Source: an uncultured Oscillospiraceae bacterium
GTDB taxonomy: Bacteria; Bacillota; Clostridia; Oscillospirales; Oscillospiraceae
Direction of reading: 5' to 3'
Assembly: GCA_947624385.1 (NCBI GenBank)
Contig: CANQJZ010000001.1
Span: 56,947 to 120,946 of the forward strand
DNA: 64,000 nt
Below the pieces are notes generated by a model. That model did not search any database. It saw nothing but the letters and a program-made list of their open reading frames with translations, and was not told the DNA's origin. The translations under genes and the position numbers were made by a program. Below are positions 1 through 64,000 of this stretch, in pieces. Each line of letters starts with the position of its first letter. Within the stretch, counting starts at the first letter, position 1.

Positions 1-218
1 TCACCGGTGCCGGTCATACTCTCGTTGGCCCCGCGGGTCCGTTCCCGGAAGGCCCCGGTCCGCACCGGCATGTATGGCAGCATATCCTCCGCCGCCATCT
101 CGTGCAGCGCGTCGTAGGCCCTTTCCAGCCGGTCTGACAGCTCGGTCCCGTCGAAGGCCACCCGAACGGTGCCGTTTTCCGTTCCAAAGCTCTTGACCCT
201 GAACCGCACAGCGCTCAC
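1..218 (-). CDS. phage minor capsid / head-closure type protein, cut by window edge (C-terminus missing)
   Basis: GTG start at 218 overlapping the upstream stop; translation VSAVRFRVKSFGTENGTVRVAFDGTELSDRLERAYDALHEMAAEDMLPYMPVRTGAFRERT... with 'MPVRTGAFR' typical of minor capsid/gp10-like proteins; position after capsid and connector genes. Confidence 0.6.
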   Translation of the reverse strand, partial: MSAVRFRVKSFGTENGTVRVAFDGTELSDRLERAYDALHEMAAEDMLPYMPVRTGAFRERTRGANESMTGTG

Positions 219-658
219 CGCCCCACGATCTCAAAGTGGGGCAGCGCCCCGTACCGGTGTACGCTCCGCACGGCCCAGACCCCGTCCCGCTCCCGGCACA
301 GGTGCTCGTAAAAGCCCTCCGGCCACCGGTTGTCGGCCACGGGCTCGTCCTCCGGCCACGCACCGGGAACAAAGAAGTCGAAGTCCTCTCCTTGGGCGAA
401 CGTGACATACAGCTCCGGCTCGTCCGCCTTCTGCCACACCTTTGGCGGCAGCCAGATCTTGCCTTTCACGGTCAGCGCGCCATCCAGAGGCACATAGGGG
501 ATGAGGGCCACGGTCTCGCCGGTCTGCTTCCAGCCGTACCCGGCGGCGGCCTGTACCCTCTCCACGCTCAGCTGCACCCCCTCGATCACGGTGGGGTACC
601 ACACGTCCCCCTCCTGCCCCTTCTTCCGGTTAAAAATCGTTATCGTGTCGTTATAAAT
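215..658 (-). CDS. phage minor capsid protein (DUF6751-like), start codon not canonical
   Basis: Reading frame YNDTITIFNRKKGQEGDVWYPTVIEGVQLSVERVQAAAGYGWKQTGETVALIPYV...; placed between connector and minor capsid genes; candidate start is ATT at 656-658. Confidence 0.55.
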   Translation of the reverse strand: MYNDTITIFNRKKGQEGDVWYPTVIEGVQLSVERVQAAAGYGWKQTGETVALIPYVPLDGALTVKGKIWLPPKVWQKADEPELYVTFAQGEDFDFFVPGAWPEDEPVADNRWPEGFYEHLCRERDGVWAVRSVHRYGALPHFEIVGR

Positions 659-676
659 AAAATCACTTCCTTTTTC

Positions 677-723
677 GCCTCCCCTGTGTAAGGGGAGGTG
701 GCGCGCAGCGCCGGAGGGGTTGT
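677..723. repeat. two-hairpin intergenic repeat unit (CCTCCCCTGTGTAAGGGGAGG + variable stem + GGAGGGGTTGT)
   Basis: GCCTCCCCTGTGTAAGGGGAGGTGGCGCGCAGCGCCGGAGGGGTTGT; same unit recurs across the window. Confidence 0.9.
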
Positions 724-732
724 CCCGCTCCC

Positions 733-1170
733 TCACGGCGCCACCGGGTACAACCCCATATACAAGAGGTTGACCCCGTTGGCGTCCCGCACCCCGGCCA
801 GATACCGCTCCACCGTTTCCCGGCAGCGCGCCTCTCTGTCCTGGGCCGATACCGCCGGCGCGGCGAAGCTGACGGACTCGCTTCCGGCGGTGACGGCTGT
901 CACCACCCGGCCCGTCACGGTCCCGTCGTCGCGGCTGACGAGGCTCTCGGCCTGGTCCGCCTGCCACAGCAGATGCACCAGCGCGGCCTCGCACCGCTCC
1001 ACGGCCTCTCTGTCCTGCTCGTTCACCGGCGGGGCCGCTTCCAGCTTCCGCAGCCCGTCCAGCCCGGTGGTGGCCCTGTCCATGACCCGGCGGGCCTCCC
1101 ACCGGAGCCGGTCAAAGGCGCTCTCGTCCGGCCCGTCCGGATAGAGCGCCGCGTACCGGGCGTAGTCCAT
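733..1170 (-). CDS. phage head-tail connector (gp6-like) protein
   Basis: MDYARYAALYPDGPDESAFDRLRWEARRVMDRATTG...; starts at capsid stop codon; typical position and size. Confidence 0.7.
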   Translation of the reverse strand: MDYARYAALYPDGPDESAFDRLRWEARRVMDRATTGLDGLRKLEAAPPVNEQDREAVERCEAALVHLLWQADQAESLVSRDDGTVTGRVVTAVTAGSESVSFAAPAVSAQDREARCRETVERYLAGVRDANGVNLLYMGLYPVAP

Positions 1171-2039
1171 CAGTCCCCCGCCCCGATGGTGGCGACCACG
1201 ATGCCGTCCAGCTTCTCGGCCAGCAGCTGCATGCCGCACACCACCGTATCCGCGGCGGTCATGTTGGTGTAGTCGGCCTCTTCATGGATGCCCACATAGC
1301 CCGTCTCGTCGCTGGTGAAGGCGAAGGCCTCGTTCAGGTCCGCGCCGTTGACGGGGATGTAATAGAGCACCAGGTTGTCCTTGGCGGTGGCGTAGATCTT
1401 CCCCTTGGGCACGCTGGCATTGAGGATGACGGTGCCCAGACCCATGAAGTTCTCCACGTAGCTCAGCCCGAAGGCGGTCTGCATGCTGACGGGGGTAGTC
1501 GCCAGGTAGTCGGCCACGTCCAGCGGGTTCATGAAGTAAGCGCAGGCCACGCCGTCGTCGTCGAACAGCACCTGCAGCTGGCCCCACGCCTGGGCGATGG
1601 CCTCCTGGAACGTGGCGCCCTTGGCCGTACCGGTGCCGGTGGCCAGGAAGTCGAAGAAGTCCTTGCGCAGACTCTTCTGCACGTCCCGGAGCATCTCGTC
1701 GGTAATCATGTCCACGGCCTGGTCGTAGCCCCGGTCGATGATGGCCTCGGCGCTGGTGGCCTTGCGCCACTTCTTCAGGGTGATCTCCTTGACGGCCACG
1801 GCCTGTGTCTCGTACTTGCTCAGGGGGATAGCCTCGCCCTCGGCCACCACGCCGCTTGCCAGCGTGCCGGATGCCTTATAGGTTTTCAGCACCGCCCCCG
1901 CCTGCTTGGGGATCTTCCGCGTCACGCCCATAGCCTCCATGAGCTTGGTGACAGAGCCGGAGAACGCGCTCACGAACTCGATCTCCCGCACCCGCGCCAG
2001 GGCGTCTTTTGTGATGATGTTTTCTTCTGCCATTTTCAT
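1170..2039 (-). CDS. phage major capsid protein
   Basis: 289 aa, immediately downstream of a scaffold-like gene; capsid-like composition and order. Confidence 0.8.
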   Translation of the reverse strand: MKMAEENIITKDALARVREIEFVSAFSGSVTKLMEAMGVTRKIPKQAGAVLKTYKASGTLASGVVAEGEAIPLSKYETQAVAVKEITLKKWRKATSAEAIIDRGYDQAVDMITDEMLRDVQKSLRKDFFDFLATGTGTAKGATFQEAIAQAWGQLQVLFDDDGVACAYFMNPLDVADYLATTPVSMQTAFGLSYVENFMGLGTVILNASVPKGKIYATAKDNLVLYYIPVNGADLNEAFAFTSDETGYVGIHEEADYTNMTAADTVVCGMQLLAEKLDGIVVATIGAGD

Positions 2040-2599
2040 TCTCCTTTAAAAATTTCGATGTTTTCCGCGATGGCTCTCCGCCGTGCGGCCCGGTCGGGGA
2101 TAGCCATGATCTTTTCCCGGGTCATGCCCGTCGCGCCGGACCCGCCGTCGGACATCGGCTGGGTGAACCGGGCCATGCCGGCCCGCATCTCGTCCAGCTT
2201 CTCGTCCACGAAGGCGGACCCATCCTTTTCCCGTATGGCCTCCATGAGCGCTTCCAGCCCCTGGATACGCCCGCTCTCCAGCGTCAGGCCCGCCGCCCGG
2301 ACCTGTCCGGCCACGTCCCGCCTTGCCGCCTCGGAGGTAAACCTGTACCCCGCCAGCGCCGTTTTTAAGGCGTCGTCGAAGTCCCGCTGGGCGAGATGAG
2401 CGTCAAAGGCGCTTTGCGCGTCCCGCAGCGCCCCGTCGGCCGCCTCGGCCCGGGCCTTCCACTGGTCCCGCGCCGCTTCCAGCTTGGCCACCTCCTTGAC
2501 GGTTTTGTAATTTTCCCGGAATCTGGCCTGGAACGCCCCGGCCTTCTCCGCCGGTATCTCCACGCCGAACTCCTTCAGGATGCTCTCGATGTTCTGCAT
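2036..2599 (-). CDS. phage scaffold protein
   Basis: Coiled-coil-rich 187 aa (FRENYKTVKEVAKLEAARDQWKARAEAADGALRDAQSAFDAHL), just upstream of capsid, 4-nt overlap. Confidence 0.75.
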   Translation of the reverse strand: MQNIESILKEFGVEIPAEKAGAFQARFRENYKTVKEVAKLEAARDQWKARAEAADGALRDAQSAFDAHLAQRDFDDALKTALAGYRFTSEAARRDVAGQVRAAGLTLESGRIQGLEALMEAIREKDGSAFVDEKLDEMRAGMARFTQPMSDGGSGATGMTREKIMAIPDRAARRRAIAENIEIFKGE

Positions 2600-2682
2600 G
2601 TCTTATCCTCCCACATGATTTTTATACCGCGCTGTCCACGGTCCGGACTCCGGGCGATATACCGCGCCCGCCGGTGGGTATG

Positions 2683-2717
2683 AAAAAAGCACCGCACCTC
2701 CTCGGTGCCGTGCTTTT
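2683..2717 (-). terminator. intrinsic terminator
   Basis: Minus strand AAAAGCACGGCACCGAGGAGGTGCGGTGCTTTTTT just after the stop of 2745..2933. Confidence 0.85.
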
Positions 2718-2744
2718 AACATCTGATATGTGATTATTCTGGTT

Positions 2745-2933
2745 TTATTCCAGCGGGTCGCTGGTCAGCCAGCCATCGTGTTCTTTCATTTCCCTTTTGG
2801 TGATGATGGGAACGATGGCACGATATTCCTTTTTGATCTGCTCGATCTCTTCCTGCGACTTCCCTTTCACGGCCTGGAAGAAAACGGTCCGAGCCTGTGG
2901 ATAAGTCATTGTTTCGCTGAATAAACTGCTCAT
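2745..2933 (-). CDS. small protein, second gene of a moron-like cassette
   Basis: MSSLFSETMTYPQARTVFFQAVKGKSQEEIEQIKKEYRAIVPIITKREMKEHDGWLTSDPLE; overlaps the upstream stop by 4 nt; followed by terminator. Confidence 0.7.
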   Translation of the reverse strand: MSSLFSETMTYPQARTVFFQAVKGKSQEEIEQIKKEYRAIVPIITKREMKEHDGWLTSDPLE

Positions 2934-3472
2934 AGCTTTCCTCCTTCCAAATGCCACTTGAAATGGCGCGCTATTCTGAACGCCTGTTCTCTGATGGACA
3001 TGTAGTTCAACTCTCTTATGCTCCACGAAAAGCTCTCCGGCCTGGTGAGCATATCGTCGTCTACCTCTGGCCGGAGCCATCCCATGACTTCTTCAAACTC
3101 TTCTGCGGATGGCCGCTCTCCGTCTCCTATCCACGCCGAATAAACATCCCTGTTTCTCGTGACCACAGACACCCGCTCGATATTGTCGCCGGTCAGGAGC
3201 TTGAGATCGTCCGCGGACAAAGGCGTTACGTTCGTATGCGCATGATACAGGCAAAGTCCCGGAGCGCTCAAAATATTTTTCGGTATTTGCACGCCGTTCG
3301 GCTTGCCGCTTGTAAAAACCTCTGTGAATCTTCCGCCGGTCCGGCCCTGACCATACTCGACTTCTCCCGCAATGGCCCGCCGATGCAGATCGTCTAAGGC
3401 GGCTCGTTCCTCCTGGCCGATCGTCAGCGGTTCAAAGTCCTTGAAGTCATCTTTGTATCTCTCTGGGATCAC
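2930..3472 (-). CDS. JAB/JAMM-like phage-associated protein
   Basis: GTG start with SD GGAAGGA; HxHx6SxxD motif HAHTNVTPLSADDL resembles JAB-type metal-site motifs. Confidence 0.6.
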   Translation of the reverse strand: MIPERYKDDFKDFEPLTIGQEERAALDDLHRRAIAGEVEYGQGRTGGRFTEVFTSGKPNGVQIPKNILSAPGLCLYHAHTNVTPLSADDLKLLTGDNIERVSVVTRNRDVYSAWIGDGERPSAEEFEEVMGWLRPEVDDDMLTRPESFSWSIRELNYMSIREQAFRIARHFKWHLEGGKL

Positions 3473-3506
3473 CGGCTCGTTTCCTTCCTGTCTAGCATAT
3501 CCCTCT

Positions 3507-3534
3507 CTATTTTGTATTATACTCTTTTCCGCGC
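3507..3534 (-). promoter_or_regulatory. sigma-A type promoter inside the 3' end of the portal gene
   Basis: Minus strand TTGCAA-16 bp-TATAAT (TTGCAAAAAGCGCGGAAAAGAGTATAAT), just upstream of 2930..3472. Confidence 0.7.
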
Positions 3535-4904
3535 TTTTTGCAAGCTCCCCCTTCTCCCACCAACATCTTTGCCTCGTCCTCGGTATATCCCTCGAAATTG
3601 ACGAGATAGGCCCACGCGGGAAACACGCCCTCGCGCACATACCCCCAATACCGGTTCCTGTCCTCTTCCCGGCTATAGGTGATATCCCCGAAGTCGCAGA
3701 CCGCCTCCCACTGGCCCACCGGCGTCACGTCGTACAGGTCCGCCCACTTGTCCAGCGCGTACAGCAGCCCATTCATCGCGCTTTCCAGCTTATCGCGCAC
3801 GTCCTTGACCCGCTGGATGGTCCGCCGGTCGTCCGACTCCACCTGTGTTGCCGTGACCAGGCCGGCGCGCTCGTTGAACACGAAATAGCCGTTGGAGAAC
3901 CCGCACTTGAACCCGATCTGGCCCAGCAGCGCGTTCACGCCCACCAACCGCTCGGTGGTATTGATTTGCGGGTCGATCTCCTGATAATACTCGTCCGGCC
4001 CGAACCCGCTGACCTTCCGGGCCTGGCGGGGCAGCTTCACGCTGTCCGACCCGCCGAACCCGGTCCTGCTCCCCGGCACGTCCAGGAGCCTATCGTCGAT
4101 GAGGGCGATCCGGGCGCTGTCGTATATCTCTCCGGTCATGCGGCTGTACGCCACGTCCAGGTCCTTCAGCTCCTCCAGCGCGTCGGCGAACACAGGCGTA
4201 CCCAGCGCGCCGCCGTCCACGTTGTTGACCCCGGGCATACGCAGCACGGCGAACAGCGGCCTTTCCAGTCCCTGTACCGCCACGTCCCTGGCCAATCCCG
4301 CCCAAGGCGTGGCCTCGATGGGCACGGCCCTGCTCATGTCCTGCCGGCTGTGGCCCACGAAGCACCGGTTGCCGATCTCATAGACCCCGCCGTCGGTGAA
4401 CCGGTGGTATTCCAGCCGGGTGTACCACCGCTCAGTCTCGGCCTCATAGGCCCGGCTGACGAACACCGCCCCCACGATCTCGTCGTCCCGCACGTCCACG
4501 GCCACGAACTGCTCCGGCGTCAGCGCCTCCACGCCCTGGCCGTTGGGCTTTAAGATGACGGTGCCCCAGGCGCAGCCCTTCTCGGTCCACTCCCGCAGCC
4601 GGGGATAGAACCCGTCCACCTGGCTTTGCAGCCACGCGGCCCGTTGACTGCCGCCGCCCACGGTGATCTTGGTGCCCAGCATCGCCAGCCTGGCCGTCTC
4701 CGAGCACACAGTCCTGGCGAAGTTCACGGTCCGGATACCCTCGTCGGCGTCCGCCCAGTCCGGGTGCCCGCCGTAAATATCCGCGCACCGCCGGAGAAAC
4801 GCGTCCATCCCGGCCGACGCGGCCGGCCTGACGCCGAACGTCTCTGTCGCCTTGCTCCCCATGCGCATATCAAACCACTCCTTTACTCTGGCAAATAATC
4901 TCAC
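3507..4904 (-). CDS. phage portal protein (SPP1 gp6-like)
   Basis: 465 aa, FVFNERAGLVTATQVESDDRRTIQRVKDVRDKLESAMNGLLYALD region typical of SPP1-type portals; downstream of terminase. Confidence 0.85.
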   Translation of the reverse strand: MRLFARVKEWFDMRMGSKATETFGVRPAASAGMDAFLRRCADIYGGHPDWADADEGIRTVNFARTVCSETARLAMLGTKITVGGGSQRAAWLQSQVDGFYPRLREWTEKGCAWGTVILKPNGQGVEALTPEQFVAVDVRDDEIVGAVFVSRAYEAETERWYTRLEYHRFTDGGVYEIGNRCFVGHSRQDMSRAVPIEATPWAGLARDVAVQGLERPLFAVLRMPGVNNVDGGALGTPVFADALEELKDLDVAYSRMTGEIYDSARIALIDDRLLDVPGSRTGFGGSDSVKLPRQARKVSGFGPDEYYQEIDPQINTTERLVGVNALLGQIGFKCGFSNGYFVFNERAGLVTATQVESDDRRTIQRVKDVRDKLESAMNGLLYALDKWADLYDVTPVGQWEAVCDFGDITYSREEDRNRYWGYVREGVFPAWAYLVNFEGYTEDEAKMLVGEGGACKKRGKEYNTK

Positions 4905-4952
4905 TGTTTTTTCCTCCTGACCTCACGCGCTGGTCCCGCGTCAAGGTATGAC

Positions 4953-4984
4953 AAAGCCGCTGGCCAACCGGCCAACGGCTTTGC
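4953..4984 (-). terminator. strong hairpin downstream of 5011..5601
   Basis: CAAAGCCGTTGGCCGGTTGGCCAGCGGCTTTG on minus strand; lacks a good U-tract. Confidence 0.5.
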
Positions 4985-5010
4985 ATTTCCTATTTTTATT
5001 AATCTTTCCT

Positions 5011-5601
5011 TTATTTTTCAACCACATGGATACAATCCAGAATCTGCGAAACGGCATCAGCGTATTCTTCCTCGTCTACCCTGCCCCATTCACCAAAAAC
5101 GAAGTCATAAACGCACCCGCTCGTCAGAAAGAAGTAGTGATCCACGATGTGCGTTCCATCATCGACCGCGTTTTTTACCTCCAGCTTTACCAGCAGCGCG
5201 ACCCTGCCGTCGATCTCGCACAGTGCCCGCTGTTTGTCTACCGGGTCCCCCTGTATGAGGCTCTCTGCAAAGTTATCCAGCGTGTACACCGTGTCCACAT
5301 CATCCAGGGACAAAAGATCAAAGCTTTGCATTTCCAGCTTATATGCCTGGACGGAAAGCATATGGGCTCTATACCCGTCGCTTAATTCCTTGCTGTACCA
5401 ATAAAGCGCATCTGAGACCGGCATATCGCGCAGATCGTGTGCTTCGCTGACGGTCCAGTCCTCCGGAACGGCATAGGTTAATTCCCACCAGGAATCCTCC
5501 ACGTATCCGTCGGGGAGGTCGTCTCCACCAGCAGCCGCCGTGCAAGGCAGCAGCGCAGCCAGGGCAACGCCGATTAGCAAAACGGAAATAATTCGTTTCA
5601 T
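5011..5601 (-). CDS. secreted protein with signal peptide, prophage moron
   Basis: MKRIISVLLIGVALAALLPCTAAAGGDDLPDGYVEDSWWELTYAVPEDW...; own promoter and hairpin; flanked by 21-bp direct repeats. Confidence 0.75.
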   Translation of the reverse strand: MKRIISVLLIGVALAALLPCTAAAGGDDLPDGYVEDSWWELTYAVPEDWTVSEAHDLRDMPVSDALYWYSKELSDGYRAHMLSVQAYKLEMQSFDLLSLDDVDTVYTLDNFAESLIQGDPVDKQRALCEIDGRVALLVKLEVKNAVDDGTHIVDHYFFLTSGCVYDFVFGEWGRVDEEEYADAVSQILDCIHVVEK

Positions 5602-5620
5602 CTTTCACACCCCCAGCCGA

Positions 5621-5650
5621 TAATAGCACAACCGGCCAAGCGTGACAAGG
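5621..5650 (-). promoter_or_regulatory. sigma-A promoter of the moron gene
   Basis: Minus strand TTGTCA-17 bp-TATTAT (TTGTCACGCTTGGCCGGTTGTGCTATTAT). Confidence 0.75.
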
Positions 5651-5673
5651 CGAAATGTCGGGCGGCCGACCGC

Positions 5674-6912
5674 TCACGCGCTGGTCCCGCGTCGGCTGAA
5701 CAGCCCCTCGTACGCGTACCGCAGCGCCGATATGGCGTGATCGTCCTTATCCGGGTAACCGCTTATGATATTCCCGGTCCTGTCCCGCTGGTACTCATAG
5801 CTGACGATCTCCCGGTGTGCCCCCGGCGTACGCAGCGGGTCTACCACGATGGTCCGGCCCTGGAGCCACTTGAACCCGTAATCCACGCTGCCCGGACCCT
5901 TGACCGCCCCGCGGGCCGGCAGGCCCATAGCCCTGTAATCGGCGATACTCTTGGGCTCTGCGCTGTCGCAGGTGATGGGGTAGTCCATGTACCCCTTATC
6001 CCGTATCCACGCCCCCGTCTTGGCGTTGGGCGTTCTATTGACGTACAGCTCGTCCAGCAAAAATATCTTCTCTCTGGCCCTGTCATAGGCCGTGCGCAGG
6101 AACGCGAACTTGTCCGGGAACCACCCCCAGTCCACGCCCTGAAATATCCTGTCGAACCCGTCTATCTCCTCGTCTTCTATCCGCCGGACCTCCACCCGCT
6201 CGAACACGTCCGCGCCTGTTCCGGTACACTCGCCCAGGTATATGTGCCGCCAGCCCCGCTCATCGGTATTTTTCTTGTGCTCGGCCTCGGCCAAAAACGC
6301 CTCGCCCAGCCATTCCCTTGGCACGTCCAGATAGGTGCTCCTGTGGCACAGCCGGTCGGGCCGGACGATCTGACTGTCCAGGTTGGCCCAGTTGTCCCGT
6401 GAAAGCGGCGGGTTATAGCTCTCGAAGTTCCAGAACATGGGCCCGCCCCGCATGGTGGACTGCAAGATCGTGTCGATCTCCGTCCGACCCGCGAACTGGT
6501 CCTTTTCCTCGAAGTGGGTGACGGCGATGTACCCGAACGGCGCCTTGATGCTCTTGAACTTGCCGGTGTCGTCCGCACCCCGGAACATGATCTTCTGTCC
6601 CGTTGGCTCATACACCAGCTCCATGGGCGACAGCCGCGCCGTCCACAGCCCGCCCATGCCAAGCTTTTCCACCGCCCACTGGTATTGGGCGAACACGCTT
6701 TCCCGCATGGTATTGGCCACCTTGCGCACCACCATCGCGTGGGTATCCGGGTGCTGGGTCAGTATGAGCGGCACCAGCAGGCTCACCGTGGAGCTTTTGA
6801 GGCTGCCCCGCCCTCCGGCCAGGTCATAGTGGGTGTGCCCATGCCGGAGCACATCTCCGGCCAGCTCCCGGAACGCCGGCCCGATGACCTCGCTCAGCCG
6901 TATTTCACTCAT
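5674..6912 (-). CDS. phage terminase large subunit (PBSX family)
   Basis: 412 aa with Walker A-like GGRGSLKSS, FRGADDTGKFKSIKAPFG, HFEEKDQF; C-terminal nuclease-like DDHAISALRYAYEG. Confidence 0.9.
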   Translation of the reverse strand: MSEIRLSEVIGPAFRELAGDVLRHGHTHYDLAGGRGSLKSSTVSLLVPLILTQHPDTHAMVVRKVANTMRESVFAQYQWAVEKLGMGGLWTARLSPMELVYEPTGQKIMFRGADDTGKFKSIKAPFGYIAVTHFEEKDQFAGRTEIDTILQSTMRGGPMFWNFESYNPPLSRDNWANLDSQIVRPDRLCHRSTYLDVPREWLGEAFLAEAEHKKNTDERGWRHIYLGECTGTGADVFERVEVRRIEDEEIDGFDRIFQGVDWGWFPDKFAFLRTAYDRAREKIFLLDELYVNRTPNAKTGAWIRDKGYMDYPITCDSAEPKSIADYRAMGLPARGAVKGPGSVDYGFKWLQGRTIVVDPLRTPGAHREIVSYEYQRDRTGNIISGYPDKDDHAISALRYAYEGLFSRRGTSA

Positions 6913-6940
6913 CTAATAAAATCCTCTTCCATATTGAACG

Positions 6941-7047
6941 GCCCCCCTGTGTAAGGGGGGCTGTCACGCGTACGCGTGACTGGAGGGTTGTTGACAACCC
7001 CTCCGACCCGGCTGACGCCGGGCCACTTCCCCTTGCACAGGGGAGGC
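6941..7047. repeat. long inverted pair of two-hairpin repeat units
   Basis: GCCCCCCTGTGTAAGGGGGGCTGTCACGCGTACGCGTGACTGGAGGGTTGT...ACAACCCCTCCGACCCGGCTGACGCCGGGCCACTTCCCCTTGCACAGGGGAGGC. Confidence 0.9.
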
Positions 7048-7080
7048 TTGCAAAACGGATTGCTCCCTCGTGCTCCGACG

Positions 7081-7550
7081 TCACACATCAATGATGACCG
7101 TGACACCCTCGTCGTCCTCGTCCTGCTCCGGGCTTTTCTGCCACCGCAGCTTTTCCCGGTTGGTCAGCCAGAACTGCACGGCCTTCATATCCGGCGGCAC
7201 GTGCCTTTCCCGGTCCACCATTTCGATCACCTCCCGGTCCTCCCACTGGCCCGTATGCGGGTCCCGGACCCGTTTTTTCACCCGCATAGGCACCTTGACC
7301 GTCACGTTATAGCCCAGCGCCTTTTTATAAAGCGCGTTTTCTACCTGTTCCGTGGTGCCCTCGCCCCGGCCCCGGGCCACGGCCTGGGCCACGTCCTCGT
7401 GCGTCCCGATCCACCGGTTCAGCGTCCTGCGGGTCACACCCAGGTTTTTGGCCAGCTGCGTACTCGTGACGCCCTCTCTGGCCCAGGCCTCGATACGTTC
7501 CAGTCCCTCGTCCGTCAGCCACTGTTCATATTTCCTGCCGCCCGTGCCAT
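7081..7550 (-). pseudogene. phage terminase small subunit, N-terminus frameshifted
   Basis: SD AGGAGG then ATG at 7550 gives MARAAGNMNSG*; the other frame gives RKYEQWLTDEGLERIEAWAREGVTSTQLAKNLGVTRRTLNRWIGTHEDV...; one extra base restores a full small terminase. Confidence 0.75.
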
Positions 7551-7602
7551 TTCACCTCCTCGCGCCGCAGTATGACCCCCATTTTGCCGCTGGAAAGGAT
7601 CC

Positions 7603-7720
7603 GGCCCCCTCTGTCGTCGGAGCTCTCTGGGCTAGGTCGTGATTTGCCGCAAGCGGCAAACCCCGAATAGCCCGCGGCTCCTCCTCTCCCCACGCGGCAG
7701 GCGTGCCGCGTGGGGGCCCC
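7603..7720. repeat. ~115-bp multi-hairpin repeat module (M2), copy 1
   Basis: GGCCCCCTCTGTCGTCGGAGC...TTTGCCGCAAGCGGCAAA...CCCCACGCGGCAGGCGTGCCGCGTGGGGGCCCC. Confidence 0.85.
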
Positions 7721-7745
7721 GGCGTCAGCCGCTTCCATATCGCAT

Positions 7746-7800
7746 GCCTCCCCTGTGTAAGGGGAGGTGGCGCGGCTCAAGCCGCGCCGGAAGGGTTGTC
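7746..7800. repeat. two-hairpin repeat unit
   Basis: GCCTCCCCTGTGTAAGGGGAGGTGGCGCGGCTCAAGCCGCGCCGGAAGGGTTGTC. Confidence 0.9.
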
Positions 7801-7847
7801 ACGCCCCTCCGGCCTTCCCGCTTTTCGGTGATACCAAAATACCACAT

Positions 7848-8285
7848 TCAGCTGGCCGTGAGCGGCCAATCTTCATCCACCAGCCCGAAATTGACCGCCA
7901 CCCGGTACAAGATATCCCGGTTCCACCGCCGGGCGGTCCGCTCGGACACGCCCACCTCCCACGCCGCCGCGTACAGCTTGTGTGTCTTATCCCAGTACAC
8001 CAGCTTCACCAGCTTCAGCCGCAGCGCCCCGTCGGGCTTTTCGGCGGCGTATGCCAGCGCGTCCCGCACGGCCTCGTACTCCCGCTGCTCCGCCGGAGAA
8101 AGCTCCCGCAGCGCCACGGTCTCCGTGGTCCTGCCCGGACCCTTGCCGCCCGCCGGCTCCGCGCCGTACCGTCCCGTCATGCGCACGGCCCGCTTTTCCT
8201 CCAGCGCCGCCGCCCGCTCCGGGTACCTTCTCATCATCCCCTGCACATAGGACCACCAGATATTCCTCGGTGAACTCATCGTCAT
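7848..8285 (-). CDS. ArpU/RinA-like late phage transcriptional regulator with C-terminal HTH
   Basis: MTMSSPRNIWWSYVQGMMRRYPERAAALEE...LVKLVYWDKTHKLYAAAWEVGVSERTARRWNRDILYRVAVNFGL; just upstream of the terminase genes. Confidence 0.7.
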   Translation of the reverse strand: MTMSSPRNIWWSYVQGMMRRYPERAAALEEKRAVRMTGRYGAEPAGGKGPGRTTETVALRELSPAEQREYEAVRDALAYAAEKPDGALRLKLVKLVYWDKTHKLYAAAWEVGVSERTARRWNRDILYRVAVNFGLVDEDWPLTAS

Positions 8286-8300
8286 TTCCTCCTTTGCGTT

Positions 8301-8449
8301 TTGCGCTATGCAATTTCCGCTCCCAAAAAATTGGGCGTTTTCCCGCCCAACGTCTAGCGTAGTGCAAATTTTAGCGCAACGCAACAAGATTGTCAACCCT
8401 TTTTCGCAAAATTTTTGCGCAATGCACATATTTCTCTTGCGCTCCGCAA
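8301..8449. promoter_or_regulatory. array of five 13-bp palindromic operator-like sites TTGCG-N3-YGCAA
   Basis: TTGCGCTATGCAA (8301), TAGCGTAGTGCAA (8355), TAGCGCAACGCAA (8372), TTGCGCAATGCAC (8415), TTGCGCTCCGCAA (8437) between repressor and late regulator. Confidence 0.75.
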
Positions 8450-8582
8450 TTTCCTGTGCTATACTGGCCGCAAACGGCCAGTATATATCATTTAAGGCGG
8501 TTTTGCTCCCGGCTGACGCCGGAACCGCAAAACGTGCCACATTGGGCCGCAAACGGCCAACTATAGAAAGGAGGACCTCACC

Positions 8583-9218
8583 ATGGACAACAAACAGCTT
8601 GGCGCCCGTATCCGCCAGCGCCGACAGGAGCTGGGTCTGACCCAGGGGGACGTGGCCGCCGCCATCGGCGTGGCTGTCTCCACGGTCCAGCGCTACGAGA
8701 CCGGCGCCATCGACAAGCTGAAAATGCCGGTGCTGGACGCCATCGCCCGGGCCCTGCAGACCACCCCCGCCCAGCTCATGGGGACCCCCCAGCCGACGCA
8801 CCCGGCCGGGGCCATGCCCTACCGCCCCATGCACCGTATCCCCATCCTGGGCCGCATCAGCGCGGGCCTTCCCCTGTACGCAGACGAGCACATCGAGGGG
8901 TACACCTACACGGACCTGAACGGCGGCGCGGAGTATTTCGCCCTGCGCGTGTCCGGGGACAGCATGAACGCCCTGCGCATGAACGACGGGGACCTTCTGA
9001 TCGTCCGCCGGCAGGACATCGTGGACAACGGGGACATCGCCGTGGTCCTGGTGGACGACGAGGACGCCACCGTGAAGCGTTTTTACCGGGAGGGGGACCG
9101 GATCACTCTGATGCCTCAGTCCACCAACCCGGCCCACCAGCCCCAGGTCTACGACGCCCGCAAGACCCGTATCCGCATCCAGGGCCGCGTCCTCCGCTGC
9201 GAGATCTCTTACTGCTGA
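8583..9218 (+). CDS. XRE-family phage repressor with S24/LexA-like peptidase domain
   Basis: N-terminal HTH LGARIRQRRQELGLTQGDVAAAIGVAVSTVQRYETG; C-terminal ALRVSGDSMNALRMNDGDLLIV...VKRFYREGDRITLMPQS. Confidence 0.92.
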   Translation: MDNKQLGARIRQRRQELGLTQGDVAAAIGVAVSTVQRYETGAIDKLKMPVLDAIARALQTTPAQLMGTPQPTHPAGAMPYRPMHRIPILGRISAGLPLYADEHIEGYTYTDLNGGAEYFALRVSGDSMNALRMNDGDLLIVRRQDIVDNGDIAVVLVDDEDATVKRFYREGDRITLMPQSTNPAHQPQVYDARKTRIRIQGRVLRCEISYC

Positions 9219-9283
9219 AATGACGCCCTCCCCTCGCGCCGCAGCGCGGCCCCCATTCCTCGCCAGCCTTCGCGCCGCAGCGC

Positions 9284-9401
9284 GGCCCCCTCTGTCGTCG
9301 CCGCTCGCGAGGCTAGGCCGAGATTCGCCGCAAGCGGCAAACCCCGGATAGCCCGCGGCGTCTCCTCTCCCCACGCGACAGGCGTGCCGCGTGGGGCCCC
9401 C
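9284..9401. repeat. M2 multi-hairpin module, copy 2
   Basis: GGCCCCCTCTGTCGTCGCCGCTCGCGAGGC...GATTCGCCGCAAGCGGCAAACC...CCCCACGCGACAGGCGTGCCGCGTGGGGCCCC. Confidence 0.85.
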
Positions 9402-9444
9402 AGGGGGCTGTCAGCGCCTTTGGCGCTGACTGAGGGAGAGATAC
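9401..9444. repeat. partial two-hairpin unit (CTGAGGGAGAGA class)
   Basis: CAGGGGGCTGTCAGCGCCTTTGGCGCTGACTGAGGGAGAGA. Confidence 0.8.
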
Positions 9445-9553
9445 ATATAATTCTCTTGCTTTGAAAGCCCGACCCGACCTGCTCTTGACAATTCCCCCCG
9501 TGGCCATTAAACTGTTTTCCATGAATAAAAACGCGTAAAGGAGACCGAACCAT

Positions 9554-10891
9554 ATGGACTATCAGGCGCTTTATAAATCGAAGCTCACCACCGCGGCCGA
9601 AGCCGTGAAGCTGGTCAGATCCGGCGATTGGGTGGACTACACCTGGTGTACCAACCACCCCGTGGCCCTGGACAAGGCTCTGGCCGAGCGCGGCCCTGAA
9701 TTGCAGGACGTGAAGGTCCGTGGCGGCGTGACCATGTGGATGCCGGAGATCGCCAAGGCCGACGACGCCGGCGACCATTTCGCCTGGCACAGCTGGCACT
9801 GCTCCGGCGTGGACCGGAAGATCATCGCCAAGGGCATGGGCTGGTTCTGCCCCATCCGCTACTCCGAGCTGCCCCGGTATTACCGGGAGAACCTGCCTCC
9901 CACCGACGTGGTGATGATGCAGGTGCCCCCCATGGACAGCCACGGCAACTTCTCCCTGTCCCTGGCCCCGTCCCATCTTTACGACATGTGCGCCCGGGCC
10001 AAACACATCATCGTGGAGGTCAATGAAAACCTGCCCGTGGTCTACGGCCTGAATAAGACCGAGATTAACATCGAGCAGGTCACCTACGTGGTGGAGGGCG
10101 AGAACCCGCCCATCGCCGAGCTTGGCTCCGCCGCTCCCAGCGACGTGGACAAGGCCGTGGCCAACCTGATCGTGCCCGAGATACCCAACGGCGCGTGTTT
10201 ACAGCTTGGCATCGGCGGCATGCCCAACGCCGTGGGCGCCATGATCGCTCAGTCCGACCTGAAGGACCTGGGCGTACACACGGAGATGTACGTAGACGGC
10301 TTTGTGGACATCGCCCTGGCCGGCAAGATCAACGGCAAAAACAAGAACCTGGACTATGGCCGCCAGGTGTTCGCCTTCGCCGCCGGCACCAAGAAGCTCT
10401 ATGACTATGTGGACCGCAATCCGGATGTCATGGGCGCGACGGTGGACTACACCAACGACGTGCAGGTCATCGCCCAGCTGGACAAGTTCATCTCCATCAA
10501 CAACGCGGTGGACCTGGACCTGTTCGGCCAGGTGAACGCCGAGTCGGCCGGTATCAAGCACATCTCCGGCACCGGCGGCCAGCTGGATTTCGTCATGGGC
10601 GCGTATCTCTCCAAGGGCGGCAAGAGCTTCATCTGCCTTTCCTCCGCCATGAAGGCCAAGGACGGCACGCTGAAAAGCCGCATCGTGCCCACCCTGACCC
10701 CGGGCAGCATCGCCACGGACCCCCGCAGCTGTGTGCAGTACATCGTCACCGAGTACGGCATGGTGAACCTGAAGGGCCTGTCCACCTGGCAGCGCGCCGA
10801 GGCACTGATCTCCATCGCCCACCCTCAGTTCCGGGACGAGCTGATCGCCGAGGCGGAAAAAATGCACATCTGGCGCCGCTCCAACAAGTGA
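9554..10891 (+). CDS. but: butyryl-CoA:acetate CoA-transferase
   Basis: 445 aa; [75 protein letters not shown]-terminal [18 protein letters not shown]. Confidence 0.9.
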
Positions 10892-10902
10892 TTCTGCATA
10901 AA

Positions 10903-10936
10903 AACCAAAAGCCGGCTCACCAGAGCCGGCTTTTCC
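10903..10936 (+). terminator. intrinsic terminator after the CoA-transferase
   Basis: AAAAGCCGGCTCACCAGAGCCGGCTTTT. Confidence 0.85.
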
Positions 10937-10950
10937 ATATCCTTATCGAA

Positions 10951-11003
10951 GCCTCCCCTGTGTAAGGGGAGGTGGCACGGCGAAGCCGTGACGGAGGGGT
11001 TGT
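10951..11003. repeat. two-hairpin repeat unit
   Basis: GCCTCCCCTGTGTAAGGGGAGGTGGCACGGCGAAGCCGTGACGGAGGGGTTGT. Confidence 0.9.
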
Positions 11004-11028
11004 TACCAGTCTTAAAGCTGCGCCCCCC

Positions 11029-12873
11029 TCATCCCGATGTCTGCGCGTCCTCCGTGGAAATATCCAGATACCGGGACAGCTTGACATTCTGCGCGGCGGC
11101 CTCGTTGTACTTGGCCCGGTAATCGTACCTGAGCGCCTCGGGCAGCTTATCCGCGATATCCGCCGACCCGCTGCTGTTCCACAGCATGAACCCGCCGGTG
11201 ACATTCTGGTCGTACATCGCCAGGATCTCCCGCCGTATGGTCTCGCCGTCGTATTTATACCCGTGGGCGTCCCAGGTCTGCATCCAGGTCCGGACGATGG
11301 CCGGCGAGCCGCACTCCTCCTGGCGTGCGGCGACCATCTTGGCCCAGGTGACCAGGAACCGGTACGGCATCCGGTAGGGCACGATATACTGCCGGTTTTC
11401 CAGGAAGGACCCGAAGTCGTTGGGGTACGGCATGCCGCATATCACGTCCACCACGTCGCTGAACGCGGGCCAGTACTGGCCGTAGGGGGCCACGTAGAAG
11501 TTGCCCGTCTCGCCGTTTATATTCACCGAGATATACGCGTTGTGGTCGTGCAGCAGGTCCGAGGCATAGGTCAAAAACCGCTGCAGGGCCTGGGCCTTGG
11601 ACTCGTCCAGGGAATTGTGCAGCTGGACGGACCCGTCGTCGAAGTCATACAGGTCCGGGAACCGCACGGAATCGAACTGTATCTCATTGATCCCGAAGGT
11701 GTCCACCGCCTCCAGCGCGAAGGCCGCCTTCATCTGCCACACGTCCCGGCTGAAGGCGCTGACCCAGCTCTCGTCCAGCACCGTCACCAGTCGGCCGCCC
11801 AGGTCCGTGACGGCCCAATCCGGCCGCAGGGACGCCAGGGGCGTATCCCGGAACGTGTCGATACGGCCGATGACGTAATATCCGGCGTCCTTGAGCATCC
11901 TGATGGCCGTGGCGAAGTCCTCCACGGTGTTGTGGACGGTGTACCCGCTCAGGATGTCGTACTGCTCGAACACCGCCGACTGATAGGCCAGGTCCTCGTC
12001 CTCGCACAGCGTGACGACGAAGGCGTTGGCCTTTGTATTTTTCGCCAGCTCTATGTACTGCTGCGCCGACTCCGGCGAGATGACGGACGCGGGTATAAAC
12101 AGGGCGTACACGTCCTCCGGCATTTTATTGCCCACCGAGGCGAAGTCGCCCTTTTCGTGGGGCCAGTAATCCAGCCCGCCGGCGTCGCCTCCGCCGTAGC
12201 CATCCCCCCGGAACACGTGCTTTTCCTGATAGGTGTCGATCTCGTCCCAGTGGGTCATTGCCTCGCTGTATTCCTGCACCACGTATTCGGACTTTATCCA
12301 CCCGAAATCGTCGCCCATCATCACGTGGTACAGGTTGACGGACCCGTCTTCCTTGAAATGATCATAGCCCACCACCTGCAGCAGCGTACCCTTCTGGGCC
12401 AGCGGGCCGATGGCAATATCGTTGAAGTCCTGGAGCATATGCACCGTGGACCGGACGTAGACCCTGGACTCCTGCAGCAGCGCCGACTGGTCGTCCGTCA
12501 CGTTGGAGCAGGGCACATAGCCCATTTTGCCGTCCAAAAACACGTGGTAATATTCCCGGCCGTTCTCCGCCACGAAGGGCTCCCAGCTCTCCATCTGTAT
12601 GGGCGTGCCCCGGCCATATTCCCCGGCGGGGGCCAGGCCCTCGTTATAAAAGGTCGTAGCCAGCTGCCCCTCGTCCGCCATCAGGTAGGCGGTGACGGGG
12701 TTCGGCCAGTCGGACACATCCGCCGGGGCGGCGTTGGCCTTCTCCATGGACCGCAGGTCCAGGAACACCGTGCTGCACAGCCCGAACACGACCAGCAGCG
12801 CGGCCACGAACAAAATTTTCTGGCCCGGTGACAGCGCGTGGCGTTCCCTCTGTTTTTTTTCGACCTGGGACAT
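11029..12873 (-). CDS. membrane-anchored putative glycoside hydrolase (DUF4015-like)
   Basis: N-terminal TM segment, SH3-like region, then TIM-barrel-like VRFPD...GINEIQFDSVRFPD, YISVNINGE, WDAHGYKYDGETIRREI. Confidence 0.7.
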   Translation of the reverse strand: MSQVEKKQRERHALSPGQKILFVAALLVVFGLCSTVFLDLRSMEKANAAPADVSDWPNPVTAYLMADEGQLATTFYNEGLAPAGEYGRGTPIQMESWEPFVAENGREYYHVFLDGKMGYVPCSNVTDDQSALLQESRVYVRSTVHMLQDFNDIAIGPLAQKGTLLQVVGYDHFKEDGSVNLYHVMMGDDFGWIKSEYVVQEYSEAMTHWDEIDTYQEKHVFRGDGYGGGDAGGLDYWPHEKGDFASVGNKMPEDVYALFIPASVISPESAQQYIELAKNTKANAFVVTLCEDEDLAYQSAVFEQYDILSGYTVHNTVEDFATAIRMLKDAGYYVIGRIDTFRDTPLASLRPDWAVTDLGGRLVTVLDESWVSAFSRDVWQMKAAFALEAVDTFGINEIQFDSVRFPDLYDFDDGSVQLHNSLDESKAQALQRFLTYASDLLHDHNAYISVNINGETGNFYVAPYGQYWPAFSDVVDVICGMPYPNDFGSFLENRQYIVPYRMPYRFLVTWAKMVAARQEECGSPAIVRTWMQTWDAHGYKYDGETIRREILAMYDQNVTGGFMLWNSSGSADIADKLPEALRYDYRAKYNEAAAQNVKLSRYLDISTEDAQTSG

Positions 12874-12998
12874 TGCGACGCCTCCTGGGGATAGTTCCCG
12901 GAAAGCATACCACAAAAGCCCCGATAATGCAAGTTTGCGGGCCCGCCGCAAGGCTTTCCGCCCCCGGCGGGCCTTGATACCGATCCCTGACAGGACCC

Positions 12999-13565
12999 TC
13001 ACACCAGCACCGGCTGGAGCTGCCGCCCCTGGAAGGCGGCGCAAACGGCGGGCGCTATTTTGTCATAGGCGCAGCTGAGGCTGGCGGGCTTTTTCTCCGG
13101 GTCGTCCTGGCCGAAGGGGACGAAGTAGATGTTCTTGCGCACCAGGAGCCGGCCGATGTTCTCCGCCGACGCGCCCAGCCCGTCGTTGGTGGACACGCCG
13201 ATGAGAAGCGGCTTTCCGTTTCGCAGGTGCCCTTTTGCGGCCATGGTCACGGCCGTGTCCGTCACGCCCCGGCTGAGCTTTGCCAGCGTATTGCCCGTGC
13301 AGGGCACGATGGCCAGCACGTCGATCATATTTTTCGGCCCCAGGGGCTCGGCCTGCTGTATGCTGGTGACCGGCGCCTTGCCGGTGGCCTGGGCCAAAAG
13401 CTCCATCCACTTCTTCCCCGACCCGAAGCGGCTGTCCTTCTGGGCGTTCTCGCTGAATATGGCCGTCACGTCGAACTGGCCGCACAGCGCCGGCAGCACC
13501 GCCGCCAGCTTTTCAAAGGAACAGTAAGAGCCGGTCAGCGCCAGCCCCAGACGAATTTTATCCAC
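12999..13565 (-). CDS. dpaB: dipicolinate synthase subunit B
   Basis: Flavoprotein-like GLALTGSYCSFEK...PLGPKNMIDVLAIVPCTGNTLAKLSRGVTDTAVTMAAKGHLRNGKPLLIGVSTNDGLG. Confidence 0.9.
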   Translation of the reverse strand: MDKIRLGLALTGSYCSFEKLAAVLPALCGQFDVTAIFSENAQKDSRFGSGKKWMELLAQATGKAPVTSIQQAEPLGPKNMIDVLAIVPCTGNTLAKLSRGVTDTAVTMAAKGHLRNGKPLLIGVSTNDGLGASAENIGRLLVRKNIYFVPFGQDDPEKKPASLSCAYDKIAPAVCAAFQGRQLQPVLV

Positions 13566-14181
13566 GTTCGTTTTCCTCCTCCATGACCCGATATATGGCC
13601 TCCGCCATCACGTCTGCGGCGGCCTTGGGGGCGTATAGCCCCGGCAGTCCCGGCGCTTTCAGCACCGGCGCGTCCGTGGCCCACCCGCCGGGGGCGCTTG
13701 CCACGTCGATGCACAGCGCCCCGCCGTAGTCCCCGTGCAGCACCGGCGCCGGGACCGTGTTCACCACGCCGTCGAAGCTTGCCGGTATGTGCTCCATGTC
13801 CGCCGCCGCGAACCCCCTGGCTCTGGCGGCGGCCCGGGCCTTTTCGCTCCGGGCGGCCACGGTCACCCGGGCCCCCAGCGCGCCCAGCATCCCGGCCAGA
13901 AAGCCCCCGATGCGGCCGAAGCCGGCCACCAGCACCTCCATGCCCGCCAGGCCCCGGTTGGACCGGCGCATGAGCAGCTCCAGCGCCCCCTCGGCGGTGA
14001 GGGCGGCGTTTTCGATGACGTATATCTCGTCCCGGTAATAGGGCACCCCCTGTCGCCAGGACGGCGGCGCGATCTGGTTGGGGCTGTCGGGCGTGAGCCG
14101 GTGGCCGTCCATCTCCAGCCGCCGCTTTAAGTACATATACCGGGGATCGGTCCCCAGCAGGGTAAAGTCCATATCTTCCAT
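13558..14181 (-). CDS. dpaA: dipicolinate synthase subunit A (short form)
   Basis: Rossmann motif VLVAGFGRIGGFLAGMLGALGARVTVAARSEKARAAA; immediately upstream of dpaB. Confidence 0.85.
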   Translation of the reverse strand: MEDMDFTLLGTDPRYMYLKRRLEMDGHRLTPDSPNQIAPPSWRQGVPYYRDEIYVIENAALTAEGALELLMRRSNRGLAGMEVLVAGFGRIGGFLAGMLGALGARVTVAARSEKARAAARARGFAAADMEHIPASFDGVVNTVPAPVLHGDYGGALCIDVASAPGGWATDAPVLKAPGLPGLYAPKAAADVMAEAIYRVMEEENERG

Positions 14182-14235
14182 CACCTCCCGCCATCCTATG
14201 CCGCCCCCGCCCAAATTGCCATACGCACAAAAAAT

Positions 14236-14341
14236 GGCCCCCTTGTCAAAGGGGGTCAAATCGCGCCGTAGGCGCACATTATGGACGGCCCCCCTGTATA
14301 AGGGGGGCTGTCAGCGCCTTTGGTGCTGACTGGAGGGTTGT
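14236..14341. repeat. two-hairpin repeat unit plus adjacent TTGTCAAA-class partial unit
   Basis: GGCCCCCTTGTCAAAGGGGG... and GGCCCCCCTGTATAAGGGGGGCTGTCAGCGCCTTTGGTGCTGACTGGAGGGTTGTC. Confidence 0.85.
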
Positions 14342-14345
14342 CAAT

Positions 14346-15224
14346 TTAAATCCTCTCCCACATCATCGTATTATCCTCAAATCCTGCCGTCAGCCGTCCC
14401 GTATCCTTCAGCCACGCAAGATACGACCGGACCGTACTTCCCACCAGCGCGTGCTGCTCGAATGTCATGACCAGCTCATATTTGTTGAACAGCGCCCGCA
14501 GCACCGCCTCGAAGGAGGACGGGGTCCGGCACACGTCCAAAATATCCTCCGCCACGGCGTTTACCGCGTCGATGTTGACCTGCGCCAGCGGCGCTATATC
14601 CTCCGTCACGTCCGCGTGGGCCGGGACGAACACGGCCGCGTCCATCGTCTTCACCTTCTCCAGCGTATCCAGATAGGTCCCCACGTCCCAGATATACCCC
14701 ACCCGGTACTTGTCCAGCGTCTGGCGGCTGGACAGGCAGTCGGCGATGTACGCCACGCCGTCGGCCGTGCGAAAGCCCACCATGTCGAAGCTGTGGCCGG
14801 GCAGGGGCAGCATCTCAAATCCCTCCGGCAGCGCCTCCGGCGTGAGATATTCCGCGTCGCTGTCCTGGGCCATCAAAAACTTGTGCCGCAGGTCCTTCCC
14901 TGGCCAGCCGCCGTATAACCCCGCCGGCTCCAGCACCGGATGGCGGGTGACGGCGCACTCGATGCCGGGGGCATAGATCTTGCACCCGGTCTGGTTTTGC
15001 AGGTATCTGTTCCCGCCGATGTGGTCGGCGTGGGAGTGGGTGTTGTATATGGCCGTCAAGCGCCAGCTCTTGGCGTCCAGCTGTTGCCGTATCTTCCGGC
15101 CCGCGTCCTTGTCGCTGCCGCTGTCGATGAGGCAGACCTCGGCGTCATTTAAGCGCACCAGTCCCGCCTTGGCGGGGCTTTGGATATAGCCGCATTTTTC
15201 CGTGAGCATGTTCAGTTCGTACAT
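14346..15224 (-). CDS. MBL-fold metallo-hydrolase
   Basis: THSHADHIGG motif, LIDSG, PGHS, PAHAD. Confidence 0.9.
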   Translation of the reverse strand: MYELNMLTEKCGYIQSPAKAGLVRLNDAEVCLIDSGSDKDAGRKIRQQLDAKSWRLTAIYNTHSHADHIGGNRYLQNQTGCKIYAPGIECAVTRHPVLEPAGLYGGWPGKDLRHKFLMAQDSDAEYLTPEALPEGFEMLPLPGHSFDMVGFRTADGVAYIADCLSSRQTLDKYRVGYIWDVGTYLDTLEKVKTMDAAVFVPAHADVTEDIAPLAQVNIDAVNAVAEDILDVCRTPSSFEAVLRALFNKYELVMTFEQHALVGSTVRSYLAWLKDTGRLTAGFEDNTMMWERI

Positions 15225-15236
15225 GATATCCCCTCC

Positions 15237-16439
15237 TTACTTCTCCGCGCACACCTGAAAAATGAAGAACTTGAGATAATCCGAATCCTCCGCGCCCCAT
15301 AAGATCGGGTGATCCGGGGCCTGGGTGCGAAATTCCACCTGCCTTAAGCGCTTGCGCACATTGTTGGCCGCCTGACGGACCGTCTGGCCCAGCAGGGCCG
15401 CGTCCACGAAGTGGGAGCAGGAGCAGGTGGCCAGATACCCGCCGTCCCTGACCAGCTGCAGCGCCCGCAGATTGATCTGCCTGTAGCCCTTCACCGCATT
15501 TTTCACCGCCCCCCGGCTCTTGGCGAAGGCCGGCGGGTCCAGTATCACCAGGTCGAATTTCTCCTTTTTGCGAATGAGCTCCGGCAGCAGCTCGAACACG
15601 TCCGCGCACTGAAACCTCACCCGGTCATCCAGCCCGTTCAGCGCGGCGTTTTCCCGCGCCTGGGCAATGGCCAGCTCCGACGCGTCCACGGCCAGCACGC
15701 TTTTGGCCCCGGCCTGGGCCGCGTTCAGGGCGAAGGACCCGGTGTGGGTGAAGCAGTCCAGCACTTTCGCGCCCCTGCACAGCGGCCGGATGGCCCGGCG
15801 GTTATATTTCTGGTCCAGGAAAAACCCGGTTTTCTGCCCCTCGGCCACGTCCACCAGGTACCGGACCCCGTTTTCCACGATCTCCACCTTTGTGTCGAAG
15901 CCGTCCCCGAGAAATCCCGTGACCAGCGGCAATCCCTCCCGCTCCCGGACAAGCGCGTCGCTGCGCTCGTACACGCCCCGGATGCTTATCCCGTCCGCCG
16001 CAAGCGTCTCCAGCAGCAGCTCCAAAATGACGGCTTTCAACCGGTCGATGCCCAGGGCCAGCGACTGGACCACCAGCACGTCGGCGAACTTGTCCACCAC
16101 CAGCCCCGGCAGAAAATCCGCCTCGCCGAATATCACCCGGCAGCAGGCCGTGTCCACGGTCTTTTTCCGGTATTCCCAGGCGTTTCGCACCCGCATACGC
16201 AGAAACTCCCGGTCGATGACGGCGCTCTCGTCCCGGCTCATCACCCGCACCAGCAGCTTGCTTTTCCGGTTGATGAATCCCTGGCAGAGGAATTTCCCCT
16301 GCGCGTCCCGGACGGTAACGATATCCCCGTCGGCGCAGAGACCCTCAATGGAGCCCACCTCGTTATCATATACCCACGGCCCGCCGGCCTTTAAGGCCCG
16401 CCCCTGGCCCTCCCGCAGCGTCACAACGGCGTTGTTCAT
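15237..16439 (-). CDS. class I SAM-dependent 23S rRNA methyltransferase (RlmI-like)
   Basis: PUA-like N-terminus, KTGFFLDQKYNRRA, VLDCFTHTGSFALNAAQAGA, LDPPAFAKSRGA. Confidence 0.88.
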   Translation of the reverse strand: MNNAVVTLREGQGRALKAGGPWVYDNEVGSIEGLCADGDIVTVRDAQGKFLCQGFINRKSKLLVRVMSRDESAVIDREFLRMRVRNAWEYRKKTVDTACCRVIFGEADFLPGLVVDKFADVLVVQSLALGIDRLKAVILELLLETLAADGISIRGVYERSDALVREREGLPLVTGFLGDGFDTKVEIVENGVRYLVDVAEGQKTGFFLDQKYNRRAIRPLCRGAKVLDCFTHTGSFALNAAQAGAKSVLAVDASELAIAQARENAALNGLDDRVRFQCADVFELLPELIRKKEKFDLVILDPPAFAKSRGAVKNAVKGYRQINLRALQLVRDGGYLATCSCSHFVDAALLGQTVRQAANNVRKRLRQVEFRTQAPDHPILWGAEDSDYLKFFIFQVCAEK

Positions 16440-16472
16440 GCCCATCCCGCCTTTCGCGGGATATTTTACCTG

Positions 16473-16500
16473 AAAGCCCCCTTTGTGTAAAGGGGGCTTT
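16473..16500. repeat. single hairpin of the repeat family
   Basis: AAAGCCCCCTTTGTGTAAAGGGGGCTTT. Confidence 0.75.
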
Positions 16501-16510
16501 ACCATGTAAA

Positions 16511-16670
16511 CGGCCCCCCTGTGTAAGGGGGGCTGTCAGCGCCTTTTCGGGGCCCCCAAAAGGCACGCTTGCCTTTTGGGGAGAGGAGGAGCCGCTGGCT
16601 ATCTGGGATTTGCCGCTTGCGGCGAATCCCGGCCTAGCCATGCGTGCTCCGACGAGACTGGGGGGTTGTT
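16511..16670. repeat. composite repeat: two-hairpin unit with M2 module apparently inserted in its second hairpin
   Basis: GGCCCCCCTGTGTAAGGGGGGCTGTCAGCGCCTTTT then GGGGCCCCCAAAAGGCACGCTTGCCTTTTGGGG...CTCCGACGAGA then CTGGGGGGTTGTT. Confidence 0.8.
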
Positions 16671-16705
16671 ACCAGTCTTTCAGTCTGGCAACAACCCCCA
16701 AGCGG

Positions 16706-18394
16706 TCATTTTATCCCCTTTTCAAATTCCTCCGCCAGCGCCAACGTATCCTCCACGCTGAACTCCGGCATAGGCGCGGCCAGGGTGAAGAGCAGCTCTT
16801 TATCCGTGTCGTACCATGTCAGATACGTCCCCCCGGCGTCCACCCGGCCGCCGTACACGTCCAGCACCACGTAGTACCCTTCATAGCCGCCCACGGTACA
16901 CGACTTCTCTTCCTGTCCGGCGGTCAGCGGCCAGGTGGTGGACGTGACCCGCCGGTTGGCAAACGCCGTGGCGTTTTGCAGCACGGTCCTGTCCGGGTCG
17001 GCCCAGTACCGCTCGTAGGTCAGGCTCGCCCATTTATCCGTGTCATAGCTCTCGCCGCTGTCCGGCCGGTAGTAGTTGAGGCTCACGCTGTCGTAATAGT
17101 CCGCCGGACCCGGCGTGGGCGCTGTCACGTCCAGGTTCTCCCTGTCCCGCGCCGTGTCCTCGACGGTGTTCACATAGGACGCGGTGAACTCCCACCCCGC
17201 CGGCAGCAGGCCGTCCAGGGAATAGTCCCCCAGATCGTCGTAAACGCCCTGTATCGGCTCGGCCACATCCCGGTAAGAGCTTGGGTTATCCCGCATGTTC
17301 TGCTCCATGCCCGCGGCCACGTTTTCCGCCACGGCGGGCGCGTTTATCTCGTCCAGGGCGGCAAAGTCTATGCTGTCCGCCACGGCCTCCAGCTCCGCCA
17401 GGGTCAGGCCCTCGCGCCGGCCATCGTAGAACCAGAATGTCATGTGGCAGTTTTCCATGTCCGCGAACAGGAACGACCCCACTTGCTCCAGCGCGATGTC
17501 CACCTCCGTACCGGAACTGGTGACGTACGTCTCAAAGTCCGCCAGAGCCGGGTCCCCGCCCAGGAGCATAAAGTCCGTGAGGGTGCCCCGGACCGCCCGG
17601 ATCACGTTGAAGCCCAGCGCCTCGCCGCCATCCGGCCGGACCATGCTCAGGCCGCTGGCCTCAAAGCTTCCGTCGTCGTAGACCTGGAAGGTGTGCCGTT
17701 CGTCGGCGTCCTCCGCCGTTGGATAGAAGCTGTCCAAAGCCAGGGCGTCCAAAAATTCCCCCTCCGTGTCATATAGCGCCAAGCGCTCCAGGAGCCGCAG
17801 GCCGTATTTTTCCGCGATCTCGTCCAGCTTGTCCGCCAGCACCCCGTACCCCACGCCATAGATCAGCCGGTGGGAGTCCGAGTAATCCAGCAGGTCCCGT
17901 GCGTCCAGGGGCACGTCGCTGAAGTAGAACTCCGCCCACTCCTTCTGGGCCTCGTATTCCCGATTCTTGCCCATGGAGCTGTAATAGGTCCCCTTCTCGC
18001 CGGACCACGCGGCGTACTGCGCCGCGCCGGTGGGAACAGGCTCGACGGGCTGGTCGGTGGTCTCGGTCCCGCTGCCGCCCACGGCGCTGTACTGGACGAT
18101 GGCGCTGCCGTCCTGAGCCGTCATCTGGCGGCCGCCCTCCAACACCCGGTCCTCCATGGTCCGCTGGTACACCGCGTAGGCCGTCACGCTCAAAAGCGTT
18201 GCGAACGCCGCCGCCAGCAGCACGGTCCGCAGCACGTGCCGGGACATTTTCTCCTGGACAGGGCCCCCCCGCAGGACATCTATCTTTGCCACCGTCATAC
18301 TCTTGATCTTCTCCGGGTCCGCATACCCCCGGTCGGGCATATCGTATTCCTCATCCCTGTACCGGGCCATCAGGTCACTGAATCGCACGATCAT
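16706..18394 (-). CDS. single-pass membrane protein, probable regulator/anti-sigma partner of the ECF sigma factor
   Basis: Overlaps the 3' end of the sigma gene with its own SD; TM near residues 60-80; large extracytoplasmic part. Confidence 0.5.
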   Translation of the reverse strand: MIVRFSDLMARYRDEEYDMPDRGYADPEKIKSMTVAKIDVLRGGPVQEKMSRHVLRTVLLAAAFATLLSVTAYAVYQRTMEDRVLEGGRQMTAQDGSAIVQYSAVGGSGTETTDQPVEPVPTGAAQYAAWSGEKGTYYSSMGKNREYEAQKEWAEFYFSDVPLDARDLLDYSDSHRLIYGVGYGVLADKLDEIAEKYGLRLLERLALYDTEGEFLDALALDSFYPTAEDADERHTFQVYDDGSFEASGLSMVRPDGGEALGFNVIRAVRGTLTDFMLLGGDPALADFETYVTSSGTEVDIALEQVGSFLFADMENCHMTFWFYDGRREGLTLAELEAVADSIDFAALDEINAPAVAENVAAGMEQNMRDNPSSYRDVAEPIQGVYDDLGDYSLDGLLPAGWEFTASYVNTVEDTARDRENLDVTAPTPGPADYYDSVSLNYYRPDSGESYDTDKWASLTYERYWADPDRTVLQNATAFANRRVTSTTWPLTAGQEEKSCTVGGYEGYYVVLDVYGGRVDAGGTYLTWYDTDKELLFTLAAPMPEFSVEDTLALAEEFEKGIK

Positions 18395-18932
18395 CGCTCA
18401 TACCTCCTTCCGTCAACGCCTCCCGGAGCCTGTCACGGCCCCGCTTCAACCGCTGTCGCACCGCCGCCGGGCTCATGCGCAGCAGCCCCGCGATCTGCCG
18501 GGCCGTCTGGCAGTAGTAATAGTGCCGGACGAATATCTCCCTGTCCGGCTCGTCCATGGCCTGCACCGCGGCCCGCACGGCCTCGTCTCGCTCCCGGTCC
18601 GCCGCCAGCGCCTCCGGGTCCGCCCCCGGCAGGGCCAGCACGTCTTCCTCCAGCTCCAGGTCCGCCTGACTTTGCCGCAGCCGGTTGATGGCCCGTGTCC
18701 GGGCGATCTGGCCCAGATATCCCTTCACCCGGCCAACTTTGGCCCTGTCCCGGTTTTGCCACAGTGCCACGAACACGTCCGACGTGACTTCCTCCACGTC
18801 CTGGGCGGTCATGGTCCGGCCCAGAATATTCCATGCGATGGCGGCCACATAGGCCGTGTACCTGTCGATAAACCATTCCAGGCCCCCCGGTCTGTCCGCC
18901 CGGAGCATCGCCAGGGCATGCGCTTCCGTCAC
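18375..18932 (-). CDS. ECF-type RNA polymerase sigma factor
   Basis: SD AAGGAGG before GTG; DVEEVTSDVFVALWQNRDRAKVGRVKGYLGQIARTRAINRLRQ and C-terminal HTH YYYCQTARQIAGLLRMSPAAVRQRLKRGRDRLRE. Confidence 0.9.
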   Translation of the reverse strand: MTEAHALAMLRADRPGGLEWFIDRYTAYVAAIAWNILGRTMTAQDVEEVTSDVFVALWQNRDRAKVGRVKGYLGQIARTRAINRLRQSQADLELEEDVLALPGADPEALAADRERDEAVRAAVQAMDEPDREIFVRHYYYCQTARQIAGLLRMSPAAVRQRLKRGRDRLREALTEGGMSDDRAIQ

Positions 18933-18989
18933 GGCGCTCACCTCCTTGCCCTCGTCACCTATTATAAACACAGCCCAGCAGAAAGTGTG

Positions 18990-19100
18990 ACATCGTCGCC
19001 GCTCGCTGGGCTAGGCCGGGATTCGCCGCAAGCGGCAAACCCCGGATAGCCCGCGGCGCCTCCTCTCCCCACGCGACAAGCGTGCCGCGTGGGGACCCCG
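18990..19100. repeat. M2 multi-hairpin module, copy 4
   Basis: GCCGCTCGCTGGGCTAGGCCGGGATTCGCCGCAAGCGGCAAACC...CCCCACGCGACAAGCGTGCCGCGTGGGGACCCC. Confidence 0.85.
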
Positions 19101-19111
19101 GTAACAAAGTC

Positions 19112-19134
19112 GCCTCCCCTGTGTAAGGTGAGGC
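19112..19134. repeat. partial repeat unit
   Basis: GCCTCCCCTGTGTAAGGTGAGGC followed by T-run. Confidence 0.7.
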
Positions 19135-19162
19135 TTTTTTAATTGAATTTTCCATATAAAAA

Positions 19163-19216
19163 GGCCCCCTCTGACGAGGGGGCTGTCAGCGCCTCCGGCG
19201 CTGACTGGGGGAGAGA
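19163..19216. repeat. two-hairpin unit, CTGACGAG/GGGAGAGAC class
   Basis: GGCCCCCTCTGACGAGGGGGCTGTCAGCGCCTCCGGCGCTGACTGGGGGAGAGAC. Confidence 0.9.
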
Positions 19217-19228
19217 CAAATCAACCCC

Positions 19229-20548
19229 CTACGCAAACACGCCCAAAGCGGCGTTCAGGACAAACACGCCGGCCAGCAGATACAGCGCCGGGTCCACCAG
19301 CGCGGCCCGCTTCCGGCACACCATCACCACCACGTAGGACACCACGCCCAGCATGACGCCGGTGGTGATGGAAAACGTGAATGGCATGCCCACGATCATC
19401 AAAAAGCAGGGCAGAGAGATCTCCGTATGCTTCCATGTGATCTGGGTGATGCCGCTCATCATGAACATGCCCACCATGACCAGCGGCGCGGCCAGCGCAG
19501 CCCCGGACACCATTCCCACCAAGGGCGTAAACGGAAGCACGCACAGGAACAGCAGCCCGGTCACCACGGCGGACAGGCCCGTGCGAGCGCCCTCCCGGAT
19601 GCCGGTAGCGGATTCCGCCACCACGATCACGTTGGTGACCCCCAGCACCGCCCCGGCGCAGGTGGCGGCCCCGCAGCAGAGAAAGGCCCCCTTTTGTCCC
19701 ACCACGTCGCCGGTCGAATCCATCAGCTTTGTGTCGCCCGCCACGCCCTGCAGGGTGCCCACCACGTCAAAATGCTGTGACACCACCAGAGCGAGCAGCG
19801 CGGAGAAAAGCGGGATGGGCCCCAATGCCAGCAGGCCGGTGAAGTCCGGCTTAAACGTGCCCAGAGACAGCTTCGGCGCGGCCGTCAGGCTCTGAGGCAG
19901 CACCGTCACGCCCAGCGGGACGCCCAGCAATGTGGTCACCGCGACGCCTATCATGAGCGCGCCGGGGACTTTTTTCATCACCAGCACCGCCGTGATGAAT
20001 ATTCCCGCCAGCGCCAGCAGCGGCCCCGGCGCGGTCAGCGCTCCCATATCCACGATGTTGTTGTCCGCGGTGATAAGCCCCGCGTTGATGAGCCCGGACA
20101 GGGTGAGCAGCAGCCCCAGCCCGGCGGACAGGGCGAACTTGAACGGCATGGGCAGCGCGTCGTTCAGCCGCTGCCGCAGAGGGCTTGCCGCCAATACCAG
20201 AAACAGCGCGCCGGACAGCAGCACCAACGCCAGCCCCTGCTGCCAGGTACACCCATAGCGTTGGCAGATGGTATAAGTAAACATGGTGGGAAAGCCCAGC
20301 CCGGGCACCAGCGCGAAGGGCAGGTTGGACACCAGCCCAAATAAGATGCTGCCCAGCGCTGCGATGAGGCAGGTAGCCGTCATGACCTCCTGCACGTCCA
20401 TGCCCGCGCCGGCGAGCAGGTTCGGAATGACCAAGATCAAATATGCCGAGGCGCAGAACGTGGTACACCCGCCCAATATCTCTTTGCCCACGGTCGTGCC
20501 CCGCTGGGACAGATGGAAGAATCGGTCCAGTTTGTTCATCTCACACAC
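19229..20548 (-). CDS. NCS2 family (AzgA-like) nucleobase permease
   Basis: FFHLSQRGTTVGKEILGGCTTFCASAYLILVIP... multi-TM, ~440 aa. Confidence 0.85.
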   Translation of the reverse strand: MCEMNKLDRFFHLSQRGTTVGKEILGGCTTFCASAYLILVIPNLLAGAGMDVQEVMTATCLIAALGSILFGLVSNLPFALVPGLGFPTMFTYTICQRYGCTWQQGLALVLLSGALFLVLAASPLRQRLNDALPMPFKFALSAGLGLLLTLSGLINAGLITADNNIVDMGALTAPGPLLALAGIFITAVLVMKKVPGALMIGVAVTTLLGVPLGVTVLPQSLTAAPKLSLGTFKPDFTGLLALGPIPLFSALLALVVSQHFDVVGTLQGVAGDTKLMDSTGDVVGQKGAFLCCGAATCAGAVLGVTNVIVVAESATGIREGARTGLSAVVTGLLFLCVLPFTPLVGMVSGAALAAPLVMVGMFMMSGITQITWKHTEISLPCFLMIVGMPFTFSITTGVMLGVVSYVVVMVCRKRAALVDPALYLLAGVFVLNAALGVFA

Positions 20549-20552
20549 CCCC

Positions 20553-21860
20553 TTAGATCGCCGAAAGCACGTACATGACCACGAACAATGCGGTCAAAAC
20601 GTACGTGACCGGGGGTATCTTCTTCCCCTTCCCGCTTACCAGGCTGATGGCAGTGTAGGCGATGAAGCCCACGCCGATACCGTCCGCCACGGAGTATGTA
20701 AAAGGAATCATTATCATGGTGAGGAAACAGGGCAGCGCGATCTCCACCTGATGCCAGTAAATATTGGTGGCGTTGTGTATCATCAGCATGCCGATGAGCA
20801 CCAGCGCCGGTGAGGTGGCCGCCCCCGGAATGACCCCCGCGATGGGGGCCAGCAGGATGGATGCCAGAAACAGCACGCCTGTGGCGGCGGTATAGAGCCC
20901 GGTCCTTGCCCCGTCCGCCACGCCGGTGGACCCTTCGATCGGCACGCCTATGGCCGGCGCGCCCAGCAGCGGCGCCACCGCGGTGGACAACGCCACCGCC
21001 GTCATGCCCCGGCTGTACCGGCCCAGCCCGCCCTTTTCGTCCAGCAGGTCACCGGCACCGGCGATGCAGATGAGCGCCCCCAGGGTGTCAAAGCACAGGC
21101 ACATGGTGAAGGTGACCACGGCCGTGACCAGCGGCATTACCCCCAGCGAGAGCACCCCGCCGAAGTCCGCCGACAGCAGCAGCGGCCGCAGGCTGGAAAG
21201 GTCCAGCTTCATGGACTGGGGCGCCTGTGTCACCCCCATCGGAAAGCCCACCAGCGTGGTCACCACGATGCCGATGAGGATGGCCCCTTTCACCTTCCAC
21301 GCCATCAGCACGCCGGTGAACAGCAGGCCCAGAATGGCCAAAAATGTGGCCGGGGTGCCGATATCCCCCAGCACCAGCGCGCCGTCCTGCGCCTGGACGA
21401 TGCCGGAGTTCAAAAGCCCGATAAGGGCGATGAACAGGCCCAGCCCCGCGCTGATGGCGTTTTTCATGCTGGGCGGGATGCAGGAGACCATCTGGTCCCG
21501 CAGGGGCGTCAGGCTGATGACCAGATACGCCACGCCGGACAGGCTCACCACCGCCAGCGCCTGGGCCCAGGTATATCCCATGGTCAGGCAGAGGGTATAG
21601 GTGAAAAACGCGTTGAGCCCCACCCCGGGGGACAGCATAAAGGGCAGGTTAAAGGCGGCGGCCAGAAAGCACGCCAGCGCGGAAGACAGGCATGTGGCCA
21701 GCAGCACGCCGGTATAGTCCATCCCGGTCATGCCCAGATAGCTTGGCGTGACGAACAGGATATACGCCACGGAGAAAAAGGACGTGAGCGCCCCGAGAAG
21801 CTCCCGCCGCACGGTGGTCCCGTGCGCTGTCAGGCCGAAAAGGCGGTCCAATGCTTTCAT
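20553..21860 (-). CDS. NCS2 family nucleobase permease
   Basis: MKALDRLFGLTAHGTTVRRELLGALTSFFSVAYILFVTPSYLG...; starts with ATGA overlap with the HD gene. Confidence 0.88.
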   Translation of the reverse strand: MKALDRLFGLTAHGTTVRRELLGALTSFFSVAYILFVTPSYLGMTGMDYTGVLLATCLSSALACFLAAAFNLPFMLSPGVGLNAFFTYTLCLTMGYTWAQALAVVSLSGVAYLVISLTPLRDQMVSCIPPSMKNAISAGLGLFIALIGLLNSGIVQAQDGALVLGDIGTPATFLAILGLLFTGVLMAWKVKGAILIGIVVTTLVGFPMGVTQAPQSMKLDLSSLRPLLLSADFGGVLSLGVMPLVTAVVTFTMCLCFDTLGALICIAGAGDLLDEKGGLGRYSRGMTAVALSTAVAPLLGAPAIGVPIEGSTGVADGARTGLYTAATGVLFLASILLAPIAGVIPGAATSPALVLIGMLMIHNATNIYWHQVEIALPCFLTMIMIPFTYSVADGIGVGFIAYTAISLVSGKGKKIPPVTYVLTALFVVMYVLSAI

Positions 21861-22732
21861 CGTCCCGCCTCCGTCTTCTCCATCCGCAGCACCACATCGG
21901 TCTGCGTGATGACAAAGGCCGAGCGCTCCGACGCCACCCGGCGGCACAGCAGCAGCTTTTCCCGCAGCTTGTCGGTCACGTCCCGGACGCCCTCGCGTAT
22001 CTCCGGGTCGTCCGACCAGGCGTGGACGATCGCCAGCTCCGGCGTCAGCTCCACCTGCCGGATGGCCATATGCTTGTGAAACTCCCGCCGGTCTCTGGCG
22101 CTGGGCATATGCTCCACGTCGTAGAGAAAGCTGATATTCCGGTCTGCGGATATATCCAGCTCGTCCGCCAGACAGATAAGCGCCGCCAGATAGGGAAGGC
22201 TCACGCTCTTTCCCGGCTCCACCTGGAACGCGGGCGGGTACTCCCGCTCGTCCAGCAGATCTGTCTTCCGATGCCCCCGGCATACCTGTATAACGGCCCT
22301 TGCGTATGCCGCGTTGGGGATATCCATCAGGTGCCAGTACTTCTCCAGATACAGGCCGGACAGCTCCTGGTGGTGGTCCCGTATGGCCCAGGCCCTGGCG
22401 TTATCATCCTCCGGCTCCGGGAACCCCAGCACCTGGCGAAATTCCTCAAAGTCCGCCACGGACACGCCCATGCCCACGTCGTGGAACAGCGCGCCCATCA
22501 GCAGCACATACAGGTCCTCCGCCGTGAGCTTGTCCATCTGCTCGCCGATGAGCTGGTTGCACAGCTCCAAAATGTCCAGGGTATGCAGCACCGTATGGTC
22601 CGTAAAATCGGGAAAATAGTTCTCATACCGGCTGAGCATCCGCTGGGACACCACCACGCAGTCCCGATACCGGCTGTGCAGTTCCGGCGCGCACCGGGCC
22701 AGCCGCCGCTCTATGCCATAGTCCAGTTCCAT
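21857..22732 (-). CDS. HD-domain protein (HD-CE-like phosphohydrolase)
   Basis: FTDHTVLHTLDILELCNQL...LMGALFHDVGMG...RDHHQELS...LICLADELDIS. Confidence 0.8.
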   Translation of the reverse strand: MELDYGIERRLARCAPELHSRYRDCVVVSQRMLSRYENYFPDFTDHTVLHTLDILELCNQLIGEQMDKLTAEDLYVLLMGALFHDVGMGVSVADFEEFRQVLGFPEPEDDNARAWAIRDHHQELSGLYLEKYWHLMDIPNAAYARAVIQVCRGHRKTDLLDEREYPPAFQVEPGKSVSLPYLAALICLADELDISADRNISFLYDVEHMPSARDRREFHKHMAIRQVELTPELAIVHAWSDDPEIREGVRDVTDKLREKLLLCRRVASERSAFVITQTDVVLRMEKTEAGR

Positions 22733-22745
22733 TGCGACCCCCTTC

Positions 22746-24154
22746 TCAATGGGTCACAAAGAACATGACGGCAAACAGCGCCGCGATCACCCATGTTCCC
22801 GCTTTAACGTCTCTCGCCTTTCCTGTGAACACGCTGATGAACGTATGGGAGATGACGCCGAAGGCGATGCCGTAGGAGATATTATAAGTCAGGGGCATGA
22901 TGGCCAGGGTGAGAAACGCCGGCACCGCGTCCTCCGTCTTCAGCCAGTCGATGCTCCTGGCGCAGTTCATCATCATGATGCCCACGTAGACCAGCGCCGC
23001 CGCCGTGGCGCACCCGGGCACCAGCATGGCGATGGGGCTCAAAAACATGCTGACGAAAAACAGCGCCCCGGTCACCATGGCGGCCAGCCCCGTTTTACCG
23101 CCCTCCGCGATACCCGCGGACGCCTCCACATAGGAGCTCACCGTGGACGTGCCGCAGATCGCGCCGGCCGTGGTGGCGATGGCGTCGGCCAGCATCGCCC
23201 TGTCCATGTTGGGCACTTCCCCTTCTTCGGTCAGAAGGTTGCCCCTGGCGCACGCCCCGTACAGGGTGCCTATGGTGTCGAACATATCCACCAGGCAGAA
23301 CGCCAGCGCCGTTGTGGCGATCATGAGGGCCAGCTCCGTGGCGCTGTGGTCGGCAAGATACGCCGAAAAATCAAATCCCTCCGTAAATACCTTCCCGAAC
23401 GCGTATTTTCCGAAATCTCCGAACGCCGCGAACGGGTTGAAATTCATACCGTCCGTAAAGCCCTCATAAAACCCCGGGACCGTAAGCCCCAGCAGGTAAT
23501 AGAGCGCCGTTCCGCCCAGTATGCCCCAGAGCACCGCGCCCTTGACCCGTTTGCACGTCAGCACCGCTATCGCGATCAGCGCCGCCAACGTCACGAGCTG
23601 TGGAAAGATACCCCCCCCCACGTGACATTGCCGGACAGCAGATTGAACGACGCCAGGCTCACGAACGTGGACTCGTTCGCCACCACGATACCGGAATCCT
23701 TCAGTCCGATGAACGCGATGAACAGCCCCACGCCCGCGGGTATGGCCACCCGCACCGCCGTTGGGATCGCCTCGAATATCTTCTTCCGCAGACCCGTCAC
23801 GGTCAGCAATATGAACATCACCCCGTCCAGCAAAATAAGCACCAGCGCGTTGGCGTAGCTCAGCCCGAAGCCCAGGCACACCGTATAGACGAAAAACGCG
23901 TTGGAGCCCATGGCGGCCGCCTGGGCCAGCGGGATATTCGCCAGCAGCCCGATCAGCACCGTCCCGATACAGGCGGAGATGGCCGTGGCGATATAGATGG
24001 CGTTATAGGACACCCCCGGCAGCTCCGCGAACATGCCGGAGTTGACCATGAGGATATACGCCATGGTCATAAAGGTCGTGACCCCCGCCAGCACCTCCGT
24101 TTTCACGGTGGAGCCGGCCTCTTTTACGTGGAAGAATTTTTCCGGTGATACCAT
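22746..24154 (-). pseudogene. NCS2 family permease split by a frameshift at a 9-G tract (phase-variable, real mutation, or sequencing error)
   Basis: N-terminal half 23591..24154 ends ...SGNVTWGGVSFHSS*; C-terminal half continues GGGIFPQLVTLAALIAIAVLTC...; junction is CCCCCCCCC at 23611-23619. Confidence 0.85.
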
Positions 24155-24179
24155 CGAGCTTTATACCTCCGCTCTTTTT

Positions 24180-25784
24180 TTATCGTTTTTTCTTTGTTGA
24201 CGCCGCGCTCCGCAGGGTATCCATGTCCAGCATATCCAGCGACCCGCCCAGGTCCGTCAGCGCCATTTGCAGGCAGAACAGGTCCGACGATGTGGCGATG
24301 AACTCCAATATCACGTTCAGCGCCGTCATCACGGCCACCGCCTCCATGGGTATGCCCAGCTGGGTAAACAGCAGCGTGTAGCACGTCAGCGCCGACCCCG
24401 GCACCGGCGGGCACGCGATAGCCAGCATCACGCAGATGAACAGCGCCGTCAACAGCCACGCCGGCGTGATAGCCACGCCGTAGATCTCCGCCATGCTCAT
24501 GCTGGCGACCAGAAACAGCACCACCGCGCCGGGCATGTATATGACCTGTCCCAGAGGGATGCCGAAGCGGGTGAGCTTTTCGTGTATGCCCAGCTGCTTT
24601 TCGCAGCACTCCTGGTTGGTGGGAAAGGCCGCCACGGAGGACGCGGTGCTCAGGCCGATGAGAAAGGTGGGCATGGTCTTTTTCAGCACCGTCACGGGCC
24701 CGACCTTCCACCGGACACACACCAGCGCTAAGCTGCACGCCATCATCACCGCCGTGCCCAGAACTATGACGGGGATGAGCTTATAGGACTGGGCCAGCAG
24801 CCGGAACCCGTCCCCCAGAAACATCTTGAAGACGCTGCCGAACACGAACACGGGGACCAGCGAGCTTATCGCCTCCATGATGAGCTGGACCACGTAGTTG
24901 GACTGCTCCACGAACGTGGCCGCCACCGAGACCTTTTCCCCCAACAGCAGCAGCGCTATCCCGATGAGCACCGCCACGAAGATGATCTGCAGGGGATTGC
25001 CCTCCGTGAAGGGCGTGAAGAAGTTGGCCGGCACGATATCCAGCACCATGTCCATCAGTTCCGACGGGTCGAATGTCTGGCCGCCTCCCGCGGCCATGGG
25101 GAAGAACGGCACCACAGCCGCTCCCGCAATGACCCCCAACACGACGGTGAACAAAATGAGCTTGGTGATCATCCGCTTGCCGATTCGGCCGAAGGAGGCC
25201 ACGTCCCCCATGCAGCAGATGCCCCATGTCACCGACAGGAATATCATGGGTCCGGATATGGCGGTGAGCAGGCCCATGAACGTGTTGAAAACAGGCGTCA
25301 CCAGCTTGTCCGTCAGCACCAGCCGCACCGCCTCCGGCAAAAGCCTGCACAGATAGCCCAGCACCGCCGCCAGCACCAGGGCGATGGCCAAAGAGACCAT
25401 GAGGGACCTTTTTTTCCGCTTTGGGGTGAACAGGACCCGGTTCGTACCGTCCTTATAATGCCACAGCGGCGCCAGGCCCATCTGGGCCATCATGCCCGTC
25501 AGTGCCCCGCTGTCCGGCCCGTCCTGCTCCGCCAGCGGGTCCAGGGACGGCCCTGTCAGGCTGAGCTCCACCCGCGGGGCGCGAAACCGCCACCGGCAGC
25601 GCAGAGTAAACTCCCCCGCCGTTCCCTCGTCCCGGTAGCGCAGCAGCGCTTCCTCCAGGGCCAGCCGGACCCGCAGGGCGTCCTTTCGTTCCACCTTGGC
25701 GGCCGTGAGAAATTCGTAGGCCGCCTCCCCGGCCTCATCGATGCCGGGGCCGGTCAGGTCATATCTTACCTCTGTGTTATCCAT
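24180..25784 (-). CDS. DAACS-family Na+/dicarboxylate or amino-acid symporter with N-terminal degenerate RsbW-like domain
   Basis: N-terminus ...LRVRLALEEALLRYRDEG...GTNRVLFTPKRKKRS then DAACS core with KKTMPTFLIGLSTASSVAAFPTNQECCEKQLG. Confidence 0.8.
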   Translation of the reverse strand: MDNTEVRYDLTGPGIDEAGEAAYEFLTAAKVERKDALRVRLALEEALLRYRDEGTAGEFTLRCRWRFRAPRVELSLTGPSLDPLAEQDGPDSGALTGMMAQMGLAPLWHYKDGTNRVLFTPKRKKRSLMVSLAIALVLAAVLGYLCRLLPEAVRLVLTDKLVTPVFNTFMGLLTAISGPMIFLSVTWGICCMGDVASFGRIGKRMITKLILFTVVLGVIAGAAVVPFFPMAAGGGQTFDPSELMDMVLDIVPANFFTPFTEGNPLQIIFVAVLIGIALLLLGEKVSVAATFVEQSNYVVQLIMEAISSLVPVFVFGSVFKMFLGDGFRLLAQSYKLIPVIVLGTAVMMACSLALVCVRWKVGPVTVLKKTMPTFLIGLSTASSVAAFPTNQECCEKQLGIHEKLTRFGIPLGQVIYMPGAVVLFLVASMSMAEIYGVAITPAWLLTALFICVMLAIACPPVPGSALTCYTLLFTQLGIPMEAVAVMTALNVILEFIATSSDLFCLQMALTDLGGSLDMLDMDTLRSAASTKKKR

Positions 25785-25796
25785 GGGAAGTCCTCG

Positions 25797-28700
25797 TCAG
25801 AATACTATGTTTACCGTATTTACCCCGTCGGCGTAGGTGTGCTCGCTGCTCTTTGTCCTGCTGAGAGCCAGCGCCGCGCTCAGCTCGTCGCCCTCGGTCA
25901 GCGGGTCGAACTCGGCCCCCTCCCAGCGGATGACGGCCTCGCACTCGCTCCCGTCCTCGCTGCAAAGCGCGTCGAAGCGCAGACTGCACCCGCCGTCCGG
26001 CAGGGTGGGCAGGATGCTGGTCACGCACAGCTCCTCGAATATCTGCTGGTATTTCAGCGATTGCTGTGCGCCCAAAAGCTGTCTGCGGGCAAACCGGTCG
26101 ATGTCGCCCGACGCGCCGATGAAGTCGAACCCCTTGGAGTCGATGTCCAGGTGGAGCGTCTTCAGCCGGTGGACGAACGCCCGGCACCGGTCCGTCCTGG
26201 GGTGGTCGAACACCTGCTCCGGCGTACCGTCCTCGAAAATAACGCCCTCGTCCATGTAAAACACCCGCGTGGACACGTCATGGGCGAACTTCATCTCATG
26301 GGTCACGATGAGCATGGTCAGGCCCTGCTCGGCCAGACTGCGGATGACCGCCAGCACCTCGCCCACCATGGTGGGGTCCAGCGCGCTGGTGGGCTCGTCA
26401 AAGAGCACGATCTCCGGCTGCATGTTCAAGGTCCTTGCGATGGCGACGCGCTGCTTCTGCCCGCCGGACAGCTCGTCCGGGTAATTGAGCGCCTTTTCCG
26501 CCAACCCGACCTTGGTCAGCAGCCCCATGCCCCGCTCGTAAGCCTCCTGCCTGGTGCAGCCCAGCAGCTCCACCGGCCCCAGCATGATATTTTCTATCAC
26601 CGTCAAATGGGCGAACAGGTTGAAGCTCTGGAACACCATACCCATGCGCTGGCGCACCGCGCCCAGCTGGGCCGGCTTCACCCCGGTCACCGGCTGGCCG
26701 AACACCTGAATATCGCCCTCTGTCGGCGTTTCCAGCCGGTTAATGCACCGCAAAAGGGTGCTCTTGCCCGTGCCGGACGGCCCGATGATGGAGATAACGT
26801 CGCCGGTATTTATCACGGCGTTCACGTCCTTTAAGGGCGTTGCGTTGGGATATACCTTCTTCAGGTGGGATATGGTGATGACCGGCCCGCCGCTCTGGGC
26901 CGCTTTCTTTTCCTCCGGCGCCTCCCCGATGGCCACGCGCATGTCCACGCCCTTTGGCTCACGGCGACGGCGGCGTGGGTCGATCCTCCGCTCCGCCAGT
27001 CCCAGCAGCGACGTCAGACACCAGGCCAGGATGAAATACAGCACCGCCGTCAATATCAGCGGGAAGAACGCCTCGAACGTCCGGCTGCGGATAAGGTCGG
27101 TGGCCTTTGTCAGGTCCTGCACCGCGATATAGCCCACCACGGAGGTCATCTTCACCATGGAGATAAACTCGCCCTTATACACCGGCAGGATATGCCGCGC
27201 CGCCTGGGGCGCGATGATCTTTGTGAACGTCTTGACCCGGCCGAAGCCCATGGCCTGGGCGGCCTCCCACTGGCCCGCGTCCACGGCGTTTATGCCGGTG
27301 CGTATCATCTCCGACACATACACGGCGAAGTTGATGGAGAAGCCGATGATGGCCACCACCACCCCGTCCAGTCTCGCCCCGGCGAACACCACGTAGAACA
27401 GCACCATCAGCAGCACCAGCACCGGGATACCCTGGACCAGCCGGACGAACGCCGCCGTGATGCCGGAGGCGATCTTATTCCGGCTGCGGCGCACCATGCA
27501 CAGCCCGAAGCCCAGCACCGTGCCGAACAGGGCCGAGAATATCGAGATAACGAACGTGACGCCCAGGCCGGACAGGATCATCTCCCACCGGTCCTCCTGG
27601 ACGAAGTTCTTATAAAAGCTGTCCTTGAGCCCCTCCCAGAAGCCCTTTTCCTCCGCCTGCACGGCGGCCACGCCCATATCCTCGGCCCGGACCATGAGCG
27701 TCAAGCCGCCCACATAGTGGGTGGTGGGGAAATCGATGCTCTGCTTCCGCTCGTCGGTGATGCTCATCGCGCCGGACACGATGTCCGCCCGGCCGCTGTT
27801 CAGCATCTGGATAAGCGAACCGAAGGTGCTCTGGGTGATCTCCAGCTTCATCCCCAGCTCCTTGGCGATGAGGGAGACCAGCTCCACCTCATAGCCCAGG
27901 GACTGGCCGTTCCCGCCCACATAGCTCATGGGCTCCAGCGTGGAGTCGTGGGCGTAGCGCAGGGTGCCGTTGGGCGCGTCATACTCGCCCACGTCGATGG
28001 TCTTTTTGCTGTCGTCGGCGCTGAGCCATTTCTCCCGCAGCGCGTCCAGGGTGCCATCCTCCGTATACCGCTCGATGATGGCGCTTATTTCATCCGTCAG
28101 GGGGCTGTCCTTTTGCAGGCCCAGGCCGTAGGAATCCGGCGCCACCGTCTCGGGGAATACCGCCAGATCGGGCTGTCTCGCCGCCGCCAGCTGGGCCACG
28201 GGCATATCGTGGGCCACGGCGTCCAGCGTGCCCGACTGCAGCGCCAGCAGCGAATCGGAGGCGTCGTCGTAATACTTAAACTCGCACCCGCTGGCCACCT
28301 GGCTCACAAGATCGTCGGAAATACTGCCCGACATGACGCCTATGGTCGCGCCGTCAAAGTCCTGAAGCGTCCGGAATCGAATCTGACCCTGGCCCTGGCC
28401 CCGGTTGGCCACCACGGCCACCACGCCGCCGGTGTAATCCGACTCGGCGAAATTCACGCTCTCCGCCCGTTCCTCCGTCACCGTCAGGCCGGTAGCCGAC
28501 ACGTCATATGTCCCCGTGGCAAGGCCCGCGAAAATAGACGAGACCTCCGTGCCGGTCACTTCCAGACCGTAGCCGTGTGCCTTGCAGAAGCGGGCCATGA
28601 TATCCACGTCGTAGCCCACGATCTGCCCGTTAAGAATATAGCAGAAGGGCGCCACGTCCGTTTTTACCGCCATGTGGACGACGCCGTTATCCGCCGGGAA

Positions 28701-29210
28701 GGCGGTCCAGTCCTCCACCACCTTTTTGCTCTCGTCCGCGCCCAGCCAGATGCTGTCTATCTCTTTCAGGGTCCCGTCGGCCTTGATCTGCGCCAAAAAT
28801 TCGTTATACTCGTCCCGCAGCGCCGCGCCCCGGTCGTTCTTGGCAAAGGCGGCGGCGTAGCTCTCCTCCACCAGCACGTCGGGCAGATAGGTCACCGCCT
28901 GGTTTTCTGCGCACAGGGTCCGGGCGATGGGCTCGTCGATCAAAAACCCGGCGACCTTTCCCTGCTCCACCGCCAGCGCCAGATCCGGCACCCGGTCGTA
29001 ATACTGCTTGTCCGCGTCCTTGATAAGGTTGTCGGTATGTACGTCAAAGCTGGAACCGGTCATCACGCCGATGGCCTGTCCGTCCAGCTGCCGGATATCG
29101 GTTATCTGCTCGGCCTCCCCGCTGCCGTTTTTCGCGCAGCCGCTCAGAAGCAGACTGACCAGCAGCACCGGCACCCACAGGGTAAGCCAGAATTTTCTAT
29201 TCTTCATCAT
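25797..29210 (-). CDS. single-chain polar amino-acid ABC importer: substrate-binding lobes, permease, ATPase and C-terminal RsbW-like domain
   Basis: Lipobox LLLSGC; SBP_bac_3-like repeats; HisM/GlnP-type permease; GPSGTGKST / [15 protein letters not shown] / [11 protein letters not shown]; ~120 aa extra C-terminus. Confidence 0.85.
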
Positions 29211-30793
29211 GACACGCTCCTTTTCAGATCATCTTTATCAAGCATCCCAACGCTCTCCGTCGCCAGCGTCACCTGCATCTGCAAACAGGCCACGCCGGCG
29301 GCCGTCTCAAAAAAGTCCAGGATCCCGTTGGCGGCGATCGCCAGGGCCAGCGCCTCTGCGGGGATGCCAAGCTGGGCAAACAGGACCGTGAACACGGAAA
29401 GGGCCCCGCCGGGTATCGGCGGCAGCGCCATGGACAGAAGCCCTACCGTCAGCACCGACATGACGAGAAACAGCGGCGTGATGGGAATGCCATAGGACTC
29501 CGCCATGCACAGGGCCATGATAAAAAGTCCGACCACAAAACCCGGCTTATACAGCACCTGCCCCAGAGGGATGGCGAAATCCGATATCTTTTTCGGGATG
29601 CCCAGCTCTTTCACGCACGTCTCCAGGTTCGTGGCCAGAGCCGCGGCCGAGGATGCCGTCGTCAGGGCGATGAGATAGGCCGGCAGCGCTTTTTTCAGCA
29701 GCTGACCGGGGCTGACCTTCAGCCGGAAGCCCGCCCGGAAGATATAAAACAGCGGCAGGATGACGCACGCCGGTATCGCCAGCGCGAACACCTTGAGCAG
29801 GCTGGAAACGCCGCTGCCAAAATCGGATATGACCAGGTTGAACAAACTCAAAAACACGAACAGGGGGATGATCTTCCCCAGCACGCCCATGAGAAACTGC
29901 ACCGCGTCGTACAGCTGCATCATGGTATTCTGGGCCGCCGACACCCGCTCGCCCAATATGAGCAGGGCCAGCCCCAGGCAGATGCCCAAAAACACCAGCT
30001 GCAGGGCGTTGCCGTTCATAAACGGCGAAATAATGTCCGACGGCACGATATCCAGCACCATCTGATAGATCCCCGAATAATTGCCGGAGAGCTTATCGCC
30101 CGCCGTGGCCACCGGGAACACCAGACTTCCCGCCAGGGCCATTACCGCCGTCAGGATAAACGTCCCCCCGAGCATGCGCAAAATCAGCTTTTTGCCCACC
30201 TTGCCCACCACCGCCAGATCGCCGATGCTCACGATGGAGCAGCAGATAGCCAAAAACACCAGCGGGGACGATACCGCCCGCAGCGCCCCCACGATCATGT
30301 TGAACAGGGGTTCCGTGACCGACAGCGCGCCCGACTGTATGACCGGGAACCGCCTCGCGGCCGCGCCCAGAAACACCGCCAGGAACACCGCCGCCAGCAG
30401 CACGGCCACCTGGCCCATGGACGACCTTTTCTTTCTGGGGTTGCAGACCAGGCAGTTTTTCCCGTTCTTATAGGCGTATGTAAACGAAAGGCCCGCCTGG
30501 GACAGCATATGGCTGCTCACCACCAGCGCGTCGTTGTCCCACGCGTCCGTGGCCGGCCCCTCCACGCTTATGCGCAAAAAGGACCGCCCGAATTTCCGCC
30601 CGCATTCCACCCGGACCAGCGCGCCTTCCATCGTTTCCAGCCACACGCCCAGTATCTCTTCCAGCGACAGGCGCAGCCGTATAACGTCTTTCCTGTCCGT
30701 CCCCGCCTCCGTCAGCGCCTGCACGCATATTTCGGATACCGCGTCGATGGTCTGCGCCGTCAGCCTGAAGTTTTCATTTCGGCTGCTCACCAT
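29207..30793 (-). CDS. second DAACS-family symporter with N-terminal degenerate RsbW-like domain
   Basis: [16 protein letters not shown]...[19 protein letters not shown] then [30 protein letters not shown]. Confidence 0.8.
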
Positions 30794-30824
30794 ACCCGTT
30801 TACCTCCCGTCAAGCCCGTGTTCG

Positions 30825-31043
30825 TCAGATGATGCCGCGATCTTTTGCCAGCGCCCTTATGCTCCTGTCGTAGGTGGCCTCCGCCTCTTTGGAAAAGAAG
30901 CACCCGGGCACGCCCTCGTCATTGTCCCTGTGATGGGCCACGCATGCGCAGCACTTGCCGTGCCTTGGGCAGTCGTAGGTGCAGGGGCAGTCCCGCTTAT
31001 TGTCGCATTTCGTCTCCATCGTCTCTTTCTCCCTCTCACTCAA
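30825..31043 (-). CDS. Cys-rich DUF6485-like protein
   Basis: METKCDNKRDCPCTYDCPRHGKCCACVAHHRDNDEGVPGCFFSKEAEATYDRSI; overlaps STAS stop. Confidence 0.75.
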   Translation of the reverse strand: MSEREKETMETKCDNKRDCPCTYDCPRHGKCCACVAHHRDNDEGVPGCFFSKEAEATYDRSIRALAKDRGII

Positions 31044-31332
31044 TGGTCAGGATATCCGAAAAACCGGTGACCTCGAACACCTCCATGACCGTCTCGTTCA
31101 CGTTTTTGATCTTCATCTCGCCCTGCCTGTTCATGATCTTCTGCATGGCCAGCAGCACCCGCAGGCCGGCGGACGATATATAGTCCAGCTTGGCAAGATC
31201 CAGCACCAGGCCCGTCAGCCCCTCGATGCTGCCTCTGAGTTCCTGCTCCAGCTTCGGGGCGGTCGTCGTATCCAATCTCCCCTCCAGCGCCACCGTCAAA
31301 GTCGTTCCGTCCAAAGTCATTTGCGTGTTCAT
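31036..31332 (-). CDS. STAS-domain anti-sigma factor antagonist (SpoIIAA/RsbV-like)
   Basis: MTLDGTTLTVALEGRLDTTTAPKLEQELRG...LVLDLAKLDYISSAGLRVLLAMQKIM. Confidence 0.9.
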   Translation of the reverse strand: MNTQMTLDGTTLTVALEGRLDTTTAPKLEQELRGSIEGLTGLVLDLAKLDYISSAGLRVLLAMQKIMNRQGEMKIKNVNETVMEVFEVTGFSDILTIE

Positions 31333-31363
31333 GGTTTTACCTCCAAAATGAATATCGTTTTTC

Positions 31364-32083
31364 TCATGCTCCATCCCCTGCGGGATGCTTCAAATATGCC
31401 ACAAACTCGTCCGTCGTCATGGTGAACGCGATCTCCGTCCGCGACGGGTCCCGCACCAGAAATTCCGTCAGCCCGTATTCCTGCGCTCCGCCCCAGTCGT
31501 ATGTATAGCCCAGTCTCGTCCACGGGTAATCGCTCTCAAAATAGGAATACAGGATGTTTGCGTCAAACCACTCTTTCCACGCCCCCGTGACCAGGCTGTA
31601 GTCGTTTTCCATCTGTTTCGTCACGTCGGTGACAAACGCCGGCCGCACCACGTCCTCCGGCGACACCCAGAACGCGGTGAATCTTGTGTACCCCTCGTCC
31701 GCGTGTACGCCCAGAAGCTGGGCGAACCGGAGCGTCCAGTCCGTCACGCCTTCTCCGTTTTCCTCAAACCAGCTCTCCATCTCGCCCAGGGAGGTCGCCC
31801 AGATATCGCCGTATTCCCCGATTTGTGTTCCGGGCTCGCACTCATCCGGATAATTATGCCATGTGAGCAGCAGGACCCTTTCACCGGCGTCATCCCAGAC
31901 CGTCCGGCTGTCCTCCGCCGTCAGGGTGACCAGCGGATGGATCTCCTCATCCTCGGCAAACACCGCGTCGGTCATCGCCGTTTGCCACCGGCCGTCGTCC
32001 GCGGCGTCCGCTCTCTGCCCGCCGATCGTGAAAACCGCCATGACCAGAAGCGCGGTCATCCAAAACCCGCCCTGTTTCTTCAC
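31364..32083 (-). CDS. secreted protein of unknown function, first gene of the STAS/transporter operon
   Basis: MKKQGGFWMTALLVMAVFTIGGQRADAADDGRWQ...; downstream of LytTR-like repeats. Confidence 0.7.
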   Translation of the reverse strand: MKKQGGFWMTALLVMAVFTIGGQRADAADDGRWQTAMTDAVFAEDEEIHPLVTLTAEDSRTVWDDAGERVLLLTWHNYPDECEPGTQIGEYGDIWATSLGEMESWFEENGEGVTDWTLRFAQLLGVHADEGYTRFTAFWVSPEDVVRPAFVTDVTKQMENDYSLVTGAWKEWFDANILYSYFESDYPWTRLGYTYDWGGAQEYGLTEFLVRDPSRTEIAFTMTTDEFVAYLKHPAGDGA

Positions 32084-32170
32084 GCTCCGTCACCTGCCTT
32101 TTCAATACATAGCTTCTCTCGCAGACGGTATAATCTAACACAGCAGTAGTTTAAACAGGGAACAATACCG

Positions 32171-32201
32171 AAATTGGTCGTTTTTATTCCGAAATTAGTC
32201 G
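32171..32201 (-). promoter_or_regulatory. LytTR-type direct repeat site upstream of the STAS/transporter operon
   Basis: AAATTGGTCG at 32171 and AAATTAGTCG at 32192, 21-bp period; TAGATT -10-like element downstream. Confidence 0.7.
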
Positions 32202-32212
32202 TCCCGTGCAAG

Positions 32213-32238
32213 AAAAAGCCGCCCGAGGGCGGCTTTTT
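32213..32238. terminator. bidirectional intrinsic terminator ending the RiPP operon
   Basis: AAAAAGCCGCCCGAGGGCGGCTTTTT. Confidence 0.9.
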
Positions 32239-32247
32239 CTGTTTCCG

Positions 32248-32367
32248 TTATTCTCCGCCGCCGGCAAACTCGCACATGCAGTGGTCTCCGCCGGCGACCG
32301 AATCCAGTTCGTCCAGGCTCAGTTACTTCTCCTTGTCCAAAATCCCGTCTTTCTTCTCTTCCGACAT
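32248..32367 (-). pseudogene. second RiPP precursor copy interrupted by an in-frame TAA
   Basis: MSEEKKDGILDKEK*LSLDELDSVAGGDHCMCEFAGGGE*; TAA at 32323-32325 where copy 1 has GAA. Confidence 0.85.
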
Positions 32368-32409
32368 TTTTGTTCTCGTTTTCAAATTTTGGGAGTCCAG
32401 ATGGCATAT

Positions 32410-32640
32410 TTAGCCGTCTGCTCCCGCTCCCATGAGCGGGCAGACGCAGCGGCATTCCGAATTTTTAAACTGTCCTCCGCCTCCAACGACGCAGGCGCAT
32501 GGCTTCTCACCCTCATCCGCTGTTCCGCCGCCGACGAACGGGCACATGCAATAGCCTACCCCCCCCGCGACCGAATCCAGTTCGTCCAGGTCCAGTTCCT
32601 TCTCCTGGCCCAAAATTCCGTCTTTCTTCTCTTCCGACAT
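32410..32640 (-). CDS. RiPP precursor peptide, GG-type leader and CxC-repeat core
   Basis: MSEEKKDGILGQEKELDLDELDSVAGG/VGYCMCPFVGGGTADEGEKPCACVVGGGGQFKNSECRCVCPLMGAGADG, directly after a radical SAM gene. Confidence 0.88.
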   Translation of the reverse strand: MSEEKKDGILGQEKELDLDELDSVAGGVGYCMCPFVGGGTADEGEKPCACVVGGGGQFKNSECRCVCPLMGAGADG

Positions 32641-32668
32641 TTTCTTATCCTCCTTAAATATAATTGTT

Positions 32669-34060
32669 TTACTGCTTTTCCGGCAGTCTGATCTTCTCCA
32701 TGACCTGGTTTATCTTGTCGATCCAGCCGCCTTTGAACAGGACGCAGGCCGCCATATCCCGGCCCATGATGTCCTCCGGGGTGGTATCCAGCGCGCTGGC
32801 CCGGCAGCCGCCCAGGCAGTACCCGGCGTGTTCGCAGTCCCGGCACACCGGGTTGTGGGCCAGCACCTCCGAGGCTTTGGTCTCGATGAGGCGCATATAG
32901 GACGAATCGGTGATGCACTGCTTCAGGCCAAGCTCCGGGATGAGCGGATAGTTCTCCTGGATGGACATGCCGGACAAAGACATGCAGGGCAGCGCCCGAC
33001 CCTCCGCGGAGATGTACATCACCATGCGGGCGTGGCCGCAGACGCACTCCCGAGCCGGGTCCTGGCACCATGTTTTTTGCAGGGGGATGTACCAATGCTG
33101 GGGGTCGTCGGGCGAGGCGCTGAAAAATCCGCCCAGCTGCAGCGTCAGGGGCATGCCGTCCTCGTAATACTGCGGAATATAGTCCAGATAGAGCTGGAAA
33201 AGCTCGTCCATGTCGATGGAGGGGCCGTACCCGCCCTCCTTCCACGCGCCCACGTCCGAGATGGGGTTGGTCTTCAGGCTGCCGCAGCCCACGCTTGCCA
33301 GGAACCGTATAGATTCCCGCAGCGTGTGCTTGTTCCGCTCGTGGATACACATCTCCGCGCCGGTGGGAAAGCCGTGGTCCCGGCAGCGCAGGAACGCGTC
33401 CTTCACGTATTGCTCCGCGCCGGGAACGCCCCGCAGCCAGTCGTGCCAGTCCACGCCGTCAAAGCTCATGTTGAACTCAGGGCAGATGCCCCGGTCCTCC
33501 AGCTTTTGCAAGAGCTCGTCCGTCACCAGCCGGCCGTTGGAGTAGATGGTGGCAATGTTCACGCCGCCGTCCAGCAGCGTGTCCACGATGTCGAAAAAGT
33601 CCGCCCGCACCAGCGGTTCCCCACCGGTCAGGGTCACGTTCGCGATGCCGCAGTCCACGATCTGGCGGGCGATGCTCAGCGCCGTCTCGTGGTCCAGCTC
33701 CCCGTACTTGGCGTCCGGCGCGGACATATAGCAGTGCTTGCACCGATAGTTGCACCGCCCCGTCACGGACCAGTGGGCCGTGCGGATATACCGGTTGTCA
33801 TAGAACCGGTAAAGCTGCTCGTCCTTCAGCTTCGTCCCCGGCGCGCAGGGGCGTATGACCCCTTCCTCTTCCAGCTTTTTCAGCGCCTTCTGCCGCTGCT
33901 CAGACGCGCCGGCCATATCCGTTTGGCCGTCCATGTCCAGCAGCAGCTCCATATCCTCTTTCTTGAAGAAAGCGGCCTGCCCGCTGCGTCGGTCCAGCAG
34001 CGCGAACGGCAGCTTCTTCCAGCCCCGCAGGGCATATCGCTCGTTCAGTATGTAATACAT
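32669..34060 (-). CDS. radical SAM/SPASM peptide maturase
   Basis: CNYRCKHCYMSAPD, TGGEPLVRADF, C-terminal Cys cluster CVCGHARM...CRDCEHAGYCLGGCRA. Confidence 0.93.
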   Translation of the reverse strand: MYYILNERYALRGWKKLPFALLDRRSGQAAFFKKEDMELLLDMDGQTDMAGASEQRQKALKKLEEEGVIRPCAPGTKLKDEQLYRFYDNRYIRTAHWSVTGRCNYRCKHCYMSAPDAKYGELDHETALSIARQIVDCGIANVTLTGGEPLVRADFFDIVDTLLDGGVNIATIYSNGRLVTDELLQKLEDRGICPEFNMSFDGVDWHDWLRGVPGAEQYVKDAFLRCRDHGFPTGAEMCIHERNKHTLRESIRFLASVGCGSLKTNPISDVGAWKEGGYGPSIDMDELFQLYLDYIPQYYEDGMPLTLQLGGFFSASPDDPQHWYIPLQKTWCQDPARECVCGHARMVMYISAEGRALPCMSLSGMSIQENYPLIPELGLKQCITDSSYMRLIETKASEVLAHNPVCRDCEHAGYCLGGCRASALDTTPEDIMGRDMAACVLFKGGWIDKINQVMEKIRLPEKQ

Positions 34061-34125
34061 TTTTTCTCTCCTTATCTGACGGGTCCAGAATACCACAGAG
34101 CGACGACGAACGGGGAATGATCCGC

Positions 34126-34156
34126 AAATTGGTCGTTTTGATTCCGAAATTCGTCC
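34126..34156 (-). promoter_or_regulatory. LytTR-type direct repeat site upstream of the radical SAM gene
   Basis: AAATTGGTCG at 34126 and AAATTCGTCC at 34147, 21-bp period; TATTCT -10-like element downstream. Confidence 0.7.
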
Positions 34157-34188
34157 CCGCGCAAAAGCAAAAGCCGCCCGAAGGCGGC

Positions 34189-35469
34189 TCATGGGTTCAG
34201 GATCACGCATGCGGTACAAACGCCCTCCTGCACCGTATAATTGATCTCCCCGTGATACTTGCCGGAGGAGGAGACGATGCTGTCGATGCCCACGCCTCTG
34301 GCGGCGGGCAGCCCGTTTTCCAGTTCCAGCCACGCCCCGCATGGATTGCTGACGGCGATCACCGTCTTGTTCCCCACGTTTCGGATATGTGCCTGGATAG
34401 GCCCGGCGCTTTTCCGCGCCACGCAGGCGTTCAGCGCGTTTTCCAGCAGATTTGCCAGTATGGCCACGAAATCCACGTCGGCCACCGCCGACCGCGCCGG
34501 CGTGTCCGCCTGGGCCGCATACTCCACGCCCGCCTCCTTCGCCTTCCCCGCGTAAGAGCTCAGTATGCCGTTGACCGTCACGTTCGGGCACCATGCGGGA
34601 AAGCTCTCCGTGGCCGCCTGTCTCTGCCCCAGATAGGCCAATATCCCCTCTGTGTTGCCCTCCCGGGCCATGGCCGCGATCTGCTCGTCGTGGTGGCGCA
34701 GGTCGTGGCGGACCCGGCGGTTTTCCTGCTCTGCCTTTCTCGCGTTTTCCACGTAGGCCGTCAGATACTCCACGTTTTGCTTCACCAGCTCGTCCCTTGC
34801 CTCCCGGCGCATCTGATAGATATTGCTGACGATGAGAATGCTTGCCATGACGAACGAGCACACCAGCAGCGAGAACAGCACCAGCGTATTCGAGTTGATG
34901 GCGTTATCCGCGCTGATCCGGGACAGCACTGTCACGAACGCGAAAAAATAGATCATGGACACGACGCTGAGCGATATCCAGTTTTTTGTCCGCGTCCCGC
35001 TGATCTCCCGTATGGCCGGTCTGCCAAATCTGTAATAGGCCAAAAGGATGGCGAAGCTGATAACGCCGTAGATCACGCCCCGCACAAAATACACGAAGGT
35101 CTCCGACCCGTCGGGCGCAAAGGCGTAGCCCCCCAGAAAGGACACGGACAGCGAGATGCAGAACACGCAGCCGTAGGTGATCCAGAGATAGCACTTCTTC
35201 CAAAACCCGTCCGCTGACGCGTAGTTATAAACGCCCCAAAAGTACAAATAGGACAGCGTCAGCACGATCGGCAGCCTCCACGGCTTTGCCAGACAGAAGA
35301 ACCCGAAGCAGCAGCTCAGAAACAGGAACACCCCCGCCGAACCCCACAGCAGCGCCGTCTTTTTCGCCGGGTATTTCCTCTCCTGCAGCAAAAGCCCCGC
35401 CGTCAGGTGCGTCGCGAAAAACAGCAGGCTGACGCAAAGGGCGATGACAATGATCTGTATCGTGCCCAT
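34189..35469 (-). CDS. GHKL sensor histidine kinase (agr-type)
   Basis: N-terminal multi-TM; RRVRHDLRHHDEQI; LLENALNAC; GVGIDSIV. Confidence 0.88.
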   Translation of the reverse strand: MGTIQIIVIALCVSLLFFATHLTAGLLLQERKYPAKKTALLWGSAGVFLFLSCCFGFFCLAKPWRLPIVLTLSYLYFWGVYNYASADGFWKKCYLWITYGCVFCISLSVSFLGGYAFAPDGSETFVYFVRGVIYGVISFAILLAYYRFGRPAIREISGTRTKNWISLSVVSMIYFFAFVTVLSRISADNAINSNTLVLFSLLVCSFVMASILIVSNIYQMRREARDELVKQNVEYLTAYVENARKAEQENRRVRHDLRHHDEQIAAMAREGNTEGILAYLGQRQAATESFPAWCPNVTVNGILSSYAGKAKEAGVEYAAQADTPARSAVADVDFVAILANLLENALNACVARKSAGPIQAHIRNVGNKTVIAVSNPCGAWLELENGLPAARGVGIDSIVSSSGKYHGEINYTVQEGVCTACVILNP

Positions 35470-36194
35470 CAGTTTCTCGCCTCATTCAGGTAAAAATCGA
35501 AATACGCCTGCTTTATCTCCCCCCGGCGCCGCTTTGGCACCGGGATGAGCGTCCCGTCATCCATCACCAGGTCCGACCCGGAAAAGCAGCGCACGTGGTT
35601 CAGGTTGACGATGAAGGAGCTGCCGCACGCCGTCATACTCTCGTTGTCCATGATGCCTTCCTGCAGCTGGGTCGGCAGCGACCACACGGAGAGCTTTTTC
35701 CCGGAGGCCAGAGCCACCTCCCGCCGCTTGTCCTTTGTCTCGATATACAAAATATCCTCCAGCGCGATACGGTGTACCTTTCTCTCGCTGCGCAGCAGCA
35801 CCCACGTCCTCTGCTCCCGCCTGTCCACGACCCGCTCTAGGGCCGCGTCAAGCTGTTCCCTGGTGTAGGGCTTGCAGATATAGTCCGCCGCGTGGATGGA
35901 AAAGGCGTCCACCGCGTAATCCGGGCTGGTCGTCAGAAAGACGATGTCGGTATTTTCGTTGAACCGAAGAATGTCCCGCGCCAGATCTGTTCCCAGCATA
36001 CCGGGCATACAGATATCCAGGATCGCGATGTCCGGTGCGCCTGTTCTGTCGATCGCCTCCAGCATTTCAATGGCGGACGAATACACGTCAAATTCCACGC
36101 CGTGCTCGCCATGTGCCGCCGCGTAGACGCCCAGATCGTCCGCGATCTTTTTCCGCTCGACCGCCTCGTCGTCACAAACCGATATTTTCAGCAC
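35469..36194 (-). CDS. LytTR-family response regulator
   Basis: Receiver ISVCDDEAVE...DIAILDICMPGM...CKPYT then LytTR domain DILYIETKDKRREV...CGSSFIVNLNHVRCF. Confidence 0.92.
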   Translation of the reverse strand: MLKISVCDDEAVERKKIADDLGVYAAAHGEHGVEFDVYSSAIEMLEAIDRTGAPDIAILDICMPGMLGTDLARDILRFNENTDIVFLTTSPDYAVDAFSIHAADYICKPYTREQLDAALERVVDRREQRTWVLLRSERKVHRIALEDILYIETKDKRREVALASGKKLSVWSLPTQLQEGIMDNESMTACGSSFIVNLNHVRCFSGSDLVMDDGTLIPVPKRRRGEIKQAYFDFYLNEARN

Positions 36195-36282
36195 TGTCCC
36201 GCTTCCTTTCTCTGCCGCGCCAGGGGTCCGTATACGGTAACAGTATACCACTGTGAAACTGCCGCTTGCAAGCCGCGCACAA

Positions 36283-36316
36283 AACCAAAGGCGTGGCAGC
36301 GCCACGCCTTTGCAGA
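36283..36316 (-). terminator. hairpin downstream of the TCS promoter side and at the 3' end of the mannosidase gene
   Basis: AAAGGCGTGGCAGCGCCACGCCTTT. Confidence 0.7.
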
Positions 36317-36320
36317 TATC

Positions 36321-39300
36321 TTATTTGACCAGTATCGACCGGATCTCGAAGGGCCTCATGGTGAACCGGACCCGGCCGTTTTCCACGGGCAGCTCCTCCT
36401 CGACCTCCTCCAGCAAATTCACGCTGTACGCCTTTTGGCGCCCGTCGGGCAGGGTCAGGGTGGTCTGCGTCCGGGCGTTTTCGCTCTCGTACAGCCGCAG
36501 TATCACCCCGTCGCCGTCCTCCGCTTTTTTGACCGTCTCCAAAATGACGTTAGCCGGACCCACGGCGGCGTAGCTGTATCGGGTCCCGGGCTGGCCGTGG
36601 CCGACGATATAGGCCGGCTGGTTCAGCTTATAGGCCTCCCGGACCGTACCGGCATCCTGCCAGCCCTCCCCGTGGGGATACAGGGCGTAGGTGAACCGGT
36701 GTTCCTCCACGTCCGCGTTGGGATTTGGCTCCACGCCGCATTTTATCAGCGTCAGCGCCGCCACCCCGTCCAGCACCGAGTGGCCGTATTTGCAGTCGTT
36801 GAGCAAACTCACGCCGTAATGCCCCTCGGAGTAGTCCATCCACTTTTGCGCGCAGCTCTCGAACCGCGCCATGTCCCATGTGGTGTTGGCGTGGACCTTC
36901 CGCTTGACGGAGCCGAACTGGACCTCGAACGTCGCCTCGTCGGTGTGGATATCCAGGGGGAACTCCGCCTTCAGCAGGTGCTGGTGCTCCTTCCAGTCCG
37001 CCCATGTCTCGAAGTCGATACGGCGGGTATCGGCGTAAAAGCGCACCTTTTGCCGGACGACGCTCCGGCTGCACCTGTATTCCATCTCCACCGTGGCCCG
37101 GACCGGTCCTTCCTCCGTCCAGCGCATGGAGACCAGCTCATCCACCGGCCAGCTCTTCTCCGTGTAGAACATGTCGATGTCCCAGTTGTCGTAGTAAATG
37201 GGCTTATCCTCATAAAGCCGCAGCTGGTTGAGCTTTTTCCCCGGCAGGGCCAGCTCCCGGTCGTATTCCTTGTCATAGAGGGACGCGATATGTCCCGCCT
37301 CGTCGAATGTGACGGCGTAAAACGGCGTCTCGATATGATACTCGTCCGGCCGCGTGAAGGGGTTTTCCTTTGCCTCCGGCGCGTCCGTGGCCGTCAGGGC
37401 CATCCACCCCTTGGCCGGTAAGCCCCTGATATACGCCACGGCCCCGTCGGCCGTCTGCTGGACGGGATACACGTTCCCGTCCGGGTCCCGCAGCGCCCCG
37501 GCGCTTATATTCCCCAGGCACACCGCGTCGTCCCGCTCAAACCCAAGGGTGTTGAACACGGTCACGGCCTGACCCGGCCCGGCCAGCTTGTCCAACCGCT
37601 CCCGGATAATCTCATCCGTCTCGGCCAAAAGCCCCTCGTACTCGGCCTTTGTGACCTCGTATACCTCGCCGATGGAGCTTCCCGGCAGAATGTCGTGGAA
37701 CTGGTTCAACAGCACCACGTCCCGCCACAACCGGGTCAGCGTTTCCGCCGGATAATCGCCGGACAGCACCCCCAGCAGCTCCGCGTCCATCAGCGCCAGC
37801 TCGCTTTTCCGGTTGCCCCGCTTATTGCGGGCCATGGACGTATAGGTCCCCCGGTGGTACTCGAAGTAAAACTCTCCCTCCCACCGTTCCAGACGTCTGT
37901 TGCCCCGGACCCGTTCGGCCAGCTGGTCAAAATAGGTCCTGGCTGTCTCCTGGCGGACCCTGGGCATACCGGGCAGGCCCTTTTCCATGCGCACCGACGT
38001 CTCCAGCATATCGCGTGTGGGACCGCCGCCGCCGTCGCCGTAGCCGTAAGACACCAGAATATCGTTGTTGATCTCCTTGTTCTGGTACCGCTCCCAGCCG
38101 CCCATGAGCGCGTCCGGGTGGAGAAAACCGTTGTAGGTGGTGAAGAAGCTGGTTTTCGGGTCCTGCCCCACGCCTACGGTGGTGATGAGATGGGCCAGCA
38201 CCTCGGACCCGTCGATGCCCCGCCAGATAAACGTGTCGTTTGGTATCTTATTGAGCTGGTTCCATGCCAGCTTGGTGGTCATGAAATAGTCCACGCCGGC
38301 CTTTTTCATGATCTGGGGCAGCGCCCCCGAATAGCCGAACACGTCCGGCAGCCAGAGTATCTTGCAGTCGTAGCCGAACTCCTGCCTGAAAAACCGCTTG
38401 CCGTACAAAAACTGCCGCACAAGGCTCTCGCCGGAGGTGAGATTCGTGTCCATTTCCAGCCATGTGGCCCCCTCCACCTCCCAGCGGCCCTGGGCGACGC
38501 GTTCTTTTATGCGCCCGTACAGGTCCGGGTAGCGCTGCTTGAGGAAATAGTAAAGCACCGGCTGGCTGGACATGAATTTATAGCCGGGATACTCGTCCAT
38601 GAGCTTCAGCACCGTGGCGAAGGACCGGACCACCTTTTCCCTTGTCTGGGCCACGGTCCACCACCAGGCCACGTCGATATGGGTGTGGCCGATGCAGGTG
38701 GCGATCACCTCGTCGTGCCCGCCCATTTTTTCGTACAGCTCCCGGGTGATATGCGCCTGGGCCGCGGCCAGGGAGGCGTAAAAGTCCTTGGAATACGGCT
38801 GGCGCATGTCCAGCAGGTTCACGGTGTCGTTCAGCACGGTCTGCACATCCAGCCGGACCTTGCTGTCGGCCCCCATGCGGGCAAAGCCCTGCAGAGGCAC
38901 CAGCATGTCCCAGTAGAGCCTGTTGATATCCTCGTCCAGGGTGTAAAGCTCCGCCAGGAAGCAAAACTCCCGGTGCAGGGTACCCGTGTACGCCTGCACG
39001 TCCACGGTCAGCGTCCGCCCGCCCTGTGCGCGGCGGTCCAGCAGGATCTCCCGGTGGTTCATGTCCGCCCCCTGGACAGGCGCCCCGTCGATGAAGATGA
39101 GAAACTGGGGGTTTTTCCCGTCGTCCCACTCCTCGATCTGGGTCCTGATGCGCAGCCACACGCTCCTGCCGTCGTATTCCTCCGGGATAGTCACCCGGCC
39201 CCGAAACCAGTAGTGCTCGCCGGGGATGCCCTTGAAGTCCCCGCCGTGGCCCTTGAATTTGCCCTCGAAATTATCTGTACCGGCGTAGACGGCATACCAG

Positions 39301-39473
39301 CGCATGCTCTCGCTGTCGAAGTTCTCCCAGGCGGGACCGTTGGCGTCCGCCTCGTCCGGCCGGAAATAGAGCCCGCGCTTATACTGCCAGCGTGTAAGGG
39401 GCGCGCTGTCCAAAAACCGCAGCCGCCCCAGCTGGTCGCAGATCACCCGGATACGTTGGTCGATGAAATACAT
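36321..39473 (-). CDS. alpha-mannosidase, GH38
   Basis: 1050 aa; CIGHTHIDVAWWWTVAQTREKVVRSF, LPDVFGYSGALPQIMKKAGVDYFMTTKLAWNQ, NQFHDILPGSSI. Confidence 0.95.
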   Translation of the reverse strand: MYFIDQRIRVICDQLGRLRFLDSAPLTRWQYKRGLYFRPDEADANGPAWENFDSESMRWYAVYAGTDNFEGKFKGHGGDFKGIPGEHYWFRGRVTIPEEYDGRSVWLRIRTQIEEWDDGKNPQFLIFIDGAPVQGADMNHREILLDRRAQGGRTLTVDVQAYTGTLHREFCFLAELYTLDEDINRLYWDMLVPLQGFARMGADSKVRLDVQTVLNDTVNLLDMRQPYSKDFYASLAAAQAHITRELYEKMGGHDEVIATCIGHTHIDVAWWWTVAQTREKVVRSFATVLKLMDEYPGYKFMSSQPVLYYFLKQRYPDLYGRIKERVAQGRWEVEGATWLEMDTNLTSGESLVRQFLYGKRFFRQEFGYDCKILWLPDVFGYSGALPQIMKKAGVDYFMTTKLAWNQLNKIPNDTFIWRGIDGSEVLAHLITTVGVGQDPKTSFFTTYNGFLHPDALMGGWERYQNKEINNDILVSYGYGDGGGGPTRDMLETSVRMEKGLPGMPRVRQETARTYFDQLAERVRGNRRLERWEGEFYFEYHRGTYTSMARNKRGNRKSELALMDAELLGVLSGDYPAETLTRLWRDVVLLNQFHDILPGSSIGEVYEVTKAEYEGLLAETDEIIRERLDKLAGPGQAVTVFNTLGFERDDAVCLGNISAGALRDPDGNVYPVQQTADGAVAYIRGLPAKGWMALTATDAPEAKENPFTRPDEYHIETPFYAVTFDEAGHIASLYDKEYDRELALPGKKLNQLRLYEDKPIYYDNWDIDMFYTEKSWPVDELVSMRWTEEGPVRATVEMEYRCSRSVVRQKVRFYADTRRIDFETWADWKEHQHLLKAEFPLDIHTDEATFEVQFGSVKRKVHANTTWDMARFESCAQKWMDYSEGHYGVSLLNDCKYGHSVLDGVAALTLIKCGVEPNPNADVEEHRFTYALYPHGEGWQDAGTVREAYKLNQPAYIVGHGQPGTRYSYAAVGPANVILETVKKAEDGDGVILRLYESENARTQTTLTLPDGRQKAYSVNLLEEVEEELPVENGRVRFTMRPFEIRSILVK

Positions 39474-39535
39474 ATGAGATACCTCTCGGTCATTTGTTTT
39501 GGCCGGTGCCATTATATAGGATAGCAGGAAGATAG

Positions 39536-39579
39536 GCAAGGGGAGCTCGAGGGGGCGGGAGCCCGCCTCGAATGGGATC
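39536..39579. repeat. left copy of a ~45-bp inverted dispersed repeat
   Basis: GCAAGGGGAGCTCGAGGGGGCGGGAGCCCGCCTCGAATGGGAT; near-identical inverted copy at 45570. Confidence 0.9.
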
Positions 39580-39658
39580 TGACGCCCCGCGCTTTGCGCG
39601 GCGAGCGGAGCGAGGACTTTTGCGCCGTCTACGGCGCGAAAGTACCGGCGTCATTAAA

Positions 39659-39691
39659 GGGCCATTGCGGCCGATGGTCGCAATGGCCCCC
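39659..39691 (-). terminator. hairpin terminator after the solute-binding protein
   Basis: GGGCCATTGCG...CGCAATGGCCC. Confidence 0.65.
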
Positions 39692-39734
39692 TCTGGTTTT
39701 ACTTTACGTTGTTCTCGCGTCGGCGCACGTCGGC

Positions 39735-41213
39735 TCAGCCGGCCAGCCAGGCGTCGAACTGGCTCTGGGCCTCGGCAACGATGTCGTCAAAGCCCTCGGC
39801 CCGCATGGCCTCCATCATGTTGGGCACTTCCACGTCGGGGTCGCCGGTGCCGGTCTGGATCAGGCCCTTATACTCGGCGAAGATGGCCTGGCAGGCGGCC
39901 AGCTCGTCGGCCACGGGGGTGGCGTCGAAGATGAAGCCCAGCGCCGGGGAGGGCGTGGCGTTCTCGTTCTGGACCTGGACCTCGTTGACGTAGTAGTTCT
40001 CGGGAACCACGTACTGATCTTCCGCGGGCGCTTCCTCGCCCTCGGCGGGCTCATACTTAGTGGCCTCCAGGGTCATGTCGAAGAAGGTGCCCTGGGTGTA
40101 GGCGGCCAGGGTCCAGTCGGTGTTCAGCTTGAAAACGCCGGTCTCGCCGGTGTCCTTGTCCGTGACGTACTCAAAGTTCACGCCTTCCTCGCCGTAGGCC
40201 AGCGCGTCGCGCAGCCAGGAGTCGGTGTTGACCAGCTCCAGGAGCTTCAGAGCCTCCAGAGGATGCTCGGAGGAGGCGGAGATGCAGGCCATGGAGCCCT
40301 GCACGGTGTCGTTGGACAGGACCGTGTCCTCAAACTGGCTCACCACCACGGGGCAGCCGCGGCCTTCGCCCCAGCCCTTGGCGGCGGAGGGCCAGCCCTG
40401 GGCCACGCCCAGCGCGCAGATGCCGGTGGCCTCGTCGGCCACGGCGGCGTCGGAGTTGATAAGGCCGGCGTTGAAGTACTCATGCATGGTCCGCAGGTCG
40501 GCCAGCACGTCCTCCTGCTCGAACACGGGGACGATCTTGTTCTCGCCGCTGGTGTAGCTGATGCCGATGGTGGGCAGGCCGGTGCCGAAGTTGTCGTACT
40601 TGTTGCCGATGATGGCGGAGATGCCGTCCTTGTTCATCAGGAACACGTCGCCCGTCTCGTCATGGACGGCTTCCAGGATGGGGCCGATGTCCGCCAGGGT
40701 GTGGGCGTCGGCATACTCGGGGTGATCCGCCACATACTCTTCCGTCCAGACGAAGTACTGGGTCATGGAGGAGTCCTTGTAGGCGGGGATGGCGTACAGC
40801 TTGCCGTCGATCTCGCAGGCCTTCAGGTAGTCCTCGGGGATGACGTCGGTCAGGCCCGGGGTCTCCTTGATGAGCTCGGTCAGGTCGGCAAAGGCGCCCA
40901 TGTTCACGTCGCCGATGTAGGAGCCGGAGTCGGTGAACATGATGTCATAGGGCTCGTTGGTCTGCACGATCACGCTGCGCCGGTCGCCCCAGTCGCCCCA
41001 GGAGATGCACTGCACGTCCAGGTGCACGCCGATCTTCTCCTCCAGGTAGGCGTCGACCTTGGCCTTCCAGGAGTCATAGTTGGCCGGCTGGCCGCCGCCC
41101 ACCATGTACCAGGTGATGGTGGGGATGTCATCGGCCAGCGCGCTGGCGCCCAGGCAGGCGAACATGGAAACGACCATCACGACCGCCAGGAGCATGGATA
41201 ACAACTTCTTCAT
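39735..41213 (-). CDS. sugar ABC transporter substrate-binding protein (LplA/DUF3502-like)
   Basis: Signal peptide MKKLLSMLLAVVMVVSMFACLGASALA; ITWYMVGGGQPANYDSWKAKVDAYLEEKIGVHLD. Confidence 0.88.
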   Translation of the reverse strand: MKKLLSMLLAVVMVVSMFACLGASALADDIPTITWYMVGGGQPANYDSWKAKVDAYLEEKIGVHLDVQCISWGDWGDRRSVIVQTNEPYDIMFTDSGSYIGDVNMGAFADLTELIKETPGLTDVIPEDYLKACEIDGKLYAIPAYKDSSMTQYFVWTEEYVADHPEYADAHTLADIGPILEAVHDETGDVFLMNKDGISAIIGNKYDNFGTGLPTIGISYTSGENKIVPVFEQEDVLADLRTMHEYFNAGLINSDAAVADEATGICALGVAQGWPSAAKGWGEGRGCPVVVSQFEDTVLSNDTVQGSMACISASSEHPLEALKLLELVNTDSWLRDALAYGEEGVNFEYVTDKDTGETGVFKLNTDWTLAAYTQGTFFDMTLEATKYEPAEGEEAPAEDQYVVPENYYVNEVQVQNENATPSPALGFIFDATPVADELAACQAIFAEYKGLIQTGTGDPDVEVPNMMEAMRAEGFDDIVAEAQSQFDAWLAG

Positions 41214-41298
41214 GTGGGTTCCTCCTAAATAAAATTTTTTCGGGTCTATTGAAACGGCCCGGAGGCCGAAGCAATACGGGAAATATGGGAAGCCGCCC

Positions 41299-42240
41299 TC
41301 AGCCCTTCACCGCGCCCACGGTCAAGCCAGAAATGAAATACTTCTGGAAGAAGGGGTACACGCAGGCGATGGGCACCGCCACCACGAACGCGATGGCCAT
41401 GCGCACGCTCTCCTGAGGCATGTTCTTTTTCAGATCGCTGGCCGTGCTCAAAAGGGCCGTGGGGTTCTTGGTCAGATAGGCCAGGTTATTTTGCATGGCG
41501 TTGAGCATCGCCTGTAAGGACCGCAGGTTATCGCTGCTGATATACAGCTGGGCCTGGAACCAGTCGTTCCAGTAGCCGAAGGCCAAAAACAGCCCGATAG
41601 TGGCCAGCACCGGCTTGGATATGGGCAACACGATCCGGGAGAAGATGGTGAACTGGCTGGCCCCGTCGATCTTGGCCGACTCGATCACCTCGTCCGGTAT
41701 CGTCGTGCGGAAGAACGTGCGGGTGATGGTCACGTTGAAGCTGGACACCGCCAGGGGCAGTATCAATATCCACATGGTGTCCCGCAGGTGCAGTATCTGG
41801 GAGTTGACCATATAGGACGCGGCCATGCCGCCGCCGAAGATCATGGGGATGAACACCACGATGGCCATAAAGCCGTTGAGCCGGTATTCCCGGCGGCTCA
41901 GCACATAGCCCATCAGCGTGGTCAGCGCCACGCCCAGCACCGTGCCCAGCACGGTGACGTACACCGACACCCACAGGGCGTGCAAAATGGTCTGCCGCTG
42001 GCCCCACAGGTACTTATACGCCTCGCCGGAGAAGGTCTCGGCGGTGACGTACAGCTGATACCCCTGGCGGCGTATCACGTCGTTGTTCGTCAGGGAGATG
42101 ATGAAGATGAACACGATGGGCAGAAAGCACGCCAGCGCCAGCACCAGGAAGAAGATGTTGAAGATGGCGTTGGTGGCGGGCTTTATCCGGTTCAGGCGGG
42201 TCACGCCGTCGCCCTGATGCATTTTCTTTTCCTTTGCCAT
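41299..42240 (-). CDS. carbohydrate ABC transporter permease (LplC-like)
   Basis: MalG-type permease; EAA-like ESAKIDGASQFTIFSRIVLPISKPVLATIGLF. Confidence 0.88.
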   Translation of the reverse strand: MAKEKKMHQGDGVTRLNRIKPATNAIFNIFFLVLALACFLPIVFIFIISLTNNDVIRRQGYQLYVTAETFSGEAYKYLWGQRQTILHALWVSVYVTVLGTVLGVALTTLMGYVLSRREYRLNGFMAIVVFIPMIFGGGMAASYMVNSQILHLRDTMWILILPLAVSSFNVTITRTFFRTTIPDEVIESAKIDGASQFTIFSRIVLPISKPVLATIGLFLAFGYWNDWFQAQLYISSDNLRSLQAMLNAMQNNLAYLTKNPTALLSTASDLKKNMPQESVRMAIAFVVAVPIACVYPFFQKYFISGLTVGAVKG

Positions 42241-42253
42241 TGGACCCACCCCC

Positions 42254-43234
42254 TCAGATCAGCGCGCTGGCCCTATCGACCTTGCGCACGATGCCGTTGG
42301 CGATCAAAATGGTGATGCACCCCACCACCGACTGGAACAGGCTGGCCGCCGCCGTCTTGCCCAGGCTCACGGAATTGGAGGTCAGCATTTGATAGATCTT
42401 CACGTCAAAAGTGGCCACCACCGGCGTCAAGGGCTGGTTGGCCCCCCGGGACACCTGGTAAAACAGGCCGAAGTCCGTGGAGAATATATGTCCCACCGAC
42501 AGGATGAACATCATGATGATAATGGGCTTCAAGCTGGGCAGGGTCACATACCGGCCCTGCTGGAACTTGCTGGCCCCGTCCAGCACCGCCGCCTCGTACA
42601 ACGTGGAGTCGATGCCCGTGATGCTTGCCAGGTACACCACCATGCTGTACCCGATGGATTTCCAAATGTGCATGATGATGAGGATATAGGGCCAGTATTT
42701 CGGCTCGAAATACCAGTTGATGCCCTCCCCGCCCAGGGCCCGTATCAGCGCGTTCAAAAGCCCCTTGTCCGTGATGAGGAACGCGTAAACGAAATAGGTG
42801 ACCACCACCCAGCTCATGAAGTGGGGCATGAACATCAGCGTCTGATACGTCTTGGACTTGCGCTTGGAGTATATGTTGCTGATCATGATGGCGAACAGCA
42901 CCGGCAGCACGATGTCCAAAATGATGAACGCCACGTTGTACAGCAGCGTATTGCGCAGTATCTGGGGGAAGTCCCGCAGGCCGAAGAAGTATTTGAAGTT
43001 GTCAAAGCGCACCCAGTCGCTCTTTAAAAGGCTGGTCACAAAGCCCGCGCCGGGGGTGATCTTGTAGTCCTTGAAGGCGATGATAACGCCGAACATGGGC
43101 AGGTAGCAGAACAGTATGTACCACACGAAGGTGGGCAGGCTCAGCAGCGTAAGCTCCGTGTCGTCCTTTGTCCACCGGCGGCGCTTTTTCGGCGCCAGCT
43201 CGGTCCGCCTCTTTTTCCCTTCCGTCCGTCCCAT
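42254..43234 (-). CDS. carbohydrate ABC transporter permease (LplB-like)
   Basis: EAAVLDGASKFQQGRYVTLPSLKPIIIMMFILSVGHIF. Confidence 0.88.
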   Translation of the reverse strand: MGRTEGKKRRTELAPKKRRRWTKDDTELTLLSLPTFVWYILFCYLPMFGVIIAFKDYKITPGAGFVTSLLKSDWVRFDNFKYFFGLRDFPQILRNTLLYNVAFIILDIVLPVLFAIMISNIYSKRKSKTYQTLMFMPHFMSWVVVTYFVYAFLITDKGLLNALIRALGGEGINWYFEPKYWPYILIIMHIWKSIGYSMVVYLASITGIDSTLYEAAVLDGASKFQQGRYVTLPSLKPIIIMMFILSVGHIFSTDFGLFYQVSRGANQPLTPVVATFDVKIYQMLTSNSVSLGKTAAASLFQSVVGCITILIANGIVRKVDRASALI

Positions 43235-43531
43235 ACCAGGCGCACCCCCTTATCGACAAAACGCACAAAAACGATTCCCATGTTGATTATACACTTTGTG
43301 CCATTTGATATATAGTATCTAAAAGTCATTTAATAGTACTAATAGGATACTTTTCCAGGAAATTATGCAAAAATCCGCACTGCGTTACGGCTCCGTCTGT
43401 TAAATTGCACAAAATCCGTCAGTTTCGCATGTGAGAACTGCCGATTTTTTCCAGAAAAGACATTTTCTGTTCCACATTTCGCCCCCGGCCTGTTATGATG
43501 GACGTAAATCATGAAAAAGGAGCGTGCAGCT

Positions 43532-45397
43532 ATGCCACAGAAGATACATTTGACCGGTCAAATGCCGGAAAACTGGGCCCTTGCCCTGAAAGAACTTACG
43601 GACGAGCTGGGCTTCATCCCGTCGGACGCCGGCATGGAGATCGTCTGCCGGCAGGGCGAGGCCCTGGCCGTGGACAGCGACGGGCAGACTGTCCGCCTCA
43701 CCTGGGCCCAGCCCATCCAGTTTTACCGGGCCCTGAGCCTCATCCCCCTGCCTCTTGCCCCCTGTTCCATCCACGAAAAGCCCCGGTTCGCCAGCGTAGG
43801 GCCCATGTTCGACTGCTCCCGCAACGCGGTATTGAAGCCGGAGGCGGTGAAGCTGTTCCTGCGCAAAATGGCCCTGATGGGCCTGAATTTAGGCATGCTG
43901 TACACCGAGGACACCTACGAGATACCGGAACAGCCCTTTTTTGGCTACAAGCGCGGCCGCTATACCTATGAGGAACTGAAGGCCCTGGACGATTACGCCG
44001 CCCTGTTCGGCATCGAGCTGTGCCCCTGCATCCAGGTCCTGGGCCACTTAAAGCGGGTGCTGCACTGGCCGGCGTTCCACGCCTTGCGGGACAACGCCGA
44101 GGTCCTCCTGGCGGACGATGAGTGTACGTATACGCTCATCGACCAGATGCTCCGGGCGGCCAGCGCGCCGTTTCGCTCCCGGCGCATCCACATCGGCATG
44201 GACGAGGCATATGGCGTGGGCCTGGGCGAGCACCTGGCCCGCTTTGGCTACGAGGACCCGCGCAGCGTCATCGGCCGGCATTTGACCCGGGTGCTGGACA
44301 TCGCGGACAAGTACGGCTTGCAGCCCATGATGTGGAGCGACATGTATTTCCACCTGGACGGCGGCGGCTACCACAGCGAGAACATGCCCTCGGAAAAGGC
44401 CATCGCCGCCGTGGACAGGCGGGTGAGCCTTGTCTATTGGGACTATTACCACGCCAAAGAAGAGCAGTACGCCTGGGCGCTGAAAAAGCACGCCGTCTTC
44501 GGCGTGCCCACCGTCTTTGCCGGCGGCCTCTGGACCTGGCCCGGTCCCGCGCCGGTCTATCCTCTGGCCATCGAGAACACGGTGGCGGGCCTTTCCGCCT
44601 GCATGAAGGCGGACGTGGACACGGTGCTGGCCACCGCCTGGGGGGACAATGGCGCGGAGTGCAATATGCTGGCCGCTCTTCTTGGCTTGCAACTTTACGG
44701 CGAGATGACCTACACCGGCGCGTACGACCCGGACGCGCTGGCGGCGCGGTTCCGCCGCTGCTGCGGGGCGGACGCCCGGGCCTTTTTGGACCTGAGCCGC
44801 CTCAATTACACCCCCGCCATCAAAAACCTGCCCGCCGACCCGGCCAACGTGTGCAAGTTCATGCTGTATCAGGACCCGCTGGTGCAGCTGTTCGAGGCGG
44901 ACACGGAGGGGTATCATCTGGCGGAGCACTTCGCCGCGCTGGTGCCTCTGTACGCCCGCCACGCGGCGGAAAACCCGGCCTACGAGCTGCTTTTCGAGCA
45001 TTACGCCGCCCTGGCCCACGCCCTGGCCCTCAAATGCGCCTGGCACGAAAACGCCGCCAAGGCCGTCCGCACCGGCGACCGGGAGCTGGCGGCGGAGCTG
45101 GCCGCGAGCGTCCCCGCCGCCATCGAGGCGGTGCAAATTCTGCGGCAGCTCTGGCGTCGGCTGTGGGAGAGCACCAACAAGCCCAACGGCTTTGAGGTGA
45201 TAGACGTGCGCCTGGGGGGCGTGGCCGCCCGCCTGGACACCGCCCGGGAGAAGATGCGCGCCTTTGCCGACGGCCGGGTGGACGATATCCCGGAGCTTTC
45301 CGAACCCTCTCTCGTCTGCAAGCGCCGGCCCGACGGCTCCATCGGCTGCACCAACACCATGGACGAGATCGCCACCGCCTGCACCATCGACTGGTAA
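43532..45397 (+). CDS. divergent GH20-type beta-N-acetylhexosaminidase
   Basis: FDCSRNAVLKPEAVKLFLRKMALMGLNLGMLYTEDTYE, HIGMDEAYGVG (DE pair), PMMWSDMYFHL. Confidence 0.75.
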   Translation: MPQKIHLTGQMPENWALALKELTDELGFIPSDAGMEIVCRQGEALAVDSDGQTVRLTWAQPIQFYRALSLIPLPLAPCSIHEKPRFASVGPMFDCSRNAVLKPEAVKLFLRKMALMGLNLGMLYTEDTYEIPEQPFFGYKRGRYTYEELKALDDYAALFGIELCPCIQVLGHLKRVLHWPAFHALRDNAEVLLADDECTYTLIDQMLRAASAPFRSRRIHIGMDEAYGVGLGEHLARFGYEDPRSVIGRHLTRVLDIADKYGLQPMMWSDMYFHLDGGGYHSENMPSEKAIAAVDRRVSLVYWDYYHAKEEQYAWALKKHAVFGVPTVFAGGLWTWPGPAPVYPLAIENTVAGLSACMKADVDTVLATAWGDNGAECNMLAALLGLQLYGEMTYTGAYDPDALAARFRRCCGADARAFLDLSRLNYTPAIKNLPADPANVCKFMLYQDPLVQLFEADTEGYHLAEHFAALVPLYARHAAENPAYELLFEHYAALAHALALKCAWHENAAKAVRTGDRELAAELAASVPAAIEAVQILRQLWRRLWESTNKPNGFEVIDVRLGGVAARLDTAREKMRAFADGRVDDIPELSEPSLVCKRRPDGSIGCTNTMDEIATACTIDW

Positions 45398-45412
45398 AAG
45401 AAAAAAGGGTAT

Positions 45413-45446
45413 AAAAATAACGCGGCAGTTTCGCCGCGTTATTTTT
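45413..45446 (+). terminator. intrinsic terminator
   Basis: AAAAATAACGCGGCAGTTTCGCCGCGTTATTTTT; duplicated at 45648. Confidence 0.85.
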
Positions 45447-45569
45447 CAGGCCGTCAAAAAAGTATTTTTGACGGCCTGAAAACGCCGTGTTTTTCCCGGC
45501 GGCGAGCCGCCGCAAAAAACGCCGCTACGCGGCCCACGCGCCCGCAAAGCGTGCGCATGGCGGCTATTT

Positions 45570-45615
45570 ATCCCATTCGAGGCGGGACTCCCGTCCCCCT
45601 CGAGCTCCCCCTTGC
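45570..45615. repeat. right copy of a ~45-bp inverted dispersed repeat
   Basis: ATCCCATTCGAGGCGGGACTCCCGTCCCCCTCGAGCTCCCCCTTGC; inverse complement of 39536..39579 with few differences. Confidence 0.9.
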
Positions 45616-45647
45616 TTTACGAACTTTTTTCATTTTTCGACAGTTTG

Positions 45648-45682
45648 AAAAATAACGCGGCAGTTTCGCCGCGTTATTTTTT
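45648..45682 (-). terminator. intrinsic terminator for 45699..46136
   Basis: AAAAATAACGCGGCAGTTTCGCCGCGTTATTTTTT. Confidence 0.8.
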
Positions 45683-45698
45683 ATGTATGTTGGGCTTT

Positions 45699-46136
45699 TT
45701 ACTTGCCGCGCAGGGCCTTGCGGGCCTGGTCGATCTCCTTTTGCAGCTCGTCCAGCTCCTTGTCCAGCTCCTGGGCCACGTATTCCTCCAGGGCCATCTG
45801 CTCGAACACGGCCTGGGCCGCCGCGATCATGGCCTGTTCGATCTCCGGGCCCACGCCCACCAGCTCCACGCCCTCGTCCTCGTCGTTGAGCCACACCATG
45901 TCGGGGACGCCGTTGGCGTCGGAGTCATGGAAGAACAGGTCGAACTCGCCGTTGCCGTTCAGGTCCACCGCCAGGGTGTCCACGTCGCCGTCGCCGGCCA
46001 CGTCCAGCAGCGCCACGTCGGGCAGGCCGTCCCCGTCCACGTCGATGAGGATCTCATCCTTGGTGCTGCGGACCAGCGTCTTGCGCAGGTCCCGGTCCAG
46101 ACGCATTTTCCGTTTGATTTTGCGAAGATTACCCAT
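45699..46136 (-). CDS. EF-hand/dockerin-like calcium-binding repeat protein, probably cytoplasmic
   Basis: DVDGDGLPDVALLDVAGDGDVDTLAVDLNGNGEFDLFFHDSDANGVPD; no signal peptide; C-terminal coiled coil. Confidence 0.6.
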   Translation of the reverse strand: MGNLRKIKRKMRLDRDLRKTLVRSTKDEILIDVDGDGLPDVALLDVAGDGDVDTLAVDLNGNGEFDLFFHDSDANGVPDMVWLNDEDEGVELVGVGPEIEQAMIAAAQAVFEQMALEEYVAQELDKELDELQKEIDQARKALRGK

Positions 46137-46250
46137 GCTGAGTGCCTCCTATGCTTTGATAAGCATATCTTATCACTGTGGCCCTGATTTTGCAAGCGCT
46201 CAAAGCGCCGCTGCCGAAAGCGCCGCGCATGATCATACCCCTTTCCGACC

Positions 46251-47393
46251 TCATCCGAAAAACGCTTCCAGTTCCGCTCTCGTCGCCTGGCACCGGCCGG
46301 ATACCATCTGGCTCTGCCCGCCGCCCTTGGCTCCCAGCTCCTGGCCGTGCTCCCGGAGAAAGGCCCGCATATCCGTCTGTTTGCTGCCCATGACGAACCG
46401 CCAGTCCCGCTCCCTGCCGGAGAACACCGCGCACACGCCCCCGGCCTTCTCCATCCCGGCGTTGACCAGGGCCCGCATGCCGTCCTCGTCCGACTGGACG
46501 AACAGCAGTATATCCCCCGCCGTTGGCTCCAATGCCGCCGCCAGGCGCTCCGCCTCCTGCCGCCGCAGTCCGGCGATCTCCCGCTTCAGCTCGTCCCGCT
46601 GGGCCAGCAGCTTTTCCGCCCCGGCCGCGATATCGCTTTGCGGCGTGTTCAAAAGCCCGGATATCTTCAGCGTATCGGCGTACCGGCCCTGATAGTCCGC
46701 CAGCGCGTCCGGCCCCGCCTTCATCCACACCCGCACGCCGCCCCGGTGGCGCATAAAATCCAGCAGCTTGATGCAGCCGATCTGTCCCGTGCTGGACACA
46801 TGGGGCGCGCAGCAGGCGCACTGATCCACGCCCTCCACCGTCACGATGCGCACGTCGTGGGTCAGCTCCAGCTTGCTCCGGTACTCCATCCGGGCCAGCT
46901 CGCACGCCAGGGGGAACCGGGCCGTCACGGCCGCGTCCCGCCACACCACCTCATTGGCCTCGCGCTCGACCTGGTCCAGCTGCTCTCTTGTGAGCTCCCC
47001 GCTCACGTCCACGGTGCAGCCGTCGTCGCCCAGGTGAAAGCCCACGTTGTCAAAGCCGTATTTTCTGTGTATGATACCGGACACGATATGCTCCCCCGTA
47101 TGGGTCTGCATCTTTCGAAACCGGTCCGGCCAGTCGATCTGGCCGGTCACGACCCTGCCTACGGGCAATGGCCCGTCGGTCGTGTGCAAAATAACGCCGT
47201 CCTTTTCCCGTGCGTCCAGCACCCGCACGCCGCCCAGGACCCCCTTATCCGCCTCCTGGCCGCCCTCCTCGGGGAAGAAGGCGGTGGCGGCCAGTACCAC
47301 GGCCCAGCCGTTTTTCGCCTTTTCGCATGCCAGTACCTTCGACTCAAAAACGCGCATGTACGCGTCCTCATAATACAGCTTCCTTGTGTACAT
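46251..47393 (-). CDS. alanyl-tRNA editing protein (AlaX-L type)
   Basis: FFPEEGGQEADKG, MQTHTGEHIVSGI, CACCAPHVSSTGQIG, DHHA1-like C-terminus KGGGQSQMVSG. Confidence 0.9.
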   Translation of the reverse strand: MYTRKLYYEDAYMRVFESKVLACEKAKNGWAVVLAATAFFPEEGGQEADKGVLGGVRVLDAREKDGVILHTTDGPLPVGRVVTGQIDWPDRFRKMQTHTGEHIVSGIIHRKYGFDNVGFHLGDDGCTVDVSGELTREQLDQVEREANEVVWRDAAVTARFPLACELARMEYRSKLELTHDVRIVTVEGVDQCACCAPHVSSTGQIGCIKLLDFMRHRGGVRVWMKAGPDALADYQGRYADTLKISGLLNTPQSDIAAGAEKLLAQRDELKREIAGLRRQEAERLAAALEPTAGDILLFVQSDEDGMRALVNAGMEKAGGVCAVFSGRERDWRFVMGSKQTDMRAFLREHGQELGAKGGGQSQMVSGRCQATRAELEAFFG

Positions 47394-47432
47394 CGGTTGA
47401 CCTCCCGGATAAAAAAGTGTATACTGCCGCCT

Positions 47433-47714
47433 ATGGACATCTTTACCGTTCTGCTCGTCTATTTGGAGACAGTGAACCTGCTGGCCCTGGCGGCCTTTGG
47501 CTACGACAAGCACCTGGCCCGCGTCCACCGGGAGCGTATCCCGGAGGCGGCTTTGATGGCGCTGGTGGCCGTAGGCGGCGGCGTGGGCGCTCTGGCGGGC
47601 ATGCTTTTGTTCCGCCACAAGACCCGCAAGCGCCGCTTCACCGTGGGCGTGCCGGTGATCTTAGTCTGCCAGATAGGCTTTTTCTTGTTGCTTATCTACG
47701 CCACATCACACTGA
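47433..47714 (+). CDS. DUF1294 membrane protein
   Basis: NLLALAAFGYDKHLA...RIPEAALMALVAVGGGVGALAGMLLFRHKTRKRRF. Confidence 0.85.
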   Translation: MDIFTVLLVYLETVNLLALAAFGYDKHLARVHRERIPEAALMALVAVGGGVGALAGMLLFRHKTRKRRFTVGVPVILVCQIGFFLLLIYATSH

Positions 47715-47744
47715 TTGTATAGAATTTATGGAGGTGCGTCAAGC

Positions 47745-48659
47745 ATGAATGACTATTTGGACATAAAACCCGAGGTGGCCCGGGCCCTGGCGGAGCACAA
47801 GCCCGTGGTGGCCCTGGAGAGCACCATCATCTCCCACGGCATGCCCTGGCCCCAGAATGCCGAGACGGCCTTTGCCGTGGAGGACGTGATACGCGCCCAC
47901 GGCGCCGTGCCGGCCACTGTCGCCGTCATCGGCGGGCGTTTGAAAGCGGGCCTTGAAAAGGACGAGATCGAGTATCTTGCCAAAAAGGGCCAGGCCGTGA
48001 CCAAGGCCAGCCGCCGGGACCTGCCGGTGCTGTGCGCCCGTGGTGAGGACGGCGCCACCACCGTGGCCGCCACCATGATCGTGGCCGCTTTGGCGGGCAT
48101 CGGCGTATTCGCCACCGGCGGCATCGGCGGCGTGCATCGGGGGGCTGAGACCACCATGGACATCTCCGCCGACCTGGAGGAACTGGCCCGCACGCCGGTG
48201 CTGGTCATCTGCGCCGGGGCCAAGTCCATTCTGGACCTGGGGCTGACCCTGGAATATCTGGAGACCAAGGGCGTGGCCGTGTGCGGCTACCAGACCGACG
48301 AGCTGCCCGCCTTCTACACCCGCACCAGCGGCTTTGGGGTGGACTTCCGGGCGGACACTCCCGCTGAACTGGCCGCGGCCTTCCACGCCCAGCGCTCTTT
48401 GGGCTATCCCGGCGGGATGCTATGCACCAACCCCATCCCGGAAGCATATTCTATGGAGCCGGCCGTCATCAACGCCGCCATCGACCAGGCCGTGGCCGAG
48501 AGCGTCCAGCAGGGCGTCAAGGGCAAGAAAGTCACCCCCTTCCTGCTGGCCCGGGTCAAGGAGCTGACCGGCGGGGACAGCCTGGAGTCCAACATCCAGC
48601 TGGTCCTCAACAACGCCGCCCTGGCCGCCGACACCGCCGCGGAGCTCTGCAAACTGTAA
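47745..48659 (+). CDS. psuG: pseudouridine-5'-phosphate glycosidase
   Basis: VALESTIISHGMPWPQNAETA...DLPVLCARGEDGATTVAATMIVAALAGIGVFATGGIGGVHRGAE. Confidence 0.95.
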   Translation: MNDYLDIKPEVARALAEHKPVVALESTIISHGMPWPQNAETAFAVEDVIRAHGAVPATVAVIGGRLKAGLEKDEIEYLAKKGQAVTKASRRDLPVLCARGEDGATTVAATMIVAALAGIGVFATGGIGGVHRGAETTMDISADLEELARTPVLVICAGAKSILDLGLTLEYLETKGVAVCGYQTDELPAFYTRTSGFGVDFRADTPAELAAAFHAQRSLGYPGGMLCTNPIPEAYSMEPAVINAAIDQAVAESVQQGVKGKKVTPFLLARVKELTGGDSLESNIQLVLNNAALAADTAAELCKL

Positions 48660-48691
48660 AAAACTGACAGCAAAAAATCGCAAAAAAGCTA

Positions 48692-48720
48692 TTGACAAAC
48701 CGAAAAGCAGACGCTATAAT
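48692..48720 (+). promoter_or_regulatory. consensus sigma-A promoter of the T-box operon
   Basis: TTGACA-17 bp-TATAAT. Confidence 0.9.
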
Positions 48721-48744
48721 GCAGACAATTTAATACAACAAACC

Positions 48745-49016
48745 GTTGAAGAAGAGCAAGTAACCTTTCCAGGCGTGGCACAGAGAACCGCGGGGGCTGA
48801 GAGCGCGGTACAGGCCGGAATGTGCGAATGGACTTCGGAGGGCGATCGGAAGGCGGATGATTTTCCGCCCTATGTGAGACGGAGAGAGGCGCTCCGTGAA
48901 CAACGCCGCCGCGTGACAGCGCGGAGCAAAGCGGACGCGAGAGCGTCAAGCCGGGTGGCACCGCAGGAATGTACATCAGTCCTGTCCCAGCAGAAATGCG
49001 GGGACAGGATTTTTGT
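48745..49016 (+). ncRNA. T-box leader, Trp specifier (TGG)
   Basis: Conserved GGGTGGCACCGC motif at ~48953; GAA-TGG-A specifier context ~48828; terminator CCTGTCCC...GGGGACAGGATTTTT. Confidence 0.9.
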
Positions 49017-49055
49017 TATAAAAAATCTGACCAAAAAGCAAAAGGAGAAAGTACC

Positions 49056-50072
49056 ATGAAGAAGATCATCAGCATCGTGATGGCCCTTGCCATCGTCCTG
49101 AGCCTGACCGCCGTCGCCTTTGCCGACGGGGAGACCTACAAGGTGGGCATCTGCAACTACGTGGACGACGCGTCATTGAACCAGATCGTGGAAAACATCC
49201 AGAACCAGCTGGCCGCCATCGGCGAGGAAAAGGGCGTCACCTTCGACGTGTCCGTGGACAACTGCAACGCCGACGCCACCGTCATGGAGCAGATCATCCA
49301 GAACTTCATCGCCGACGAGGTGGACCTGATGGTGGGCGTGGCCACGCCCGTGGCCATGGCCATGCAGGCCGACACCGAGGACAACCAGATCCCCGTCATC
49401 TTCTCCGCCGTGTCCGACCCGGAGGCCGCCGGTATCGTGGAGAGCAACGACCACCCCGGCGCCAACATCACCGGCACCAGCGATTACCTGGACACCAACG
49501 CCGTCATGGACCTGATCTTCGCCCAGAACCCCGACGCCAAGACCATCGGCCTGCTGTATGACATCGGCCAGGATTCCTCCGCCACCCCCATCGCCGCCGC
49601 GAAAGAGTACCTGGACGCCAAGGGCGTGGAGTATAAGGAGTATAACGGCACCACCGTCCCCGAGGTCCAGCTGGCCGTGGACAGCCTGATCGCCGACGGC
49701 GTGGACGCCGTGTTCACCCCCTCCGACAACACCATCATGACCGCGGAGCTCAGCATCTATGAATCCCTGGCCGAGGCCGGGATCCCCCACTACACCGGCG
49801 CGGACTCCTTCGCCCTGAACGGCGCGTTTTTGGGCTACGGCGTGGACTACGCCAACCTGGGCGTGGAGACCGCCAACATGATCGCCCAGGTGCTGGTGGA
49901 CGGCGCGGACCCGGCGGAGCTGCCGGTCATGACGTTCGATAACGGCACCGCCACCATCAACACCGACGTGTGCGAGCAGATCACCGGCATGACCTTCGAC
50001 GAGCTGGCCGAGCTCTTCGCCCCCATGTGTACCGCGGTGAAGGGCATCGCCACCGCCGAGGAGTTCGAGTAA
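49056..50072 (+). CDS. trpX: ABC substrate-binding protein, TrpX-like
   Basis: MKKIISIVMALAIVLSLTAVAFADGETYKVGICNYVDDASLNQIVENIQNQL...; Trp T-box upstream. Confidence 0.8.
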   Translation: MKKIISIVMALAIVLSLTAVAFADGETYKVGICNYVDDASLNQIVENIQNQLAAIGEEKGVTFDVSVDNCNADATVMEQIIQNFIADEVDLMVGVATPVAMAMQADTEDNQIPVIFSAVSDPEAAGIVESNDHPGANITGTSDYLDTNAVMDLIFAQNPDAKTIGLLYDIGQDSSATPIAAAKEYLDAKGVEYKEYNGTTVPEVQLAVDSLIADGVDAVFTPSDNTIMTAELSIYESLAEAGIPHYTGADSFALNGAFLGYGVDYANLGVETANMIAQVLVDGADPAELPVMTFDNGTATINTDVCEQITGMTFDELAELFAPMCTAVKGIATAEEFE

Positions 50073-50082
50073 CCGCAAAAAA

Positions 50083-50270
50083 GCCCCCCTGTGTAAGGCA
50101 TCTGATTCGCGCCGTAGGCGCACTGCATATGGCCCCCCTGTGTAAGGGGGGCTGGCAGCGCCCTTGGCGCTGACTGAGGGGTTGTTACCAGTCCTGGCAG
50201 ACATCCCAGCTTGGTAACGACCCTTCCGAGCCGCCCTACGGCGGCCCACCTCCCCTTGCGCAGGGGAGGC
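50083..50270. repeat. repeat array: partial unit plus full inverted pair of two-hairpin units
   Basis: GGCCCCCCTGTGTAAGGGGGGCTGGCAGCGCCCTTGGCGCTGACTGAGGGGTTGTTACC...CCACCTCCCCTTGCGCAGGGGAGGC. Confidence 0.9.
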
Positions 50271-50323
50271 TTTCAATATTGTATCGCCTGACGGCGATAT
50301 TCCCCCTATAAGGAGAACCATCC

Positions 50324-51253
50324 ATGTCACTAACCGCCATATGGGGCCTGGTGCAGACGGCGCTGGAGCTTGGTCTGACCTGCTCGCTCACCGTGCTGGC
50401 CCTGTTTTTGAGCTATTCCATGCTGAACGTGTGCGACCTGAGCACCGACGGCTGCTTCACCCTTGGCGCTGCCGTGGGCGCGGTGGTCGCCATCTCCGGC
50501 CACCCGTACCTCAGTATCCCCGCCGCCATGGGCGCGGGGGTGCTGTCCGGGTTCGTCACGGCCGTGCTGCAAACGAAAATGGGCATCGACAGCCTCCTGG
50601 CCGGCATCATCGTCAACACGGGGCTTTACTCCATCAACATCGCCGTCATGGGCAAGTCCTCCCTTTTGAACATGAACAGGACCGAGACGGTGTTCACCGC
50701 CGTGAAGGACCTGTTAAAGGACACGCCCCTGGCGGGGTTTCAGGACCTGGTCATCGTGATCATAGCGGTGGCGCTGGTGATCGTGTTCCTGGCGCTGTTT
50801 CTGCGGACCCGGCTGGGCCTTGCCATCCGGGCCACGGGCAACAACCCGGACATGGTGCGGTCCTCGTCCATCAACCCGGTGTTCACCACCATCGTGGGCC
50901 TGTGCGTGGCCAACGCCTTCACGGGCCTGTCCGGCTGTCTTCTGGCCCAGAGCCAGAAATCCGTGAACATCGACATCGGCTCCGGCATGGTCACCATCGC
51001 CCTGGCCAGCCTTCTCATCGGCCAAACGTTTATGGGTAAAGGCTCCATCGCCAGGCGGGCGGTGGGCATGGTGGTGGGCTCCGTGATCTTCCGGCTGGTG
51101 TACACCATCGCCCTGCGGCTCAACATGCCCGCCTTCATGCTGAAGCTGGTGAGCTCCGTCATCGTGGTCATCGCCATCGCGGGCCCCTACTTCAAGACCC
51201 AGGCCCCCATGCTGAAGCGCCGTCTGGCCGGCTCCCGGAAGGAGGCCGACTGA
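50324..51253 (+). CDS. trpY: ABC transporter permease, TrpY-like
   Basis: LivH-type multi-TM; follows trpX-like gene. Confidence 0.8.
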   Translation: MSLTAIWGLVQTALELGLTCSLTVLALFLSYSMLNVCDLSTDGCFTLGAAVGAVVAISGHPYLSIPAAMGAGVLSGFVTAVLQTKMGIDSLLAGIIVNTGLYSINIAVMGKSSLLNMNRTETVFTAVKDLLKDTPLAGFQDLVIVIIAVALVIVFLALFLRTRLGLAIRATGNNPDMVRSSSINPVFTTIVGLCVANAFTGLSGCLLAQSQKSVNIDIGSGMVTIALASLLIGQTFMGKGSIARRAVGMVVGSVIFRLVYTIALRLNMPAFMLKLVSSVIVVIAIAGPYFKTQAPMLKRRLAGSRKEAD

Positions 51254-51254
51254 C

Positions 51255-52040
51255 ATGCTCACCCTGCAAAACATCTCCAAGACCTTCAATCCCGGCACGG
51301 TGAACGAGAAAACGGCCCTCCGGGACGTGAGCCTGCACCTGGACCCCGGCGATTTCGTCACCATCATCGGCGCCAACGGCGCGGGCAAGTCCACCCTCTT
51401 CAACGCCATCGCCGGCAGCTTTTACCCCGACACCGGCTCCATCGTCCTGGACGGGCGCGACATCACCTACCAGCCGGAGTATAAGCGGGCCCGGAGCATC
51501 GGCCGGCTTTTCCAGGACCCCATGCGGGGCAGCGCCCCGGCCATGACCATCGAGGAAAACCTGGCCCTGGCGGCGGGCGGCGGCGGCTGGCTGAGCCACG
51601 TTTCCAAGGCGGAAAAAACCGCCTTTCGGGACAAACTGGCCCTGCTGGACATGGGCCTGGAGGACCGGGTGCGCCAGCCGGTGGGCCTTCTCTCCGGCGG
51701 CCAGCGTCAGGCCCTGACGCTCCTGATGGCCACCATGGTCCCGCCCAAGCTGCTTCTTCTGGACGAGCACACCGCCGCCCTGGACCCCGGCACGGCGGAA
51801 AAAGTTCTGACCCTCACGGAGAGCATCGTCCGGGAAAATAAGCTCACCTGCCTCATGATAACCCACAACATGTCCTCTGCCCTGGCCCTTGGTAACCGCA
51901 CGCTGATGATGGACGCCGGCCATATCCTGCTGGACCTCAAGGGCGAAGCCCGCCAGGGCCTGACCGTAAACGACCTTCTGCGCATGTTCAAAGAAAACGT
52001 GGGCAAAGCATTGGACAACGACCGGATGTTGTTATCATAA
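51255..52040 (+). CDS. trpZ: ABC transporter ATP-binding protein, TrpZ-like
   Basis: GANGAGKST, LSGGQRQALTLLMA, LLLDEHTAALDP. Confidence 0.85.
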   Translation: MLTLQNISKTFNPGTVNEKTALRDVSLHLDPGDFVTIIGANGAGKSTLFNAIAGSFYPDTGSIVLDGRDITYQPEYKRARSIGRLFQDPMRGSAPAMTIEENLALAAGGGGWLSHVSKAEKTAFRDKLALLDMGLEDRVRQPVGLLSGGQRQALTLLMATMVPPKLLLLDEHTAALDPGTAEKVLTLTESIVRENKLTCLMITHNMSSALALGNRTLMMDAGHILLDLKGEARQGLTVNDLLRMFKENVGKALDNDRMLLS

Positions 52041-52052
52041 TCCTTATCGAAA

Positions 52053-52168
52053 GCCCCCCTTGTCAAAGGGGGGTGGGCCGCCGAATGGCGGCTCGGGGGG
52101 ATTGTCGTTAGTCCAACAGCAATCCCCCAGTCATGCTGACGCATGACAGCCCCCTTTCACAAGGGGGC
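52053..52168. repeat. inverted pair of hairpin repeat units (TTGTCAAA class)
   Basis: GCCCCCCTTGTCAAAGGGGGGTGGGCCGCCGAATGGCGGCTCGGGGGGATTGTC...CCCCCAGTCATGCTGACGCATGACAGCCCCCTTTCACAAGGGGGC. Confidence 0.9.
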
Positions 52169-52222
52169 CTTCAATAATGTTAACGCCCCGCTCATTGAGC
52201 GGGGCGTACCCATTGTCGTATC

Positions 52223-52426
52223 TTACTTGGCCAGACCGTACTTCTTGTTGAACTTATCCACGCGGCCGCTGGTATCCACCAGCTTCTGCTTGCCGGTGTA
52301 GAACGGGTGGCACTTGGAGCAGATTTCCACGGAAATATTCTCCCGGGTGGAGCCTGTCTCGATCACGTTGCCGCAGGCGCAGCGGATGGTCGTCTTATAG
52401 TACTTGGGATGGATGCCTTCCTTCAT
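52223..52426 (-). CDS. rpmE: 50S ribosomal protein L31 (Cys-containing form)
   Basis: [64 protein letters not shown]. Confidence 0.97.
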
Positions 52427-52427
52427 T

Positions 52428-55400
52428 TCATTCACCTCGCATCAAGCTGCCTTGAGTGCGGGAAAGCCCGCCGTTACAAGGCGCATTGGTCATATTATCA
52501 CAGCTCCGCAAAAAACGCAACTGTTTTTTTATTGGGACCAGCGCCATTTCCCGCCGACGCAGATACCACAACGCCGCCTGGCGCACCGGCTTTTGGAAAA
52601 TGCGCTCCATGGCGGCGGCGTAGGCCGCCAGCTGTCCGGCGTACCGGTCCGGGTCAATAGTCCCGTCAGTCTTGAAGTCAATCACGGTCAGCTCGCCCGC
52701 TTCCTCCATGCAGCAGTCCACCACGCCCTGAAGCAGTATCTCCTCCCCCGCCGGGGCGTCGGGATACCAGGTACCCGCCGGGCACAGCAGGGAGAATTTG
52801 AACTCCCGCACCACCTTGTCCGCCCGCAGAAGCCGCCGGCCCAGCGCCGAATCAAAAAAGGCCAAAATATCGTCCGGGTCCGCCGCGGACGCCTGGCGGC
52901 TGTCCAAAAAGCCCATTTGCTCCATCCGCCCGATCTGGCCGGCGATCTCCGCCGCCGAAGCCACATGGGAAAAGTCTATGTGCTGCATGACCAGGTGGGC
53001 CGCCACGCCCCGCTCCGGCCCGGTGAGAGGTCGGTCGTCCCGGCCAAAGTCCGGCAGCCGCAGCCGGCGGGCGGACCCGCCCGACGCCTTTGGCAGCTCC
53101 GCCGCCTCCGGGTCCATATTATCAGGCGCAAGCTCCGCCACGCCCGTGGCCGTGACCTTGGACGGCAGCGCCACCGCCGCCTCACAGGGATATTTCCAGG
53201 CCAGCCGCGCCCCGATCTCCGCCGTGAGAGCCGGGTCCCCCGCCGGAATTTGCCGGGTCACGTTTTCCTCTGCCCCTTTTGTCTGTTCCGGCGACGCCAG
53301 ATGCACGTCGATGGTCTCGCCCCCATCTCCGGCGGCCGCCGCCAGCAGCCACGCCGTCACATTTTGCGCCCGCATGAGCGCCCGGGGGCTGACGGGCTCA
53401 CGGGATGCCAGACCATACGCGGCCAGTTTTTCCGCCGCTCTGGCCTGTACGCAGGTCATAATGAGCCGCTCTTTGGCCCTCGTCATGGCCACGTACAGCA
53501 CCCGCTCCTGCTCGCTCAGTTCCTCCAGCTGGGTCCGCCTGTCGATGGCCCGCCATGCCAGGGTCGGCCACCGCACCCCCCGGACCGCGTCCGTCATCTG
53601 CATGCCCAGACCAAGCTCCCGGTGGCACAATGCCTGTGCGCCCCGCTGCCTGTTCCAGCCGTGGCTGTTGTCGGCCAGGAACACCACCGGCCATTCCAGC
53701 CCCTTGGCCTTGTGTACGCTCATGATACGCACCGCGTTTTCCTCCGCCGGCGCGGGAGGCTCCAGCCCCCGCCGTTCCAGCTCCCGCAGCCACTGCACGA
53801 ACCGGAAAAGCCCCCGCTGGCCGTCCTGCTCGAACCGCCGTGCGTACTCGTACAGCTGCATCAGGTCCGCGATACGCCTTGGCGCGTCGGCCATGACGCC
53901 GCAGACGGTGAGCAGCTCCGTCTCATCGTAAAGCCGCCGGAGAAGGCTGTCCGTGGACGCCTCAAGGGCAAAGCTCCGCAGACGCTCCGCCAGCGCCACG
54001 AATTTTCCGCACCGCTCGTCGCTCTGCGCTCTTATTTGCAGCGCGTCCCACAGGTCCCCCTTGCCCGCCGCCCGCACGGCGGAAAGCTCGTCGGGCGTAA
54101 ACCCGAAGGGCAGCCCCCGCAATGCCGCGATCAGCGGCACGTCCTGCCGGGGATTGTCCAGCACCGACAGCATGGAGAGGGTGAAGCTCACCTCCGGCTG
54201 GGCGAAAAAGCTGCCGCCCTGCCGGGCGCTCACCGGCACGCCCGCCTCCCGCAGCGCCCGCCGGTAGGCCCCGCCCGTGGTCCCGGGTGTGCGCAATAAA
54301 AGCGCGATGTCCCCGTACTGCACCGGCCGGGTACCGCCATTTCCGTCGGCCACCGGTGTTTTTTCCTCCACCATCGCCCGGATACGGCCGGCCACATATT
54401 GGGCCTCCGCCCGCACCTTATCCGGCGCGTCGGCGGCGTCATCCGCATCCGGCTCTAAAATACACAGCTCCGGCCTCACGTCCCCCTGGGGAGCGTAATC
54501 CGTCGCGCCGAAGACCAGCGCCGCGTCGTCATCGTAGTCGATCTCCCCCAGCTGGCGGCTCATGATACGGGAAAACACGCTGTTGCACCCGTCCAGCACG
54601 CTTTTCCGACTGCGAAAATTCTCCCGCAGCAGTATCCGCGTACCCTTTGCGCCGTCGGCAAAGGCCCGGTATTTCTCGTTGAATATATCCGGCTCCGCCA
54701 GCCGGAACCGGTACACGGACTGTTTCACGTCGCCCACCATAAAGAGGTTTTTCCCCCCATGGCTGACCCGCTGGAAAATGCGCTCCTGGACGGCGTTCAC
54801 GTCCTGATACTCGTCCACCATCACCTCGCTGAACCGGTCGGACACGGCCGCGGCCAGAGCCGGGTCGTCCAGAAGGCGCACGCAAAAGTGCTCCACGTCG
54901 GAGAAATCGCAGGCGTCCGCCCGGCGCTTTCGCTGGGCGTACTCCTTTTCCAGCTCCCACACCAGCCCCATCAGCGCCGTCAGCGGCGCTTTGGAGGCGC
55001 TTATACCGGCCAGCAGCGCGGCGCTGTCCCCGGCCAGGGTCCTGCGCAGCCGGGCCAGCGCGTCCCGGGTCCCGTCCCAGACGGGCTTGAACCGGGCCTT
55101 CAAACTCTCGTCCGCGCCCCGCTTCATGGTCCGCAGCTTGGGATTGGGTCTGTCCAGCACAGCCCTGGCCGCCTCCCAGCCATCCCGCGCCGCCCTAGAC
55201 AGATCTCGCAGCAGCAGCGCCATCTCGCCAAATGAATCCGGATAGCCCCCCATGAACGGGGCGTTTTCCGGCCGCAGCATCTCCGCCCTGGCCTTTTCCA
55301 GCTCACCCGCCCGCCATTCCGCCTCCGCGATAGCGTCATCCAATAAATACCGGCCCCAGACCGTCTGGCCCGCGTCGGTCATGCCGTCCACGTCCAGAGC

Positions 55401-55976
55401 CTCCAGCTTTTCCGCCGCCCACTGCTCCGGGAAGGCGTAGCTCTGCATTTTGCTGTCCAGGTCCAGTATCAGCGCCGCCAGACGGCTGTCGTCCCGACCG
55501 GCCCCGGCGCTGTCCGCCAGCGTCCGCAGCCCCTCGTCGCTCTCGATGCGCTCATAGGCCCGGTCCAACACGTCCTCCAAGGCCCTGGCCCGCATGGTCT
55601 GGGCCCGGTCCTCGTCCAGCACGGTAAAGCTGGGGGACACGCCCAGGGCGTGGGCGTTTTCCCGGACCAGCGCCGTGCAAAAGCTGTCGATGGTCCCGAT
55701 CTGCGCCCGGTACACCAGCGCTCTCTGCCGCCGGAGCCGCTTGTCAGAAGTGTCGCCCAGCCGCTGCAAAATGCGGCCCCGCAGTTCCGCCGCCGCGGCC
55801 CGGGTGAAGGTGATGACGAGAAACCTGTCGATATTCTCCCCGGCCATCACCCGCTCCATGAGCCGCTCCGTCAGCACCCTTGTCTTGCCGGAGCCCGCCG
55901 CGGCGCTGACCAGCACCGGCCCATTTTTAATATGTATCGCCCGCTCCTGGGAGGGCGTCGGTTTAAATTCACCCAT
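52428..55976 (-). CDS. addA: ATP-dependent helicase/nuclease subunit A
   Basis: UvrD-like [29 protein letters not shown]-terminal nuclease TVIDFKTDG. Confidence 0.95.
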
Positions 55977-58900
55977 GGTCCTCTATCCTCTCCCACGCCT
56001 GCTCCGTCGGCATTTTCCCCCGCAGCCGCCACCCGTCCGACGTCTCGTCGAACAGGCACGCCTCCCGGTAGTCGCAGAACCGGCAGGCGGTGTCCCCGGC
56101 GTTTTTGTACCAGGGGTCCAGCTCCACGCTCCCGGCCCGCAGCTCCGCCGCCAGCTCCCGCAGCGTCTTGTCGATATGGCGGCTGAGCGCGCCGAACTGC
56201 TCCAAACTGGCCAGACTTGCCTGAGAGTCCTTGGTCCAGGCCCCCGCTTTGGTGAGCTTCACCGGCAGATACCGCCGGTCCGGCCCCGGCTCCATGGCCT
56301 CCAGCACCGCCGCGTCGTCCAGCACCAGGCCGCTCCGCCTTGTCATGCTCCGGCGCAGCGCCGCCAGCTCTTCATCCGTCACGTCGCTGTCGGCGTTCAC
56401 CACGTCGAACCGGGCGGGGGAGTACAGCACCCCCGCCGGCTCGATCTTTTTCGCGCCGAAATAGCTCCTGCCCCTCTTTTCCAGTGCGAACAGGTACAGC
56501 AGCATTTGCATGTTCAGGCCCTGGCACACGTCGGACAGGTCGAATTTCTTCACCCCTGTCTTATAGTCCGTCACCCGCAGGTACAGGGTATCTCCGTCCA
56601 CCCAGCCGTCCACCCGGTCTGCCCGACCGGAAAGCGGCGGCTCGCCGTCCTCCGCCGGTTCCAGGACCCCCTCGGCGTTTAAATCCAGTTCCAGGTCCAG
56701 CGGCTGGAATTTGGAATCCTTCAGCTCCTGCCACATGTCCGCCGTCACCTGGCGCACGGTGTTTCGCAGCCGCCGGAAAAGATAGGCGAACCGGGGCGTC
56801 TTGTCCGCGAACCCGTGCAGCTCGCTTTCGATATACTCGTCCACGTACTTATCCGCGATCTCGCCCACCTGCCTGGCCGTGACGGCGGCAAAGCCGCCCT
56901 TTTCCAGCACGTCCCCGGCGGTTTTTTCCAGAATATAGTGCATGAAATCGCCGTAATCCCTTGGGTCGAACACCGCCGGCCGCCGGGGCTTTGCCTTCAT
57001 GCCGTATTGCAAAAAGTACCCGAACCGGCAGCTGGCGAACTTCTCCGCCTTTGTGGCGGTCAGACCCGGCGTCCGGCCGTACAGGGCCCGCACGGCCTCC
57101 GGCGTGAGCCGACCCTGGGGCGCTCTGGACGCGTCGGCCAGCCGGGAAAGCTCCTCCTCCCGGCCCGCCTGGACAAAGTGCTCCCGCGCTGCCAGACACA
57201 CCGGCGCGTCCTGCCCCGTCTGGCCCATGAGCGCCAGCGCGAAGGCGGGACCGGGCGCGAAGGTCCTGGCCCGCAGTATATCCCCCCGCTGAGGCTCCAC
57301 GCCCAGCAGCACTTTGGCCCGGTTCACCAGATCGCTGGGCCCTGCCTCGCCGCCCTCGGCGTCCGATGCGGACCAGCTCATGGTGAGCGTGTCCGACGGC
57401 AGGGTGAGCACGCTGTAAATGCGCCCGAACTCCCGGCTCAGGTCCTCCTCCGCGCCGCCCATGGCAATGCCCAGAGCCGTCAGCTCTTCCCGCTCCTCGG
57501 CGGTGAACACGCCCACAGCGTCCGTCGGTGCCGGGATACGGCCGTCCGCCGCCCCAAGCAGCAGAAGATGCCTCAAGTGCCGCCGGCGCATGCCGTCGAT
57601 GTCCCCGGCGCCCACCCGGTCCAAGGACACGGGGATGACGCTCACGTCGTATTTGGACAGCATCAGGCCGAACAGCGCCGCGAACTCCGGCCCGTCCATG
57701 GTCATATCTCCCAGCACGGCCGCGAACTGTTCCAGCGCGGCGCACACCGCGTCCCACAGCCGGCCCAGCTCCGCCGCCGTCTCGCTCCGGCCCTCTCGGA
57801 CAAGCGCGTCGGCCCGCTGGGAAAGCCGGCCGGCCGTGTCCGTGTCCGCCAGAAAATCCCCCACGGCGCGGGCGTGCTCCGCCGCCGTTGACGCGGCGCT
57901 CACCCGCTTTTCCAGCGCCTTTAAGGGCGTTATCACCCGCGCCCGCAGGGCGTTCAGCTCGTCCAGCACCTGGCTGGTCCCATCGTCGTATGGCCTGTTG
58001 TACCCCTCCGGGTGCATGGTCCATGGCCTGTCCCACTGACTGCCCCGGATGGACCACAGCAGCGCGTAATTTTCCAGCTTATCCGTCTCATCCGCCGTCA
58101 GCGGCCCCAGCCCTGTCTTGAGCCAGCCGAACACCGCCTCGTACTCATACCCCCGGCCCACCGCCTCCAGCGCGGACAATATGGCCAGCGGCAAACTCTT
58201 TTGGGCCGTATCCTCCCGGCCGGAGAGAAACAGCGGCACCCCATACCGGGCGCATGCGCTTTCCAGCGCCGTCCGGTAGTCGCCGAACCCCCGGGCCGCC
58301 ACGGCCATGTCCCGCCACCGGCACCCGCCCCGGGCAAGCTCGGCCAGCCGCGCCGCCGCCAGCTCGCACTCCTCGTATATGTCCGCGGCGTACACCGCCC
58401 GAATTTTTCCGTCGTTTTCCGGGGCCGGGTCGTCGGCATAATCGAACAGGTGGTCGCAGAACCAGGCGATGGTGGACCGCTCCGCTCCGCTCGGCTCCAG
58501 CCACATTTCCTCGCAGGGCGTGTCATACTCCCCCGCCACGGCTTTCAGCCACCGGGCCGTTGTCCGCGGCAGCAAAAAGGCCCCGTCCTCGCTGTCCCGC
58601 CCGCAGGTCAGGCACACGGTCAGGTCCGCCCCGGCCCGTATGATTTGGCGCAGCACGTTCTTTTCCAACGCGGTAAAGTCGGAAAACCCGTCCACGTAAA
58701 AGGTCCACCCGCCCACGCCGGCGTCGGGTATCTTATCCGCCAGGGCCGCGAGCCGGCTGGCCCCGTCCGCGCCGCTTCTCTCCTGCACGGCGGCGTACGC
58801 CTCCAGCAGCAGCGCCAGGTCCCGCAGCTTGTCCGCCAGAGCCCCCTCCGTTTTCTCCGCCGCGTCGGAAAGCGCCTGCGCCGTTCCTCCGGCGTTTTGC

Positions 58901-59277
58901 AGCTCCTCCGCCGCACGGCTGAGACTGTCCAGGGTCCTGGGCTCCCGGCAGCTTTTTTTGTATATGCTCAGCCTCTCGCCCACCGTCCGGGCCGCCACGG
59001 CCATACACAGCAGACGGCCGCCGCCGTCCATGACCGGCCGGCCGCCGCCGCATAAAGCGAATATCTTCCGGGCCAGACCCGTAAAGGACAGCACCTCCCC
59101 GTACCGGCTCAGCGTATCTCCCGCCGCGGCGCAGAGCTCCCGCTCCGCCTCGTGGCTGTACTGCTCCGGCACCAGCAGGACCATATTCTCCCGGCCCTTT
59201 GCCACATATTCAGCTATCTCCCGGAACACCCGGGCCGTCTTCCCGGCCCCGCCCCGGCCCAATATCAATCGTACCAT
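55969..59277 (-). CDS. addB: ATP-dependent helicase/nuclease subunit B
   Basis: ILGRGGAGKT; C-terminal CRFCDYREACLFD Fe-S cluster region; adjacent to addA. Confidence 0.95.
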   Translation of the reverse strand: MVRLILGRGGAGKTARVFREIAEYVAKGRENMVLLVPEQYSHEAERELCAAAGDTLSRYGEVLSFTGLARKIFALCGGGRPVMDGGGRLLCMAVAARTVGERLSIYKKSCREPRTLDSLSRAAEELQNAGGTAQALSDAAEKTEGALADKLRDLALLLEAYAAVQERSGADGASRLAALADKIPDAGVGGWTFYVDGFSDFTALEKNVLRQIIRAGADLTVCLTCGRDSEDGAFLLPRTTARWLKAVAGEYDTPCEEMWLEPSGAERSTIAWFCDHLFDYADDPAPENDGKIRAVYAADIYEECELAAARLAELARGGCRWRDMAVAARGFGDYRTALESACARYGVPLFLSGREDTAQKSLPLAILSALEAVGRGYEYEAVFGWLKTGLGPLTADETDKLENYALLWSIRGSQWDRPWTMHPEGYNRPYDDGTSQVLDELNALRARVITPLKALEKRVSAASTAAEHARAVGDFLADTDTAGRLSQRADALVREGRSETAAELGRLWDAVCAALEQFAAVLGDMTMDGPEFAALFGLMLSKYDVSVIPVSLDRVGAGDIDGMRRRHLRHLLLLGAADGRIPAPTDAVGVFTAEEREELTALGIAMGGAEEDLSREFGRIYSVLTLPSDTLTMSWSASDAEGGEAGPSDLVNRAKVLLGVEPQRGDILRARTFAPGPAFALALMGQTGQDAPVCLAAREHFVQAGREEELSRLADASRAPQGRLTPEAVRALYGRTPGLTATKAEKFASCRFGYFLQYGMKAKPRRPAVFDPRDYGDFMHYILEKTAGDVLEKGGFAAVTARQVGEIADKYVDEYIESELHGFADKTPRFAYLFRRLRNTVRQVTADMWQELKDSKFQPLDLELDLNAEGVLEPAEDGEPPLSGRADRVDGWVDGDTLYLRVTDYKTGVKKFDLSDVCQGLNMQMLLYLFALEKRGRSYFGAKKIEPAGVLYSPARFDVVNADSDVTDEELAALRRSMTRRSGLVLDDAAVLEAMEPGPDRRYLPVKLTKAGAWTKDSQASLASLEQFGALSRHIDKTLRELAAELRAGSVELDPWYKNAGDTACRFCDYREACLFDETSDGWRLRGKMPTEQAWERIEDHG

Positions 59278-59322
59278 GGACCCATTATACAACAGTTGTC
59301 ACAGAAAGTCATATTATAATTT

Positions 59323-59378
59323 GTCTCTCCCCCAGTCTCCGGCTTGCGCCGGAGCCAGCCCCCTCGTCAGAGGGGGCC
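59323..59378. repeat. two-hairpin unit, CTGACGAG/GGGAGAGAC class, inverted
   Basis: GTCTCTCCCCCAGTCTCCGGCTTGCGCCGGAGCCAGCCCCCTCGTCAGAGGGGGCC. Confidence 0.9.
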
Positions 59379-59404
59379 AAATTCTTTCCCTGGGTATAGA
59401 TCAA

Positions 59405-59457
59405 GGCCCCCTCTGACGAGGGGGCTGTCAGCGCTTTGCGCTGACTGAGGGAGAGAT
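59405..59457. repeat. two-hairpin unit, CTGACGAG class
   Basis: GGCCCCCTCTGACGAGGGGGCTGTCAGCGCTTTGCGCTGACTGAGGGAGAGAT. Confidence 0.9.
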
Positions 59458-59483
59458 ATTTTAAATCCCTCTTCCTTTTTCAA

Positions 59484-59536
59484 AGCCTCCCTCTGACGAG
59501 GGAGGTGGCGCGGCTCCGCCGCGTCGGAGGGAGAGA
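59484..59536. repeat. two-hairpin unit, CTGACGAG class
   Basis: GCCTCCCTCTGACGAGGGAGGTGGCGCGGCTCCGCCGCGTCGGAGGGAGAGAA. Confidence 0.9.
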
Positions 59537-59614
59537 ACGGGCGCGGCATTTGCCGCGCCCATAAAATTTACTTCTTGTACTTCAAGAGGAAACAGCCGAT
59601 TGTATCAAGGTCAA

Positions 59615-60049
59615 TCATTCGCTTGTGTCTTTCTCTGTTCTTCCGAACATTTCCTTCACTTTCGTATCTGTTGTCAATTCATTTATTACTGCCTTTGCCA
59701 TTGCTTTGGCCTCTTTATCGTAATAATCTAATTTACTCATATCCATGGTTATCTTATCTATCTTATGAGCGATAAAGTTTATGTTATCGAGAAAATCGCA
59801 TATCAGTAATCCTCCCAACAATTCAATTGCTGAAATCACTGCTCCACAGCCCAAATATATTAAAACGGTTTTTGTATCTGTATATCCTTCTTGCGTATGC
59901 CAATACCCAAAACTATCGCGAGTTGAATACTCATCATGATGCGCCACAGTAAAAGCAACCACTATAGTCGCTATAATGCAAATGGCAAAAACAACTTTTA
60001 CTATGGTCCTATAGATACTTATAAGTCTATCTTTTTCTTGATAAAACAT
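59615..60049 (-). CDS. small membrane protein of unknown function in an AT-rich islet
   Basis: MFYQEKDRLISIYRTIVKVVFAICIIATIVVAFTVAHHDEYS...; two hydrophobic segments; visibly lower GC than neighbours. Confidence 0.6.
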   Translation of the reverse strand: MFYQEKDRLISIYRTIVKVVFAICIIATIVVAFTVAHHDEYSTRDSFGYWHTQEGYTDTKTVLIYLGCGAVISAIELLGGLLICDFLDNINFIAHKIDKITMDMSKLDYYDKEAKAMAKAVINELTTDTKVKEMFGRTEKDTSE

Positions 60050-60140
60050 TCTTCTTTAAACCCCTCTATCTTAATTTATAGTGTTATACGTTTCTTCGCT
60101 GTTTTTATCAGTTTATATCATTCTCTCTACCTCCTATAAA

Positions 60141-60305
60141 ATAAAAACGTGTGGCCCGGAGGCCACACGCCGTAAAAACGCATAGCCCCGATTGCCACCA
60201 CGCAACCTTGATGCTCCTTAGACGGATACCAAGACGGGGATACGTTCTTACTAAGGTAAGAACATACCCATCTAAGGAACATCGTATTCGGTTGCGTGGT
60301 ATGGC
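60141..60305 (-). ncRNA. candidate free-standing small structured RNA
   Basis: Promoter TTGTAA-17-TATACT upstream, long paired rod, intrinsic terminator CGTGTGGCCTCCGGGCCACACG-TTTTTAT downstream; no ORF needed. Confidence 0.65.
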
Positions 60306-60306
60306 T

Positions 60307-60335
60307 AGTATACCACGCCCAAAGCCGCATTACAA
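60307..60335 (-). promoter_or_regulatory. sigma-A promoter for the candidate small RNA
   Basis: Minus strand TTGTAA (60330-60335), 17-bp spacer, TATACT (60307-60312). Confidence 0.75.
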
Positions 60336-60367
60336 GCAAAACCGGGACGCGAAACGTCCCGGTTTTG
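60336..60367 (-). terminator. lepA intrinsic terminator
   Basis: AAAACCGGGACGTTTCGCGTCCCGGTTTT. Confidence 0.85.
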
Positions 60368-60389
60368 TGGTGTCTCTGAGGGAGAGACT

Positions 60390-62177
60390 TCATTCATCCA
60401 ATTTCAGCACCGCCAAAAACGCCTCGGTCGGCAGCTGGACGCTGCCCAACGACCGCATCTTCTTTTTGCCCTCCCGCTGCTTTTCCAGCAGCTTCTTTTT
60501 CCGGCTGATATCGCCGCCGTAGCACTTGGCCAGCACGTCCTTCCGCAGGGCCTTCACCGTCTCGCGGGCGATGATCTTGCCGCCGATAGCCGCCTGGATA
60601 GGCACCTCGAAAAGCTGCCTCGGTATATTCTCCTTGAGCTTCTCGCACAGCCGCCGAGCCCGGGGATAGGCCTTATCCTTGTGGGCGATGAGGCTCAGCG
60701 CGTCCACCGCCTCGCCGTTTAGCAGCAGGTCCACCTTCACCAGCTCCGACGGCTTGTAGCAGGAAAACTCATAGTCCATGGAGGCGTAGCCCTTTGTGCG
60801 GGCCTTCAGCGTGTCGAAAAAGTCGTAGATGATCTCCCCCAGGGGCATCTCGTAGGTCAGCTCCACCAGCCGCTGGTCCAGATACTGCATCCCCTCGTAC
60901 ACCCCTCGCCTGTCCTGACACAGGGGCATGATGTTCCCCACGAACTCATTGGGCGTGATGATGCTCATCTTCACGTACGGCTCCCGCGCCTCCGCGATGG
61001 CGGACACGTCCGGGTAATTATGGGGGTTGTCCACGTATTTCACGGTCCCGTCGGTCATCTCGATCTCGTATATCACCGACGGCAGCGTGGTCACCAGATC
61101 CAGATCGAACTCCCGTTCCAGCCGCTCCTGAATGATCTCCAGATGCAGCATGCCCAGAAAGCCGCACCGGAATCCGAACCCCAGCGCCGCCGACGATTCC
61201 GGCTCAAATGACAGGCTGGCGTCGTTCAATTGCAGCTTTTCCAGCGCGTCCCGCAGGTCCGGGTACTTGCTGCCGTCCTCGGTGTATATGCCGCAGTAGA
61301 CCATGCTCCTGGCGGGCCGGTAACCGGGCAGGGGCTCGCCGGCGGGCCGTTCCGCGCCTGTCACCGTATCGCCAATGCGTGTATCCTGGACATTTTTGAT
61401 GCTGGCGGTGAAATACCCCACCTCGCCGGCCGCAAGGCTTTCGCAGCTTTCCAGCCGGGTGGGCAGCAGATGGCCCACCTCCACCACCTTATAGACCGCC
61501 CCGGTGGCCATGAACTTCACGTCCATGTCCCGCCGCAGCACCCCGTCCATGAGCCGCACCAGCACGATCACGCCCCGATAGCTGTCGTACTGGCTGTCGA
61601 ACACCAGCGCCTTCAACGGCGCGTTCCCATCGCCCTTTGGGGCCGGCACCCGCTGGATGATATCGTCCAGCACGGCCTGGATATTGACGCCGTTTTTGGC
61701 GGATATCTCCGGCGCGTCCATGGCGGGGATGCCGATGATGTCCTCGATCTCCGTCTTGACCCGGGCCGGGTCTGCGGCGGGCAGGTCGATCTTATTGATA
61801 ACGGGGAGTATCTCAAGGTCATGGTCCAGGGCCAGGTACGTGTTGGCCAGGGTCTGGGCCTCCACGCCCTGGCTGGCGTCCACCACCAGCACCGCCCCCT
61901 CGCAGGCGGCCAGGCTCCGGCTCACCTCGTAGTTGAAGTCCACATGTCCCGGCGTGTCGATCAGGTTCAGCTGATAATCCTTCCAGTTCAGCGTCACGGC
62001 CCGTGCCTTTATGGTGATGCCCCGCTCCCGCTCCAGGTCCATGTTGTCCAGTATCTGGTCCTCCATCAGCCGGGACTCCACCGCGCCGCAAAGCTCGATG
62101 AGCCTGTCGGACAGGGTGGACTTGCCGTGGTCAATATGGGCGATGATGGAGAAATTTCGTATGTTCTGTTCTTTCAT
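60390..62177 (-). CDS. lepA: elongation factor 4
   Basis: [26 protein letters not shown]...[36 protein letters not shown]. Confidence 0.98.
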
Positions 62178-62473
62178 ATGCAGCTCTCCGCCTGGTCGGC
62201 GATCTGCCGGAGCTGATCGGCCAGCCGCCGAATGGTCTCCGGGGCGAGCCGGGTCCGGGCATCGTCGCCGGTCCGGCCCAGCAGGAAGTCCGCCGTGACG
62301 CCGTAGTAATCGCACGCCCGGCACACGAAGGCCAGTCCCGGCTCCCGCGCGCCGTTTTCGTAGTGGCTCAACAGCGCCTGGGATATTTGCAGGTCCGATG
62401 CCGCCTTCCGCTGGCTCACGCCCTTTTCCCGCCGCAGACGGGACAGATTCGCGCAAAACTGCCGCTCGCTCAT
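62174..62473 (-). CDS. XRE-family HTH transcriptional regulator
   Basis: [42 protein letters not shown]; stop overlaps lepA start by 4 nt. Confidence 0.88.
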
Positions 62474-62630
62474 GGTGTACCGTCCTCCCGTGAAATGATA
62501 ACTATGCGTATTATAACCGACGGGGCAAAATTTGTAAACAGAAACTTGAAATTTCCATACCCCGGTGCTATCATGAAGTAAAGCGCTGCGGCGCATGAGA
62601 AAGTGTATTTTATATAAGGAGGTCAGAGGC

Positions 62631-63620
62631 ATGTTTACCTTTCAGACATTGATCGATTCGCTCCGCGCCCGTCCCCGCAAGATCGTCTTTACCGAGGGCA
62701 GCGACCCGCGCATCCTGGAAGCGGCCGCCCGGCTGCTTTCCGGCACATTTCTGACGCCCATCCTGATGGGCAACGAAATCGAGATCCTGACCGCCGCCCA
62801 GCGGGCCGGGTACAATATCCGCGGCGCCACGATCATCGACCCGAAAGAATACCGGGACATGGACGTGATGGTGGACAAGATGGCGGAGCTGCGCAAGGGC
62901 AAGATGACCCGTGAGCAGTGCGCCGAGGCCCTGACCCACCGCAACTACTTTGGCACCATGCTGGTGGCCACCGGCCAGGCCGACGCCCTGCTTGGCGGCG
63001 CTACATATTCCACCGCCGATACCGTCCGTCCCGCCCTGCAGCTCATCAAGACCCGGCCGGAGAACAAGATCGTCTCCTCCTGCTTCATCATGGTCCACCC
63101 CTCCGCCACCGGCGACAGCACCGTGCTTGCCATGGGCGACTGCGCCATCAACATCCACCCCAGCGAGGACGACCTGGTGGAGATCGCCACCGAGACCATC
63201 AAGTGCGCCCGCATGTTCGGCGTGGACCCCAAGGTGGCCTTTTTGAGCTACTCCACCTACGGCTCCGGCGCCGGCGAGGACGTGGACCGGATGCGCAACG
63301 CCGCCGAGCGGGTGAAGTCCCTGATGCCCACCGTGCCCATCACCGGCGAGCTGCAGTTCGACGCGGCCGTGAGCCCCATCGTGGCCCAGACCAAGTGCCC
63401 CAACGACCGGGTGGCCGGCTATGCCAACACCTTCATCTTCCCGGACATCAACGCCGGCAACATCGGCTATAAGATCGCCCAGCGCCTTGGCGGCTTCGAG
63501 GCGTACGGCCCCATCCTCCGCGGCCTGAACGCCCCCATCAACGACCTCTCCCGCGGCTGCAACGCGGAGGAAGTCTACTCCATGGCCATTATTACTGCCG
63601 CACAAGCCAACATGAGCTGA
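62631..63620 (+). CDS. pta: phosphate acetyltransferase
   Basis: KIVFTEGSDPRILEAAARL...FLSYSTYGSGAGEDVDRMRNAAERVKSLMP...GELQFDAAVSPIVAQTKCP. Confidence 0.95.
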   Translation: MFTFQTLIDSLRARPRKIVFTEGSDPRILEAAARLLSGTFLTPILMGNEIEILTAAQRAGYNIRGATIIDPKEYRDMDVMVDKMAELRKGKMTREQCAEALTHRNYFGTMLVATGQADALLGGATYSTADTVRPALQLIKTRPENKIVSSCFIMVHPSATGDSTVLAMGDCAINIHPSEDDLVEIATETIKCARMFGVDPKVAFLSYSTYGSGAGEDVDRMRNAAERVKSLMPTVPITGELQFDAAVSPIVAQTKCPNDRVAGYANTFIFPDINAGNIGYKIAQRLGGFEAYGPILRGLNAPINDLSRGCNAEEVYSMAIITAAQANMS

Positions 63621-63766
63621 TTTCGTTTGCATGCATCGCATGCAAACGAGAAGGCTGCGGCCCGCTGCAGCGCAAAGCGCCCCCGCCGAATGGCCGGGGC
63701 GGATAAGGAAGTATTGTTGAAATGGTACGGTGTAGTCCCATTGAGGGGCTGCACCGTATCCATTTT

Positions 63767-64000
63767 TCAGGCTGGAAGCCTTACATTTTGGGGGTTACGG
63801 CGCATTTCCTCCATGATCTGTACTATCTCCTGCTCTGTCGGCAGGTCTATCAGCCCTACCGCGGTGAAGTAGATGTCCACCTTGACACGATTGTGTTTAT
63901 GGGGCTTCTCGCTCTTGTGGACTTCTATCCGCTGTATCAGAGAGTTCACTATGGTCGGCGTGAGTTCTTTCAGTTCCGTGCATTGCCGCAGGGTATTCAA
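63767..64000 (-). CDS. C-terminus of a large serine site-specific recombinase (DUF4368-like), cut by window edge
   Basis: LRQCTELKELTPTIVNSLIQRIEVHKSEKPHKHNRVKVDIYFTAVGLIDLP resembles serine recombinase C-termini. Confidence 0.75.
   Translation of the reverse strand: MNTLRQCTELKELTPTIVNSLIQRIEVHKSEKPHKHNRVKVDIYFTAVGLIDLPTEQEIVQIMEEMRRNPQNVRLPA

What the first reader, a model, noticed from the sequence alone, without database searches (positions are those of the whole stretch)
4922..5693. Prophage moron: secreted protein with own promoter, flanked by 21-bp direct repeats of the terminase 3' end
Seen: CTCACGCGCTGGTCCCGCGTC occurs at 4922-4942 and 5673-5693. The right copy includes the terminase stop codon and the left copy sits just before the portal gene. 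Between them are a TTGTCA-17-TATTAT promoter, a signal-peptide gene (5011..5601) and a strong hairpin. This fits a ~751-bp insertion that duplicated the terminase 3' end, the classic layout of a lysogen-expressed moron.
Basis: partly seen in the sequence, partly recalled or inferred. Interest (0 to 1): 0.75.

Follow-up and report, generated by a model that had tools for sequence, protein, structure and literature searches.

The report
Prophage moron encoding secreted PsbP-like protein
A prophage in a gut bacterium (family Oscillospiraceae) has recently gained a self-contained extra gene for an exported protein, slipped between two packaging genes and leaving a 21-base duplicated scar; this is a well-made new example of a known kind of gene addition (a 'moron'), not a new mechanism.

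Summary
A perfect 21-bp direct repeat (4922-4942, 5673-5693; 0 expected) brackets 730 unique bp between the terminase large-subunit gene and the portal gene. The predicted empty site exists: an orthologous prophage at the same chromosomal site in a sister species (TerL 98.5% identical) joins terminase to portal through 17 nt with one 21-mer copy (19/21). Four close relatives are empty, so this is an insertion in the window's lineage. The cargo has its own extended -10 promoter, a signal peptide, a strong hairpin and 53% GC against 63-65%. The only homologue found (35% identity) lies at another junction of a related prophage and carries the same promoter (TTGTCA-17-TATCAT), so promoter plus gene behaves as a cassette. 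The protein matches no Pfam, PHROG or NCBIfam family, but its predicted structure matches the Mog1/PsbP fold. One other relative shows a terminase-end duplication around an unrelated insert; about ten other inserts at this junction do not, so the repeat looks like a recombination scar, not a transposon mark. The moron reading is supported. Expression and function are untested; superinfection exclusion is my best guess.

The parts
4922..4942 (.). left (portal-side) copy of the 21-bp direct repeat; duplicated TerL 3' end
   Evidence: single copy in relatives without the insert
5673..5693 (.). right copy of the 21-bp repeat; the genuine TerL 3' end including the stop codon
4943..5672 (.). 730 bp of unique inserted DNA, 52.7% GC, single copy in the genome
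   Evidence: GC; no other copy in 35 genomes; absent from relatives
5011..5601 (-). moron CDS, 196 aa: signal peptide plus predicted Mog1/PsbP-fold domain
5620..5648 (-). promoter TTGTCA-17-TATTAT with TG extended -10
   Evidence: same arrangement upstream of the G012 homologue
4952..4983 (-). GC-rich hairpin after the moron (terminator candidate without a clear T run)
5674..6912 (-). terminase large subunit
   Evidence: Pfam PF04466/PF17288
3507..4904 (-). portal protein (GTG start, AGGAGG ribosome-binding site just upstream)
   Evidence: phrog_533; sequence
7081..7437 (-). terminase small subunit
   Evidence: phrog_309
8583..9218 (+). CI/LexA-like S24 repressor at the right end of the prophage

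Best explanation
It is a moron: a complete transcription unit (promoter, ribosome-binding site, gene for an exported protein, hairpin) inserted between the terminase and portal genes of a resident prophage after its host lineage split from the sister species G017. Shown by sequence: the insertion, its polarity, the single ancestral junction, the promoter-gene cassette, the foreign composition. Predicted: export and a Mog1/PsbP fold. Inferred: the 21-bp repeat is the scar of an illegitimate 'leave and return' event (template switching or end joining) in which synthesis left the prophage just after the TerL stop, copied the foreign unit, and re-entered 21 bp upstream. Only events that keep both the TerL stop and the portal ribosome-binding site, in a junction of 15-20 nt, survive selection, which favours small duplications. 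Inferred: the promoter is active while the late genes are repressed, the protein is exported, and at the cell surface it binds a partner. The most likely role is superinfection exclusion (about 0.3), ahead of envelope or other lysogen fitness functions. The confidence given is for the moron reading, not for the role.
For: Empty sites in G017, G022:C52, G029 and G013; G017 and G022 are empty at the orthologous chromosomal locus beside the acetyl-CoA hydrolase gene, with dS of repressor, packaging and head genes 0.10-0.25 against 0.16 for the host gene between window and G017. Both repeat copies share two bases that differ from G017, so the duplication copied this lineage's own TerL end. GC 52.7% and GC3 61% against GC3 84-86% for neighbours. 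Homologue in G012 at 35% identity between portal and a MuF-like gene with the same extended -10 promoter. Hairpin z -4.4. Structure model pTM 0.67; most of the 23 PDB hits at E up to 0.001 are PsbP proteins, with Mog1 among them. A second terminase-end duplication around a different insert in G034.
Against: No RNA data; the hairpin lacks a T run. Only one genome, in 65 contigs, carries this allele. Two homologues are too few to measure selection on the gene. The fold covers many functions, so it does not point to one. The template-switch route is inferred from one perfect and one diverged scar.
Confidence: 0.82

Rival explanations
1. The repeat comes from recombination with a related phage that already carried terminase end plus moron (homologous crossover on the terminase side, illegitimate join on the portal side).
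For: Gives the same product; prophages of this type are common in the genus (25 of 35 genomes) and terminase-portal cargo is frequent.
Against: Both copies are identical to each other and share two bases that differ from the nearest relative, so any donor must have been nearly identical here; no donor found.
Confidence: 0.3
2. The gene is an ordinary late phage gene (for example a virion or assembly accessory) that happens to be variable, not a lysogeny gene.
For: Same strand as the late genes, so late transcription could also read it; the terminase-portal gap often holds small genes.
Against: Own extended -10 promoter, shared with the distant homologue; signal peptide; foreign composition; absent from nearly all relatives.
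Confidence: 0.12
3. A small mobile element (MITE-like or other) inserted with a 21-bp target-site duplication.
For: Perfect direct repeats on both sides; a second terminase-end duplication at the same junction in G034.
Against: Single copy in the genome and none in 34 relatives; no terminal inverted repeats found; no transposase; 21 bp is long for a target duplication; the G034 scar is longer and diverged (52 nt, 85%) and surrounds unrelated DNA; the other inserts at this junction show no such repeat.
Confidence: 0.05
4. Assembly chimera in a draft genome.
For: Single genome; direct repeats at both ends.
Against: Both joins fall at gene boundaries and keep every signal intact; a homologous cassette with the same promoter lies in another prophage of the same kind.
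Confidence: 0.03

Closest known systems
Phage morons (Hendrix, Juhala and colleagues; criteria restated in PMC2920897)
   Same: Inserted between adjacent phage genes, own transcription signals, different GC, absent from close relatives, junction used as a hotspot
   Different: Flanked by a perfect 21-bp duplication of the upstream gene end; expression not measured
Ltp-type superinfection-exclusion lipoproteins (phage TP-J34, PMC3952083)
   Same: Prophage-encoded exported protein of a Gram-positive host, considered a moron by its authors; a phage protein named 'host cell surface-exposed lipoprotein' is the top viral fold match
   Different: No clear lipobox and no match to an Ltp family in Pfam; the link rests on a fold match to a 406-aa protein by name only
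PsbP_2 / DcrB / Mog1 fold proteins
   Same: Predicted fold; host lipoproteins with a similar N-terminal motif match PsbP_2
   Different: The window protein itself reaches no Pfam family; its signal peptide looks like type I rather than lipoprotein type
SPP1 morons inside the virion gene cluster (PMC6316719)
   Same: Extra genes bracketed by transcription signals inside the head and packaging cluster
   Different: Different position and genes

Membership tests
Moron | Inserted between two genes that are adjacent in relatives | tested here: met
   Terminase and portal 15-21 nt apart in G017, G022:C52, G029, G013
Moron | Own promoter | tested here: met
   Sequence level only: 10/12 with extended -10, shared with the distant homologue
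Moron | Own terminator | tested here: inconclusive
   Strong hairpin without a T run
Moron | GC content differs from the phage | tested here: met
   52.7% against 63-65%; GC3 61% against 84-86%
Moron | Found in more than one phage | tested here: met
   Homologue in a G012 prophage at another junction; that prophage is of the same broad kind
Moron | Expressed in the lysogen and dispensable for lytic growth | not testable with these tools
   No RNA data or culture; absence from close relatives suggests dispensability
Mog1/PsbP fold | Fold match in structure comparison | tested here: met
   Models with pTM 0.53 and 0.67; PsbP, Mog1, LpqN, DcrB and Tsi3 among the best PDB matches
Pfam PsbP_2 (PF18933) | Profile match of the protein itself | tested here: not met
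   No match for the window protein up to E=10; among the six aligned members four match PsbP_2, not the window protein
Ltp superinfection-exclusion lipoproteins | Lipobox and Ltp domain | tested here: not met
   No Ltp match; sequence LLPCTAAAGG fits no lipobox consensus, and an AAA type I site follows; LPAM_1 matches only at E 0.6, below its cut-off
Insertion sequence or MITE | Terminal inverted repeats, transposase or multiple copies | tested here: not met

The most novel reading that the evidence does not exclude
The roughly 21-kb prophage has no tyrosine or serine recombinase on its contig, lies at the same site in sister species and is under purifying selection, so it may be a domesticated particle-forming element (gene-transfer-agent-like), and the PsbP-like exported protein may be a cargo that protects or modifies the producing cells rather than a classical lysogenic-conversion gene.
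Probability: 0.12. Interest if true: 0.65.

Novelty: new member of a known kind. Interest (0 to 1): 0.36.

Why it matters
It is a moron gain that can be placed on a tree: occupied and empty states of the same resident prophage at the same chromosomal site, with a perfect scar. That makes the usually lost insertion step visible and testable, including possible precise loss between the 21-bp repeats. It also shows the terminase-portal junction as a cargo site in this phage group and adds a prophage protein of the Mog1/PsbP fold, which includes DcrB, Tsi3 and T6SS effector chaperones, to the candidates for phage-encoded surface functions.

Tried and rejected
Transposon or MITE reading: single copy, no inverted termini. 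Search for the protein in viral contigs, phage records and 400 family genomes: nothing beyond G012 (made with the G012 homologue, gave one chance hit). The genome-contig scan with the moron found nothing. Three viral-contig scans got no answer from the machine, so the exact junction was not sought there. Defence library: no match. Profile comparison of the mature moron with host lipoproteins aligned only 36 columns (E 1.3e-4, probability 54%), so homology by sequence is only suggestive. Rfam over the window: no match. Att-like repeats at the prophage ends: none convincing.

Full report
Observation. The repeat is not chance. The flanking genes are the terminase large subunit (Pfam PF04466 and PF17288) and the portal protein (phrog_533). 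The prophage spans about 21 kb of contig C1 of the host genome, from about 44,950 to 66,200; the window holds its right end, with a CI/LexA-like repressor next to a host acetyl-CoA hydrolase gene, named from its sequence by me. The nearest relatives whose titles could be read are Oscillospiraceae metagenome-assembled genomes with 'Lapin' isolate names, presumably rabbit gut.

Empty site. Terminase relatives occur in 25 of 35 genomes of the genus. In G017, with TerL 98.5% and portal 96.7% identical, the terminase stop is followed by 17 nt and the portal start, with one copy of the 21-mer (GGCGCGGGACAAGCGCGTGAG, 19 of 21). G022:C52, G029 and G013:C9 are empty too. In G017 and G022 the prophage lies at the same chromosomal place, next to the same host gene. 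Synonymous divergence between window and G017 is 0.10-0.25 for the repressor, terminase, portal, scaffold and capsid genes (0.35 for the tape measure gene) against 0.16 for the host gene. These are therefore orthologous resident prophages, and the insertion happened in the window's lineage after the split. Both repeat copies carry the two bases that distinguish this lineage from G017, so the duplicate was copied from its own terminase end.

The cassette. The 730 bp have 52.7% GC, and the gene has GC3 of 61%, against GC3 of 84-86% in terminase and portal. There is no second copy in the genome or the genus. The only homologue found is in G012: 35% identical, placed between the portal gene and a MuF-like gene. 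Its upstream region has TTGTCA-17-TATCAT with the same TG extension and almost the same distance to the start codon (18 and 21 nt by my count). Such a promoter occurs in 0.13-0.18% of random stretches of that length. Promoter and gene therefore seem to travel together, although 35% identity means the two were separated long ago.

The scar. Of 51 surveyed loci (four of them fetched twice), 38 have at most 60 nt between terminase and portal. The others hold varied cargo: an HEIVH metallopeptidase-like gene, a DUF4417 gene, HNH-like genes, small zinc-ribbon-like genes and what looks like structured RNA (HEIVH, HNH and zinc-ribbon names are from motifs I read, not from a family match). Besides the window, one of them, G034 (L041), has a duplicated terminase end: 52 nt at 85%, with 22 nt exact, around a short insert with no evident gene. 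The rest have none. A repeat of variable length around unrelated inserts fits illegitimate recombination with a small backward re-entry, kept by selection because the terminase stop and the portal ribosome-binding site both stay intact. It does not fit a transposon. This step is inference. A slip between the repeats could also remove the moron exactly.

The protein. There is no Pfam, PHROG, NCBIfam or PADLOC match. A two-sequence model (pTM 0.53) and a six-sequence model (pTM 0.67) both match the Mog1/PsbP fold. In the second, the 23 PDB matches at E up to 0.001 are mostly PsbP and include Mog1, with LpqN, Tsi3 and DcrB just behind. The second alignment includes the host lipoproteins, so it is not independent of the PsbP hypothesis; the first does not include them and gives the same answer. 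An order-wide profile search found host lipoproteins of about 170-180 aa with the motif P(E/D)G...PE(D/E)W; such members match PsbP_2 (best E 2.6e-10). Sequence comparison of the mature domains supports only 36 N-terminal columns, so descent from such lipoproteins is plausible, not shown. The phage versions appear to have a type I signal site, not a lipobox. The top viral fold match is named 'host cell surface-exposed lipoprotein', the name of the Ltp superinfection-exclusion family (PMC3952083). On this, and because prophage-encoded exported proteins often act there, I rank superinfection exclusion first, at about 0.3; the fold alone does not decide. Immunity proteins such as Tsi3 share the fold, so protection against a toxin is a second possibility.

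Comparison with the known. By the criteria listed in PMC2920897 (insertion between phage genes, own signals, different GC, presence in more than one phage) this is a moron; terminator function and expression remain open. Morons inside a virion gene cluster and moron hotspots are both known (PMC6316719; PMC2920897). It is a new member of a known kind. The value lies in the matched occupied and empty states and the fresh scar.

Beyond the finding. The prophage's contig has no PF00589 or PF00239 recombinase, no convincing att-like repeats were found, and dN/dS of its genes is 0.01-0.22 against G017. It may be a domesticated element; this was not pursued further.

Noticed in passing
host genome G000:C1 about 44950-66200 (window 1-9250 is the right end): Prophage of about 21 kb with repressor, terminase, head, tail and endolysin genes but no tyrosine or serine recombinase on its contig; same site in G017 and G022; genes under purifying selection. 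Domesticated or gene-transfer-agent-like element possible.
   Followed up: partly
L035:1140-1500 and L034:2670-2905: The terminase-portal gap of two relatives holds a similar tRNA-like, apparently structured RNA (ARAGORN calls an unusual tRNA with a 4-base anticodon in L035); no Rfam match there.
   Followed up: partly
L041:6015-6066 and 6181-6232: Separate duplication of the terminase 3' end (52 nt, 85%) around a short insert without an evident gene at the same junction.
   Followed up: yes
window 2745-3640: Second low-GC (53%) cassette between portal and scaffold genes, two ORFs of 236 and 111 aa; present in G022 (88-91%) and G029 (58-61%), absent at this place in G017; perhaps the toxin and immunity end of a MuF-type gene.
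   Followed up: partly
L164 and L173, terminase-portal gap: HNH/AP2-like endonuclease genes at the same junction in more distant relatives, judged by motif only.
   Followed up: no
L034:5987-6083: skipping-rope RNA (RF02924) above the gathering score in a relative.
   Followed up: no
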